Of a stretch of DNA of 50,352 nt, positions 1 to 50,352 are shown in pieces. Position numbers and translations under genes: made by a program. The notes under the pieces were generated by a model. The model was not told the origin of the DNA. It did not search any database and was given only the letters and a program-made list of their open reading frames with translations. The DNA is from Ignavibacteriae bacterium HGW-Ignavibacteriae-2 (GTDB taxonomy: Bacteria; Bacteroidota; Ignavibacteria; Ignavibacteriales; Melioribacteraceae), in contig PGYT01000016.1 of assembly GCA_002839805.1 (NCBI GenBank), positions 1 to 50,352 of the forward strand, given 5' to 3'. The stretch's first letter is position 1; each line of letters begins with the position of its first letter.

Positions 1-131
1 CGTCTTTATATCCGGCAGCCCGGATAAGAAATTTGAGTTAATTATCAAAATCAGTTGCATGTCTACTGAGGGCTAATAAATCCGAAAATTTAGATCGCCC
101 AATAAAATAACCACATGAATTTAACAAATAT
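1..131. other. Left edge, non-coding
   Basis: No credible reading frame is seen in the 131 bases downstream of the sugar transferase. Positions 10-25 form a perfect six-base stem with a four-base loop (ATCCGG, CAGC, CCGGAT). It is not followed by a T-run on either strand, so it is not a convincing terminator. The region probably separates the polysaccharide operon from the next gene outside the window. Confidence 0.4.
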
Positions 132-1538
132 TTATTCGTAATGCCCTTTCCCAAAAAGGACTACGAATATTGTACGAAATAAAATTTTAAGATCATTTCT
201 AAGTGTCATGTTTTCAATATAGAAAAGATCGTACCTTAATTTTGTTTTAACATCTTCTACAGTTTCATCATATTTATGTTTCACCTGGGCCCAGCCTGTA
301 ACTCCAGGTCTGACTTTTAATCTTCGTTTATATAATGGAATTTCCTTCGATAATTTTTCCACAAAATATGGTCTTTCCGGTCGGGGTCCAACTAAACTCA
401 TATCGCCTAATAAAACATTTATCATCTGCGGAACTTCATCCAATCTTACCCTTCTTATAAACCTACCAACTTTTGTAACACGCGGATCTCCTTTTTGAGA
501 CCAAACCGGACCGGAAGCTTTTTCCGCATCCTGAACCATTGAACGGAATTTAAGTATTTTAAATGGTTTACCGTTTAAACCGGATCTCTCCTGTTTATAA
601 AAAGCAGGTCCTTTACTGTCTATTTTTATTGCTATTGAAACTCCAATAATTACAGGTGAGGTTACAACTAAAAAGATAAACGAAAAAACAATATCCATAA
701 GCCGTTTGAGTTTTTTTTCCCATTCGAGCATAAGCTGTGGCATTATATCTATAAGTGGAAAACCGTAAAGTTGAGATGTACGCGCCTGTCCGCTTATTAT
801 TTCGTAAAGGTCTGGAATTATTTTAATCGACACATTTTCCATATCCACATCGCCAACTACATTTAAAAGAACATCACCTTCATCTTTTTCAAGCGCTAGA
901 ATAATTTCCTGAATGCTTTTCTCTTTGATAACGTTACGTATATTTTTGTATGTATCAACAACTTTAACTCCCAAAAATTCCAGTCCCACATTTTTTTCGT
1001 GAACTGCAAGATAAGCAACAACATCCAGACCTAATCCACGGTATGAGTTAATAATATTATGCATATTATTTGCTTTGGCGTTATACCCCACAATTACGGC
1101 ATTTCGCCGTCCAATACCTTTAATAAGTAATCTGCGTTGTATACTTCGTATAAGCATACGTCCAAAACCGGTGCTAATAAAAAAGAAGCCCCAGTAAATA
1201 AATATTAAAAATCTGTTGGACGAGCTGTTATATCCTGAGGTCAAATCATCATAAAGGATAAAGAAAAAAAGTATAAATATCCCAACGAAAGTAGCCTTAA
1301 AAAGTGTTGAGAGCTCATCGAATCGCGAGGAGGCAAACCAGGTGCGGTACATTCCAACGAACATAAAAATTAATACCCAGTAAAAATAAATTGCCGGAGA
1401 TAAAAGAAAAAAAGCCGGTTCAGTTAGAATGCTAAAAAGACCGGTTTCCACTCTGAAGTAGAAGAATAGTACCGTAGCTAAATTAATTGATATAAAATCT
1501 ACAGTTAATACAAATATTTTTTCTAATCGTTTGTCCAA
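132..1538 (-). CDS. Polyprenyl-phosphate sugar phosphotransferase (WbaP/ExoY family), initiating enzyme
   Basis: This membrane enzyme is predicted to start repeat-unit synthesis by moving a sugar-1-phosphate from a nucleotide sugar to undecaprenyl phosphate at the inner membrane. The 468-residue product has four hydrophobic segments in its first 130 residues, then a CoA-binding-like middle domain around residues 145-265 (VIVGYN). A further membrane segment near 283-303 leads into the bacterial sugar transferase domain. The family motifs KFRSM, DPRVTKVGRFIRR, DEVPQMINVLLGDMSLVGPRP and RPGVTGWAQV are all present. The start is TTG (1536-1538); no ATG lies nearby in frame, and the next Met would remove the first membrane segments. 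It is the last gene of the polysaccharide operon, 14 bases after lhgO. The exact sugar cannot be read from the sequence. Confidence 0.93.
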   Translation of the reverse strand: MDKRLEKIFVLTVDFISINLATVLFFYFRVETGLFSILTEPAFFLLSPAIYFYWVLIFMFVGMYRTWFASSRFDELSTLFKATFVGIFILFFFILYDDLTSGYNSSSNRFLIFIYWGFFFISTGFGRMLIRSIQRRLLIKGIGRRNAVIVGYNAKANNMHNIINSYRGLGLDVVAYLAVHEKNVGLEFLGVKVVDTYKNIRNVIKEKSIQEIILALEKDEGDVLLNVVGDVDMENVSIKIIPDLYEIISGQARTSQLYGFPLIDIMPQLMLEWEKKLKRLMDIVFSFIFLVVTSPVIIGVSIAIKIDSKGPAFYKQERSGLNGKPFKILKFRSMVQDAEKASGPVWSQKGDPRVTKVGRFIRRVRLDEVPQMINVLLGDMSLVGPRPERPYFVEKLSKEIPLYKRRLKVRPGVTGWAQVKHKYDETVEDVKTKLRYDLFYIENMTLRNDLKILFRTIFVVLFGKGHYE

Positions 1539-1552
1539 ATTTCGAATTTCTA

Positions 1553-2746
1553 TTAATTGGAGATCAGTACTTTATTAGCAATATAGTCGCCGATGGCAAG
1601 TGAGGATGTGGCCGCCGGTGATGGTGCATTACAAACATGTAAAATATTTTTATTCTCTAAAATATAAAAATCATCCAACAATCCCCCATCCTTATCACAA
1701 GCCTGCGCTCTTACACCGGCGGCGGCGGGAATTAAATCATTTTCCTCAATTTCCGGCAATAATTTTTGCAGAGCTTTAACAAAAGCTTTTTTGCTGAATG
1801 ACCTGTAGAACTCGCCAAGCCCTGTTCTCCAATACTTTCGAGCTACTTTACGGAAACCGGGCCAGAACAAAGAATCAAAAGATTCTGAAAAACTAAAATC
1901 GAACTTTTTATAACCTTCCTTTTTGAAAGCGAAAACCGCGTTAGGTCCGCATTCCACTTGACCATTTATCATACGCGTAAAATGAACACCTAAAAATGGA
2001 AAGTCGGGGTTCGGTACAGGATAAATTAAATTGTTAACTAGACTTTGTCTGTCCGGTTTCAACTTATAATACTCACCACGGAATGGAATAATCCTAAAAT
2101 GTAAATCCCGTTCGGTCATACCGGCAAGTTTATCAGAATACAAACCACCGCAGGTAATAAGATAATCGGAAAAATAAGATTGTTTCTGTGTTATAATTTC
2201 AATTGGATTTTTATTATTTATATCGATCACCTTTTCTCCGAATCTGAAATCAACACTTTTATCAAGTAAAAGTTGATACATCTTATCGCATACTTCCGAA
2301 TAATTTATAATACCCGTTTGTGGGACAAAAACTCCCGCCAAGCCGTTAATGTTAGGCTCATAATTTTTTAATTCAGGCGCTGATAATTTCTTTAAATTTT
2401 CGAGACCGTTTTCCACACCACGATCATATATTTTTTCGAGCTGAGGCAGTTCTGCTTCATTTACCGCCGCAATCACTTTCCCACACAATTCATATTTCAC
2501 TTTGTGTTCATCACAAAATTTAAGGAGCATCTTGTAACCTGTGCGGCAATTTTGCGCTTTAAGACTGCCGGGTTTATAATAAATGCCCGAATGAATTACG
2601 CCGCTGTTGTTGCCAGTCTGGTGTTTCGCTATACCACTCTCTTTCTCGATAATTAATATCTTTGCTCCCGGGTATTTTTCGAGAAGTTTTATACCGGTTG
2701 CCAATCCAACAATTCCGGCACCGACAATTGTGTGGGTATAAGTCAT
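1553..2746 (-). CDS. lhgO: L-2-hydroxyglutarate oxidase (FAD-dependent)
   Basis: This is predicted to oxidise L-2-hydroxyglutarate to 2-oxoglutarate, passing electrons to the quinone pool or oxygen. The 397-residue length is usual for LhgO. The dinucleotide-binding motif GAGIVGLATG is at residues 9-18, followed by the acidic IIEKE and the LhgO-typical HQTGNNSGVIHSGIYY. The conserved C-terminal FAD-contacting region contains PSPAATSSLAIGDYI. The ATG overlaps the stop of the upstream glycosyltransferase by four bases (ATGA), so it is translated as part of the polysaccharide operon. A metabolic oxidase inside a glycan locus is odd. Related DAO-family oxidases are an alternative, but the NNSGVIHSGIYY stretch makes LhgO the better call. 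Confidence 0.9.
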   Translation of the reverse strand: MTYTHTIVGAGIVGLATGIKLLEKYPGAKILIIEKESGIAKHQTGNNSGVIHSGIYYKPGSLKAQNCRTGYKMLLKFCDEHKVKYELCGKVIAAVNEAELPQLEKIYDRGVENGLENLKKLSAPELKNYEPNINGLAGVFVPQTGIINYSEVCDKMYQLLLDKSVDFRFGEKVIDINNKNPIEIITQKQSYFSDYLITCGGLYSDKLAGMTERDLHFRIIPFRGEYYKLKPDRQSLVNNLIYPVPNPDFPFLGVHFTRMINGQVECGPNAVFAFKKEGYKKFDFSFSESFDSLFWPGFRKVARKYWRTGLGEFYRSFSKKAFVKALQKLLPEIEENDLIPAAAGVRAQACDKDGGLLDDFYILENKNILHVCNAPSPAATSSLAIGDYIANKVLISN

Positions 2747-3930
2747 AGGGTTTTATTTTTATTTACTAATGAAGATAAATACTTATCAAAGTTATCAATT
2801 ATTTTTTCCCAATCGTAATTATTTACTATGAATTCCCTCGCATTTTCACCAACAGAATTTCTTAATTTTTCGTTTGACAAAAGTAGAATAATTAATTCCG
2901 AAATTTTAACCGGATCATCAGCAACAAATATGTTCTTGTTATTCTCAGCCTGGATTCCGCCTTGGGCCAATGAAGAGACAATACAGGGAAGAGACATTGA
3001 CATAGCCTCTAAAATTTTGTTTTGTAAACCTGTGCCGATCTGCATTGGTGCAACAAATACTTTTGATCTTGCGTAGTAATCTCTAATATCATTCACCCAG
3101 CCTGTAACAATAACATTCTCATTTGCTAATTTTTTTACTCTTCGGGCGGGGGATGCTCCTACAATATAAAACTTAATATCACTAGAACTTAACTTTAGTA
3201 TTGGCAACACTTTTTTCACAATAAACTCCACCGCATCAATATTAGGCGGATATGACATGTTGCCCGCGAAAACAAGATCAATATCTTTAGGTTTATCGAG
3301 TGGATAAAAATGGTTAAAATCTATTCCGTTTGGAATTACCTTTACTTCATTTTTTCTGTTAAAAGGCAGTGCGTTTCTATCGTTTTCAGTAATTATTACG
3401 CCATTGTTAAACCGATTGAAAACTTGTTCTTCGTACTTTAAAACCCTTTTATATTCAGATCGGAATATTGGTTTCATCAAAAAATTAGAATTGCTTTTCC
3501 TTCTTTCCAGCCCCTTTGATAAAACATCAATATAATCAATTATTTGCGGGGCCTGAATAGAGTCCGGCACATATTCGGCCATTCTTATTAATTGGCAAAC
3601 AATTAAATCAGGTTGAAATTTTAAGAGTTCATTTTTAACTAAAGATTGGGTTTTTTTTGAATTAAAGTAGGATGTCTGAAAAGGTAAATCTGAAAAAAAT
3701 CCCTTTAGTAGACTAATGAGAATATCAAGTTTAGTGAGATGTTTTATGAAATATTTTACCGAGATTTTTTTTAATTCATCATGTTCAACCGATATATTAG
3801 TTTCATCATTTAAAGCAAATAAATAAATCTCATGATTTCTGGAAAGAATTCTTAGTTGATGATAGGCTCTTAATTTATCGCCTTTATCTATTGGATAAGG
3901 AATACGGGAAAGCAAATAAAATATTTTCAA
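2743..3930 (-). CDS. Family 4 glycosyltransferase (TIGR03087-like)
   Basis: A 395-residue GT-B glycosyltransferase, predicted to add a sugar from a nucleotide donor to the lipid-linked repeat unit on the cytoplasmic face. The N-terminal KIFYLLSRIPYPIDKGDKLR and the donor-domain stretch FAGNMSYPPNIDAVEF resemble the sugar transferases associated with exosortase and EPS loci. The donor-binding motif near the C-terminus includes GTGLQNKILEAMSMSLPCI, with the Glu expected for GT4. The start is TTG (3928-3930); this keeps the conserved N-terminal beta strand, and no ATG is available. Its stop overlaps the lhgO start. Donor and linkage are unknown. Confidence 0.88.
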   Translation of the reverse strand: MKIFYLLSRIPYPIDKGDKLRAYHQLRILSRNHEIYLFALNDETNISVEHDELKKISVKYFIKHLTKLDILISLLKGFFSDLPFQTSYFNSKKTQSLVKNELLKFQPDLIVCQLIRMAEYVPDSIQAPQIIDYIDVLSKGLERRKSNSNFLMKPIFRSEYKRVLKYEEQVFNRFNNGVIITENDRNALPFNRKNEVKVIPNGIDFNHFYPLDKPKDIDLVFAGNMSYPPNIDAVEFIVKKVLPILKLSSSDIKFYIVGASPARRVKKLANENVIVTGWVNDIRDYYARSKVFVAPMQIGTGLQNKILEAMSMSLPCIVSSLAQGGIQAENNKNIFVADDPVKISELIILLLSNEKLRNSVGENAREFIVNNYDWEKIIDNFDKYLSSLVNKNKTL

Positions 3931-3968
3931 ATAGTATCACTCGTTTAATTAATAACTATCATAAAATC

Positions 3969-4898
3969 TCAGATATATTTACTAAATAACAACAAATTAA
4001 TCCCCTCTTTGAATCCTTTTGCAAGCGCTTCAATAGATTTTTTTAGCTTATTTTTATTTTCCTGGTTCGATATTAAAAAAGCGATTTTTAGTATCAGGTA
4101 TTTATTGATTGTATTTAATAAACTAAATAATAGAACATAAGTTTTTAATAAGATATTTTTTTTCGAAAACAACCACATTCTGTTTCGTGTGTAGTAATAG
4201 TAGTATAACGGTGAATAATCCACCCAACTTTTTCCCGCACCGCTTTTATGATAAATTACTGCGTCACTACAAAACATAATTTTAAAATATTTAGTAACTC
4301 TTTCTGAAAATTCTACATCTTCAAAATACATAAAGAATTTTTCTTCAAATAAACCAACTTTTTCAAATACCTCCCTTTTAACAAGAAGACAGCAACCTTC
4401 CGCAAAATTTATTTCTCTATTTTCCGTAGCATATTTTTCGAAAGATTTTCCCTGATATTCGGCAACGCCGGTGCATTTTAACTTTGAGAAATTACCACCG
4501 CCGCAATAAAGTGTATCTTCCTGACCGATGTAGCCAACTTTAGGGGATACAATTCCAATTTTTTCTTTTGAATAAGCCGTAATCATAAGATTATTTAAAA
4601 AATTTTCAGTTACAATCGTATCATTGTTTAAAATTACGATGTAATCCGCACCATTTTTCAAAGCATAATTTATCCCTAAATTCATGCCGTTAGCATAGCC
4701 GCCGTTTATTGTGGATTTAATAATATTCAGTTTTGGAAATGCTTCGATCAACAACTCACAACTATTATCCGTTGATGCGTTGTCGACGAGAACAATGGAA
4801 TAATTGGAATAATTTATTTTTAATGATGATTTTATACATTTAAGTGTATCATTCCAATTGTTGTAGTTAAGAATTACTATTTCAACTTTTTTATCCAA
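3969..4898 (-). CDS. Family 2 glycosyltransferase
   Basis: A 309-residue GT-A enzyme of the rhamnosyltransferase-like GT2 group, predicted to extend the polysaccharide repeat unit in the cytoplasm. It begins with the Rossmann-like strand VEIVILNYNNWNDTL, has VDNASTDNS for nucleotide binding and the metal/donor motif VILNNDTIV around residues 91-99. Later motifs are FAEGCCLLVKREVF and FFMYFEDVEFSERV, where ED is the likely catalytic acidic region. The C-terminus has a hydrophobic stretch of the kind found in membrane-associated GT2 enzymes. The start is TTG (4896-4898), directly before the conserved first strand. It is paralogous to the GT2 gene at 6925-7842. Confidence 0.88.
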   Translation of the reverse strand: MDKKVEIVILNYNNWNDTLKCIKSSLKINYSNYSIVLVDNASTDNSCELLIEAFPKLNIIKSTINGGYANGMNLGINYALKNGADYIVILNNDTIVTENFLNNLMITAYSKEKIGIVSPKVGYIGQEDTLYCGGGNFSKLKCTGVAEYQGKSFEKYATENREINFAEGCCLLVKREVFEKVGLFEEKFFMYFEDVEFSERVTKYFKIMFCSDAVIYHKSGAGKSWVDYSPLYYYYYTRNRMWLFSKKNILLKTYVLLFSLLNTINKYLILKIAFLISNQENKNKLKKSIEALAKGFKEGINLLLFSKYI

Positions 4899-4910
4899 AT
4901 CTATCTCTAT

Positions 4911-5645
4911 TCAATAATTTTGTTTTTGTAAAAGAGATCTGATTTTAATATTTACTTTTTTAAAAAAAGAAAGATCAGGTTTATAAATTGGAATTACATA
5001 ATTTCCGGTAGTCAAATCTTCTGGGGGGGATATTTTTCTTTTTTCTAATACGATCATACTATCGTAATAATGTATGCTGTGTACTGATTTTGTAAAATTA
5101 TTAATTTTAAAACTTCTCTCACGCGAATGCCAGGCATGTAAATAATCAATAAAATTTTTACTGTATTCTATGAAACTAGTTTTCCTTTTGTATCCCCCTT
5201 CATAATCATACCAATAAGAAGTATGAAGGTCCTCACAAATATATAATCCATCCTCTTTCACTAAATCGAACAGAACTTCAAATGTAATTATTTGCTGTTT
5301 CATCGTATGTCCTCCATCATCAATCAAAATATCAATTGGTGGTAGTTGACTTTTTAATTTTTGTAAAAATTGTCTATCTTCCTGCGACCCGATTATTATT
5401 TCAATTCCGTTCTCCTCCAATGATTTACATGCTGGATTAATATCCACGCCATATATTTTCACATTCTTGCCAAAATATTCTTTCCACATTTTTAAAGAGC
5501 CGCCCTGGAATACACCTATTTCAAGTATATTAAGATCCTTATTTTTGTATTTACTAAAATACTTATCATAAATTTCAAAATAGTGTTTCCACTTGTGGAT
5601 TAAGTTTTCAGAATTATTGTAAAAATATTTTTCAAGGTCATTCAT
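4911..5645 (-). CDS. Class I SAM-dependent methyltransferase, probable sugar O-methyltransferase
   Basis: A 244-residue methyltransferase. The SAM-binding motif I is LNILEIGVFQGGSLKMW (about residues 38-54), followed by VKIYGVDINP and the post-motif IDILIDDGGHTMKQQ, in which paired Asp residues and a His may bind a metal. These features recall the CmcI/macrocin-type O-methyltransferases that modify deoxysugars. Its position between the polymerase and a glycosyltransferase, with close spacing on both sides, suggests that it methylates a sugar in the repeat unit. The substrate is inferred only from context. Confidence 0.8.
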   Translation of the reverse strand: MNDLEKYFYNNSENLIHKWKHYFEIYDKYFSKYKNKDLNILEIGVFQGGSLKMWKEYFGKNVKIYGVDINPACKSLEENGIEIIIGSQEDRQFLQKLKSQLPPIDILIDDGGHTMKQQIITFEVLFDLVKEDGLYICEDLHTSYWYDYEGGYKRKTSFIEYSKNFIDYLHAWHSRERSFKINNFTKSVHSIHYYDSMIVLEKRKISPPEDLTTGNYVIPIYKPDLSFFKKVNIKIRSLLQKQNY

Positions 5646-5680
5646 AAATTGCTTCTTTTTTTTTGATGAAATTTTATTTT

Positions 5681-6928
5681 CTATTTTTTTAATACATTAT
5701 TTTCAATGACAAAATATTGTGCAGTTATGATTATAAAATAATTTGAAACTATATCAAGTCTAGTTAACGGATCAGATGTATATGAAATGAGAATAACAGA
5801 AACAAGCGCACAATAATAAATTAAATTCCTTAAATTGGGATTCATTTTAATGTGATTATATATAATAGAGGCAAAAATACCTATAAAAAATGGTATTATC
5901 GCTAAGCCAAAAAAACCAAAATCATAAAAGTAAGCCCAAAAGTAAGGAAATGTATTATACCCATCAATATAGTGGGGAAATTTAGCCACATTATAATATT
6001 CCATTAACCAATGTTTAGCGCCAATTAGGGCTAAAAAGAAATCAGCAGAAAATATTCCGTACGTATGAAAGGTGGTTTTTTCAAAATTTGCAACAAAATT
6101 TTCCAAATTCATTGTAATATACATATAGGGTTCAGACAGAAAAGCATATTTGTATGGAATTTTTATTTTTGCAGCGAGAAAAAAATATAGTTCTGCTAAT
6201 TGTCCAACCCTGATGGATTTTATACCCCAAACGAATAATCCGATAAAAACAAAAATTCCTAGGAAAAACTTGGGCTTTATACCTTTAGTGAAATATACCA
6301 AAGGAATGATCATTAATATTAAAATCATAAAAATGTATCTATAAAGCAGGAATGAAAAAGTAATAAATGCTAATACGGAAATTATGGAGAGTACTAATTT
6401 ATTAGCAAACTTCTGCTTAACTAAAATTATATATTCAACACTTAGAAAAATGATTGATATAACGCTATTAACAATTAAGTGCAAACCAAATACTCCAAAA
6501 TCACGTCTCGCTAAATCAGGTTGCGGAGAAAATAATGGAACATATCCCTCAATTAAATATTCCAAAAAATAACTGGCTAAATATGCACAAAACATAATTA
6601 GAATAATATTATAGAGTAATTTCTCGTTTATTTTTTCTATCAAAATCGAATTTCTTATCTGCGTTATGGATTTTTTTCCCCTATCAAAGTTCAGAACATA
6701 AACAATAAAGTTACCCAAAAGAAATGGAAGAACGCCAACCATCAATACAATCCACCCAAAATTCGACCACTCATTTTGAAGTCGGCTTAACTTTAAATCT
6801 GCCAAACCAATTGCGGTAGTCCAAACAAAAATGTAAAGCCTGGCAGGAGACATCAACTCATTTTTAATTAAACCAAAAATGAAAGTCGTAACAAGAATTG
6901 CAATACAAATAATACTAATCAGTGTCAT
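5681..6928 (-). CDS. Oligosaccharide repeat-unit polymerase (Wzy-like)
   Basis: A very hydrophobic 415-residue protein with about ten to twelve predicted membrane segments and one larger soluble loop in its C-terminal half, containing the FHTYGIFSADFF and HYIDGYNTFPYFWAYFYDFG stretches. This matches the O-antigen/oligosaccharide repeat-unit polymerase pattern, and the protein would polymerise lipid-linked units on the periplasmic face. I chose the ATG at 6928, which overlaps the TGA of the upstream GT2 gene (ATGA) and has GAGG upstream, rather than a TTG three codons earlier. Wzy proteins are poorly conserved, so the call rests on topology and on the flippase, Wzz and GT neighbours. Confidence 0.75.
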   Translation of the reverse strand: MTLISIICIAILVTTFIFGLIKNELMSPARLYIFVWTTAIGLADLKLSRLQNEWSNFGWIVLMVGVLPFLLGNFIVYVLNFDRGKKSITQIRNSILIEKINEKLLYNIILIMFCAYLASYFLEYLIEGYVPLFSPQPDLARRDFGVFGLHLIVNSVISIIFLSVEYIILVKQKFANKLVLSIISVLAFITFSFLLYRYIFMILILMIIPLVYFTKGIKPKFFLGIFVFIGLFVWGIKSIRVGQLAELYFFLAAKIKIPYKYAFLSEPYMYITMNLENFVANFEKTTFHTYGIFSADFFLALIGAKHWLMEYYNVAKFPHYIDGYNTFPYFWAYFYDFGFFGLAIIPFFIGIFASIIYNHIKMNPNLRNLIYYCALVSVILISYTSDPLTRLDIVSNYFIIITAQYFVIENNVLKK

Positions 6929-7842
6929 TTTAGCCAACCTCGGCCCGAGCCTATGCCAAAATTGTTATTACGATAATCTTTTAAAGCAGTAATTGCAACC
7001 TTATAAAAATCATTTTTTGAAATGGCCCAATAAAAAATCTTTGTACTAATTATTAGTAAAAAATAATATTTTGCAATATTCTTGTAAATTCCACGAAATC
7101 CCGAATTTATGAGTAACAGTCTATTTCTAACCGAGTAATATAATTTAAATTTACTTTGGGATTCTCCTAAAACTTTATGATAAATAACTGATTGAGGCAC
7201 ATAAAGAATATTATAACCAAATCTTTTAACTCTAAGATTAAATTCAATGTCCTCCAAATACATAAAATACTTATCGTCAAGGAATCCAACTTGTTTTAAA
7301 ACATCTTTTCGAATCAGCAACATGCAGCCTGTCACAAAATCTGTAGTACGCACAAATCCAAGTTCTAGAATATTTTTCTCTTCACCTTTAAATTCATGCA
7401 CTGCTAACCCTCTCCAATTAATTATTCTTCCCGAGGCATACCATATTTCTTTTTGATTGTGATGACAGAATATTGTTCCGCCGGCAAGTGCCGCATTTTT
7501 GTTAGATTCTAAAGATTCAACCAATATTTGCAAAAAATTTTCGCTTACAAGAGTATCATTATTTAGTAATAATATGTATTCGCCTGGTTTATCTTTTAGG
7601 TATTTCAATCCAAAATTGTTACCGCCAGCAAATCCCAGATTTGAGTCTGTAGATAATAATATGAATTTATGTTTTTTAGAATATTCCTTTAATTCTTCAT
7701 AGGAATCATTAGTTGAATAATTATCTATCACTAAAATTTTAAAATTAGAGTAATTAATTTTTTCTAAGGATTCTAATGTTTCAATTGAATCTTTAAAATT
7801 ATTATAATTTAATAATATAATCCAAACTAGTGGGAGTTCCAT
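6925..7842 (-). CDS. Family 2 glycosyltransferase
   Basis: A 305-residue GT2 enzyme similar in layout to the one at 3969-4898. It has the strand LVWIILLNYNNFKDSIETL, the motif VIDNYSTNDS, the donor/metal motif ILLLNNDTLV, then VTGCMLLIRKDVLKQVGF and KYFMYLEDIEFNLRVKRFG. The C-terminus again carries a hydrophobic stretch (FLLIISTKIFYWAI). It has an ATG start preceded by AAGGG with a normal spacing, and its stop overlaps the wzy start. It probably adds a second sugar, possibly a rhamnose-type residue, to the repeat unit. The donor sugar cannot be assigned. Confidence 0.88.
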   Translation of the reverse strand: MELPLVWIILLNYNNFKDSIETLESLEKINYSNFKILVIDNYSTNDSYEELKEYSKKHKFILLSTDSNLGFAGGNNFGLKYLKDKPGEYILLLNNDTLVSENFLQILVESLESNKNAALAGGTIFCHHNQKEIWYASGRIINWRGLAVHEFKGEEKNILELGFVRTTDFVTGCMLLIRKDVLKQVGFLDDKYFMYLEDIEFNLRVKRFGYNILYVPQSVIYHKVLGESQSKFKLYYSVRNRLLLINSGFRGIYKNIAKYYFLLIISTKIFYWAISKNDFYKVAITALKDYRNNNFGIGSGRGWLK

Positions 7843-7849
7843 TTTTCCC

Positions 7850-9289
7850 TTATTTGTATTTCAATTCTAATATCATTGATCTTTCTATTTTATTAAAATT
7901 AACATAGAACCCAAGTAATAGTACAAATATTGTACTGCTAAACAATGCAAGCATGCTGTTAGAATAATTATAATAATTAATAATTAAGTATAAAATAATT
8001 GGTACTGATATAAATAAGATCTGTTTCACTTCGAATAAACTTGATTTAACATATGCAAAAGTTTTGATAAAATAGATCAAAGCCACAATTAAGTTTGTAA
8101 GTAAAGAAGTATAAACAGCTGCAATAATACCATAATTAGGAATTAATAGAAGATTTAATGTTAAATTAATGCCAGTCGCTATAAAAGCTATTTTCGCACG
8201 AATTTTTTGCTTGTTTGAAACTGTTAAAATTAAGGCATAGACCTCATCTATGAATCTTATTATAATTATGAGAGCCATAATTTGTAATATAGGGGCGGCC
8301 AGTAAAAACTCATCTCTACTATAAATCAACGTTAAAATAAGTTTGGGGAAAACAAGAAGTCCTAGACAAATGGGGATTGCAAGCGTAAATAGTATCCTAG
8401 CCATCAATTTCAACAGTAAAAAAAACCTCTCCTCATCTACTTCCAAAAAACGAGTTAATAAAGGAAGAATTGCCCAAATAATTATTTCAGGTAGTACAAG
8501 AAATAATGCCATTATCCTAAAGGCTGACTGATAAATTCCAGCAATTTCATCACCTTTAATATATAATAATAAGACCGTATCCAATTGAAAAAATAGCAAA
8601 CCAAAAATCAAATTAGTTCCAAAAACCGCAACTTTTTTAAAATCTTTATTAAATTTTGGGGAAATAAATTTATTTGGAAAAAAAACAATATGTTTTTTTA
8701 TAATGGTAAAACTGCCTAGAAATAAAAGCAATTTAAAGGATGATAATAATATTGCTATTGCAACAATTGAAAAACCAAATAAAAAAAAGACATACACAGT
8801 TATGATTGATAAAATTCCATTGAATAAGTTAAAGTATGCTTCATACTTGAATACATTTATTCCCCTAAGAAATGCAAAATTAAAATTAGATAAAGATCCA
8901 AACAACATATAGAAGCTAAAAACTGAGATTAGCGAAGTTGATAGATCACTGGATTTAAAAGTTAATGATATCAAGATTAATGTAGTAAATGCAAGTGAAA
9001 GTAAAATTAGTTTATATGGTAAAAAGCGAAAAAACACCTCTTCCTGTTTATTCTCCTTTTTCGCTAATTCAGTAACAAGTAAAAAATCAAATCCAAAATC
9101 GGCGATTGTTAAAAAAATTGTCGAAAGAGTTAAAGCAGAAGCAAAACTGCCATATATTATGCTACCAAATAATCGGGCTATAATAATTAAAATAACTGCA
9201 TTGCCAAAAATTCTTGTAAAACTAATCAAGAAAAAATAAAACGAGTTTTTTTTTATTTGGGTTAGATCTAAATTTAACTTTTTATGCAA
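7850..9289 (-). CDS. Polysaccharide flippase (Wzx/MATE-like)
   Basis: A 479-residue integral membrane protein with about twelve to fourteen hydrophobic segments spread over its full length, typical of the oligosaccharide flippase family. It begins with a short cytoplasmic tail and NSFYFFLISFTRIFGNAVI. Conserved-looking positions are FGSIIYGSFASALTLS and YQSAFRIMALFLVLPEII. It is predicted to flip undecaprenyl-linked repeat units to the outer face of the inner membrane for Wzy. The start is TTG (9287-9289), two bases after the stop of the wzz gene. Its neighbours wzz and the GT2 gene support the role. Confidence 0.87.
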   Translation of the reverse strand: MHKKLNLDLTQIKKNSFYFFLISFTRIFGNAVILIIIARLFGSIIYGSFASALTLSTIFLTIADFGFDFLLVTELAKKENKQEEVFFRFLPYKLILLSLAFTTLILISLTFKSSDLSTSLISVFSFYMLFGSLSNFNFAFLRGINVFKYEAYFNLFNGILSIITVYVFFLFGFSIVAIAILLSSFKLLLFLGSFTIIKKHIVFFPNKFISPKFNKDFKKVAVFGTNLIFGLLFFQLDTVLLLYIKGDEIAGIYQSAFRIMALFLVLPEIIIWAILPLLTRFLEVDEERFFLLLKLMARILFTLAIPICLGLLVFPKLILTLIYSRDEFLLAAPILQIMALIIIIRFIDEVYALILTVSNKQKIRAKIAFIATGINLTLNLLLIPNYGIIAAVYTSLLTNLIVALIYFIKTFAYVKSSLFEVKQILFISVPIILYLIINYYNYSNSMLALFSSTIFVLLLGFYVNFNKIERSMILELKYK

Positions 9290-9291
9290 GA

Positions 9292-10503
9292 CTATAACTC
9301 GTCAATAGATTTATAATAACGCAAGTATTGTCCTCGAATTTTATAAAACAATTCGATGGAAAATATTATAAATAATCCCATTAAAGTGGAGAGAATAAAT
9401 GATAAAACTAAGTAAATTGAACCTTTGGGCTTAGCTTTTAATTCAGCAGGTCCTGCTTTATCAAGCACAAGTACAGAAGGAGTATTTCTTACCTCTTCAA
9501 CTTTTGCCTGCTCATATAGCGGTGTTGTGAACTCTAAAATTTTATATTGAATTTCCAGATCCCTATAAATTCTAAGATATGCCTGGGCAAGTTTAGGAGC
9601 TTGTTTGAATGGTATAAGCAGGTTAATTTCCCCTTCTTTAACATTGGTTCCATCATTTAACTGCCCAATTTTTTTCTTCAGTTCTTTCAATTCTGTCCGC
9701 GCGTATCCGGCCATCGGATGATTAGCACCGTAAGTACTTTCGATAACATTAGCTTCAATTTCTTTTTCCGCGAGCTGACCGTAAATTGATGCCATCGCTG
9801 TAACAGTAGTTTGCAGTTGTTCGGGAACTGCTATTACGCCGTACTTTTCCTGAAAGTTTTTCATTGAATCTTCAAGACCTGCGATGTCGTCTAAATTTTT
9901 AAAGTATCTTTGTTCTATAAATTCCCTGTTTGCTTTAGCGTTCTGTACATGCAATTGAGAGTTTAATTCATTCAGCTGTTCAACAAAATAATTTGCTATG
10001 TCAGCCGCCCTCTGAGGATCTTTATCGAGAACGGTAATAGTTAATTGACCTTCATCCATAATCTCAAAATCTGCGTTATCCAGTAGTTCCTTAACTACTT
10101 TTTCGTAATAACTATCTTCCATATCGTAAACATTTCGCAGATCAAATTTTTGTATAACTCTATCTAATACTGTAGCACTTTGCAATATTGCAACATATCT
10201 GTCAGTTTCAGTATTGCCAGTCAAACTTGCGAGACCTTTGGAAGCGGAAAATCCTTTTACAAGTGAAGACAAGCCGCTTAATCCACCTAAAAAGTCTGTT
10301 TGTTCTGCCGGTAATACTGTTGAGGCGGATTTGTACCATTTCGGCGCAATTAAAGCGTAAAGTGTAAAAACTGCTGTAATCCCTAAAATAAATGTTATTA
10401 AAAAATATCGGTGCTTAACAATTACGGTGATAAATTCTATAAAACTATTACCAACTTTTTCATCATTAGGGCTATTCAAATTTGTTTGATTATTATCATT
10501 CAT
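9292..10503 (-). CDS. Wzz/GumC-type chain-length determinant protein
   Basis: A 403-residue polysaccharide co-polymerase without a kinase domain. A transmembrane segment near residues 30-50 (YFLITFILGITAVFTLYAL) is followed by the Wzz domain (KSASTVLPAEQTD), a long periplasmic helical region and the proline-containing PSVLVLDKAGPAELKAKPKG motif. A second transmembrane segment (YLVLSFILSTLMGLFIIF) lies just before the C-terminus. It should sit in the inner membrane and set polymer length together with Wzy and the SLBB export protein. The ATG at 10503 is preferred over a TTG at 10518 that adds five residues. No Walker motifs are seen, so a separate tyrosine kinase would have to be encoded elsewhere if one exists. 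Confidence 0.85.
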   Translation of the reverse strand: MNDNNQTNLNSPNDEKVGNSFIEFITVIVKHRYFLITFILGITAVFTLYALIAPKWYKSASTVLPAEQTDFLGGLSGLSSLVKGFSASKGLASLTGNTETDRYVAILQSATVLDRVIQKFDLRNVYDMEDSYYEKVVKELLDNADFEIMDEGQLTITVLDKDPQRAADIANYFVEQLNELNSQLHVQNAKANREFIEQRYFKNLDDIAGLEDSMKNFQEKYGVIAVPEQLQTTVTAMASIYGQLAEKEIEANVIESTYGANHPMAGYARTELKELKKKIGQLNDGTNVKEGEINLLIPFKQAPKLAQAYLRIYRDLEIQYKILEFTTPLYEQAKVEEVRNTPSVLVLDKAGPAELKAKPKGSIYLVLSFILSTLMGLFIIFSIELFYKIRGQYLRYYKSIDEL

Positions 10504-10526
10504 CTGCGAGTCATCCAAAATAATTA

Positions 10527-12374
10527 TTATTTAGAAGCTAAAATTACTGTTAGCACAACTGTAGCAACACCTGCTACTACAGCGATAGTATTTTGAAACC
10601 AGCTAAAATAAAAATCAAAATTTTTATCTCTGGGATCAATATCTCTCGGGACCCATATAGCGTCTCCCGATTCCATTTTAGTATCTTCCGGATCTAGCCA
10701 GTTATGACTGCCTACTTTAACAATCTTAATTTCAGAATCGTCAGCCATATCAGAAGTTCCGCCCGCAAGATTCAGGTAATATTCATAATCTTTATCTTCT
10801 ATATATTGGTAATATCCCGGATAAAGCACCTGTCCATAAACATAAATTGTTTTTTGTTTAGGGGGAATTAAAATAATATCGCCGTTTTGAAGAGGGATAT
10901 TATAAGCTTCATTATTTTTTTCGAACAATTCAATAAAATTTACCGCAGCATAATCTCTTTTAATCGCTGACTCAAAATTATAATACTCTCTAGTTCTTGC
11001 GTTTAAATCACTCATTCGTATTTCTTCGAGACGTTTATAATCCGGGTTGTTTAAAGCCTTATCGAGCGGATCGGTGAAACGGATAATTTTTGCTTCTGCT
11101 AAAGATGCGTCGGAAGTAAAACCACCAGCTTCCTGAATTAAATCTTTAATAGTGGTTTTATCTTTAAGAATCGGATATAAACCAGGTGAGATTACTTCAC
11201 CTTTTATAGTAACATCCAATGAAGCTTCGCGAGGATATTTTTTTCTAAATATAATTTTATCGCCTGCTTCCAATTTAAAATCGGGAAGACTATGATTTAA
11301 TATTCCTGCAAGATTTATTATATGTTTCTCTATTCTGCCGTCTGTGAAATTTGTTCTGTAAAGATTTACATTCTCAAGATCAGCTAACGCTGTTGGGCCC
11401 TGCGCAATATTAAATACGGAACTAATGGAATCATATTTTGAATATTCATATGTTCCTTCCAAACGAACTGCTCCGCTAATAGTTATAAAATTAGCCTCTA
11501 AGTCCAAATTAGGGACAAATATTTGATCTCCATCAAGAAGAAACGGATTATAGTCCACATTGCCGGTAGCATAGTATCTAACTAAATCAACATCAAGAGT
11601 ATCCCCGTTTTTTCTTAAAATTTTTATGTTACGGAGAGACATTTCCAATTTTTCCTTTTTCAGTTCATCATTGCCAAAATATTGAACCAAATCGGAGCGG
11701 TTAATAAGTTGATTCTCTTCTTTATTTACTTTTGACAAATCCCCCATGGAGACTTTAGTTTCCAGGTTTGCGAGGTAAATCGCCTGATCGGCTCGTTGTA
11801 CAGCGGAAGCGTAATAATTGCCCGGATTACTAACAACGCCGCCTACCGAAACCGAAAATACTCTTGGGATCAATAAAGTGAGAGTTACGTTGCTGTTTTT
11901 ATAAATATCATTTGTTTTCTTTTCGACAAGTAATTTAGCCTCAGCCAATTTTTTTCCGGTGAGATCTACAACCCCTACTGTTGGTATAATTAAAGTCCCT
12001 TCAGGTGATACAATTAAAGAAAATGTTACTGGAATGTCACTCCAAATACTTAGATTAAATAAATCACCAGGTCCAACGTAATAAGTATTTGGATCAACGG
12101 GACCTTCCATTGGAATAAGTTCGCGTAATTTTTCAAGTAACTTATCTTTCTCGATATCGAATGAAGGCATCAGTCCTTTTTCTTTTTCGTCTTTTTTAGT
12201 GGAAAATAAATTCTGATAATACTTTTGAAGGGATTTAGTATCGCTTGTTGAGTAGGTTTTCAAAATATTGGTATTTGTTTGTCTTTCTTGCTGTTCCGTG
12301 ACGGTTTGAGAGTAATATTGAGAAAACAGACCGTTTAAAAGAAACAGCAATATTATAATTTTTTTCATATTCAT
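10527..12374 (-). CDS. SLBB-domain polysaccharide export protein (Wza-like)
   Basis: A 615-residue exported protein. It has a signal peptide (MNMKKIIILLFLLNGLFSQ) and then the Poly_export domain, marked by YYVGPGDLFNLSIWSDIP and SPEGTLIIPTVGVVDLTG. Four SLBB-like repeats follow, each with the pattern of a beta strand, PG and Y: VSVGGVVSNPGNYY, ITISGAVRLEGTYE, VTIKGEVISPGLYP and YVYGQVLYPGYYQY. The C-terminus ends with a hydrophobic helix (IAVVAGVATVVLTVIL). It is predicted to form or line the export channel. The longer frame from 12434 would run 59 bases into rfbB and place extra residues before the signal peptide, so the ATG at 12374, two bases after the rfbB stop, is preferred; the ATG at 12368 is also possible. 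Confidence 0.9.
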   Translation of the reverse strand: MNMKKIIILLFLLNGLFSQYYSQTVTEQQERQTNTNILKTYSTSDTKSLQKYYQNLFSTKKDEKEKGLMPSFDIEKDKLLEKLRELIPMEGPVDPNTYYVGPGDLFNLSIWSDIPVTFSLIVSPEGTLIIPTVGVVDLTGKKLAEAKLLVEKKTNDIYKNSNVTLTLLIPRVFSVSVGGVVSNPGNYYASAVQRADQAIYLANLETKVSMGDLSKVNKEENQLINRSDLVQYFGNDELKKEKLEMSLRNIKILRKNGDTLDVDLVRYYATGNVDYNPFLLDGDQIFVPNLDLEANFITISGAVRLEGTYEYSKYDSISSVFNIAQGPTALADLENVNLYRTNFTDGRIEKHIINLAGILNHSLPDFKLEAGDKIIFRKKYPREASLDVTIKGEVISPGLYPILKDKTTIKDLIQEAGGFTSDASLAEAKIIRFTDPLDKALNNPDYKRLEEIRMSDLNARTREYYNFESAIKRDYAAVNFIELFEKNNEAYNIPLQNGDIILIPPKQKTIYVYGQVLYPGYYQYIEDKDYEYYLNLAGGTSDMADDSEIKIVKVGSHNWLDPEDTKMESGDAIWVPRDIDPRDKNFDFYFSWFQNTIAVVAGVATVVLTVILASK

Positions 12375-12375
12375 T

Positions 12376-13401
12376 TTATTTATGTTTATAAAAGTTTTGA
12401 TACATGCTAATATAATAATCTTTATACGCGCCATTAATAATTCTTTCCCACCATTGATTGTTTGAAAGATACCAATCGATAGTATTTTTTATGGCTTCCT
12501 CGAATTTAAATTCGGGTTTCCAGCCAAGTTCGGTTTTAATTTTAGTGGAGTCAATCGCGTATCGACGGTCGTGTCCAGGTCTGTCTTTAACATATTCAAT
12601 CATATCATCCGTTTTACCAAGATGCGAGAGAATAAGTTTAACAATATCAATATTCTTCATTTCCTGTTCAGCGCCTATGTTATAAACATGCCCGGGATTT
12701 CCCTTCTCCCAAACTAATTCGGCGGCTCGGTTATGATCAATAACGTAAATCCAATCACGAACATTTAATCCGTCTCCATAAACAGGCAGCTTTTTATTAC
12801 CGAGCGTATTCAGAATCATAAGGGGTATAAGTTTCTCCGGGAATTGCAGCGGGCCATAATTATTTGAGCACCTGGTAACAACTACGGGCAAACCGTATGT
12901 ATGGTGAAACGCGAGAGCCATCATATCGGCGGAAGCTTTACTTGCTGAATATGGGCTATTCGGAGAAAGCGGGGTTGTTTCTGTGAACAATCCCTCTGGA
13001 CCTAAGCTACCGTAAACCTCATCGGTTGAAATTTGTAGAAAACGTTCAACCTGGTAACGACGCGCGGCTTCGAGTAAAATATTAGTTCCAATTACATTGG
13101 ATTGAAAGAATATTTCAGAACCCAGAATACTTCTATCAACATGGGATTCAGCTGCAAAATTTATTACATGTTTAATCCCGAACTTATTAAATATGTAGTC
13201 AACTAATTCGAAATTACAAATATCACCTTTAATAAAAGTGTAATTTGAATTTGCCTCCGACTCCTTTAGATTTTCAAGGTTGCCAGCGTATGTAAGCTTA
13301 TCGAGATTTACAATAAAAACGTCGTCCCTGGATTTAAGCATGTAATTGATAAAATTACTTCCAATAAATCCGGCACCACCGGTGACAAGTATTTTTTTCA
13401 T
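12376..13401 (-). CDS. rfbB: dTDP-glucose 4,6-dehydratase
   Basis: A 341-residue SDR-family enzyme that makes dTDP-4-keto-6-deoxyglucose, the precursor of rhamnose and other deoxysugars. It has the NAD-binding motif TGGAGFIGSNFI at residues 7-18 and NLDKLTYAGNLENL, typical of RfbB. It also has FAAESHVDRSI, the catalytic STDEVYGSLG and the YSASK Tyr/Lys pair. RCSNNYGPLQFPEKLIPLMI and RPGHDRRYAID complete the family pattern. The ATG has an ideal AGGAGG six bases upstream. rfbA, rfbC and rfbD are not in the window, so the remaining steps must be encoded elsewhere. Confidence 0.96.
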   Translation of the reverse strand: MKKILVTGGAGFIGSNFINYMLKSRDDVFIVNLDKLTYAGNLENLKESEANSNYTFIKGDICNFELVDYIFNKFGIKHVINFAAESHVDRSILGSEIFFQSNVIGTNILLEAARRYQVERFLQISTDEVYGSLGPEGLFTETTPLSPNSPYSASKASADMMALAFHHTYGLPVVVTRCSNNYGPLQFPEKLIPLMILNTLGNKKLPVYGDGLNVRDWIYVIDHNRAAELVWEKGNPGHVYNIGAEQEMKNIDIVKLILSHLGKTDDMIEYVKDRPGHDRRYAIDSTKIKTELGWKPEFKFEEAIKNTIDWYLSNNQWWERIINGAYKDYYISMYQNFYKHK

Positions 13402-13408
13402 GAACCTC

Positions 13409-14134
13409 CTAAAATGCGAAGAATCCTATAAACAAACCTGTTTGAATAAAGAACGAATTACCGTTCAAATCGGAGGGCATGCCGGATATTTTTTGATCAT
13501 TATCAACCGACCATTCATCGGCAATAGTTAACTGGTACCCTGCGCCAATCCTAAAAGCTAAAAATCTATTGAACGGAATATCTATATTTAATGTTGGAGA
13601 TATTATATAATAACTGTTTGTTATTTTCCTAGTAAAATTATCAGTTGTATTAACTCCCTGATTTATATCGCTGGCTAAGCCAGCCCAAGTAAAATCACCG
13701 TTATTTCGTGATGCGTATATGTCGAATGATCCTACTCCTAAAATTAATCCCGGCGAGATTGCAATCCTCCGGATTGAAGGTATTGTATATTCAATTGTTA
13801 GGCCGCCGCCGCCGATGGCGTATTTCATTTCGTCAACACCTGAGGAAACAACGCGCGAGCCGCTAAAACCTATTCCCCCAAGACGAACATTGTCTATAAT
13901 CATTATATAAGCGTACCCGGATCCGCCATATGTTATAAGTCCCGAGGAAGAAAAATCTTTTATTCCTGCTGCGGAAGCAAAATCTTTAACCGGATCCAGG
14001 TTCGGCATCATATACATTGGAGTAAACCCGCCAGCCATACCAAATTTTGAAACCCATCCCACCTGACTGGCATCCTGTGCCATGACTGATGAGGAAATTA
14101 TTATAATTGAGATTAAAGCTATGAATTTATTCAT
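13409..14134 (-). CDS. Secreted protein of unknown function, first gene of the polysaccharide operon
   Basis: I do not recognise the family. The 241-residue product has a clear signal peptide (MNKFIALISIIIISSSVMAQ). The rest is rich in Gly, aromatic and alternating hydrophobic residues, and the C-terminus reads NSFFIQTGLFIGFFAF. The pattern suggests an outer-membrane beta-barrel or similar beta-rich envelope protein. I chose the ATG at 14134 rather than a GTG two codons earlier. The gene lies only seven bases before rfbB, and a promoter candidate and a terminator lie upstream, so it is likely to be the first gene of the polysaccharide transcript. A role in export or anchoring of the polymer is only inferred. 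Confidence 0.75.
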   Translation of the reverse strand: MNKFIALISIIIISSSVMAQDASQVGWVSKFGMAGGFTPMYMMPNLDPVKDFASAAGIKDFSSSGLITYGGSGYAYIMIIDNVRLGGIGFSGSRVVSSGVDEMKYAIGGGGLTIEYTIPSIRRIAISPGLILGVGSFDIYASRNNGDFTWAGLASDINQGVNTTDNFTRKITNSYYIISPTLNIDIPFNRFLAFRIGAGYQLTIADEWSVDNDQKISGMPSDLNGNSFFIQTGLFIGFFAF

Positions 14135-14166
14135 TTGCACTTATTAGTTTAAATTGGAATGCAAAG

Positions 14167-14196
14167 ATTATGAAAATTTTGAGTAAAATGAAACAA
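14167..14196 (-). promoter_or_regulatory. Candidate promoter of the polysaccharide operon
   Basis: On the minus strand TTGTTT (14196-14191) and CATAAT (14172-14167) are separated by 18 bases, a reasonable sigma-70-type arrangement. It lies about 33 bases before the start of the secreted protein gene and after the dcw terminator. A partial fit to the Bacteroidota TAnnTTTG element is also present (TAATCTTTG, one base too long). This is the only apparent promoter between ftsZ and the polysaccharide genes. Confidence 0.4.
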
Positions 14197-14220
14197 AAGC
14201 TAAGGAATAATAAATAAAAT

Positions 14221-14280
14221 AAGGCTGCATAAATTTTTGACTCTCATTTACCACAACAAGGATTAAATTTACACAGCCTT
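14221..14280 (-). terminator. Hairpin terminator after ftsZ
   Basis: Two 16-base arms, 14265-14280 and 14221-14236, pair with two mismatches (AAGGCTG followed by two unpaired bases and TAAATTT), around a 28-base loop. On the minus strand the stem is followed by ATTTTATTTATTATT, a loose U-rich tract. It lies 27 bases past the ftsZ stop and probably ends the dcw transcript before the polysaccharide operon. Confidence 0.6.
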
Positions 14281-14307
14281 TTAGGAAAGGGATGTCTGGA
14301 ATAAATT

Positions 14308-15567
14308 TTAATCCATCATCATTCTCAGAAATGTTGAACTATCGTCCTCAATATCGCTTGTGACAGGTTTTTTGGGCTCAATACGTCTGTTGTCATTATT
14401 GAAAAAATCCAAACGTACCTGCGAAGGCTCATCATTTTTCATAAATGAATGACCAGCACCACCCATACGTTTAATAGTAGGAATATCGAGATCTGCGTTT
14501 TCGTCGAATTCGAAATGTGTCGCTTTGAAACCAGGATTAAACGCAGCAACTTTTCTTGGTTTTTCTTCCTCAGCTTTGCCTGACTGCCTGGACTTAAGTG
14601 ATTCGTTTGAACTGAAACCAGTGGCAATTACAGTATAGGAGACATATTCGTTCATGTCCTCTTTTTGTACGAGACCAAAAATAACATTTGCTTCCTCACC
14701 TGCCGCATCATATATAATTTGATTGCCTTCTGTAATTTCCCGCATTGTAAGAGTGGAGGATGCCGTAACGTTAAGAAGTATATTTTTTGCACCCTTAATA
14801 TTAACGCCTTCCAGAAGGGGTGAAGATATCGCTTTCTGGGCAGCTTCAACAGCTCGGTGTTCTCCGGAAGCAATACCGCATCCCATTAAAGCTTCGCCGC
14901 TTTGATTCATTACCGAACGTACGTCGGCGAAATCGACATTAATTTTACCCGGTACTGTAATAATTTCTGCAATACCTCGTGTGGCTTCGTGCAATACTTC
15001 ATTAGGTTTATCGAAAGCCGCAAAAGCCTCTGAACTATCATCCATAATATTTAGAATTCTTTCGTTCGGAATAACAATCAGACTATCGACATATTGACGT
15101 AATTCTCTAATTCCATCTTCTGCATTGCTCATTCGCCTTTTCCCTTCCCATCGAAAAGGTTTTGTAACAATTCCAATAACGAGAGCTCCTACGCTTTGAG
15201 CGATAGAGGCAATTATTGGCGCGCCTCCTGTTCCTGTTCCGCCTCCCATTCCCGCAGTAACAAAAACCATATCGCTGCCTTCTAAAATTTTAGTAATTTT
15301 TTCTCTGTCTTCTTCAAGTGCTTTTCTACCAACGTTAGGGTCAGCGCCCGCACCTAGACCTTTTGTTAAATTTCTTCCAATTTGAACCTTATGTTGTGCG
15401 CTGCTTTTTTCAAGAACTTGTGCATCGGTGTTAACAGCTATGTACTCTACGCCTTCAAGCCCTTTGGTCATCATGCTTTCAATAGCATTGCATCCGCCGC
15501 CGCCAATTCCAACTACCCGTAATTTTGCGGATAAGGAACCATCTTTATCGATTGTCACAAATGGCAT
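14308..15567 (-). CDS. ftsZ: Cell division protein FtsZ
   Basis: This tubulin-like GTPase forms the division ring at mid-cell. The 419-residue protein has the N-terminal GIGGGGCNAIE, NTDAQVL, and the tubulin signature GGGTGTG at residues 108-114. The T7 synergy-type region is NVDFADVRSVM. A variable linker of about 100 residues precedes the conserved C-terminal peptide (DSSTFLRMMMD), which binds FtsA and other partners; here it is followed by nothing else, so the tail is complete. The ATG has an almost perfect AAGGAGGT at 15578-15571. It is the last gene of the dcw cluster, followed by a hairpin terminator and preceded by a 146-base leader with repeats. Confidence 0.99.
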   Translation of the reverse strand: MPFVTIDKDGSLSAKLRVVGIGGGGCNAIESMMTKGLEGVEYIAVNTDAQVLEKSSAQHKVQIGRNLTKGLGAGADPNVGRKALEEDREKITKILEGSDMVFVTAGMGGGTGTGGAPIIASIAQSVGALVIGIVTKPFRWEGKRRMSNAEDGIRELRQYVDSLIVIPNERILNIMDDSSEAFAAFDKPNEVLHEATRGIAEIITVPGKINVDFADVRSVMNQSGEALMGCGIASGEHRAVEAAQKAISSPLLEGVNIKGAKNILLNVTASSTLTMREITEGNQIIYDAAGEEANVIFGLVQKEDMNEYVSYTVIATGFSSNESLKSRQSGKAEEEKPRKVAAFNPGFKATHFEFDENADLDIPTIKRMGGAGHSFMKNDEPSQVRLDFFNNDNRRIEPKKPVTSDIEDDSSTFLRMMMD

Positions 15568-15570
15568 AAT

Positions 15571-15578
15571 ACCTCCTT
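15571..15578 (-). promoter_or_regulatory. Strong Shine-Dalgarno site of ftsZ
   Basis: AAGGAGGT on the minus strand, three bases before the ATG of ftsZ. It is one of the best ribosome binding sites in the window. It shows that this genome uses Shine-Dalgarno initiation, unlike most Bacteroidia, and is consistent with high FtsZ output. Confidence 0.85.
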
Positions 15579-15603
15579 GTTGTGGTTTTTATAGTATTTC
15601 TTT

Positions 15604-15648
15604 TTCATATTCAAATTCATATTCAAAAACATCTAGTTTATATTCAAA
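15604..15648 (-). repeat. Tandem 12-base repeats in the ftsA-ftsZ gap
   Basis: The minus strand carries TTTGAATATGAA twice in direct tandem (15627-15616 and 15615-15604). A third, partial copy, TTTGAATAT, is at 15648-15640, 21 bases upstream of the second copy. The repeats sit 37-80 bases before the ftsZ start, in the only long gap inside the dcw cluster. They may be binding sites for a regulator of an internal ftsZ promoter, or a leader element, but this is inference. Confidence 0.6.
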
Positions 15649-15713
15649 TTTCGAATTTTCTTTTTTATTTAACTTCTCTCTGTAAAATCATAATCGGGAA
15701 ACAAATTGATTAA

Positions 15714-16958
15714 TTATAATTCGTCAAAAAATTCCTGGATTTTTTTAAAGAACGAACCAACTTTAATTTTACTTTTCTCTTTTTTCACTTCAACATCAAT
15801 CCAATTTGCGCTTGAAGTGCTTCCGGGGACACCTTTAATTAGTCCGGCCACAGTTGCATATTCTGGACTTTCAATTTCATTTGATAAACCGGCGCCAAGT
15901 TGAATGGGTACACCTATTCTTGCCGGTAAGCCGAAAACCTCCTCAGCTAATTCGGTACAACCGCGTAATAATGATCCGCCGCCTGTTAATACGATTCCCG
16001 CTTTAATTTTCCCTTTTAATCCTGTCTGTCTGAGTTCGTTGTCAATAATTGTGAACAACTCCCGCATTCTAACGCTTATTATTTGTGTTAAAAGCGTTAC
16101 AGGTATTTTTATTGTTCCTCGCGCACCGGGCCCCTTTATAAAAATATCTTCGTCTTTAATAATAGCTTCTTCCATTGCATAACCATGCTCTTTTTTCAAT
16201 GTTTCAGCTTCAGCAGTAACAATCCCTAAAGATTCGCGAATATCATTAGTAACTTGATTTCCGGCCACTCCAATAACCTTAGTATGTTTAATTGTTTTGT
16301 CGTGATAAATTGCTACATCCGTAGTTCCGCCGCCTATATCGATCAATACACTGCCCAAATCCTGTTCATTCTCATCGAGTACAGAAACACTAGATGCGAT
16401 AGGCTGAAGTATATAATCTTTTACTATATAACCCGCTCGTTCAACAGATTTTTTAATATTCTGAATAGCGGGGATCGAAGCTAGAACCACATGATTAACC
16501 GCCTCTAAACGTGACCCGCACATGCCAATTGGGTTTTCTATTCCACCTTGATAATCAACAAAAAATTCTTCCGGAATTATGTGTAAAATTTGTCTGTCAG
16601 ATGGTATTCTTATAGTTTTTACATCTGCTTTTAATCTGTCTAAATCAGCTTGCGTTATCTCCCTGTCGGGATTACTGATTGTAACATAATTCCTGTGTCT
16701 AAGACTTGTAATATGCTCGCCCGCAACACCCACGTTTAATTCCTTAATTTCCAAACCGGCTCTATTTGATGCTACGCTAAGCGCTTCTTTAATAGCGTCG
16801 GCTGTTTTTGCAATATTTGCAACCAAACCTCTATTTAGACCTTCAGAAGGCGAAACACCAAATCCGAGTATATCAATTCCGGATTCAGATTGTTCGGCAA
16901 TAACGGCACAAACTTTTGTGGTGCCAAGATCTAATCCGGCAACTAAATTTTTCTTCAT
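15714..16958 (-). CDS. ftsA: Cell division protein FtsA
   Basis: This actin-like ATPase tethers FtsZ to the inner membrane and recruits later division proteins. The 414-residue sequence opens with the phosphate-binding motif AGLDLGTTKVCAVIAE. It then has an SHS2-type 1C domain (about residues 85-165) with VNVGVAGEHI-like and IPEEFFVDYQGG stretches. Next come DIGGGTTDVAIY (phosphate 2) and VLTGGGSLLRGCTELAEEVFG (adenosine motif). The C-terminal VGSFFKKIQEFFDEL is an amphipathic membrane-targeting helix. Its ATG overlaps the ftsQ stop by four bases. Confidence 0.98.
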   Translation of the reverse strand: MKKNLVAGLDLGTTKVCAVIAEQSESGIDILGFGVSPSEGLNRGLVANIAKTADAIKEALSVASNRAGLEIKELNVGVAGEHITSLRHRNYVTISNPDREITQADLDRLKADVKTIRIPSDRQILHIIPEEFFVDYQGGIENPIGMCGSRLEAVNHVVLASIPAIQNIKKSVERAGYIVKDYILQPIASSVSVLDENEQDLGSVLIDIGGGTTDVAIYHDKTIKHTKVIGVAGNQVTNDIRESLGIVTAEAETLKKEHGYAMEEAIIKDEDIFIKGPGARGTIKIPVTLLTQIISVRMRELFTIIDNELRQTGLKGKIKAGIVLTGGGSLLRGCTELAEEVFGLPARIGVPIQLGAGLSNEIESPEYATVAGLIKGVPGSTSSANWIDVEVKKEKSKIKVGSFFKKIQEFFDEL

Positions 16959-17728
16959 ATCGTACTATCCTTCTCCGGTGATTCTTCATCAATAAATCCA
17001 AGAAAAACATGCTCGGCGTATCGTAGATCAACGTAATTAATTATTGCGCTGCTTTTATTGCTGCTCAAGTAATCCCAGAGAGTGTTGAATGTTAAAATTT
17101 TTCTTATTTCGCTTCCCCTGCCTATAATTACAGGATAATCCATACTTGAAAACTGTACGAGAATATCTTTACCGTTTCGCAAATTAATTTCGCTCAACGC
17201 GTCAGATAAATCTGGATTGACAAGTTTAGCCGCAGACAGAATTTTTAAGGCTGTTACTACGTCTTTCTGTTTAAGGACAGACGTCATTGGCAGTATATCA
17301 TTTTCAATTTTAGGATTACTAATTATAGGGTAATTTATTTGCTGAGTATAAGGCAGCACCGGCACTAATACCGAATTATCGGTGACGAAAAATTGTTTAT
17401 CTTTTGAGAACAAAATCGCTTCAAATCTTTTTTCAGAAATATCTATCATTAAACGGTTTTCTTTTATTGCTACATCAACTTTCTGTATGTAAGGATGCTT
17501 AGAAAGTCTGTCGCGTATAATTGCAATATTAACGTCACTCTGCTTTTGAATGTCATTTAACCCGGCAAACTTGAAATACTGATCTTTAGGCAAATGAATG
17601 TTGCCCTTTAGTTCAACAAGCGAAACCTGTTTATTCGGTTTGTCCTCTACTGCGATTGTAAGGTAAACTACAACCGCTGAAAGAATCAGAAGCATCAATA
17701 CCGACGTTATTTTAACGTTGCGTTGCAT
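16955..17728 (-). CDS. ftsQ: Cell division protein FtsQ/DivIB
   Basis: A 257-residue bitopic membrane protein that connects cytoplasmic and periplasmic parts of the divisome. A short cytoplasmic tail (MQRNVK) is followed by one transmembrane segment at about residues 7-26. A POTRA domain comes next (GNIHLPKDQYFKFAGL, DRLSKHPYIQKVDVAIKENRLMIDISE), and then a beta-rich FtsQ domain ending near YVDLRYAEHVFLGF. Sequence conservation in this family is low. The position between murC and ftsA, the length and the POTRA pattern settle the call. It starts three bases after the murC stop. Confidence 0.93.
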   Translation of the reverse strand: MQRNVKITSVLMLLILSAVVVYLTIAVEDKPNKQVSLVELKGNIHLPKDQYFKFAGLNDIQKQSDVNIAIIRDRLSKHPYIQKVDVAIKENRLMIDISEKRFEAILFSKDKQFFVTDNSVLVPVLPYTQQINYPIISNPKIENDILPMTSVLKQKDVVTALKILSAAKLVNPDLSDALSEINLRNGKDILVQFSSMDYPVIIGRGSEIRKILTFNTLWDYLSSNKSSAIINYVDLRYAEHVFLGFIDEESPEKDSTI

Positions 17729-17731
17729 TAA

Positions 17732-19111
17732 TTATTTACTGCTCTTTATTAGTTCAACAAATTTTTCGCCATATTTCCAAATATCTCCGGCACCCATCGT
17801 GATGATAATATCATCTGTCTCACAAATTTCTTTCAATAAAGCTGGTATTTTTGTTTTATCTGGTTCATAAATAACATTTTTATGTCCGTAACTTTTAGCT
17901 GCATTCGCAATAATTTCGCCAGTAACGCCTTCAATAGGAAGTTCGCGAGCGGGATAAACGTCAGTGCAAATAAATACGTCCGAGTTTAAAAAGGAACGTC
18001 CGAATTCAGCATAAAAATCTTTTGTTCTCGAAAACAGATGCGGCTGAAATACAGCAACTAATCTTCTTTTCCAGCCGCTTCTTACACCAGATAGTGAGGC
18101 ATTAATTTCAGTAGGGTGATGTGCGTAATCGTCAATAACAAGAATGCCGTTCGAATATTTTGTTTCGAACCTTCTGTAAACCCCTGAAAATTTTTCGAGC
18201 GCGTTTTTAATTGTTTCGAAATTAAGACCAAGTTCTTTTCCGATAATCACTGCTACGAGACTATTTTTTATGTTATGCGCACCTGGAATTTGCAGTGTAA
18301 TCTGACCCAATTCCTCTTCTTTATAAACTACCTTAAAAGTGCTCTCATATTCATGATGTTTTAAATCTACTGCGCGTACATCTGCTTGTTGAGTTAATCC
18401 ATAAGTAATAATTTTTTTATTTATAAGTGGAATAATGTCTTGCAATGCCGGTTCATCAAGACATAATGTAACAAAGCCAAAAAAAGGAACTTTATTCGCA
18501 AACTCTACAAAAGCTGTTTTAATATCATTCAAGTCTTTATAGGTATCCAAATGTTCGGTCTCAAGGGTGGTTATAGCAGCAATACTTGGTGTCAGCCGTA
18601 AAAATGTTCTGTCGAACTCATCAGCTTCAACTACAATATATTCTCCCTTGCCGAGCCGTGCGTTTGTTCCGCCAAGACCGCTAAGTTTGCCACCCACAAT
18701 AATTGTTGGGTCAATTCCGCCTTCTGTCAAAACCAAACCAACCATTGAAGTAGTTGTAGTTTTTCCGTGTGTGCCGGCTATACCTATTCCATATTTCATT
18801 CGCATACATTCCGCAAGCATTTCGGAACGTTTTATAACAGGAATTTTTCTTTCACTGGCTTCCTTAACTTCCGGATTAGCCAAATTTACAGCAGAAGAAT
18901 AAACCAATACATCGGCGTCTTTAAGATTTTCGGGTGAATGTCCTTTGTATATAGTTATGCCCAGACTTTTTAGATGATCTGTAACTTCGCTTTCCATAAG
19001 ATCAGAACCTGAAATCTCGAATCCCTGGTTAAGCAAAATTTCCGCAATTCCGCTCATACCAATTCCGCCGATACCTACAAAATGAATTTTTTTTATAACT
19101 TGTTGAAACAT
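17732..19111 (-). CDS. murC: UDP-N-acetylmuramate--L-alanine ligase
   Basis: This cytoplasmic Mur ligase adds L-Ala to UDP-MurNAc, the first step of stem peptide assembly. The 459 residues include the N-terminal UDP-binding GIGGIGMSGIAEIL and the ATP-binding P-loop GIAGTHGKTTTTSMVG. VEADEFDRTFL and LEHLDTYKDL give the carbamylated-Lys/metal region, and IDDYAHHPTEI is the MurC hallmark. Length is normal. It sits between murG and ftsQ, a common dcw order. Confidence 0.98.
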   Translation of the reverse strand: MFQQVIKKIHFVGIGGIGMSGIAEILLNQGFEISGSDLMESEVTDHLKSLGITIYKGHSPENLKDADVLVYSSAVNLANPEVKEASERKIPVIKRSEMLAECMRMKYGIGIAGTHGKTTTTSMVGLVLTEGGIDPTIIVGGKLSGLGGTNARLGKGEYIVVEADEFDRTFLRLTPSIAAITTLETEHLDTYKDLNDIKTAFVEFANKVPFFGFVTLCLDEPALQDIIPLINKKIITYGLTQQADVRAVDLKHHEYESTFKVVYKEEELGQITLQIPGAHNIKNSLVAVIIGKELGLNFETIKNALEKFSGVYRRFETKYSNGILVIDDYAHHPTEINASLSGVRSGWKRRLVAVFQPHLFSRTKDFYAEFGRSFLNSDVFICTDVYPARELPIEGVTGEIIANAAKSYGHKNVIYEPDKTKIPALLKEICETDDIIITMGAGDIWKYGEKFVELIKSSK

Positions 19112-19127
19112 TATTAATAATCCTTTT

Positions 19128-20234
19128 TTAATTCGCCTCTGCTAATTTTATAGCACGCTCGGCGATAATTTGAGCCGCATCGGGCTTTGAAAATTTTTTA
19201 ATATTGGCAGCCAACTGCGCTCGTTTTTCATCATTAATTAAAAGTTCTTTAATCGTAAAAATCAGCCGATCATTTATTTCTGAATCTTTTATAATAACAC
19301 AGCCATCATCATCCTGAATTGATTTCGCGTTTTTGTACTGATGATTTTCGGCAACGTTTGGAGAAGGAACAAATACAACCGGCAAAGCAAGTGCAGCAAT
19401 CTCGGCTATAGTTGTAGCTCCTGCGCGGGCAATTATTAAATCCGCGCATGAATAAACAGTATTCATATCATCAATAAAGGGCATAATTTTTATATTCTCG
19501 GCGTTCAGTTTTTTAAGTTCTTCGTAATAATTTTTACCTGTCTGCCAGATTATTTGCAAATTTTTATCACGCATCAATTCGTTTAAATTATCTGCTATTA
19601 CATTGTTTATAGAGCCAGCGCCGAGGCTGCCGCCTAAAATCAGCAATGTTTTTTTTGACACATCTAATCCTAATGTTCTAAGCACCTCGGATTTAGAGAT
19701 TACTTTCTCATTAACTCTAATAGGATTTCCTGTAAGTTTTAATTTGGATTTATTTCTAAAATACTTTTCCGAATCTTTAAAACTTATATGAATTTCATCC
19801 GCACTTTTTTCTAACAGTCTGTTAGTTATACCTGGATAACTATTTTGTTCTAGCAGCATTATTTTAGCGCCCATTACAGACGATGCCCATATAACCGGTC
19901 CCGCAACATAAGCTCCTGTTCCAATTGCTACCTGGGGTTTAAATCTTATACAGATAACAAGAGATTGAATAGCAGCTGTTATCATCTTAAGAGGAAACAT
20001 CAAATTTTTAAATGTTATTCTCCTTTGTAATCCACTAATCCAGATTGTCTTAAAATCGAATCCATTCTGAGGCACTACACGGGCTTCTATTTTGTCTTTA
20101 GTTCCAACAAACAATATCCCTGCATCCGGCATCAGTTCTCTGATTTTTTCGGCTACAGATATTGCTGGAAACAGATGTCCGCCAGTTCCTCCGCCTGCGA
20201 ATATTATTCTATATTTTGGATGATTTTTCTTCAA
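19128..20234 (-). CDS. murG: UDP-GlcNAc:lipid I N-acetylglucosaminyltransferase
   Basis: This peripheral membrane GT28 enzyme turns lipid I into lipid II on the cytoplasmic face of the membrane. The 368-residue sequence has the glycine-rich GGGTGGHLFPAISVAEKI near its start, a second G-loop (LLILGGSLGAGSINN) and the UDP-GlcNAc-binding region ADLIIARAGATTIAEIAAL followed by PSPNVAENHQYKNA. The start is a TTG (20232-20234) lying 26 bases inside the ftsW reading frame; no ATG occurs before the conserved glycine loop. The overlap suggests translational coupling to ftsW. Confidence 0.97.
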   Translation of the reverse strand: MKKNHPKYRIIFAGGGTGGHLFPAISVAEKIRELMPDAGILFVGTKDKIEARVVPQNGFDFKTIWISGLQRRITFKNLMFPLKMITAAIQSLVICIRFKPQVAIGTGAYVAGPVIWASSVMGAKIMLLEQNSYPGITNRLLEKSADEIHISFKDSEKYFRNKSKLKLTGNPIRVNEKVISKSEVLRTLGLDVSKKTLLILGGSLGAGSINNVIADNLNELMRDKNLQIIWQTGKNYYEELKKLNAENIKIMPFIDDMNTVYSCADLIIARAGATTIAEIAALALPVVFVPSPNVAENHQYKNAKSIQDDDGCVIIKDSEINDRLIFTIKELLINDEKRAQLAANIKKFSKPDAAQIIAERAIKLAEAN

Positions 20235-21342
20235 CTTTATCCATTTTTAAATTATTAGCCGTTTCTGTTGTCCGGGCTATGTTCATCAAAATTCCAATTG
20301 ATATACTAAAAATAATTATAGAGGTGCCGCCGAAACTTATAAACGGAAGAGTTATTCCTGTAGTTGGCAGAACACCCATAACAACACCAGCATTTATAAA
20401 AGCGCTGACTACAATATTGAAGGATATTCCAAATCCAAGTATTTTGCCAAATTCATCTTTCGCGTTTTTAGCGATCAAAACACCAACAACGAATACCGAT
20501 AAAAACAGCAGCAAAACGCCAATGGATCCGATAAAACCAAGCTCTTCGCCAAGTACTGAAAATATAAAATCGCCGAAGGACTCAGGTAAAAACAGATCGC
20601 TTTGCCGGCTATGTCCCAATCCAACCCCTAAAATTCCCCCGCTGCCAAGTCCAATTTTGGCTTGTAAAACTTGAGTATTTGGTTCACCCGCTCCATGCAG
20701 ACTTTTCCAGAATCCTAAAATTCTTTCCCGCGAGTGATTAAATAAAAACATTGCCATTATTCCCAAAGCTGAAACGCTACCGGCGGTATATAAAATATGT
20801 TTTAATTTGCTGCCGCCTATATAAAGTAAAGTAAAAGATGTAAGTACTATTATCATACTTGTACTCAAATTCGGTTGAATCAGAACCAATCCACCGACAA
20901 GGAATATCCAAAATATTGCGTAACGAAAACCATGTTGAAAATCTTTTAACAGTTCACCCTTACGTTCAATTAATTCAGCAAGGTGCATAATCAATATCAG
21001 TTTTGCCAATTCCGAAGGCTGAAATTGTAAGATTCCCAAATCGATCCAACGAGCTGCGCCTTTAAATTTGGGAGCAAACATAAAGGTAGCAATCAGTATG
21101 AATAATGTACCAAGTAATAATTGTTTACTGTACTTCTTGTAATAGTCGTAAGGTATTATGGAAACAATAATCAGTGAAGCAATTGCACCGATAACTTTCC
21201 ACAAGTGCGATTTAAATAGAAAGTATAGATTATTAAAACGTAGTTCACTGTAAGTACCGCTTGCGCTTAATACCATTACAGTGCCAAGTATTATAAGCAA
21301 TAAAACTAAAACCAATAATATTCTCGATAATACTTTCATCAT
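20209..21342 (-). CDS. ftsW: SEDS peptidoglycan polymerase FtsW
   Basis: An integral membrane glycosyltransferase that polymerises lipid II at the septum with its partner transpeptidase FtsI. The 377-residue protein has about ten membrane segments. It has the SEDS stretches GAARWIDLGILQFQPSELAKLILI and GLGLGHSRQSDLFLPESFGDFIFSVLGEELGF, and the C-terminal GVLPTTGITLPFISFGGTSII. The start shown is the first of two adjacent ATG codons, and it overlaps the murD stop. The C-terminal tail overlaps the murG start by 26 bases. It could be called RodA on sequence alone, but the dcw context points to FtsW. Confidence 0.96.
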   Translation of the reverse strand: MMKVLSRILLVLVLLLIILGTVMVLSASGTYSELRFNNLYFLFKSHLWKVIGAIASLIIVSIIPYDYYKKYSKQLLLGTLFILIATFMFAPKFKGAARWIDLGILQFQPSELAKLILIMHLAELIERKGELLKDFQHGFRYAIFWIFLVGGLVLIQPNLSTSMIIVLTSFTLLYIGGSKLKHILYTAGSVSALGIMAMFLFNHSRERILGFWKSLHGAGEPNTQVLQAKIGLGSGGILGVGLGHSRQSDLFLPESFGDFIFSVLGEELGFIGSIGVLLLFLSVFVVGVLIAKNAKDEFGKILGFGISFNIVVSAFINAGVVMGVLPTTGITLPFISFGGTSIIIFSISIGILMNIARTTETANNLKMDKVEEKSSKI

Positions 21343-22685
21343 TTCATCTTCATTATTTCTTCTTTAAATACCTTACCGCGATGTTCGTAATTTTCAAACA
21401 TATCGAAACTAGCACAGGCAGGAGACAATAAAAGAATTGTGTTAGGCTGAGCTTCTTTATGAGCGCTTAATACACAATCGCGTAAATCTTTTTTTATTTC
21501 AACGGGAACAACGGCATTAAAAAAGTCATTTATTTTATCAGCCGATGATCCGATAGCGAAAATTTTTAACACGTGTTTTATTACAAGTTCCTTTATTCTA
21601 TTGTAATCGTTACCCTTATCCTTACCGCCAAGTATTAAATAAATCGGTTTATCAAAACTTTGAAGCGCGTACCATACTGAATCGACATTAGTCGCCTTAC
21701 TGTCATTTATATATTCGATGCCGTTAAGCTCACGAACAAACTCCAGCCTGTGCTCTACTCCGGGAAATTTTGTGAACGCATCAGCTATGGATTCGTTAGA
21801 ACATCCTACAATTTTAGCAATTGCCAAAACGGCCAAGGCGTTTTGCTGATTATGTGAGCCTTTTATTGATAATGTTTCCAAAGAACAAACATCCTCAACT
21901 ACGTAATTATTGGAAAACATAAATCTGCCATTTTTAATAAAGGCTCCATTTGCAAGATTCTCAGTCAAAGAAAAATGAAATTTATTAACCGCTTCGTTTG
22001 AAAGGGCAGGTATTTCCGAATCATTAAAGTTGCAAACGTAGTACTGATAAATATTTTGATTTTTAGCAATATTTAGTTTTGAAGCGGCATATTTTGCAAC
22101 ACTATTCTCATATCTATCCAGATGATCCGGAGTGATATTTAGAATTACAGAAATAAAAGGACTGAAACTATCCACATAATCCAACTGAAAACTGGAGGTT
22201 TCCAGAGCGACGTATTCATCTTCTTTAATGTTTAGAACTATTTCCGAAAACGCCAGTCCAATATTGCCGGCTTCATAACATTTATATCCAGCTTTGTTCA
22301 AAGTATACGCGCACAAAGATGTTGTAGTAGTTTTACCGTTTGTACCGGTAATAGCTAAAATTTTTCCATTACAAAACCACGAAGCGAACTCAAGCTCGCT
22401 AATAATTTTAATACCTTTGTTTAGGGCATTAGTTAATACAGCCGAATTACTTGGCACACCCGGACTTGTAATTATAAAATCACATTCGTAAACTTTTTCG
22501 CTGTGTAGTCCAATTTCATACTCGATATTTTCTGATTCGAGAACCATTACAGCGTCCGATAATTTTTCTTTGTCGGAAGAATCGCTAACAAACGGTTTGG
22601 CACCCAGTTTCTTTGCAAGTTTTGCAGCGCCCAATCCGCTCCTTACAGCTCCTATAATCGATATTTTCTTCCCTGTTATATTCAT
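21339..22685 (-). CDS. murD: UDP-N-acetylmuramoyl-L-alanine--D-glutamate ligase
   Basis: This Mur ligase adds D-Glu to the growing UDP-muramyl peptide. The 448 residues carry an N-terminal Rossmann domain (KISIIGAVRSGLGAAKLAKKLG), the P-loop AITGTNGKTTTTSLCAY, ALETSSFQLDYVDSF, NITPDHLDRYENSVAKYAASK and the C-terminal NDSKATNVDSVWYALQSF with LLLSPACASFDMFENYEHRG, all typical of MurD. Its ATG overlaps the mraY stop (TAATG) and its stop overlaps the ftsW start. Confidence 0.98.
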   Translation of the reverse strand: MNITGKKISIIGAVRSGLGAAKLAKKLGAKPFVSDSSDKEKLSDAVMVLESENIEYEIGLHSEKVYECDFIITSPGVPSNSAVLTNALNKGIKIISELEFASWFCNGKILAITGTNGKTTTTSLCAYTLNKAGYKCYEAGNIGLAFSEIVLNIKEDEYVALETSSFQLDYVDSFSPFISVILNITPDHLDRYENSVAKYAASKLNIAKNQNIYQYYVCNFNDSEIPALSNEAVNKFHFSLTENLANGAFIKNGRFMFSNNYVVEDVCSLETLSIKGSHNQQNALAVLAIAKIVGCSNESIADAFTKFPGVEHRLEFVRELNGIEYINDSKATNVDSVWYALQSFDKPIYLILGGKDKGNDYNRIKELVIKHVLKIFAIGSSADKINDFFNAVVPVEIKKDLRDCVLSAHKEAQPNTILLLSPACASFDMFENYEHRGKVFKEEIMKMK

Positions 22686-23794
22686 TATCTTATTTTGAAT
22701 GAAGCCAGACTCATTAGTGCTAAAATTATTGTTATTATGTAAAACCGTATTACTATTTTGGGTTCGTGCCAGCCGAGCAGCTCAAAATGATGGTGAATTG
22801 GCGCCATACGAAAAACTCTTTTACCCTCACCATATTTTGCTTTAGTGTATTTGAAATAAACTCTTTGAATTATAACCGAAGCGGTTTCAAGAAAATATAT
22901 TCCACCAAGAATAGGGATCAACAATTCTTTCTTAATTAATATTGCCATTATCCCAAGGGCTCCTCCTAATGCTAGCGAACCAGTATCCCCCATAAAAACC
23001 TGGGCGGGATAAAAATTATACCATAAAAATCCTAAACCGGCACCTATTAATGCTGCAATAAACACTGTAAGTTCGCCGGAACCAGGCAGATAAATAATAT
23101 TCAAATAGTCGGCATAAATTATATTACCTGAAACATAGCTCATTACAGCCAATGCCAGCAGTACTATAATCATTGTTCCCATAGCAAGTCCATCCAAACC
23201 GTCGGTAAGGTTAACCGCGTTTGATGTGGCTGTAATTATAAAAATAACCGCCGGTATATACATTATTGAGAAATCGAAATTTAGATTCTTAAAAAACGGG
23301 AGTGTTGTTTCTGTGTTAAATCGGGCGAACTCAGGCATCAAATAAACTGCCAGACCAACTCCTAATCCAACCGCCACTTGACCTAAAAGTTTGTAACGAG
23401 CTATTAACCCTTTGGAATATTTTTTTACAACTTTAAGATAGTCGTCTATAAATCCCACAATACTCAAAACAAGTGTGCCGGCGAGCACAATTATAATGTA
23501 TATGCTTTTAATATCGCTCCACAGGAGAACTGATATTGTAACACAAAGCATCAGTATAATCCCTCCCATTGTAGGAGTACCGGCCTTAATTTGATGGGAC
23601 TGTGGACCTTCAGCTTTAATTTTTTCACCTATCTGCTGCTTTTTTAAATACTTTATTATTTTGGGACCTAAATAAAACGATAATAGCAGTCCCGTAACAG
23701 CCGATAATATTGAACGAAATGATAAAAACCGGAAAATATCGAATCCCGGCGGGTTAAATACATTATTGATATAATCAAACAAGTAATAGAACAT
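22685..23794 (-). CDS. mraY: Phospho-N-acetylmuramoyl-pentapeptide-transferase
   Basis: An integral membrane enzyme that makes lipid I by transferring phospho-MurNAc-pentapeptide to undecaprenyl phosphate. The 369-residue sequence has about ten membrane segments and the catalytic motifs GTPTMGGI, FIDDYLKVVKKYSKGL (paired Asp), NAVNLTDGLDGLA and QVFMGDTGSLALGG. The His-rich MAPIHHHFELLGWHE is the MraY signature. Length is normal for Bacteroidota-type MraY. It begins directly before the murF stop with no gap. Confidence 0.99.
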   Translation of the reverse strand: MFYYLFDYINNVFNPPGFDIFRFLSFRSILSAVTGLLLSFYLGPKIIKYLKKQQIGEKIKAEGPQSHQIKAGTPTMGGIILMLCVTISVLLWSDIKSIYIIIVLAGTLVLSIVGFIDDYLKVVKKYSKGLIARYKLLGQVAVGLGVGLAVYLMPEFARFNTETTLPFFKNLNFDFSIMYIPAVIFIITATSNAVNLTDGLDGLAMGTMIIVLLALAVMSYVSGNIIYADYLNIIYLPGSGELTVFIAALIGAGLGFLWYNFYPAQVFMGDTGSLALGGALGIMAILIKKELLIPILGGIYFLETASVIIQRVYFKYTKAKYGEGKRVFRMAPIHHHFELLGWHEPKIVIRFYIITIILALMSLASFKIR

Positions 23795-25183
23795 TTAGGC
23801 TGCCTTCGTTTTAATTAATTCAACAAATTGTTCCATCTTCATCCCCCGCGATCCTTTTACCAAAATTTTATAATTGGTCAAATCGGTTGCTAATAAAAAT
23901 TTTTCCAGTTGTTTTTTTGTGTTAAAATGAACCGAATCGATACTATTTTTTTGTAATTCATCGGCCAAGTTTTTCATTAATTTTCCTATTGTTGCAACTC
24001 TAACCCTTTTAATATTTTTTACATCTTCAGCTAAATGTTTATGGAACTCAATTGCTCTTTCTCCAAGTTCAAACATATCGCCAAGAATCAATAGAGAATG
24101 ATTATAAACTTTTATATTCTTTATTACATCAATAGCGGCTTTTACAGAGACTGGATTAGAATTATAGGTATCATCAACAAGCAAGGAATTATTAAATACA
24201 AACAAGTTTAATCTTCCTTTTGGGGATGTGATTTTTTTTGTGACTTTTTGAATGGCTGTTTTAGATACTCCCATCATATCAGCTATTGTATATGCAGCAA
24301 GAAAGTTTTGAGCATTCGATTTTCCATAAAGAGGTAAAACAAACTCATTACTTTTTTCGCCCGAAGTAATTTCTAAAACCAATTGTCCATAATCGTTGTA
24401 TCTTAATATTTTTCCTTTATAATCTGGATTTCCATTAGAACCGTAGCTAATTTTTTTAGTGTTCTTTTTTAAGTTCTTTTTAATAATTGGATCATCACTA
24501 TTTATAACAACAGTGCCGTTATTTGCAATACAGGCATCAAATAATTTTGCTTTTTCGTTATAGACCCCCGATTTATCAATTAAAAATTCGAGGTGCGATT
24601 CGCCAATATTAGTAATTATTGCAATATCCGGTTTCGCTATTTCCGAGGTATACTCAATTTCGCCAAAATGATTAGTGCCATGTTCTAATACAATAACTTC
24701 AGTTCCACTTTTTGCGGAGAGAATAGTTAGAGGCACACCGATATGGTTGTTATTATTTGAGATAGTTTTTACAACTTTATACTTCGATTGAAGCAGTTCG
24801 GCTAAAATATCTTTTGTTGTGGTTTTCCCATTACTGCCGGTTATGGATATAATTTTAGCACCTAATTTGCGGCGCCAAATATTTGCGATTTGTCCATAGG
24901 CTTTAATTGTATCAGGCACAGTAATAATCGTAATATTTATTCCTTTAAATTTCTTCAAATTTCGCGAATCAATAACAACTGCGTTTGCGCCGCTTTTAAC
25001 CGCCTGCTCTACAAAATTGTGCCCGTCAAAATTTTGTCCTTTTATTGCGACAAAAAGAGTATTCTTTTTAATGGTGCGGGAATCTATGGACACAGATCCA
25101 CAGGATTTAAATTCATCGGGATTATAAATTACTGCCCCCGGCAAATCAAACAAATCAGATATGTTTATACTCGCTCTTTTCAT
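23795..25183 (-). CDS. murF: UDP-N-acetylmuramoyl-tripeptide--D-alanyl-D-alanine ligase
   Basis: This Mur ligase adds the D-Ala-D-Ala dipeptide to complete the UDP-MurNAc pentapeptide. The 462 residues include the N-terminal SIDSRTIKKNTLFVAIKGQNFDGH, the P-loop ISITGSNGKTTTKDILAE, TISNNNNHIGVPLT (MurF-specific), EHGTNHFGEI and the C-terminal LVDDTYNSNPVSVKAAID. Its start overlaps the murE stop (ATGA). No ddl gene is found in the cluster, so D-Ala-D-Ala must be made by an enzyme encoded elsewhere. Confidence 0.98.
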   Translation of the reverse strand: MKRASINISDLFDLPGAVIYNPDEFKSCGSVSIDSRTIKKNTLFVAIKGQNFDGHNFVEQAVKSGANAVVIDSRNLKKFKGINITIITVPDTIKAYGQIANIWRRKLGAKIISITGSNGKTTTKDILAELLQSKYKVVKTISNNNNHIGVPLTILSAKSGTEVIVLEHGTNHFGEIEYTSEIAKPDIAIITNIGESHLEFLIDKSGVYNEKAKLFDACIANNGTVVINSDDPIIKKNLKKNTKKISYGSNGNPDYKGKILRYNDYGQLVLEITSGEKSNEFVLPLYGKSNAQNFLAAYTIADMMGVSKTAIQKVTKKITSPKGRLNLFVFNNSLLVDDTYNSNPVSVKAAIDVIKNIKVYNHSLLILGDMFELGERAIEFHKHLAEDVKNIKRVRVATIGKLMKNLADELQKNSIDSVHFNTKKQLEKFLLATDLTNYKILVKGSRGMKMEQFVELIKTKAA

Positions 25184-26649
25184 TTATTCAAATACTCTAA
25201 AACTTTTTCTTCATCTGAAAAATGGTGCCGCACACCGTTTATTTCCTGATAGTCTTCGTGACCCTTGCCCGCAATTAAGACCACAGCATCTTTTTCTGAA
25301 CTATGGATTGCCTCTTTAATCGCTTCATCTCGGTTTTCAATTATCCGAGGGTTCGATTTTGTAAAACCTTTTTTAATTTCATCAATAATTTCCATCGGAT
25401 TTTCTGTTCGAGGATTATCGGAGGTTATTATAACTGAGTTGCTTAGTTCTTCAGCAATTTTACCCATCTGGGGACGTTTTGTTTTATCCCTGTCACCACC
25501 GCATCCGAATACCGTATAAATTTGTCGGCTGCCTTTTACAAGATTATTTATCGCTTCTAGTGCTTGCTTTAAACTGTCTGTAGTATGGGAGTAATCCACG
25601 ATCACTTTCTTCTCATCTTTTGATATAACCTGAAATCTTCCCGGAACTTGTGGCATAGTATCAATACTTTTTATAATTGTCTCCCAATCGATGCCGGCTT
25701 TGTTTGCCGTAGTTATAGCAGCTGCGGCATTATATGCGTTAAATTCGCCTATTAACCCCGTTTTAAATTTGTAATGAGTATCACTAAATTCAATTTCGAA
25801 ATTTGTACCATTTATATCGTATGCAATATTTTTTATCTGATAGGTGGCCGCTGGGTTTTTTCCGTAAAAAAAACTGTGAGATTGACTGTTATTTACTAAT
25901 TCTGTCCAATTATTATCATCAATATTAATAATTGCCTTAGCTTTAGGAGACAGAATATCAAATAATATTTTCTTTGCATCGCGATAAGATTCAAAAGTAT
26001 TGTGAAAGTCGAAATGATCCGCTGTTATATTTGTGAATATTCCGTAATTAAAATCTAATCCATCTACTCTATTCAACGATAAGGAATGAGAAGAAACTTC
26101 CATAATACAATAGCTGCAACCCTCATCAAGCATACGTTTCATTAATTCATTAATTTCGAATGATTCGGGAGTCGTAAGTTTAGTCTCAACTTTGTTGTGT
26201 CCAATATAATTTGCAATCGTACCAATTAGTCCTACTTTATATCCAGCTGTTTCTAATATATGTTTCAAATAATAACTTGTGGTAGTTTTGCCCTTTGTCC
26301 CCGTGATACCAATAAGTGTTAGTTTTTTTGATGGTTCGTTGTAAATTAAATTTGAAAATAAAGCTAATGCTTTTCGGCTGTTATCAACTACAATTTTTAC
26401 TACATTCGAATGTTTAAAAATCTCATCGGGCACTTGGGATTGGTCTTCCAATATAACACCGCTAGCGCCATTATTTATTGCATCCTGAATAAATTTATGA
26501 CCGTCGGTTTTATATCCTTTTATAGCGGCGAAAAGTTTGCCCTTTGAAACGTTTTTGCTGGAGTTAGTAATTCCAATCACTTCAGTTTTTTCCGCTTCTC
26601 CGATAACCTGAATTGCTTTCACCTTATTTAGTAATTCCGATAATAACAT
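25180..26649 (-). CDS. murE: UDP-MurNAc-tripeptide synthetase (meso-diaminopimelate type)
   Basis: This Mur ligase adds the third stem-peptide residue. The 489-residue protein has the N-terminal ITNSSKNVSKGKLFAAIKGYKTDGH, the P-loop IGITGTKGKTTTSYYLK, EVSSHSLSLNRV, NITADHFDFHNTFESY and VDYSHTTDSL. The DNPRTENP motif marks the meso-diaminopimelate-adding form rather than the lysine form, so the cell wall is expected to be of the DAP type, as in Gram-negative bacteria. It overlaps ftsI upstream (TGATG) and murF downstream. Confidence 0.97.
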   Translation of the reverse strand: MLLSELLNKVKAIQVIGEAEKTEVIGITNSSKNVSKGKLFAAIKGYKTDGHKFIQDAINNGASGVILEDQSQVPDEIFKHSNVVKIVVDNSRKALALFSNLIYNEPSKKLTLIGITGTKGKTTTSYYLKHILETAGYKVGLIGTIANYIGHNKVETKLTTPESFEINELMKRMLDEGCSYCIMEVSSHSLSLNRVDGLDFNYGIFTNITADHFDFHNTFESYRDAKKILFDILSPKAKAIINIDDNNWTELVNNSQSHSFFYGKNPAATYQIKNIAYDINGTNFEIEFSDTHYKFKTGLIGEFNAYNAAAAITTANKAGIDWETIIKSIDTMPQVPGRFQVISKDEKKVIVDYSHTTDSLKQALEAINNLVKGSRQIYTVFGCGGDRDKTKRPQMGKIAEELSNSVIITSDNPRTENPMEIIDEIKKGFTKSNPRIIENRDEAIKEAIHSSEKDAVVLIAGKGHEDYQEINGVRHHFSDEEKVLEYLNK

Positions 26650-28658
26650 CAGTTCAACCTCAAATCTGTCATTCTTTTTGTTTCACATCTAATTAAACAG
26701 AAACTACCCTGATCTATTTTTTGATTCGCGGGAATACTTTGCGAAAGAACTTTTCCTGTACCAATTATTTTATATTTAATTCCAATTTCATTTAGTACAA
26801 CAGTTGCATCGCGTAATGCCAAGTTTAAAAGTTCAGGCATTCTGTCCTTAGCCAATACTTTGGTCTCCCGGCTTTTTGTTTGCTCTTGCCCGATATTACT
26901 GAACTTAAGAACGTTTTTCTGACTGCCAGCATCGCTTTTCCTTAAAAGATCGTCCAAATATTCTTTTCTTCTTTCAATTTTTTGTTCAGCCGGAACTACA
27001 GACAAATCCGCATCAATAATTTTTTCGGCAATAGCTTTAAAAATTGGCGCCGACACTTGTCCGCCATATCTTCCAATTTCTGGTGAACTTACTGTAATCA
27101 AACAAACGATTTGAGGATCTTCGGCGGGAAAAAATCCCACGAAAGAAGCGTTATACTGATTTTTAGAATACGAGCCTTTTATCAACATCTGCGAAGTACC
27201 GGTTTTTCCACCTATAAGAACATTGCTTAATTTTGCTTTAGTTGCGGTTCCTTCCTCAATTACTCCAATCATAAAATCAATCATTTTATCGGATGTGGAT
27301 TTATTGATAACATCTCTAATTTTTTTCGGTTCATTTTTAATAACTATATTACCCAACTGGTCCCTTATCTCTTTAACTACGTATGGGCGCATTATATGTC
27401 CGCCGTTAACCAATGCGCTATAAGCAACCGCCATTTGAATAGGGGTGGCAGAAAATTCATAACCAAATGACATAAAAGGTTTTGAAAGTTGTGAAAACTG
27501 TTTTGGCTTTTTTAAGAATCCGTTGGATTCACCCGGCAGATCAATAGACGTGGTGTTACCGAATCCAAAATCGCGCATATATTTATAAAATGTATTTTCG
27601 TCCAATCTTTGCGAAAGCTTTGCCATCCCTATGTTGCTGGATTGTTCCAATACCCCGCGGACAGTTAAATGATCGAAACTATGCGTATCCCTTATTTTAG
27701 TAGTTTTAAAATTATATGTACCGTTTTCTGTATTAATAACTTCGTCTTCGCGAGCTAATTTTTTTTCAAGCAGCATCGACATTACAACAGGTTTAATAAT
27801 AGACCCCGGTTCATAAGGGTCGGTTAAAGCTCTGTTTCTTTTGAATTTTAGATCAAATTTACCGTGATTAGAAGGATCAAAATCGGGCAAACTCGACAAT
27901 GCTAAAACCTCACCTGTTTTGGGGTTCATTATTATTCCGGAAGCGCTGTCGCCTTTAAACTCCTGCATTCCTTTTAATAATTCCTGTTCCAGTATGGTTT
28001 GATATGTTTTATTAATAGTAAGCTGTACTACGTTTCCGGGAATTGGCTTTTTAGAATTATCAGTTTTTACCGAAACAGTACGACCGAGTACATCATTCTC
28101 TATAAATTTTATTCCTTCTTTCCCAGTTAAATACTCGTCATATTGTTTCTCAACTCCGTAAACTCCGCCGTTGCCGCCATCAACATAACCAAGCAGATGT
28201 GAACATAAACTTCCATATGGATATATTCGGGAAAAATCTTCTTGAACAAAGAAACCATCCACATAAAAATTTTCGAACTGAAACATTGATTCTTTCGAAA
28301 TCTTTTTTTCGAGACAAATATTATTTTTGCCGGAAGCAATTAAGTTCAGATAATGTTTTTTTGATTTTTTGAATACGCGGGACATCACATTAGCGACGGA
28401 ATCTTTTTCGCTATCGTTCAACATTCTTTTATCCACGAAAAGAGAAATATCATTCTTTGTATAAGCGAGCACTTCCCCGTTTCTATCTTTAACTACTCCT
28501 CTTTCCGCCTTCAGTTTAAACGACTTATTTTGCTGCCTTTCCGCAATTTCAGCGTAAAAATTGTGATTGGTTATTTGAATTGTAAAAAGCTTTAATCCCA
28601 AAAGAATAAAGCAGACAAACACCAACGATAGTACAAGTAGTACGCGAGAATTATTCAT
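26649..28658 (-). CDS. ftsI: Division transpeptidase FtsI (PBP3-type) with one PASTA domain
   Basis: A 669-residue class B penicillin-binding protein that cross-links septal peptidoglycan with FtsW. One transmembrane segment (about 5-25) is followed by the PBP dimerisation domain and then the transpeptidase domain. The active-site motifs are S286-I-I-K289, S340-S-N342 and K485-T-G487. After about residue 600 there is a single PASTA-like domain (MPELLNLALRDATVVLNEIG). PASTA domains on FtsI are known in Chlorobi/Bacteroidota and Gram-positive lineages but absent from E. coli FtsI. Its start overlaps ftsL by eight bases and its stop overlaps the murE start. Confidence 0.97.
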   Translation of the reverse strand: MNNSRVLLVLSLVFVCFILLGLKLFTIQITNHNFYAEIAERQQNKSFKLKAERGVVKDRNGEVLAYTKNDISLFVDKRMLNDSEKDSVANVMSRVFKKSKKHYLNLIASGKNNICLEKKISKESMFQFENFYVDGFFVQEDFSRIYPYGSLCSHLLGYVDGGNGGVYGVEKQYDEYLTGKEGIKFIENDVLGRTVSVKTDNSKKPIPGNVVQLTINKTYQTILEQELLKGMQEFKGDSASGIIMNPKTGEVLALSSLPDFDPSNHGKFDLKFKRNRALTDPYEPGSIIKPVVMSMLLEKKLAREDEVINTENGTYNFKTTKIRDTHSFDHLTVRGVLEQSSNIGMAKLSQRLDENTFYKYMRDFGFGNTTSIDLPGESNGFLKKPKQFSQLSKPFMSFGYEFSATPIQMAVAYSALVNGGHIMRPYVVKEIRDQLGNIVIKNEPKKIRDVINKSTSDKMIDFMIGVIEEGTATKAKLSNVLIGGKTGTSQMLIKGSYSKNQYNASFVGFFPAEDPQIVCLITVSSPEIGRYGGQVSAPIFKAIAEKIIDADLSVVPAEQKIERRKEYLDDLLRKSDAGSQKNVLKFSNIGQEQTKSRETKVLAKDRMPELLNLALRDATVVLNEIGIKYKIIGTGKVLSQSIPANQKIDQGSFCLIRCETKRMTDLRLN

Positions 28659-28977
28659 ATTTCTTGTTCACTATATTCACAACTCTTTCAACTAATTTTT
28701 CATCCAGATATATCTTCTTATAAACTTCCTGCGATCTTTTTAACCCGATCGATTCGGTGGCTATTTTTACAATCTTGTCCTCTGAAGAAATTCTTTGTAA
28801 TTCAACTATCAGCATTTCCCTTTTACTAATTTTTTGGCTGAGTAAAGTTTCAAGATTGTCTTTTTCTTTATTAAGCATTTTTATCTCATTCAGGGTGAAC
28901 AAATAAATAAATAATGTCCCAACCAGAACCGATAATGAAAAAATCAAACCGCCGATAAATGATTTCTTTTTCTTCAT
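28651..28977 (-). CDS. ftsL: FtsL-like division protein
   Basis: A 108-residue bitopic protein with a basic start (MKKKKSFIGG), a transmembrane segment at about 9-27 and then a coiled coil with a leucine-zipper-like pattern (LNEIKMLNKEKDNLETLLSQKISKR in part). The C-terminal EDKIVKIATESIGLKRS resembles the FtsL/DivIC Pfam region. FtsL joins FtsB and FtsQ and activates FtsWI. Primary sequence is weakly conserved, so the call relies on size, topology and the place between rsmH and ftsI. It starts two bases after the rsmH stop. Confidence 0.88.
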   Translation of the reverse strand: MKKKKSFIGGLIFSLSVLVGTLFIYLFTLNEIKMLNKEKDNLETLLSQKISKREMLIVELQRISSEDKIVKIATESIGLKRSQEVYKKIYLDEKLVERVVNIVNKKYE

Positions 28978-28979
28978 AA

Positions 28980-29900
28980 CTAAATTTTTTCCGCAACCCG
29001 TAGTTTAGCGCTGCGCGATCTGGGATTATTTTTTAATTCAACTTCACCAGCTATTATTGGCTTTTTGGTTAATATTTTTAAATTTTGTTTTTTATTACAA
29101 ATACAAATCGGGGATTCTGGCGGACAAATACATGATAACGATTCGTATTTAAAAAAATCTTTTACTATTCGATCTTCCAAAGAATGAAAACTAATTATTA
29201 CCAATCTTCCGCCAGGGAGTAATAATTCGATACTTTTCTTCAAAAATTTTTCAAGGTCATCCAATTCGTTGTTCACAAATATTCTTAAAGCCTGATAAAC
29301 CCTGGATAAAGATTTATTTAAATGTTGTTTTCCGATAACCCTTTCAATAATTGAATTTACCTGTGATGAACTTTTAATTTCGGCAGAGGAGCGTGAAGCC
29401 ACAATTGCTCTTGCAATATGACGTGATTTTTTTTCTTCGCCGAATTTATAAATTACATCTGCCAAATCTTTCTCATCCATTTCGTTTAAATAACGATACG
29501 CCGGAGTTCCTTCCGACCTGTTCATTCTTAAATCGAATATCGATTCTTGCCTATATGTAAAACCAGATTCCGGACTATCCAATTGATATGATGATACACC
29601 GAGATCCAGAAACATTCCATTATAACCTTCAATCATTTCTAGGTTAGAAATAGTTTCAATATTTAAAAAACTTGTGTTATAAAGCTGAACTCTTCTGTCA
29701 TCGCTAAATTTTTCGCGACAAAAATTAAAAGCAAACTCATCTTTATCCGTACCAATCAATTTGGCTTCGGACCCCAATCTCTCAAGTATTTTTTGAGTAT
29801 GACCGGCAAAACCTACTGTACCTTCAAAATAAATTCCATTTTCCAAGGTAATCAGGTTTTCTATACTTTCATTTAACAGAACCGATTCGTGATGGCTCAT
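28980..29900 (-). CDS. rsmH: 16S rRNA (cytosine1402-N4)-methyltransferase
   Basis: RsmH (MraW) methylates C1402 of 16S rRNA in the decoding centre. The 306-residue sequence starts with SHHESVLLNESIENL and has the SAM motif YFEGTVGFAGHTQKIL, in which V replaces the more usual D/L. It then has GMFLDLGVSSYQLDSPESGFTY, FDLRMNRS and the C-terminal RLVIISFHSLEDRIVKDFF with NPRSRSAKLRVAEKI. A Cys-rich insert (CICPPESPICIC) is present, as in many RsmH proteins. It lies five bases after mraZ. Confidence 0.98.
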   Translation of the reverse strand: MSHHESVLLNESIENLITLENGIYFEGTVGFAGHTQKILERLGSEAKLIGTDKDEFAFNFCREKFSDDRRVQLYNTSFLNIETISNLEMIEGYNGMFLDLGVSSYQLDSPESGFTYRQESIFDLRMNRSEGTPAYRYLNEMDEKDLADVIYKFGEEKKSRHIARAIVASRSSAEIKSSSQVNSIIERVIGKQHLNKSLSRVYQALRIFVNNELDDLEKFLKKSIELLLPGGRLVIISFHSLEDRIVKDFFKYESLSCICPPESPICICNKKQNLKILTKKPIIAGEVELKNNPRSRSAKLRVAEKI

Positions 29901-29905
29901 AAGAC

Positions 29906-30346
29906 CTAAATATTCATGACTTCTTTTGCAATTTCTATATATGGTTCGTCATTACTTTTAAGATATGCTTCATACTTTTCGGGATTCCAAACCTCAATAA
30001 ATTGATTTACACCGATAATCAATACTTCTTTATCTATGCCGGCGAACGATATCAGGTTTTTGGGAATCGTCAGGCGAGATTGAGTATCAAATTTATCCTC
30101 GGAAGCTTCGTGTAAGAACATTCTAAGGAATTTTGCGTCCTTAGGATCAAAAGGATTAAGTTTATCCAATTTGCTTGAAACTAAAGCTTTCCAATGATCC
30201 ATAGGGTAGATAATAATACACTCTACGGTTCCCCGCGTTAAAACGAAAGTATCATTCGCCTCTGGATTGACGAATTTTCTCATCCTCGCTGGTATACTGA
30301 TTCTGCTTTTAGAATCAATAGAATATTTGAAGCTTCCTAGAAACAT
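29906..30346 (-). CDS. mraZ: Transcriptional regulator MraZ
   Basis: MraZ is a DNA-binding protein that forms rings and regulates its own dcw operon. The 146-residue product has two SpoVT/AbrB-type domains, with SKSRISIPARMRKF in the first and TQSRLTIPKNLISFAG in the second. I chose the ATG at 30346 because MraZ proteins usually begin with M-F-L-G-x-(F/Y), and AAGGAA lies just upstream. An in-frame ATG at 30373 adds nine residues and has GGGAG close upstream, but that site overlaps the proposed MraZ operator. It is the first gene of the dcw cluster. Confidence 0.95.
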   Translation of the reverse strand: MFLGSFKYSIDSKSRISIPARMRKFVNPEANDTFVLTRGTVECIIIYPMDHWKALVSSKLDKLNPFDPKDAKFLRMFLHEASEDKFDTQSRLTIPKNLISFAGIDKEVLIIGVNQFIEVWNPEKYEAYLKSNDEPYIEIAKEVMNI

Positions 30347-30377
30347 TTGACATTCCTTGGGATTATTAAACATTTTC

Positions 30378-30392
30378 TCCCACTTGTCCCCA
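30378..30392 (-). promoter_or_regulatory. MraZ-binding repeats upstream of mraZ
   Basis: The minus strand reads TGGGGACAAGTGGGAGAAAA from 30392, so two TGGGN boxes begin ten bases apart (30392 and 30382). This is the TGGGN-N5 direct-repeat pattern known for MraZ operators upstream of mraZ. Only two boxes are clear. They lie 32-46 bases before the preferred mraZ start and overlap the likely transcription start. Confidence 0.7.
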
Positions 30393-30420
30393 AAATAATT
30401 TATTTTTTATGTTAAAGCAA
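30392..30420 (-). promoter_or_regulatory. Candidate mraZ (dcw) promoter
   Basis: On the minus strand TTGCTT (30420-30415) is followed after 17 bases by TATTTT (30397-30392). It is a weak sigma-70-like match, four of six at the -10 element. The MraZ boxes would cover its start site, fitting autorepression. A second AT-rich promoter further upstream is possible. Confidence 0.35.
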
Positions 30421-30523
30421 GAATAATTTGAAATTTTACTGAGGATGTGAAAATAAATTATCAATATTCAGATGATTATTATTTTATCTTAGGATTTGAA
30501 GTTCGAGTTATTTTAATTAAAAT

Positions 30524-30541
30524 ATTTATAGTGCTATAAAT
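30524..30541. promoter_or_regulatory. AT-rich palindrome between mraZ and the candidate small RNA
   Basis: Two perfect eight-base arms, ATTTATAG (30524-30531) and CTATAAAT (30534-30541), flank a TG centre. It may be an operator or a promoter element (the arms contain TATAAA-like sequence) for the plus-strand small RNA about 50 bases downstream, or for mraZ on the other strand. No known regulator is assigned. Confidence 0.35.
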
Positions 30542-30589
30542 TAAATTTTTATGACATGTTTTTATTTTTCATAAAAGTTTTGTTAATTG

Positions 30590-30697
30590 GCTTGTCGATT
30601 CTTTCTGGGTAGGCCTTAGCTGGCAGTCCGGTTAATAATATCGAACGGTAAGATGAGATAGTCTTACAAAGAACCCCTCAATTAGAGGGGTTTTTTT
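30590..30697 (+). ncRNA. Candidate small RNA
   Basis: A non-coding plus-strand segment of about 110 bases ends in a strong intrinsic terminator. Before the terminator are a hairpin with a perfect six-base stem (GTAAGA 30648-30653 with TCTTAC 30662-30667), a stem with a bulged G (CCGGTT 30628-30633 with AACGG 30644-30648) and a possible long-range pairing (TCGAT 30595-30599 with ATCGA 30640-30644). Some of these compete with one another. No gene follows on the plus strand for more than 1.6 kb, so this is more likely a trans-acting RNA than a leader. The 5' end is not defined. It does not match the conserved cores of SRP RNA, tmRNA or RNase P RNA that I know. Confidence 0.45.
30672..30697 (+). 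terminator. Strong intrinsic terminator of the candidate small RNA
   Basis: ACCCCTC and GAGGGGT form a seven-base GC-rich stem (30673-30679 with 30685-30691) around the loop AATTA. The stem is followed by an uninterrupted T-run (30691-30697). It is among the clearest terminators in the window and reads on the plus strand. Confidence 0.85.
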
Positions 30698-30802
30698 ATA
30701 ATGAATCATTTCATATGAAAATTTTATAAATGAGTTTAGATATAATGGAAGGATCAATTATGAATTAATTTAAATTTTCTTAAATATCATTTGTATAAAG
30801 AC

Positions 30803-30834
30803 AGTAATAAAATTTGGGCAAATGAATCCCAAAT
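30803..30834 (-). terminator. Probable terminator of the HU-TPR-COX24-tRNA operon
   Basis: On the minus strand ATTTGGG (30834-30828) pairs with CCCAAAT (30818-30812) around a nine-base loop and is followed by TTTATTA. It lies about 70 bases beyond the 3' end of the tRNA. The T-tract is short, so termination may be modest. Confidence 0.5.
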
Positions 30835-30849
30835 GTGATTTTTATCACA
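30834..30849. promoter_or_regulatory. CRP-type palindrome
   Basis: TGTGA (30834-30838) and TCACA (30845-30849) are separated by six bases, exactly the half-sites and spacing of the CRP/FNR-superfamily consensus. A TATAAT lies nearby on the plus strand (30853-30858). No gene in the expected position is seen, and the same bases form a small hairpin next to the tRNA operon terminator, so it may not be an operator. Confidence 0.35.
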
Positions 30850-30903
30850 CATTATAATAGTATTATAGGAGCCAGGGAAATGATTGGGCGGTTGTAAAAG
30901 ATA

Positions 30904-30979
30904 TGGAGCCATCTGCCGGAATTGAACCGGCGACCTATTCATTACGAATGAATTGCTCTACCAGCTGAGCTAAGATGGC
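30904..30979 (-). tRNA. tRNA-Thr (anticodon CGT)
   Basis: The minus strand gives a complete cloverleaf: acceptor GCCATCT with AGATGGC, D arm GCTC/GAGC with AGCTGGTA, anticodon stem ATTCA/TGAAT with loop TTCGTAA (anticodon CGT, reading ACG), variable loop AGGTC and T arm GCCGG/CCGGC with TTCAATT. The discriminator base is U and CCA is encoded (30906-30904). It lies 11 bases after the stop of the small COX24-type gene, so it is likely cut out of that transcript. Confidence 0.95.
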
Positions 30980-30990
30980 TTAAGAAACCG

Positions 30991-31086
30991 TTACCTTAAT
31001 TTCTTTTTATGTCTATTTTTACGCAATCTTTTTTTACGTTTATGCGTCGACATTTTATGGCGTTTTCTCTTTTTACCACAAGGCAT
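30991..31086 (-). CDS. AURKAIP1/COX24-type small basic ribosome-associated protein
   Basis: A 31-residue gene. The product starts MPCGKKRKRHKMSTHKRKKR and continues LRKNRHKKKLR, almost entirely Lys, Arg and His. This matches the short bacterial proteins of the AURKAIP1/COX24 domain family found in Bacteroidota and Chlorobi, relatives of mitochondrial mS38 and regarded as ribosomal-subunit components. AAGGAG lies eight bases before the ATG. It sits 16 bases after the TPR gene and 11 bases before the tRNA-Thr, in one apparent operon with an HU gene. The ribosomal role is known for the family, not shown here. Confidence 0.9.
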   Translation of the reverse strand: MPCGKKRKRHKMSTHKRKKRLRKNRHKKKLR

Positions 31087-31102
31087 AGTTATCGCTCCTT
31101 AT

Positions 31103-31720
31103 TTAATTAGATTCTAATAAACTTTTAGCTTTTTTCCCAATCTCGCTATTTGGGTTGTTATTTACCACTTCCTGCCACCAGCTTTTTGCTTCTTCAATAT
31201 TATCCATAGAATAATTAATTATTCCCATATTAAATTTTGCAATTTGATGGTTCGGATTCAGTTTCAGGGCACCGGCAATTACAGATTTTGCCTGATCGTA
31301 TTGTTTTAAATTAAAGTAACATACGCCCATGTCTACAATTATATCCGAATTATTCGGACGTATGGTTAAATACTTTTTATAAGTAGAAATTGCTTTTTCG
31401 TAAAATCCAGAGTCGTTGTATAAATGTCCTAATTCTTCCAGGTATTCCAGGTTATTTGAATTAGTTGTTAAACTTTCCAGTTCTTTTATTCTGTTCAACT
31501 GGTTGAGATCGACCCCATCATTAGAATGATTATGTTCATTTTGATTTAGAGTGTTTGACTGACTTTGTGAGACTGAAACAGAAGGTGACTCAAAAGTGCC
31601 GCTTACAATCAAGATGAACATTCCAATTATCGCTAATATTACAATGAAATAAACAATTTTAACATTCGAAATTTCTTTGTTCGATTCTGATTTATTTATT
31701 TGTTTTTTGATCTTTGTCAT
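31103..31720 (-). CDS. Membrane-anchored TPR protein
   Basis: A 205-residue protein with a basic cytoplasmic N-terminus, one transmembrane segment at about residues 21-40 (IVYFIVILAIIGMFILIVSG) and a Ser/Asn/Gln-rich linker. Two to three tetratricopeptide repeats follow in the C-terminal half (EYLEELGHLYNDSGFYEKAI, SDIIVDMGVCYFNLKQYDQA, QIAKFNMGIINYSMDNIEEA). TPRs mediate protein contacts, here probably on the periplasmic side. The specific partner is unknown. It starts ten bases after the HU gene and precedes the COX24-type gene. Confidence 0.8.
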   Translation of the reverse strand: MTKIKKQINKSESNKEISNVKIVYFIVILAIIGMFILIVSGTFESPSVSVSQSQSNTLNQNEHNHSNDGVDLNQLNRIKELESLTTNSNNLEYLEELGHLYNDSGFYEKAISTYKKYLTIRPNNSDIIVDMGVCYFNLKQYDQAKSVIAGALKLNPNHQIAKFNMGIINYSMDNIEEAKSWWQEVVNNNPNSEIGKKAKSLLESN

Positions 31721-31730
31721 ATACTTCTTT

Positions 31731-32030
31731 CTATTCTATTGAATTATCTTTCATGCCTTTGTCAACCGCTGTTTTGAAGTCTTTAGAAAATTTAAATACG
31801 GGAACAAAATGTTCTTCAACAAAAACTTTTTCACCGGTTCTTGGATTTCTGGCGTAACGGGCATTTTTCTTTTTTACCTTATAACTGCCAAATCCTCTTA
31901 TTTCAATTCCCTGTCCCTCGCGTAAAGACTGAATGACGGTATTCAAGAATCCCTCAATAATGGCTTCGGTTTCAAGTTTGGTTAGCCCTGTTCCGGCTGC
32001 AACTTTTTCGACTATATCAGCCTTGGTCAT
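31731..32030 (-). CDS. HU/IHF-family DNA-binding protein
   Basis: A 99-residue nucleoid protein that bends and compacts DNA as a dimer. It begins TKADIVEKVAAGTGLTKLET and carries the family signature in the beta arm (GFGSYKVKKKNARYARNPRTG). The short acidic-basic tail (KGMKDNSIE) is slightly longer than in standard HU. It is the first gene of the operon with the TPR protein, the COX24-type protein and the tRNA-Thr. A good promoter lies upstream, and a small hairpin covers part of its ribosome binding site. Confidence 0.95.
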   Translation of the reverse strand: MTKADIVEKVAAGTGLTKLETEAIIEGFLNTVIQSLREGQGIEIRGFGSYKVKKKNARYARNPRTGEKVFVEEHFVPVFKFSKDFKTAVDKGMKDNSIE

Positions 32031-32031
32031 A

Positions 32032-32045
32032 AGTAGAATCCTACT
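32032..32045 (-). promoter_or_regulatory. Small hairpin over the HU ribosome binding site
   Basis: On the minus strand AGTAG and CTACT pair around GATT, immediately before the ATG. The best Shine-Dalgarno match (AGGA) lies partly in the stem and loop. The stem has only five pairs, so any effect on translation is a guess. Confidence 0.3.
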
Positions 32046-32297
32046 AAATTATTGAAAATAAATATTTTAGAGCTACGTAAAATATTAAAATTATACTTAA
32101 TTACAAACATAGAAACAAGTTATAAGGATTACTTGTTATTTTTTTTCGTTTATTCTGTTTACCAATAATACAAAATCATTAGTGTTTATTTTAAAAGTAT
32201 TCATAAAATCAATGTATTTATGTCCCATTTTGATACTTGATCTCAATTAGAATACAAAAAATCATTTAAAACAGCTTAATATGTTCGAAATGTGCTA
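32046..32297. other. Divergent intergenic region
   Basis: The 315 bases between the HU gene (minus strand) and the gene at 32346 (plus strand) contain no reading frame. They hold the HU promoter on one side and the sigma-54-type promoter on the other. The AT-rich stretch between them is where an upstream activator site for sigma-54 would be expected, but I see no clear palindrome there. Confidence 0.5.
32090..32118 (-). promoter_or_regulatory. Promoter of the HU operon
   Basis: TTGTTT (32118-32113) and a perfect TATAAT (32095-32090) on the minus strand are separated by exactly 17 bases, the ideal sigma-70 spacing. The predicted leader is about 50 bases. This is the best housekeeping-type promoter seen in the window. 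Confidence 0.65.
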
Positions 32298-32313
32298 TGG
32301 CATATTCTTTGCA
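32298..32313 (+). promoter_or_regulatory. Sigma-54-type promoter
   Basis: TGGCATATTCTTTGCA matches the sigma-54 consensus TGGCAC-N5-TTGCA: GG at 32299-32300 and GC at 32311-32312 are 12 bases apart, and TTTGCA is intact. The only consensus change is T for C after TGGCA. Transcription would start near 32324, about 22 bases before the gene at 32346, which has its own GAAGGAAA binding site. Confidence 0.7.
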
Positions 32314-32345
32314 TAATAATGTGAAAAATTACTGAAGGAAACATA

Positions 32346-32834
32346 ATGTCACTTATACCTATCATCTACACCAGCCTACTGATATTCAGCGTAGCCTTCT
32401 TAGCTGTTTTAATTATTTCTTACATTTCGTACAAAATAAAGCAGAGCAGCAGTGTTGCTTATGTTACTCCGAAAAATAGAGTACCGTCAGAGCAAAAAAT
32501 TCCATACGTACAGAGGCCTGTTTATAATCCAAAACCACAAGAATTTGAGTCGGATCACTATTCAAGAAGAAGAGAAGTTCGCCCTTATTCACAAACAAAC
32601 AGTGTTTATTATAGAAACGAACGAAATATTGGTAACAAAAAAATTGATATTATTTATAAAGAAAAACCTCGCACAAACCAACCTTCATTGAAAGCAACCA
32701 GAATGAATATAATTGATGACTTAAGTACAAGACCACAAAGAACTGAAAGAACAAGATCGTATACAGAAGCAAGACAATTAGAGTTTTCAAATTTTGCAGA
32801 AGGCAATATTCTTAGGTATTACGAAGATTTTTAA
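32346..32834 (+). CDS. N-anchored basic protein of unknown function
   Basis: I do not recognise the family. The 162-residue product has one hydrophobic segment at about residues 5-30 (IYTSLLIFSVAFLAVLIISYIS) and then a hydrophilic, Arg/Lys/Tyr/Pro-rich tail. The tail has no obvious domain and probably stays in the cytoplasm as a disordered region (RRREVRPYSQTNSVYYRNER). The C-terminus ends with an ordered-looking LEFSNFAEGNILRYYEDF. A near-consensus sigma-54 promoter lies just upstream and three hairpins just downstream. The gene at 32934 encodes a protein with a similar plan. Start ATG with a good GAAGGAAA site. Confidence 0.75.
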   Translation: MSLIPIIYTSLLIFSVAFLAVLIISYISYKIKQSSSVAYVTPKNRVPSEQKIPYVQRPVYNPKPQEFESDHYSRRREVRPYSQTNSVYYRNERNIGNKKIDIIYKEKPRTNQPSLKATRMNIIDDLSTRPQRTERTRSYTEARQLEFSNFAEGNILRYYEDF

Positions 32835-32835
32835 A

Positions 32836-32883
32836 TAATAAAAGGCCCCACTTTTTATTAACAATAAGATACCCAGCTTATTG
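32836..32883 (+). promoter_or_regulatory. Two AT-stem hairpins in the 3' untranslated region
   Basis: TAATAAAA (32836-32843) pairs with TTTTATTA (32853-32860) around GGCCCCACT. CAATAAG (32862-32868) pairs with CTTATTG (32877-32883) around ATACCCAG. Both loops are C-rich. Together with the following terminator they give three stem-loops in a row directly after the sigma-54-driven gene. Confidence 0.5.
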
Positions 32884-32884
32884 A

Positions 32885-32914
32885 AACCTCTTCAATTTTG
32901 GAGAGGTTTTTTTA
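32885..32914 (+). terminator. Intrinsic terminator after the sigma-54-driven gene
   Basis: AACCTCT (32885-32891) pairs with AGAGGTT (32902-32908) around a ten-base loop and runs into a T-tract. It lies just before the next plus-strand gene, whose start must therefore be the ATG at 32934 rather than an upstream codon inside the hairpin. Confidence 0.75.
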
Positions 32915-32933
32915 TATTTGTTTAGGGAAAAAA

Positions 32934-33323
32934 ATGAATTTAAACTACATTATATATTTATCCGCCTTAGCTTTAATAATAGTTGTATCCTTTTTTTTTG
33001 CGTCAACTTATTACTGGTCAAAATTAAAAAAGAATAAAAACCAGAAAAAAGATATAAATTCAACAATACGTGGACGCAAAACAAACAGAATATCTCACCA
33101 TTTATCGAGAAAAAAAATTTTGGGCGGAAGTTTTGCCGATACAATTGAAATGAAAAAAACGAGAGCTCAAAAAGCTAAAAACGAAAAATCTAAATTCAGA
33201 AACACGAATAATATATCAAATAAAAAACCGAGAATAACGATAGTTAATGATAATCCGGAACTGAACAAAAATATGCCTGATACTGGAAAGATTAGTGGAC
33301 AAAGTTACGATTTTAAAAAGTGA
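32934..33323 (+). CDS. Second N-anchored basic protein of unknown function
   Basis: No family is recognised. The 129-residue product has an N-terminal hydrophobic segment at about residues 4-22 (NYIIYLSALALIIVVSFFFA). The tail that follows is strongly basic and rich in Lys, Arg and Asn (KNKNQKKDINSTIRGRKTNR, KKTRAQKAKNEKSKFR). The plan resembles the gene at 32346, but the two sequences are not obviously homologous. The ATG at 32934 has AGGGAA upstream. An extension to 32898 would begin inside the terminator and add a poor N-terminus. A nucleic-acid or ribosome-binding tail anchored at the membrane is possible from charge alone. Confidence 0.7.
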   Translation: MNLNYIIYLSALALIIVVSFFFASTYYWSKLKKNKNQKKDINSTIRGRKTNRISHHLSRKKILGGSFADTIEMKKTRAQKAKNEKSKFRNTNNISNKKPRITIVNDNPELNKNMPDTGKISGQSYDFKK

Positions 33324-33412
33324 ATTAATCATTCGAACTGATTATTTCCCTCTTAAATGAAGAATAAACTCCAGAAAAATATTAAGTTAATAGGATAATT
33401 ATGGAGGAAGAA

Positions 33413-33775
33413 ATGAATGCAAAATATATAAAACAGATAAATCCATTCATGGTACCTGTTAAGGACAATAAAATTATTTACGAACATTTTGGCTCCGCGA
33501 GTATAAACGAAGGTGATTACAGCATTGCATTTATGACTGCACCGGCTGGCTGGAGTGAGCCGTATCAAGTAGGAGATTTCGATGAGGTTACTCTTGTGTT
33601 GGATGGTAAAAAATTAATTGAAATCGATGAGGAAAAAATTGAGCTTATCAAAAATCAATCTATTTTAGTTAAGAAAGGAACTAGGGTGCGTTACTCCAAT
33701 CCATTCGATAAAGAATGCAGTTATGTTTCATTCTGTATACCTGCATTCACTATCGATAGAGTAAAACGCGAGTGA
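33413..33775 (+). CDS. Cupin-domain protein
   Basis: A 120-residue single-domain cupin with the beta-barrel pattern. DFDEVTLVLDGKKLIEIDEE forms the first motif and SILVKKGTRVRYSNPFDKECSY the second. The usual His ligands of the first motif are largely absent, so it may bind a small molecule rather than act as a metalloenzyme. I chose the ATG at 33413: the upstream in-frame ATG at 33401 is itself part of the GGAGG ribosome binding site. Its stop lies two bases from the stop of the convergent GMP reductase-family gene. Substrate unknown; EutQ- or polyketide-cyclase-like cupins are possible relatives. Confidence 0.75.
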   Translation: MNAKYIKQINPFMVPVKDNKIIYEHFGSASINEGDYSIAFMTAPAGWSEPYQVGDFDEVTLVLDGKKLIEIDEEKIELIKNQSILVKKGTRVRYSNPFDKECSYVSFCIPAFTIDRVKRE

Positions 33776-33777
33776 TT

Positions 33778-34794
33778 CTATTTTTTGGGAAGTCTTTCCA
33801 AATAGGAGCTGTTGGAAAGCACCGCAAAAGAATTTGATTTTTTGAGAGTTGCAATATCTTTACAATTCATATAACTCATTGAACTGCGCAAACCATCAGA
33901 TATTCCGTCTATAACATTTTTTACAGCCCCTTTGTAAGAAATCATAGTTTCTTCACCTTCAATAAATTCATTTTTCATTTTAACTCCAAAAGATGCTGAA
34001 CCACGGTATTTTTTCCACAGTTGATCGTTATATTTAATAACTTCGCCAGGAGTTTCTCTTGTACCGCTAAGCATTCTACCTAACATTACGGCATCCGCAC
34101 CCAAAGATATTGCTTTGGCAATATCTCCCGGACTTTTTATTCCGCCGTCGGCAATTAGTTCGATATTTAAATTTTCATTTTCTCGCGCAAAATAAACATC
34201 CAGCAGAGAAGAAACCTGCCCGATTCCAATTCCAGTTTGAATAGAAGTTGTGCAAACCGATCCGCCCCCTATACCGATTCTAACGGCATCGGCTCCCGCA
34301 TTTACAAGCTCTTTAAGAATTGATCCTTGAGCTATATTTCCGACAATAATTTTAACTTTATGTTTCGTTTTTATTTCCTCACATTTTTGCAGAACAGCCT
34401 TGTTGCTAGCATTAGCCGTATCAAGACAAATTATATAACCTTTTTCTGCAAGACTGTCTATTAATTGATCTGGAGAGTTTAGAGCTATCGATACCGCTTT
34501 TATTTCCGAGGAAGTTTTACCATTTTTAATAATATCCTCAAGAGATGAATCGAATCTGTTAACAATTCCCAAACAGCCAAGTTTGTTCAACTCCACAGCC
34601 ATATCCAAACCTGTAACCGAATCCATTGGGCTTGAAACAACTGGTAATCCGAGGTTCATGCCAAGAAAACTTATTTTTGTAGCTGCTTCAACTCTCGATC
34701 TTATTTCGGAAATCTCTATTGGCACAAGACTTATATCATCATAGGTTAATGATAAACTGTTTTCATTAAGTTCTTCTTTCGAATAAATTTTCAT
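33778..34794 (-). CDS. IMP dehydrogenase/GMP reductase family enzyme, likely GMP reductase
   Basis: A 338-residue TIM-barrel protein acting on purine nucleotides. It opens with [20 protein letters not shown] and has [34 protein letters not shown] with the catalytic Cys loop, [20 protein letters not shown] and the flap-like [15 protein letters not shown]. There is no CBS pair, and the length fits GuaC rather than a standard 480-residue IMP dehydrogenase. GMP reductase converts GMP to IMP with NADPH. The YRGSAS flap recalls IMP dehydrogenase, so the reaction direction is uncertain. It is the last gene of the run that starts with the sensor kinase. Confidence 0.8.
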
Positions 34795-34820
34795 TAAGGA
34801 TCTCCGTCAAAAATTTTGGT

Positions 34821-36665
34821 TTATAATAATTCTTCCATTTTATCTAAAAGGAAATTAAATTTTTTAGTTATACCTAATATCGGCTGTGGAGAAGTCATAT
34901 CAACACCAGCCTGTTTAAGAACGTTTATTGGATAATCGGAATTACCCGCTTTAAGAAAGTTCAGATATCTGTCGACAGCTGGTTTGCCCTCAAGTTTAAT
35001 TACATCAGCAAGAATTTCAGATGCAGCATAGCTTGTTGCGTATTGATAAACATAAAAATTATAATAAAAATGTGGAACTCGCGCCCATGTAAAAGATTCT
35101 TCTTTATCCAAAATCATATCTTTTCCCCAGAATTTTTTATGCAAAGTTCCGTACAGTTCGTTGAGGTAATCCGGAGTTAACGCTTCATTTCTTTCAGCTT
35201 TCTCGTGTACAGTTTGTTCGAACTTTGCAAAAAGAGTCTGTCTGTAAAATGTGCCAACTATATTTGATATATGTTTTTCAATTAAAAATAATTTTTCTTC
35301 TTTTGATTTTGACTGTTCAATTAAATAGTCAAGCAGCAATGCCTCATTTAATGTGGATGTAACTTCTGCGATAAAAATAGAATAACCGGCATAAGGAAAC
35401 GGCTGATTTTTCCCTGTGTAATAAGAATGCATGTTGTGCCCCATTTCATGGGCTAATGTAAAAACATCGTTCAACTGATCGTTCCAGTTTAAAAGTACAT
35501 ATGGATGAACCCCGAAGGTTGTTCCTGATGAATATGCCCCGCTTCGTTTACCCTTAGTCTCGTAAACATCTATCCACCTGTTGTTCAAAGCTAACTTAAG
35601 GTTCAAAATATATTCTTCGCCTAATGGTGAAAGTGCCGAGTATAAAATATCCAGACTTTCTTCGTAAGAATATTTTTTTTCTACAGATGGGAAAAGTGTA
35701 ACATAGATATCGTATGAATGAAAACTTTTTACACCCATCACTTTCTTTTTGAGAGAACACCATCTATTGAGCGGTTCTAAATTATTTTCCACAGTATTTA
35801 CAAGATTATCATAAACACTAAGCGGAATATTATTATTATCGAGGGCGGCATTACGTGTTGACTCATAATTACGTACTTTCGCATTAAACACTGAAGCTTT
35901 TATATTTCCATCAAATAGAGAAGCGAGCGTATTTTTAAACTGCATATATGGCTTGTAATATGACTTATAAAATCGTTTCCTATATTCCCTATCCAATGAA
36001 TACATTACGGCACCGTATCTGCCATGTGTAACTTCAATAAGTTTTCCATTCTCATCTTTAACTTTAGGAAATTGAATATCGGCGTTAGTCAATAATCCAA
36101 AGGCATCGCTAGAAACATTTAGAGCGGGAGAAACGCGCGCTAAAATTTCTTCTTTATCACTGGAGAGTGTATGAGTTTTTGTACGTAAAATATTTTTGAA
36201 AAGATGTTCGTATACCCTCAGTTCTTCTTCCTGTTTACAATACTCCCAGATTTTTTCTTCCGGAGCCGCTAAAATTTCAGGTTTAATAAATGACGCGGCA
36301 GCATCTAACTGTGAGGAGAGCAATATGGTTCTTTGATATAAAGCCTGATATTTGGTTTCGGCCAAATTAAGATCACGATTGAGCATGGCATATAGATAAA
36401 GTTGCCCGAATTTGATTCCAACCTGATCATCGAACAACAAACATTCCTTAAATATTTTTGCTGATGTTAATAATTTACCTTCATAAGTTTTGTATTTGGG
36501 AATTGAATTTCTCAACCATTCAAAATCATTTTCCCAATCATCTTCACTTTTATAAATATCCTTAAGATTCCATTTGTACTTTTCATCAATATCAGCGCGA
36601 TCCGTCAACTTACTTGAATTTACGTCATTGGTGTTGCTGAATATTCTATATGTTTTTTTTGCCAT
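34821..36665 (-). CDS. pepF: Oligoendopeptidase F
   Basis: A 614-residue M3 family zinc peptidase that cuts short peptides in the cytoplasm. The active-site HEMGH is at residues 406-410 within FTLAHEMGHNMHSYYTG. The third zinc ligand is in the downstream FIAEVTSTLNEALL. The N-terminal region (YKWNLKDIYKSEDDWENDFE) is typical of PepF. Length is normal. It lies 44 bases after the amidase gene and 26 bases before the GMP reductase-family gene. Confidence 0.96.
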   Translation of the reverse strand: MAKKTYRIFSNTNDVNSSKLTDRADIDEKYKWNLKDIYKSEDDWENDFEWLRNSIPKYKTYEGKLLTSAKIFKECLLFDDQVGIKFGQLYLYAMLNRDLNLAETKYQALYQRTILLSSQLDAAASFIKPEILAAPEEKIWEYCKQEEELRVYEHLFKNILRTKTHTLSSDKEEILARVSPALNVSSDAFGLLTNADIQFPKVKDENGKLIEVTHGRYGAVMYSLDREYRKRFYKSYYKPYMQFKNTLASLFDGNIKASVFNAKVRNYESTRNAALDNNNIPLSVYDNLVNTVENNLEPLNRWCSLKKKVMGVKSFHSYDIYVTLFPSVEKKYSYEESLDILYSALSPLGEEYILNLKLALNNRWIDVYETKGKRSGAYSSGTTFGVHPYVLLNWNDQLNDVFTLAHEMGHNMHSYYTGKNQPFPYAGYSIFIAEVTSTLNEALLLDYLIEQSKSKEEKLFLIEKHISNIVGTFYRQTLFAKFEQTVHEKAERNEALTPDYLNELYGTLHKKFWGKDMILDKEESFTWARVPHFYYNFYVYQYATSYAASEILADVIKLEGKPAVDRYLNFLKAGNSDYPINVLKQAGVDMTSPQPILGITKKFNFLLDKMEELL

Positions 36666-36709
36666 AAAAGTTATCCGGAATACTGAAGAAATTAACTCGC
36701 AAAGATACC

Positions 36710-37792
36710 CTATTTTATTAAAATTTTCCTATTAAAAGGTTTTGCGTAGAATCCTCTTTTGTCCGCATATACTACTTTCAGTTCGTATTCTCCTTCTATT
36801 GGATTTTGAACATAAATTTCAATGTTTTTATCAATAGGATTTACATCGAAATCAATTTCAGATTTATTATACCATACATTAATAGATTTTACGTTCAATG
36901 GAAAAGGATCATCCACCGTTACAAATAATTTCAATTGGTCCTTAGTATATTCACATTTATCCTGTATAAGATTTATAGAAGGAATTTTATTTTTAAAGAA
37001 TTTTGCGAGTCCATTAAAAATTCCCCACGCTTGTATCTCATTAAATTCTTTAATCCCGAGGCGCTTTTCTTCAAATCTATTTGTAATAAAGGAGCACTCA
37101 ATTAAAACCGCTGGAATTTTTGTATTCCTTAAAACTGCAAAACCGTCACCTTCATAAATAAGATAGTCGGATATTGTTCCGTCAAAAGAGGCCAGACCAC
37201 CCGAATTGCGCATAGCGTATGCAAGATCACGTTGAATGTATTTAGCGATCTGGTGTTCATACGGTTCGTAGTCGTAATCATTTTCGCGCGCATGATAAAA
37301 CGTGGATGTATAGTTGGTACGGTAATCCATTTTATCACTCGTTGTATTATGATGAATACTTAAAAAAAGATCGGCTGAAGAACTATTCGCAATCTTCGAT
37401 CGATCATCAAGTGACACGGTTTGGTCGCTGGATCTCGTCATAAGAACTTCTGCCTCCGCATCTATTAAAAACGATTTAAGATAAAGGGCCACATCTAAAT
37501 TAATATCAGCCTCAATAACGGAACCATCCCTGTTTGAATTTTTTCTGTCAGCGCCACCGTGACCAGGATCTATAATTATTTTTTTCCCTTTTAGGAATTT
37601 GGAGTAATCACTAATAATGTCTGCAATTTTTGAACTGTCAGTTAAAGCCGTGGGGATTTCGTAATAAGGCGAAAGACCCGAATCGTAAACTGTTTTATCT
37701 TTTCGATTTACATATTCGGAAGAAGAGCAACCGATAAAATTAAGGGCAATAAAAACGCATGAGAGAATAAAAAGTAAAAATTTATTTGTCAT
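36710..37792 (-). CDS. N-acetylmuramoyl-L-alanine amidase lipoprotein
   Basis: A 360-residue envelope enzyme that cleaves the bond between MurNAc and the stem peptide. A lipoprotein signal with the lipobox FIGC at about residues 19-22 (LNFIGCSSSEY) is followed by an amidase_3 domain. Its motifs are IIIDPGHGGADRKN (first zinc His), EADINLDVALYLK (Glu ligand), LFLSIHHNTTSDK (second His) and AVLIECSFITNRFEE (catalytic Glu). A beta-rich C-terminal domain of about 90 residues follows. It lies 17 bases after the helicase-nuclease gene. As a lipid-anchored AmiC-like enzyme it may act in daughter-cell separation or peptidoglycan recycling. Confidence 0.93.
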   Translation of the reverse strand: MTNKFLLFILSCVFIALNFIGCSSSEYVNRKDKTVYDSGLSPYYEIPTALTDSSKIADIISDYSKFLKGKKIIIDPGHGGADRKNSNRDGSVIEADINLDVALYLKSFLIDAEAEVLMTRSSDQTVSLDDRSKIANSSSADLFLSIHHNTTSDKMDYRTNYTSTFYHARENDYDYEPYEHQIAKYIQRDLAYAMRNSGGLASFDGTISDYLIYEGDGFAVLRNTKIPAVLIECSFITNRFEEKRLGIKEFNEIQAWGIFNGLAKFFKNKIPSINLIQDKCEYTKDQLKLFVTVDDPFPLNVKSINVWYNKSEIDFDVNPIDKNIEIYVQNPIEGEYELKVVYADKRGFYAKPFNRKILIK

Positions 37793-37809
37793 TAATTAGT
37801 CGCATATAA

Positions 37810-40800
37810 TTATTTAACAACACATTTATTTTTAATTGCAAAATGACACTTTTGACAGTGACTAAAATTTTTCGGGTAATTATTATTGCGTATAGAATTT
37901 ATTGTCCCTTCCAAACTGGAACTGAAATTATTTAGAATATCGGAAGAGATTATTTCGGAAAGTGAAAGCTCCGGCTGATCTATATATATTAACCTTATTT
38001 CTACAGGTTTTTGTTTGTCGAAATAACGATTAGCAATAAATGCGTAAAAAAGTAATTGATTTTTGTAGTAATTGAATTTTTCGACTGATGTGGTTGAGTT
38101 AATTTTATCAGTCTTATAATCAACAACAATAAGTTTATCCTCCGCAAAAATTATTTTATCAATAATTCCGTAAAGGTAAAAATCTGTCATTTTCAAATAT
38201 AATTCGAACTCGTTTTTATATTTTTCCATGCTGCTTATTTCTTTATAAACTTCTGAATTGATAAATGATTTTAATGTGTTTGAAATTTCGGATATCAAAT
38301 TCGACAGACTAACTTCTCCAGAGTTCACTAGTTCCGATCTAATAGCTTTTTCAACCTCAGTCTCTATATTAGAAGGGGCAATTTCTTTTTCTAAAATCTC
38401 GTGTATAATTCTCCCCTTAAGGTCAGACGGCACAATTGTTTCTTCATCTTCAATTGAATTAAGATAACTGTTTTCATAAAAATTGAATCGTTTAAAGAGA
38501 GATGTGTAACCTAAATTGTATGTAAGGTGATATTTTAATGGACATTGCGTGAAGATATTAATTTTAGTTGCGGAGATGATTTCGTTTTTTGTTGTACTTG
38601 TAATTTTATCTGTATCAATTACTCTTTTAAACTTTTCTTCTTCAAATTTTTCAAAATCATTTTTAGGCGATATATTTTCAAGGTGATTAATAACTGGTAT
38701 TTTTACGGATATTTGTTTTGTATTAAAAATAAATTTTTCATTTTGATTGGTTAAAAATTGAAGGTCGCCTTTTATATCAAACCCTTCTACAATTCCACCG
38801 AAATTTAAACCTTCGGCAATTAATGAAAGAAAAGAATTTTGAGCAACCGGTCCAACAGTTGAACCGCATATGTACAAATTATTTACAGCTCTTGTAACTG
38901 CAACATATAGAAGTCTTTTTGTCTCGGCAATAGTTTTTCGAAATGATTTGTAATCGTATGCCCCCAAAATCGGCGCGGAAATAAATTCGTTAAAATAATC
39001 TGAATTATTCGGCAGTTTGGCCAGTACTCCGTATTCCTTGTCTACTGTAATGGATTTTGATTTTACAGAGTCTACCATTCCCTTCAAGTGGCAATTGAAA
39101 AGAAATACCGCTTTATACTCCAATCCTTTGGATTGATGAATTGTCATAAGATTTACCGAATTGGTTTCATCCGGAATTTGCGCCTGCCCTTCATCTTCTC
39201 CCTGATCAATAGCGTTTTTCAAATAATCAACAAAATCATATATAGATTTGAAGCTGTGTTTGTTGTATTGTTTAGCTTGATTTAATAGTTTATTCAGATT
39301 TGCGATTTGTTGTTTATGATTGCTGCGCGTTGATATAACAGACCAATAATCAGTATCTCTAAGAATAATTCTTATTAACTCCGGCAGATCAATCTTTCGT
39401 GATATTATTAAATGATTTTGGATAAGGTTAAATGTTTTATTAACGAGTATATTTTTGTGTCCGTATAGTTTTAGTTTTTCAAAATAATTTAGTCCGTTTT
39501 CCTTTGCTATGTCAAATATTAAATCATCGGATAAAGTATAAAATGGTGAACGCAGCACTGCTACTAAAGCTGAATCGTAAGAAGGATTAATTATAAACGA
39601 AAGATAACTGTAAACATCACTTACTACCTGCTGCTGATAAAAACCTTTTCCGCCGATTATATTATAAGGAATATTGTATTGCGTAAGTTCTTTTTCAAGT
39701 TCGTCGAATGACTTTCTTTTACGCACCAAAATTGCAATATCTCTTAATTCCAAAACTTTACTGTTTACAAGCTCAATAATTTTTAGAGCAACCAGGTTGG
39801 CTTCTGAATTAGATGATTCTGGATTAATGAGCAGAAATTGTATTTCTCCCGTTTCAACATCCTCTCTTGTGCTAACAAGATTACTTGCCTCGACCTCATT
39901 GAATCCAACATCAGGATCGGCAAACAATCTAGAAAAAATCTGGTTGCAAAAAAAAGCAATTTTGGGTGACACTCTGAAGCTATGAGGCAGTTGAAGAATT
40001 CCGCTGGCGGTAGATTTTTCTTCAATTATCTCTTTCGTTTTTTGAAATACTTTTAACTCGGCGTCCCTAAACATGTAAATACTTTGTTTTTCATCGCCAA
40101 CTACGAAAAGGTTGCCGCTATTAAGATTATTGAGAATAGGGATAAATATATTGTATTGTGTTTCGTTTGTATCCTGGAATTCGTCTATCATAAAGTAGTT
40201 ATACTTTTCTGCCAAGGAATTCCGAACGTTCTCATTTTGAATAAGTATTTCACTAAAATGCAGTAAATCTTCATAGTCGAGATATCCGTATTTTTTTTTA
40301 GTGATGGTATAATTATCCGAAATCTCGATAATATTATTTATTAATATCTTTCCAAAGTGAGCTAGTGTTTTTTCGGCTTTTGCGGAGTCTTCGTTCCATT
40401 CGAAAAATTTAAGATCTTTATAAAAATTTTGAAGACTGGTTTGAAAAGACTGGAACATTTCCACATCTTTATTTAAGTATCCTCGTTTACGCAATTCATT
40501 TTTCTGCGTAAAAATCAGTGCCTGTAAATTTATTAGCAAGCCATAATTATTTTCCGCACCGTATTTTCCTACAAGGCTGTTCAATATTTTTTTTACTTCA
40601 ATCGCAATGTTGTTGGATTTGTCGCGCGCAAAAACTTCTGCATTAATTTCGGAGACAAGTTTCAACAGATTATCAATTCTTTTCTCAATTACTGAAGAAT
40701 ATAATTCATTAAACTCACGCCGATATTCATTCTCAATAAATTCTGTTTCTGCGTCTTTAATTTTTTCATATACCAATCGAACGGTTTTAATTTTATTTAA

Positions 40801-41325
40801 TGACAATTTTAGCTGTCCGATTAAAGCGTTTACAGATCCCACTACACGAATGAGATATTTAATATCTTCATTTTCTGCAGAAATTAAACACTTATTTATA
40901 TGATCCATTATTTCTTTTTCAATTAATTCTTTTGCGGCTGAAGGATCTATTAGAGTAAAACCAGCGTCAAGTCCGGCCTGAGGCGAAAACTCACGTAAAA
41001 GTTCGGAGCAGAATGAATGGATTGTGGAAATTTTAGCCGATACTAACTGACGTCTTATTCTCACAAGTTTATTTAGAAGTTTACCATCGCTTTCAGTCTC
41101 TATTCTGGAATCGATTTCTTTCGCAATTTTTTTATAAAGTTCCGAAGCGGCTTTATCTGTGAATGTTATAGCCACAATCGAGTTAAGAGAGATGTTTTCT
41201 GTTAGAGCTATTTCAACGAATCTTTTAGCAAGTACAAAAGTTTTGCCCGAACCGGCATTAGCTGTTAATAATATATGTTTTTTAAAATCGAGTGCTTCTA
41301 TTTGGTAAGGGGTTAGAAGAGTCAT
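37810..41325 (-). CDS. AddA/UvrD-type helicase with C-terminal Fe-S PD-(D/E)XK nuclease
   Basis: A 1171-residue superfamily 1 helicase-nuclease expected to resect double-strand DNA ends for recombination. The Walker A TANAGSGKTF has its Lys at 28. The Walker B is YFMIDEFQDTNE. Helicase motifs V and VI are seen in NLMTIHQSKGLEYKAVFLFN and RLLYVAVTRAVNNLYICGS. The nuclease contains D1056 in GIIDKI and D1069-Y-K1071 in VVDYKTDK. Four cysteines (928, 1157, 1160, 1168) are placed as in AddB/Cas4-type iron-sulfur nucleases. AddA normally lacks the cluster, so this may be a stand-alone enzyme. No AddB gene is in the window. The start overlaps the kinase stop by one base. Confidence 0.9.
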   Translation of the reverse strand: MTLLTPYQIEALDFKKHILLTANAGSGKTFVLAKRFVEIALTENISLNSIVAITFTDKAASELYKKIAKEIDSRIETESDGKLLNKLVRIRRQLVSAKISTIHSFCSELLREFSPQAGLDAGFTLIDPSAAKELIEKEIMDHINKCLISAENEDIKYLIRVVGSVNALIGQLKLSLNKIKTVRLVYEKIKDAETEFIENEYRREFNELYSSVIEKRIDNLLKLVSEINAEVFARDKSNNIAIEVKKILNSLVGKYGAENNYGLLINLQALIFTQKNELRKRGYLNKDVEMFQSFQTSLQNFYKDLKFFEWNEDSAKAEKTLAHFGKILINNIIEISDNYTITKKKYGYLDYEDLLHFSEILIQNENVRNSLAEKYNYFMIDEFQDTNETQYNIFIPILNNLNSGNLFVVGDEKQSIYMFRDAELKVFQKTKEIIEEKSTASGILQLPHSFRVSPKIAFFCNQIFSRLFADPDVGFNEVEASNLVSTREDVETGEIQFLLINPESSNSEANLVALKIIELVNSKVLELRDIAILVRKRKSFDELEKELTQYNIPYNIIGGKGFYQQQVVSDVYSYLSFIINPSYDSALVAVLRSPFYTLSDDLIFDIAKENGLNYFEKLKLYGHKNILVNKTFNLIQNHLIISRKIDLPELIRIILRDTDYWSVISTRSNHKQQIANLNKLLNQAKQYNKHSFKSIYDFVDYLKNAIDQGEDEGQAQIPDETNSVNLMTIHQSKGLEYKAVFLFNCHLKGMVDSVKSKSITVDKEYGVLAKLPNNSDYFNEFISAPILGAYDYKSFRKTIAETKRLLYVAVTRAVNNLYICGSTVGPVAQNSFLSLIAEGLNFGGIVEGFDIKGDLQFLTNQNEKFIFNTKQISVKIPVINHLENISPKNDFEKFEEEKFKRVIDTDKITSTTKNEIISATKINIFTQCPLKYHLTYNLGYTSLFKRFNFYENSYLNSIEDEETIVPSDLKGRIIHEILEKEIAPSNIETEVEKAIRSELVNSGEVSLSNLISEISNTLKSFINSEVYKEISSMEKYKNEFELYLKMTDFYLYGIIDKIIFAEDKLIVVDYKTDKINSTTSVEKFNYYKNQLLFYAFIANRYFDKQKPVEIRLIYIDQPELSLSEIISSDILNNFSSSLEGTINSIRNNNYPKNFSHCQKCHFAIKNKCVVK

Positions 41326-44300
41326 TAATTTTTAACCGGGAATTTAATTATTAAAGTTGTTCCTTGAGAAGAAGTTTCCTCAATAGAAAGTTCTGCACCT
41401 ATCAAATCGAAAAAACGTTTTGCCATATGCAACCCCAATCCCATACCTTCTATTTTGGTTGTAAAGTTAGCATCAAAAATTCTGTGCTTAATGTTACCCG
41501 GAATCCCCTGTCCGTTATCCTTTACTCTAAGCATTATATATTCGGGGTTAGAATTTATAATAAAATAGACTTTATCAGCGCTGGCTTGTATTGAATTACG
41601 AATTAAATTTACAAGAGTTCTTTGAAGTTGTTCACTATCCGCTTCAACTAAACAATTATTTTTTTCCAAAATATGAATTATTTCAATTCTCCCATCCGAA
41701 TACAAATTAGTAACATTATTTATAGTATCTACAAGATTAACTTTTTCTTTTTTAAGATCAGGCATTTTAGCAAAATTGGAAAACTCAGACGCAATATTTT
41801 TTAAAATATCAATTTGTTTAATAACCGTATCGGTAACTTTATTAAATATATCCTCGTATTTAGGAGAGTTGTCTTGCTTAGCGGCTATTAATTGCTGAAC
41901 CGCTAATTTCATTGGAGTTAACGGATTTTTAATTTCGTGAGCAACCTGTTTCGCCATATCCCGCCAAGCGGCTTCTCTTTCCATTTCCGCCAATTCTTTT
42001 TGATTTTTATCCAATTCTTTTACCATTATATTAAAACCATCTACAAGTTCACTTATTTCTCCCCTAATATTTTCATCAACAGAAATGTTTAAGTTTCCGG
42101 CAGCTACAGCCTTTGTTGCATTTGTCAGTTTTCGTATGGGGTAGGATATCTGATTAGCTAGAATTGTACTAAAAATTATTATAAGCAAAATAGCAAATGA
42201 GTAACTGCCAAACAGAAAAATATCAACTTCAAGAGCGCTCATTGGCAATTGTATAGAATTAAAAACATCACTCACTTTAATCAAATAATTCCGCCCGCCA
42301 ATATTTGCTTTGTGATAGAAGGAATGATAATCATAATTTTCAATTTGTTCGTCCACCACATATTCGGAAAGTCCTGTTAATACAAAATTTTTATATACTT
42401 TTGCATTTAATATTGGTGAAATAAGTCCTATATCATAATATATTTGTTCGGAACTGAAGATCAGATTTTTGTCTGTGTACAAGTCAAAATTAATTCCTAA
42501 ATCCCTTGTTGCCTTTTCCAATGTAGTATAGCTGATAGAAGAATCCGACAAAGCATACTCAGTTAAAAATTCCTCCACATTATCGGCTCTTTTACCAAGT
42601 TTATAATAAATTGCCGCCGTATTTTTTTCTTCAGTTAAATTCCTGAAATAAAATGCCAACAAAACCAGCGGTAATGTGGAAATAAAAATGAAAGCTACAA
42701 GGAGTTGTGTTCTGAATGAATACCGCAGCTGAAAAATTTTCCTGAAATAAAAAATGTAGCCGATAAATAAACCAGTTAAAATAAATATTGAATGAACAAG
42801 AAATATTTTAAAAAAATCGAATAAACTCCATGACAAATCTTTCTCTGCGAGTGCGACGGCAATTATTCTGTTTTTAAAATCATTTTTTATTTTTTTTACA
42901 TATACTATGTGTTCAATATTATTTAGGGGGATGTTTAACCAGGCTTCGTTGCGCAAATTAAACTGAGCGTTTAATATAACATTGGTTTCGTGCTTAGAAA
43001 GGATCAAATCAGTATAATAGTTTACAAGTTCATTATTCTGAAAATCGAATATTTTAAGTTGCTTAATATTAACGGGACTATCTTCCAAAGCTTTTGAAGA
43101 AGTGAAAAAATCCGGATTTTCTTCGAATCCCAACGAATACATATCAAGCAAGACCGAAACTTCCAGATAACCGAGTAAAATATTTTTTTTATATAAAGGC
43201 TGAATTGCACGAATAATTTTATTAGGCGAATAAGTAATAAATGTGTTTGTTATTCTCAATTTGGTTAAAGAGTCGCCGGGTTCAGACCAATCCCACATAT
43301 AATTTTCGTAGAACTGGTATCCATACTTACCAAGCAGCATTTTATCCCGTCCAATAATATTTACAAGCGAACTTATATTTTCTTTTTCGAACTGAGAGTT
43401 ACTCCACAACTGAAAAGCGATAGCGTTGTAATTTTTTTTATCATTGTTGCTAAGATGATTTATAATTTTATTCTGAAATTCTTCATTCTCAACAGTTGTT
43501 TTTACAAGTTGTTCTATATACTCCTCTTCAGGTTTAACAAATTGATATGCAGTAGTTAATAACGATTTTTTCTCGTAATCCGAATTATAGTAAGTAAGAT
43601 AACTTATTGTTATAAGTGAAGTGAGGAATAGGATTGAAACGGTAAAGGTGGCAGATACGCTTTTTTTGTCCAATAAATGATAAACGAAAATAAATATAAT
43701 AAGTATGGAAATAATTCTTAATAGAGGTGTGCCCTGCGGTTGTTTCTGAAACAAATCGAAAACCAATGCCATCAACTGAAATAAAACAAAAGTTATAAAA
43801 AACGCTTTAGTTCTTCCGGAGTTAAAAAGTTTTTCCCAAAAACTTACAAAAAGTATTGAAACAAAAACTAAAATAAGTACAGAAGAAATTCCAAGTATAA
43901 GAATATTAAAATCCATTAAAAGCGTCGGCAAATCCGGTAATAGAGAAGGGTATTTAAAATACCGTAAAGTGGATTCAAAAATAATGCTTCTAATAGAGGC
44001 CCCGAAACCTCTTAGTATTAAAATAAAAGACAGCAATAAAAATGGACAAATAATAAAATACACCCATCTTTTAAAATTTAATTCCCTATTATCTTTCAGA
44101 TATTGAATAATGTATTTTAGAGCGTTAAATAGAATTAAAATAATTATTAAACTGGTTACAAAAAACTCGAGAGGCGATTTAACCATTCCAAAAGCAAATT
44201 CAGAGGAAAAATATTCAGGATTACTTAAATCTGTGTCAACAATTTTCGAAGGGATTCCGAATAAAAATAATACTATTCTGAATAGCAATAAATAAGCGGA

Positions 44301-45137
44301 TGAAACAATAAATTTAAAAGTTCTTAAACGGAATAAATTTTTATTTTTATAAACGAACAGACCTACAAGCAACATTACAGCTATAATAAAATATGATTCA
44401 ATTCGTGTAAATGTTTCTCTAATAGAATTGATATAAGCTATTCGTGATGGTCTGTCAACAGTTACATATGCAATTGTATTATTAAAGGAATTGTAAACAG
44501 GGAATGCATATTTTCTACCGTCTCTTTCAGCCTCTTTTGTTGAAACAAATTCTACCAGAACTCTCGTGTTAAATTCTTTACTTAATCTTTCTGAAATGCT
44601 GATTGGTTTATAATATTTACTGCTTAATGAGTAACCTTTTTCGAAGGGTAAACCTATATATATTTTGTAATCGCCAATTGTATCATAGGCAGTATAGAAA
44701 ACTACGAGGTCTCCCTGGTAAAAAAAACATTCATTTTTCTTAAACACATTATTCGAATTAAAATTACCGCTAAGATTCCCCGCACTTGACCATGCAATCA
44801 GTTTGTCGTCTTTGTTATAAACCTGATAGAGGTATTGGCTGTATTTAACATCTTCAATTAACCCCATTACAATAACAATATCAGAGTCGTTTTCTATTTT
44901 AATTTTTCCAAAATCGGCTTTAAATTCAGCTAATTTTTCAATCAGATTTTTCTGATATTCGTTGAATATTTCGATGGTACCTGTTTCTATTTGGGATATC
45001 TTTTTTTGTGATACGGTCTTCCAATCGGCGGTGTATTTTTCAATTATTAGCGGTGTAGCTAAAGCGGTCAGAATTGTTAATATGAGTAAGATTAAAATAC
45101 TAAATAGTATAGACCGGTTTTTATTTATTAGCTCCAT
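41325..45137 (-). CDS. Very large NtrY-like sensor histidine kinase
   Basis: A 1270-residue multi-pass kinase. A transmembrane segment (9-31) and an extracytoplasmic domain (about 32-245) are followed by some eight membrane segments (248-513). A second extracytoplasmic domain comes next, then two further membrane segments, a third extracytoplasmic region, a transmembrane segment near 975-993 and a HAMP domain (994-1045). The DHp domain has H1067 in VAHEIKNPLTPMKLAVQQL. The ATP-binding domain has N-box RTLVNLIRNSIQAS, DNGQGIPG and GMGLGLHMAKRFF. The closest family is NtrY, although three sensor segments is unusual. No response regulator gene is adjacent. Its stop overlaps the helicase start (TAATG). 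Confidence 0.92.
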   Translation of the reverse strand: MELINKNRSILFSILILLILTILTALATPLIIEKYTADWKTVSQKKISQIETGTIEIFNEYQKNLIEKLAEFKADFGKIKIENDSDIVIVMGLIEDVKYSQYLYQVYNKDDKLIAWSSAGNLSGNFNSNNVFKKNECFFYQGDLVVFYTAYDTIGDYKIYIGLPFEKGYSLSSKYYKPISISERLSKEFNTRVLVEFVSTKEAERDGRKYAFPVYNSFNNTIAYVTVDRPSRIAYINSIRETFTRIESYFIIAVMLLVGLFVYKNKNLFRLRTFKFIVSSAYLLLFRIVLFLFGIPSKIVDTDLSNPEYFSSEFAFGMVKSPLEFFVTSLIIILILFNALKYIIQYLKDNRELNFKRWVYFIICPFLLLSFILILRGFGASIRSIIFESTLRYFKYPSLLPDLPTLLMDFNILILGISSVLILVFVSILFVSFWEKLFNSGRTKAFFITFVLFQLMALVFDLFQKQPQGTPLLRIISILIIFIFVYHLLDKKSVSATFTVSILFLTSLITISYLTYYNSDYEKKSLLTTAYQFVKPEEEYIEQLVKTTVENEEFQNKIINHLSNNDKKNYNAIAFQLWSNSQFEKENISSLVNIIGRDKMLLGKYGYQFYENYMWDWSEPGDSLTKLRITNTFITYSPNKIIRAIQPLYKKNILLGYLEVSVLLDMYSLGFEENPDFFTSSKALEDSPVNIKQLKIFDFQNNELVNYYTDLILSKHETNVILNAQFNLRNEAWLNIPLNNIEHIVYVKKIKNDFKNRIIAVALAEKDLSWSLFDFFKIFLVHSIFILTGLFIGYIFYFRKIFQLRYSFRTQLLVAFIFISTLPLVLLAFYFRNLTEEKNTAAIYYKLGKRADNVEEFLTEYALSDSSISYTTLEKATRDLGINFDLYTDKNLIFSSEQIYYDIGLISPILNAKVYKNFVLTGLSEYVVDEQIENYDYHSFYHKANIGGRNYLIKVSDVFNSIQLPMSALEVDIFLFGSYSFAILLIIIFSTILANQISYPIRKLTNATKAVAAGNLNISVDENIRGEISELVDGFNIMVKELDKNQKELAEMEREAAWRDMAKQVAHEIKNPLTPMKLAVQQLIAAKQDNSPKYEDIFNKVTDTVIKQIDILKNIASEFSNFAKMPDLKKEKVNLVDTINNVTNLYSDGRIEIIHILEKNNCLVEADSEQLQRTLVNLIRNSIQASADKVYFIINSNPEYIMLRVKDNGQGIPGNIKHRIFDANFTTKIEGMGLGLHMAKRFFDLIGAELSIEETSSQGTTLIIKFPVKN

Positions 45138-45230
45138 AGATTCCGCCGATGATTTTTATTTTCAAAAGCCCCGAATGCTCTCCGGCTCCAAAATAACTGA
45201 TGCAGCAAGTTAAATAAAAGATAAAAAAAA

Positions 45231-45251
45231 AGCATACCGTTAAGGTATGCT
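45231..45251 (-). terminator. Terminator of the fibronectin lipoprotein gene
   Basis: AGCATACC and GGTATGCT form an eight-base perfect stem around a five-base loop. On the minus strand the hairpin is followed by a run of nine T. The opposite strand also has a T-run beyond it, so it may work in both directions. It separates the lipoprotein gene from the sensor kinase. Confidence 0.85.
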
Positions 45252-45272
45252 CATTTTTTTTATTAAAATAGA

Positions 45273-46106
45273 TTATCTTGAGATTATGTTTACTGCTGTC
45301 GGTTTTACAGTTCTTGACTTTGGAACTTTTGAGTTTTTGAGAAGTGTCTCACCTTCTATTAACTGATAAGCCCAATCAAATGTCATCCTCTGATTTAGAA
45401 TATCTTTAATTCTAATTTTAGCGAAATGATTATCTTTAGTCCATATTACATATGTATGTCCTTTCTTCGCTTCAAGATATTTAATGTTATCTCCAGGAAA
45501 TTTTTCAACCCAACCAGTATAAGGAGCTTTTACGATATCATATATATTTACTGTTGATCCCATATCCTGAATATCCGTGTCTTCCCAAACATTCAGATAA
45601 TAGGTTCCATTGTAATTTTCAAAGAAAAAATCACTGTCATAATCATCAAAGGGAACAACGCTAAATTCTGCAAAACTATAACCAGCTGAGTTGGGGAATT
45701 TTAGATAATCAAATATTGCCTGGTTAAATCCTTCCGGTCTTGCAATACCAACAACAGTATTATTACTTAAATCGCTTTCATTTCCATCATAGTCATATGC
45801 GGTAACGGCGTAATAATATACATCGCCGTTTTTTGCGTCAAAGTCCACATAATAATTTTCTTCGGTACTTCCGATTAATTCGAATTTGAAGTCGTTATAA
45901 CTAAAATAGACATTATAGCCCGCAAGATCCGATTCACGATTATTATTCCAGGTCAGGTCAATTCTGCTATCACCCGTAATAGCTATCACATTTTGAGGTG
46001 CTTTAGGGGCGTCATAATCATAATAATCTCTGTTGTCTCCATGGCACGCTGTCAATAAAATCGAGGCGGCAATTGATATTCCCAATAATATTTTTCTGCT
46101 TTTCAT
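45273..46106 (-). CDS. Fibronectin type III lipoprotein
   Basis: A 277-residue surface or periplasmic lipoprotein. A signal peptide ends in the lipobox LTAC (about residues 18-21). It is followed by one fibronectin type III domain with the typical APQNVIAITGDSRIDLTWNN, SDLAGYNVYFSY and VYYYAVTAYDYDGNES segments. The C-terminal 150 residues have no recognised domain; they include YSFAEFSVVPFDDYDSDFFFEN and KGHTYVIWTKDNHFAKI. The family is common in Bacteroidota and Ignavibacteria, where FN3 domains support adhesion or polymer binding. AGGGGG precedes the ATG. A strong terminator follows. Confidence 0.8.
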   Translation of the reverse strand: MKSRKILLGISIAASILLTACHGDNRDYYDYDAPKAPQNVIAITGDSRIDLTWNNNRESDLAGYNVYFSYNDFKFELIGSTEENYYVDFDAKNGDVYYYAVTAYDYDGNESDLSNNTVVGIARPEGFNQAIFDYLKFPNSAGYSFAEFSVVPFDDYDSDFFFENYNGTYYLNVWEDTDIQDMGSTVNIYDIVKAPYTGWVEKFPGDNIKYLEAKKGHTYVIWTKDNHFAKIRIKDILNQRMTFDWAYQLIEGETLLKNSKVPKSRTVKPTAVNIISR

Positions 46107-46406
46107 TGTATCCCCCTTATTTGTGTTTTAGCTAATTAAATCAATTGTAATGCCAAACTATTTCGTTTAAAAGTAGCCCACTTTAAGGGAAATAAACCAC
46201 GATTTAGATTTATTCATTCTTTAACTGTCGTAAATTGTATACAGATATGCATATTAGAGTTTACATCAAACACTATTTAATTTCGGTTATAAAAATTAAT
46301 TTATTGATTTTTTTTAAACTGGGTTCGCAACTATTTTGATGTTAGACTGACGGGATTAAAAATAGGTCTGCTGCAATATGATGGATATTTAGCTACAATT
46401 TATAAT
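46107..46406. other. Intergenic region, no gene seen
   Basis: These 300 AT-rich bases between the lipoprotein gene and the small secreted protein gene show no supported reading frame. On the minus strand, at 46155-46141, there is a degenerate sigma-54-like sequence (TGGCATTACAATTGA) in front of the lipoprotein gene, with A instead of C in the -12 element. No hairpin terminator for the gene at 46407 was recognised. Confidence 0.4.
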
Positions 46407-46895
46407 TTAGTCAAAAATAATTTTCTCTATTTTTAATTCATTATTCTCAACAAAAGGTATTTTTAATTCCATTTCCCTGTTACTTTTTGGGTCTTTTACC
46501 TTCACAAGAATCCAACCCAGTTCAAAATATGGCATTTCTATACTTTCGCGAGTTTTTGTTTCAATTTTTAATTTGGAATTACGAATTACAATTGTTCCAT
46601 CCTGCCCCATATCCAGTTTGTAATCATCTACACGGATAAATTTTAAAGAAGTAATTGAAATTACCCTGATAGTATTATTATAAATAACCTTAAACGCTTT
46701 GTAACGGTTTAGTCGGCTTGTTGGAGCAATAAAACCATGAATGTAGAGAATATCTTCAAAGTCAAGATAGGTTTCGCCGGTAAAAAAAATTGTACCTGAA
46801 ATTTTCGGTTCTGTATTTGTTTGCGCATTAACTTCGATTTCAGAAATAACAAACAACGACCAAAAAATCAGAGATATTATTAGAGGGCGGTTCAT
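46407..46895 (-). CDS. Small secreted protein of unknown function
   Basis: No family is recognised. The 162-residue product has a signal peptide (MNRPLIISLIFWSLFVISEI, cleaved after a following NAQ). Its mature part is beta-rich, with a regular alternation of hydrophobic and charged residues (SGTIFFTGETYLDFEDI, LGWILVKVKDPKSNREMELK). The ATG at 46895 is used; the codon before it is TTG. On the minus strand TTG and TATCTTTC, 20 bases apart, upstream resemble the Bacteroidota promoter pattern TTG/TAnnTTTG. The gene appears to be transcribed alone. Confidence 0.65.
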   Translation of the reverse strand: MNRPLIISLIFWSLFVISEIEVNAQTNTEPKISGTIFFTGETYLDFEDILYIHGFIAPTSRLNRYKAFKVIYNNTIRVISITSLKFIRVDDYKLDMGQDGTIVIRNSKLKIETKTRESIEMPYFELGWILVKVKDPKSNREMELKIPFVENNELKIEKIIFD

Positions 46896-47122
46896 CAATA
46901 AGCTATTTTTTAGTTTAGGATTGAAAGATAAGACAATACACCAGTAATCACAACAAAATGATAACTGAGAAACCTTTAACCATAGAATTTAAACTTTCCT
47001 GCTTATAAAGAACTTTTTGATCGGCAATGGTTTTATGGTATTAATTGGGGGAGGATAAAATTTTATATTGAAGAACAGGCTGTTTTTCCCTTAATTTGTT
47101 TTGTAGATCAAAAGGGAATAAA
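46896..47122. other. Intergenic region upstream of the small frame
   Basis: This stretch holds the presumed divergent promoters of the secreted protein gene (minus) and the small frame at 47123 (plus). No RNA gene or repeat is seen. Two direct copies of CCCGACT occur just after the small frame (about 47262-47276), next to the pyrC stop, without forming a clear terminator. Confidence 0.35.
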
Positions 47123-47260
47123 ATGAAGTTTTATTCAATACGTCTTTTGTACAAAAAAAGATTAAAAATTCTCGCATTAAATTTATCAATAGGAGCCGGG
47201 ATATTTACAATTATTAATCTCATAATTTCATTGCTGACCGGATTTGGAATATTCAGCTGA
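47123..47260 (+). CDS. Possible 45-residue membrane protein
   Basis: A short plus-strand reading frame with the RBS-like AAGGGAA seven bases before the ATG. The product has a basic N-terminus (MKFYSIRLLYKKRLK) and one hydrophobic helix from about residue 24 to 43 (GAGIFTIINLIISLLTGFG), the plan of a small bitopic membrane protein. It is the only frame in the 380-base gap between the secreted protein gene and pyrC. Codon use looks like the host's, but no homology is known to me. Confidence 0.4.
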   Translation: MKFYSIRLLYKKRLKILALNLSIGAGIFTIINLIISLLTGFGIFS

Positions 47261-47278
47261 TCCCGACTCCCGACTGAT

Positions 47279-48568
47279 TTAAATCGATTTTAACTCATTT
47301 TCGTAAAACATTTTCCCTTTATTTATTACTGCAACCGGTTTGCCTGTAAGCAGTCTTTTATCGAAAGGCGAATTTTTAGATTTTGATTTGAACGCGGATA
47401 CATTAACAGTCCAAATATTGTGTGGATCAAATATTGTTAAATTCGCTTTTTCTCCCTCTTTAATTGAGGGAACATTAATGTTAAGAATTCTACGCGGATT
47501 AATCGAAAGCTTATAAACCAAATCCGAAAGGGTTATATGATTTTTATTGACAAGTTCGCTTAAAGTTAATCCCAGTTGCGATTCCAATCCTAAAATTCCG
47601 TTTGGCGCATAAATAAATTCCATTTCTTTTTCTTCAATTGAGTGCGGTGCGTGATCGCTCGCGATACAATCAATTGTTCCATCCTTAAGCCCTTCTATTA
47701 CAGCCTCAAGATCCGCTTTACCTCTTAGAGGAGGATTCATTTTATAATTGGTATCATAAGTTTTCAGGTTATCATCTGTTAAAGTGAAATGATGGGGTGT
47801 GACTTCGGCAGTAACTTTTACACCACGCGCTTTCGCTTCACGCACGAGTTCTATTGAACGTTTTGAGCTTATATGTGCGATATGCACCGCTTTATTAAGG
47901 TATTCTGCCATAAGTATATCGCGACTTACCGTAATATCCTCAGCAACAGTAGGAATTGAAGGGAGCCCAAGTTGAGTTGAAACGAGACTTTCGTTCATTG
48001 CGCCGTCGGCTAAAGATTCATCTTCACAGTGTTCTATTATAGGGGCATTATACATTCCAGCGTATTCAAGTGCATTACGTAACAGTGCAGCCGTTTTAAC
48101 AGCTACTCCATCATCGGAAAAAGCTACCGCGCCCGCCTCATATAATTCGGCTATTGGTGCCAAAGCTTCACCTTTTCTATCAACACTAACAGCGCCAACT
48201 GGATAAACATCCACAAGATGATTTGAAGCTTTTTCTTTGATAAGCTTTATAACCTCGGCTGAATCCGCAGCCGGATTTGTATTTGGCATGCATGCTATAC
48301 CTGTAAATCCTCCTGCCGCGGCGCCATTGCACCCTGTTACAACTGTTTCTTCATCCTCTCTGCCCGGTTCGCGCAAGTGAACATGCATATCAAATAATCC
48401 CGGTACGCATACCATATCGTTAAAATCAAAAATATTATTTTCTTCCACTTCGGAGCTTTTAATATTTCCAATCTTTTCGATAATTCCGTCATTTATTAAT
48501 AAGTCTGCTTTTTTATCCAATTTCTGTTCGGGATCTAAAAGATTTAATCCTTTGAGTAAAATTTTCAT
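47279..48568 (-). CDS. pyrC: Dihydroorotase
   Basis: This metalloenzyme closes N-carbamoyl-aspartate to dihydroorotate, the third step of pyrimidine synthesis. The 429-residue type I (PyrC/DHOase class) sequence has the metal motif DMHVHLREPGRE, IEHCEDESLADGAM, AHISSKRSIELV and the catalytic-site CIASDHAPHSIEEKE. Length fits the long form used with a separate PyrB. It starts 16 bases after pyrB and is the last pyr gene in the window. Confidence 0.97.
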   Translation of the reverse strand: MKILLKGLNLLDPEQKLDKKADLLINDGIIEKIGNIKSSEVEENNIFDFNDMVCVPGLFDMHVHLREPGREDEETVVTGCNGAAAGGFTGIACMPNTNPAADSAEVIKLIKEKASNHLVDVYPVGAVSVDRKGEALAPIAELYEAGAVAFSDDGVAVKTAALLRNALEYAGMYNAPIIEHCEDESLADGAMNESLVSTQLGLPSIPTVAEDITVSRDILMAEYLNKAVHIAHISSKRSIELVREAKARGVKVTAEVTPHHFTLTDDNLKTYDTNYKMNPPLRGKADLEAVIEGLKDGTIDCIASDHAPHSIEEKEMEFIYAPNGILGLESQLGLTLSELVNKNHITLSDLVYKLSINPRRILNINVPSIKEGEKANLTIFDPHNIWTVNVSAFKSKSKNSPFDKRLLTGKPVAVINKGKMFYENELKSI

Positions 48569-48584
48569 TTTATTTCCTTTTTAA

Positions 48585-49505
48585 TTAAGGTCTTGTTCCT
48601 AATAAATATAAAACCGCCATTCTAATGGCAACACCGTTAGTTACCTGATTCAGAATGATTTGATAAGGCCCGTCGGCCACTTCTGATGATAACTCGACAC
48701 CACGGTTAATTGGACCCGGATGAAGAATTAATATTTCTTTATTATGTTTTTCAAGCCTTTCGGCCGTAATGCCAAAATAATTATGATATTCCCGTAGTGT
48801 GGGGAAAGTACTATTTGCTTTTCGCTCAATTTGAATACGAAGCACGTTTAGTACATCGTGCTCTGAAATTGCTTTATCTATACTGTTATAAACTTTTACT
48901 CCCAATTTTTCTATGTCTTTTGGAATCATTGTAGAAGGGCCGCAAACCGAGACCTGAGCCCCCATTGAAATTAATCCGTAAATATTTGACAAAGCAACAC
49001 GACTGTGAGTTATATCGCCTACGATACATACTTTTAATCCTTCAATTTTTCCAAGTTTTTCGCGAATAGAATACATATCAAGCAACGCCTGTGTGGGATG
49101 TTCGTGCCTGCCGTCTCCGGCATTAATTATATTTGCTTTAGATATTTTAGTAAGATACGCAGGCACTCCGGCCGATTCATGACGCACAATAATCATATCA
49201 ACTTTCATCGCTTCTATGTTTCTTACAGTATCTTTAAATGTTTCCCCTTTTTTTGTACTGCTGCTTGCGGTGGAAAAATTGATTGTATCAGCAGATAATC
49301 TTTTCTGAGCCAGCTCGAAAGAAAGCCGGGTGCGGGTTGAATTTTCATAAAATAAATTTACTATAGTTTTCCCCTGTAGTGTGGGTACTTTCTTAATAGG
49401 TCTTTCCAGAACTTCCCTGAAAGTTGTTGACGTATCTAAAATTAATTGAATATCCTCGCGCGGAACCCCTTGCAGACCTAACAAATGCGGACTAGATAAT
49501 GGCAT
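48585..49505 (-). CDS. pyrB: Aspartate carbamoyltransferase catalytic subunit
   Basis: This enzyme forms N-carbamoyl-L-aspartate from carbamoyl phosphate and aspartate, the committed pyrimidine step. The 306 residues carry the carbamoyl phosphate motif FYENSTRTRLSFELAQKRL, GDGRHEHPTQALLDMYSI and the C-terminal HPGPINRGVEL. The frame can be opened to 49538, but that overlaps pyrR by 32 bases. The ATG at 49505, one base after the pyrR stop, gives the usual N-terminus and length. No regulatory pyrI gene is next to it, so it is probably a PyrR-controlled, unregulated trimer. Confidence 0.98.
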   Translation of the reverse strand: MPLSSPHLLGLQGVPREDIQLILDTSTTFREVLERPIKKVPTLQGKTIVNLFYENSTRTRLSFELAQKRLSADTINFSTASSSTKKGETFKDTVRNIEAMKVDMIIVRHESAGVPAYLTKISKANIINAGDGRHEHPTQALLDMYSIREKLGKIEGLKVCIVGDITHSRVALSNIYGLISMGAQVSVCGPSTMIPKDIEKLGVKVYNSIDKAISEHDVLNVLRIQIERKANSTFPTLREYHNYFGITAERLEKHNKEILILHPGPINRGVELSSEVADGPYQIILNQVTNGVAIRMAVLYLLGTRP

Positions 49506-49506
49506 A

Positions 49507-50064
49507 TTAATTCTCTGTGTTAATGTTTGTAATATCAATTAAATAAACTGCATCTTCAGAATCTATTTCTTTTAATCGTACTTTTACCTCTTCGTTAATT
49601 GAGGTGGGAATATTTTTCCCAACAAAATCGGCTACTATTGGCATTTCGCGGTGACCCCTATCGACAAGCACACAAAATTGAATTGTGTTGGGGCGTCCTA
49701 AATCCATCAGCGCATCAAGAGCCGCTCTAACTGTTCTTCCTGTGTACAAAACGTCATCAATTAATACGATGTCTTTTTCAGTCAAGTCAAACGAAATGTC
49801 TGTAACCGAAACTTCGGGCTGTTTAAGCCTTGTGCGGAAATCATCCCTGTACAATGTTACGTCAAGTACACCAAGAGGGATTTCCGATTTATCAATTTCC
49901 CTAATTTTATCTTGAATTCTGCGGGCTAAAAATTCACCTCGCGTACGCATTCCCACCAAAACGATATTTTGACTCCCTTTGTTGCGTTCGAGAATTTCGT
50001 GCGAAAGTCTTGTAATTGTTCTTTGAAGCCCAATTTCATCGATTATAATTGCTTTTATGTCCAT
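49507..50064 (-). CDS. pyrR: Pyrimidine operon regulator / uracil phosphoribosyltransferase PyrR
   Basis: A 185-residue PRT-fold protein that binds pyr mRNA in the presence of UMP/UTP and can also make UMP from uracil. It shows the family start MDIKAIIIDEIGLQRTITRL, NIVLVGMRTRGEFLARRIQ, the PRPP loop DIVLIDDVLYTGRTVRAALD and VDRGHREMPI. The ATG at 50064 is preferred; a TTG two codons upstream (50070) is better spaced from AGAGGA and cannot be excluded. The gene is first in pyrR-pyrB-pyrC, and its own start lies just after a hairpin that holds the ribosome binding site. Confidence 0.96.
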   Translation of the reverse strand: MDIKAIIIDEIGLQRTITRLSHEILERNKGSQNIVLVGMRTRGEFLARRIQDKIREIDKSEIPLGVLDVTLYRDDFRTRLKQPEVSVTDISFDLTEKDIVLIDDVLYTGRTVRAALDALMDLGRPNTIQFCVLVDRGHREMPIVADFVGKNIPTSINEEVKVRLKEIDSEDAVYLIDITNINTEN

Positions 50065-50135
50065 ATACAAAAAATCCTCTTTGACTTTCGTCGCAGAGGT
50101 CCTCTATTTAGTTTTATATTATTTTTTTGTTCCAT
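50055..50135 (-). CDS. Possible 26-residue pyr leader peptide
   Basis: A short frame on the minus strand begins at the ATG at 50135, nine bases after AGAGG. It encodes MEQKNNIKLNRGPLRRKSKR followed by IFCIWT. It reads through the leader hairpin and stops within the pyrR start region, four codons into pyrR in another frame. If translated, ribosomes would open the hairpin and could couple to pyrR. Its N-terminal half is Lys/Asn-rich, as random AT-rich sequence would be, so it may not be a gene. Confidence 0.3.
   Translation of the reverse strand: MEQKNNIKLNRGPLRRKSKRIFCIWT
50076..50099 (-). promoter_or_regulatory. pyrR leader hairpin holding the ribosome binding site
   Basis: On the minus strand CCTCT (50099-50095) pairs with AGAGG (50080-50076), and inside this GAC pairs with GTC across a GAAA tetraloop, with a small internal loop (GC/AA). 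The hairpin is followed at once by six T (50074-50069), then the pyrR start. The 3' arm is the best Shine-Dalgarno sequence of pyrR. It could act as an intrinsic attenuator, as a translational on/off switch, or both. Confidence 0.65.
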
Positions 50136-50352
50136 CCTTCTTTACCTCTCCGGATAAAATTAAAGGAAATATTTTATTAAAAAAAAATAAATGAATTATG
50201 TCTTAATGACAAGTGAAATGTTTGGAATAAAATTTTTTAGTCGGAACTCCAAACAAAACAGACATGGTATTCCGCCTTTTATTTCCAATTTTACTTCTAA
50301 AATCTCTTCTGCCAATTTGGAAAGTCAAAATATTTGTTGCAAGATTTAAGTA
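50136..50352. other. Right edge, upstream of the pyr operon
   Basis: No supported gene is seen. The pyr promoter should lie here or just inside the leader; AATATAAAA on the minus strand (about 50118-50110) is the best -10-like sequence but has no matching -35. A frame open from the window edge on the minus strand, ending near 50201, could be the last 50 codons of a gene, but it has no recognisable features. GTTTGG and CCAAAC arms occur at about 50220-50255 with a loop too long to be a convincing terminator. Confidence 0.35.

Follow-up and report, generated by a model that had tools for sequence, protein, structure and literature searches.

Sigma-54 (RpoN) promoters with NtrC-type enhancers are known from the PspF, NtrC and NifA systems, and the canonical sigma-54 promoter consensus is TGGCACG-N4-TTGCW. 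The locus described here is like those systems in having a -24/-12 element at the canonical spacing, a dyad about 60 bp upstream of the -24 element, and a genome with rpoN and many activators. It is unlike them in that the C of the -12 element is relaxed in the orthologous promoters and the target genes are unnamed. The promoter is of a known kind; the enhancer dyad is newly described, and the conserved target family, represented here by the neighboring genes A and B, has no name.

In Flavobacterium psychrophilum, the sigma-54 regulon comprises envelope stress, gliding and adhesin genes together with exported proteins of unknown function, and three activators are predicted (PMC9723704). Both cases concern sigma-54 of Bacteroidetes, whereas the genes differ, and the accessible part of that report does not mention the A/B family (PMC9723704). 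Sigma-54 has also been described as a controller of the bacterial exterior with a predicted link to envelope, lipoprotein and surface genes (PMC3162934). That work, in its accessible part, is a general survey which names no such family but fits several other sites found here. The main text of PMC12316311, as far as it is accessible, makes no mention of Ignavibacter- or Melioribacter-, and a search of the accessible literature returned no paper that linked sigma-54 to Melioribacter, or RpoN or sigma54 to Ignavibacteri-.

The circuit described below, consisting of a dyad, a promoter, a target pair, paralogues and a shortlist of nine activators, is predicted from sequence and is directly testable. 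Conditional expression would provide a first handle on a conserved, unnamed protein family.

A predicted sigma-54 promoter ahead of gene A

The window, which is the whole stretch of 50,352 nucleotides analyzed, contains the 16-mer TGGCATATTCTTTGCA 32 bp upstream of the ATG of gene A, an open reading frame of 162 amino acids (Table 1). The original prediction had read this 16-mer as a sigma-54 promoter with GG and GC at 12-base spacing and an intact TTGCA, followed by a ribosome binding site. The letters agree with that description: GG and GC are 12 bases apart, counted from first base to first base, which is the exact -24/-12 spacing, TTGCA is intact, and AAGGA lies in front of the start codon. 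After TGGCA, the site reads TA where the canonical consensus has CG. Because of the GG/GC spacing, the transcription start is predicted at about the position listed in Table 1.

Table 1. Features of the A/B locus, in coordinates of the window
Feature	Position	Strand	Basis
Enhancer-like dyad GTCCCATTTTGATAC	32222..32236	+	k-mer enrichment, then dyad scan of orthologous promoters
TCTCA, possible extra half-site just past the dyad	32241..32245	+	k-mer count; role inferred
Predicted sigma-54 -24/-12 promoter TGGCATATTCTTTGCA	32298..32313	+	sequence, conservation, spacing control
Predicted transcription start (near)	32324..32324	+	sigma-54 spacing rule (GG at -25/-24, GC at -13/-12)
Ribosome binding site AAGGA	32335..32339	+	sequence
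Gene A (ATG at 32346), 162 aa: predicted N-terminal membrane helix, tail, RMNIID motif, C-terminal RYYEDF	32346..32834	+	ORF, alignment, structure prediction
Hairpin resembling a terminator, with T tail; lies between A and B	32883..32910	+	consensus match only
Gene B, 129 aa: predicted helix, basic tail, RITIVN motif	32934..33323	+	ORF; blastp cluster

A pattern scan found the exact TGGCA-N6-TTGCA once in the window, at TGGCATATTCTTTGCA, against an expectation of 0.1 from 200 first-order shuffles of the window, while the looser TGGYA-N6-TTG was found 5 times vs 3.0 expected. A lone exact site is by itself only moderately unlikely. The site stands far above chance because relatives keep it ahead of that gene as well (in 29 of 36 loci, with a shuffle expectation of 0.46% per gene). 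We consider it very probable that TGGCATATTCTTTGCA is a genuine sigma-54 promoter on which gene A depends, and the proteins behind it are probably made only under some particular condition.

A second sigma-54-like site, TGGCATTACAATTGAT, was seen in the window at 46140-46155 (-), 33 bp ahead of the ATG of a lipoprotein-like open reading frame of 277 amino acids (45273-46106, -); no dyad was found at this site. An NtrY-like kinase, which the original prediction had called suggestive only, is located at 41325-45137 in the same window.

Conservation of the promoter in relatives

In the relatives set of 77 genomes, own genome included, a single-protein search found a homologue of the gene A protein in 35. 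A profile search matched 30 of 197 genomes of the class, with 29 in the window's own order and 1 doubtful match outside. The upstream regions of the first family gene per locus were taken from the 35 fetched homologue regions and the window, which gave 36 regions; among these first genes, L152 and L154 are weak homologues, and L153 and L155 lie away from the HU place. In 29 of these 36, window included, TGGYA-N6-TTG was present no more than 100 bp ahead of the gene, and the 29 promoter-bearing loci span 23 genera.

The same pattern was absent from the opposite strand of the first-gene upstreams (0/36) and from the upstreams of second genes (B; 0/16, a set outside which the window's own B lies). 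It was also absent ahead of the control genes HU (0/28), guaB (0/20), mraW (0/15) and pepF (0/18, 2 of these without upstream sequence), where the first start codon in each frame served as the gene start, so that some upstream regions of these four genes may be misplaced. HU was named by Pfam, and guaB, pepF and mraW are what we take the other control genes to be. When the spacer was varied, a spacing of 6 gave 29/36, and spacings of 3, 4, 5, 7, 8 and 9 gave 1, 0, 0, 0, 1 and 2 of 36, respectively. The core pattern was derived from the same promoters that were later counted, a circularity which the spacing, other-gene and shuffle controls answer in part.

The end of the site lies 25-46 bp from the ATG in 28 of the 29 promoters. 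The outlier, L133, has a distance of 53 bp, belongs to a B-type gene and lacks the dyad described below; its site is probably a chance match. Conservation of the GG and GC elements, which the original prediction had called for, was found in part. The TGG of the -24 element and the TTG of the -12 element are kept in 23 genera, TTG being present in 29/29 by construction of the set. The GC dinucleotide of the -12 element is not kept across the orthologous promoters, though it is present in the window: the 29 sites continue after TTG with T (14), G (6), C (5) or A (4). Variation at this C is common among sigma-54 promoters, and we therefore do not regard its loss as disqualifying.

Seven loci had no site. 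Five of them (L127, L139, L144, L148 and L150) carry B-type genes with a MELLP/MDLLP or similar start and have no A neighbor in the stretch seen. In G011, whose genome is 86% complete, the promoter is present and rpoN gave no match. G020 (99% complete) likewise gave no rpoN match, and it has a lone B-type gene without promoter and without dyad. This genome was at first considered a natural experiment, but we place no weight on it: G043 belongs to the same genus and lacks the promoter although it has rpoN, and G020 keeps an L073-type activator.

A dyad upstream of the promoter

When k-mers were counted on either strand upstream of the promoter, TGATAC was found in 22 of 45 regions vs 2.7 expected, and GTCTCA in 14 of 45 vs 1.7 expected; the two combine into a dyad. 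In the window, GTCCCATTTTGATAC matches the dyad consensus GTYTCA-N3-TGAKAC with one mismatch and ends 61 bp ahead of the T of TGGCA. Among the 29 promoters, the dyad was present with 0-1 mismatch in 14 (0.13 expected) and with at most 2 mismatches in 22 (1.4 expected from shuffling), and 7 had no dyad within 2 mismatches. Since the consensus came from the same sequences, these counts are partly circular, to which the gap, coding and shuffle controls give a partial answer. The gap of 3 is specific, as other gaps from 0 to 9 gave at most 1/29 reaching 1 mismatch, and coding controls contained a dyad with at most 2 mismatches in 1/52.

The distance from the dyad end to the -24 element is 59-63 bp in 15 of the 22 promoters, the others being at 41, 51, 52, 68, 69, 71 and 83 bp. 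No dyad within 2 mismatches was found in the 8 loci without a site or with a site at an odd distance (the seven above and L133), the scan of L148 having covered 220 bp only. For family-like genes elsewhere, the dyad was present in 10/16 promoters at distances of 43, 50, 50, 51, 51, 51, 51, 61, 68 and 116 bp, and the six at 50-51 bp come from two genera only (g2 and g35). A shift from about 61 to 51 bp would equal one helical turn, fitting an activator bound on one face of the DNA. The TCTCA just past the dyad stands at the same place in several orthologues, and TCTCAA or its complement occurs in 15 of 29 A-type upstream regions of 150 bp vs 4.4 expected.

The dyad is no general mark of sigma-54 promoters, because only 1 of 23 candidate sigma-54 sites in the surveyed own-genome stretches, that of the window, has it within 1 mismatch. 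The promoter of a paralogue on contig 5 of the own genome has a dyad with 3 mismatches. The combined pattern GATAC-N38..68-TGGYA-N6-TTG gave 8 matches in the own genome, in 2 of which, the window and the contig 5 paralogue, both elements lie outside long frames. Sites at kelch genes (L109 of the own genome and L295 of G008) were rejected as members, as GATAC appears within the coding sequence of the preceding gene (confirmed for L109). We know of no characterized activator whose site GTYTCA-N3-TGAKAC matches. The sigma-54 reading of the original prediction is thus joined, at the level of sequence, by an upstream activator-type dyad at a near-fixed distance, which most likely is the site of the presumed activator (EBP).

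Proteins A and B

A proteins share a plan of a helix, M[ST]LLPIIYTSLxIF...SYISYK, a variable tail and a motif R-[IMFY]-x-[IV]-[ILVM]-N, to which exceptions exist; at the C terminus, [FY]Y is in most cases followed by an acidic stretch. B proteins have the same plan and mostly start with MELxPII. In 16 of 36 loci, the N-terminal profile picked out neighboring pairs of family genes, 45-253 bp apart. This profile missed the B protein of the window, which clusters by blastp with the same-place genes of G001 and G002, and which we placed with the B type by its predicted helix and RITIVN motif.

AlphaFold, run on A alone as a single sequence, predicted a helix at residues 4-35 with high confidence, gave low confidence for most of the rest, and indicated a possible hairpin at 88-105. 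The tail is probably disordered, as judged from this model. Lysines after a membrane helix point to an inside tail by the positive-inside rule, and those of A suggest that its tail is cytoplasmic. The A protein of the window had no Pfam or NCBIfam match at E 0.1, and the other members of the 23 tested gave scattered single or double matches only (best E 0.0023 in Pfam and 0.00094 in NCBIfam). A sequence search found no PDB relative of A (best match E 0.12), and a plasmid search gave no match. The product of gene A had been called an unknown membrane-anchored protein, and its single predicted N-terminal helix and lack of a Pfam or NCBIfam name are in keeping with this.

It is uncertain whether A and B are co-transcribed, because a terminator-like hairpin lies between them. 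Similar hairpins after A were seen by eye in the same-genus G002 (L033) and in G007 (L035).

Alternative explanations and proposed mechanism

A 10-of-10 match in AT-rich sequence could be a chance product without a role, since 0.1 exact matches are expected in sequence of the window's size and such sites are not rare in the own genome: TGGYAN6TTGCW gave 34 matches vs 8 for the reversed pattern, a weak control in which dinucleotides are changed, and 90 of 113 looser sites fail the filter given in the last section. The fixed spacing and the position ahead of homologues in 23 genera have, in our view, already refuted this reading, to which we give practically no credence. Gene A might instead be read from a housekeeping promoter of the Bacteroidota type, with the TGGCA/TTGCA pattern incidental. 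The consensus of such promoters is TTTG at -33 and TAnnTTTG at -7; the -12 region of the window, TATTCTTTGC, resembles the -7 box with one base too many, and look-alikes are common in low-GC sequence. In the window, however, the 100 bp ahead of A contain no TAnnTTTG, which was found in 4/36 upstreams (2/36 for its reversal) vs 29/36 for TGGYA-N6-TTG, the spacing of which is fixed to the base. A housekeeping promoter is accordingly very improbable.

The -24/-12 site might be real and the dyad a repressor operator or a part of the divergent HU gene, as the dyad lies within the divergent HU-A intergenic region and dyads of such size are bound by many regulators. Against this, the distance from dyad to -24 element is near constant, six paralogue promoters of the two genera g2 and g35 have the dyad at 50-51 bp without a visible HU neighbor, and the 8 loci without a proper site lack the dyad although HU still adjoins the gene in 5 of them. 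Sigma-54 promoters moreover require an activator, usually bound upstream. We regard an operator or HU element as improbable, and a different reading of the target genes, as parts of a copper or metal response, as more improbable still. The latter draws on a cluster (c3) that is present in 16/36 loci and follows the pair in several relatives, and whose translations show GMTCASC metal-binding motifs and P-ATPase-like sequence; from these translations, we take its genes to be an HMA-AraC regulator and a CopA-type P-ATPase. However, c3 is not present in the window or in the loci of G001 and G002, which are of the same genus and have a cupin or nothing between B and guaB, and the paralogues adjoin TPR and other genes instead.

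A sigma-54 promoter with a dedicated enhancer remains the best explanation, and we hold this regulatory part to be highly likely. In the mechanism we propose, sigma-54 RNA polymerase would sit at the -24/-12 site and wait. An activator of the NtrC family, switched by a signal, would bind the dyad and perhaps also the TCTCA beside it, touch the polymerase via DNA looping and open the promoter, with transcription starting near the predicted position. The transcript would yield A and, through read-through of the terminator-like hairpin, some B. Both would span the inner membrane once, with short conserved motifs carried on disordered tails that probably face the cytoplasm.

The original prediction had named nitrogen, envelope stress or surface behavior as possible roles; these were guesses, and the scant evidence leans to envelope or surface. 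A role of A and B there is plausible, if short of probable. That they act as membrane-tethered adaptors, recruiting a partner in an envelope or surface response, is a more tentative suggestion, this functional reading being built on architecture and weak neighborhood leads.

rpoN and candidate activators

The own genome (G000; 4.16 Mb, 147 contigs, the window being bases 1-50352 of contig 121) has one rpoN match (E 3.9e-59). Across the whole relatives set, which includes the own genome, rpoN was found in 75 of 77. PF00158, the sigma-54 activator domain, gave 29 matches in the own genome; it also matched in all 14 control genomes, so that weak matches are other ATPases. The best 24 of the 29 all matched one NtrC-type activator by blastp, three of them being partial or divergent. 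The rpoN and activators that the original prediction had wished to see are accordingly encoded in this genome.

When the 24 own activators were compared by reciprocal best hits with 17 from G008 and 21 from G034, 9 proved common to the three genomes (L062, L064, L067, L069, L070, L071, L076, L077 and L081 in the own genome). Self-regulation gives no pointer to the activator, because among 67 activator loci the dyad occurred within 1 mismatch once (L327 of G008), without a sigma-54 site beside it. L067 is about 366 amino acids long, which leaves no room for a receiver domain, and activators of its type (L067, L313 and L326) lie directly ahead of a lipoprotein gene in all three genomes. The conserved order in these genomes includes a lipoprotein that we take, from its sequence, to be LptE-like, and a presumably glycosyltransferase-like gene. 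Because of this envelope link, L067 is our first guess for the activator of the dyad promoter.

The L073 type was rejected as the general activator: it passed the cut-off of E 1e-150 in 21/48 genomes and did not pass it in the promoter-bearing G001, G002, G003, G008 and G010. In G045, a relative of L073 (73% identical to the own L073) lies beside a family member, and in G047, an L073-type activator lies about 1 kb from a family gene. Activators of this type may matter in this family.

Family-like genes and other sigma-54-like sites

Family-like genes elsewhere, in 20 further loci, had the exact site in 16/21, a count that excludes six matches under 8 bits and one duplicate row for the L195 gene. 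One of the 16, L202, is next to HU, and its place marks it as an A gene. Among the 5 without a site, L200 is off by one base, and L197 and L198 look like another family. Together with L154, these two were picked up by the N-terminal profile as a look-alike family (MELIPIL[AS]TIILV...) without a sigma-54 site, which is probably unrelated to the A/B family. The own paralogue on contig 5 (L184) has 154 amino acids and is followed by a TPR gene and then by a gene with a GSARSKP motif, which we take to be LOG-like.

The own-genome survey covered fetched stretches (465 kb, with overlaps, of 4.16 Mb). Stretches around pattern matches and activators, together with the window, contained 113 distinct TGGYA-N6-TTG sites and are a biased sample. 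Of these sites, 23 are not inside a long frame and are followed by a start codon. The targets of these 23 sites include lipoprotein-like and exported proteins (by eye), a kelch T9SS protein, a GAF histidine kinase, a glycosyltransferase and a solute-binding protein. This agrees with the proposal that sigma-54 governs the exterior of the cell (PMC3162934) and with its control of envelope, gliding and exported proteins in a flavobacterium (PMC9723704).

A search of ten relatives gave 36 matches, 30 of them with loci examined, and among these 30 the dyad was present within 1 mismatch at three A genes, one paralogue and one other gene, in G010. This last gene (region 1498-6784 of L300) encodes an adhesin-like protein of 1722 amino acids with SdrD-B, choice-of-anchor A, thioester and T9SS sorting domains, and it is preceded by a perfect dyad and a sigma-54 site at a distance of 61, in this one genome only. 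A wider reading, which we offer as speculative and rather unlikely in its entirety, would be an activator-dyad-sigma-54 regulon across Melioribacteraceae and near relatives. Its main targets would be A, B and the paralogues, as a new family of disordered adaptors tethered to the membrane, joined in one genome or more by a giant thioester-type adhesin that is secreted. The regulon would serve as a switch for the envelope or for surface attachment, and the receiver-less activator with the LptE-like gene might run it.

In L298 (G237), a dyad with 2 mismatches and TGGCACGTTGCTTG were seen on the minus strand at about 1500-1580, upstream of an apparent rpmH. No open reading frame of 50 amino acids starts within about 110 bp of TGGCACGTTGCTTG, and this site possibly drives a small RNA or a very short peptide.
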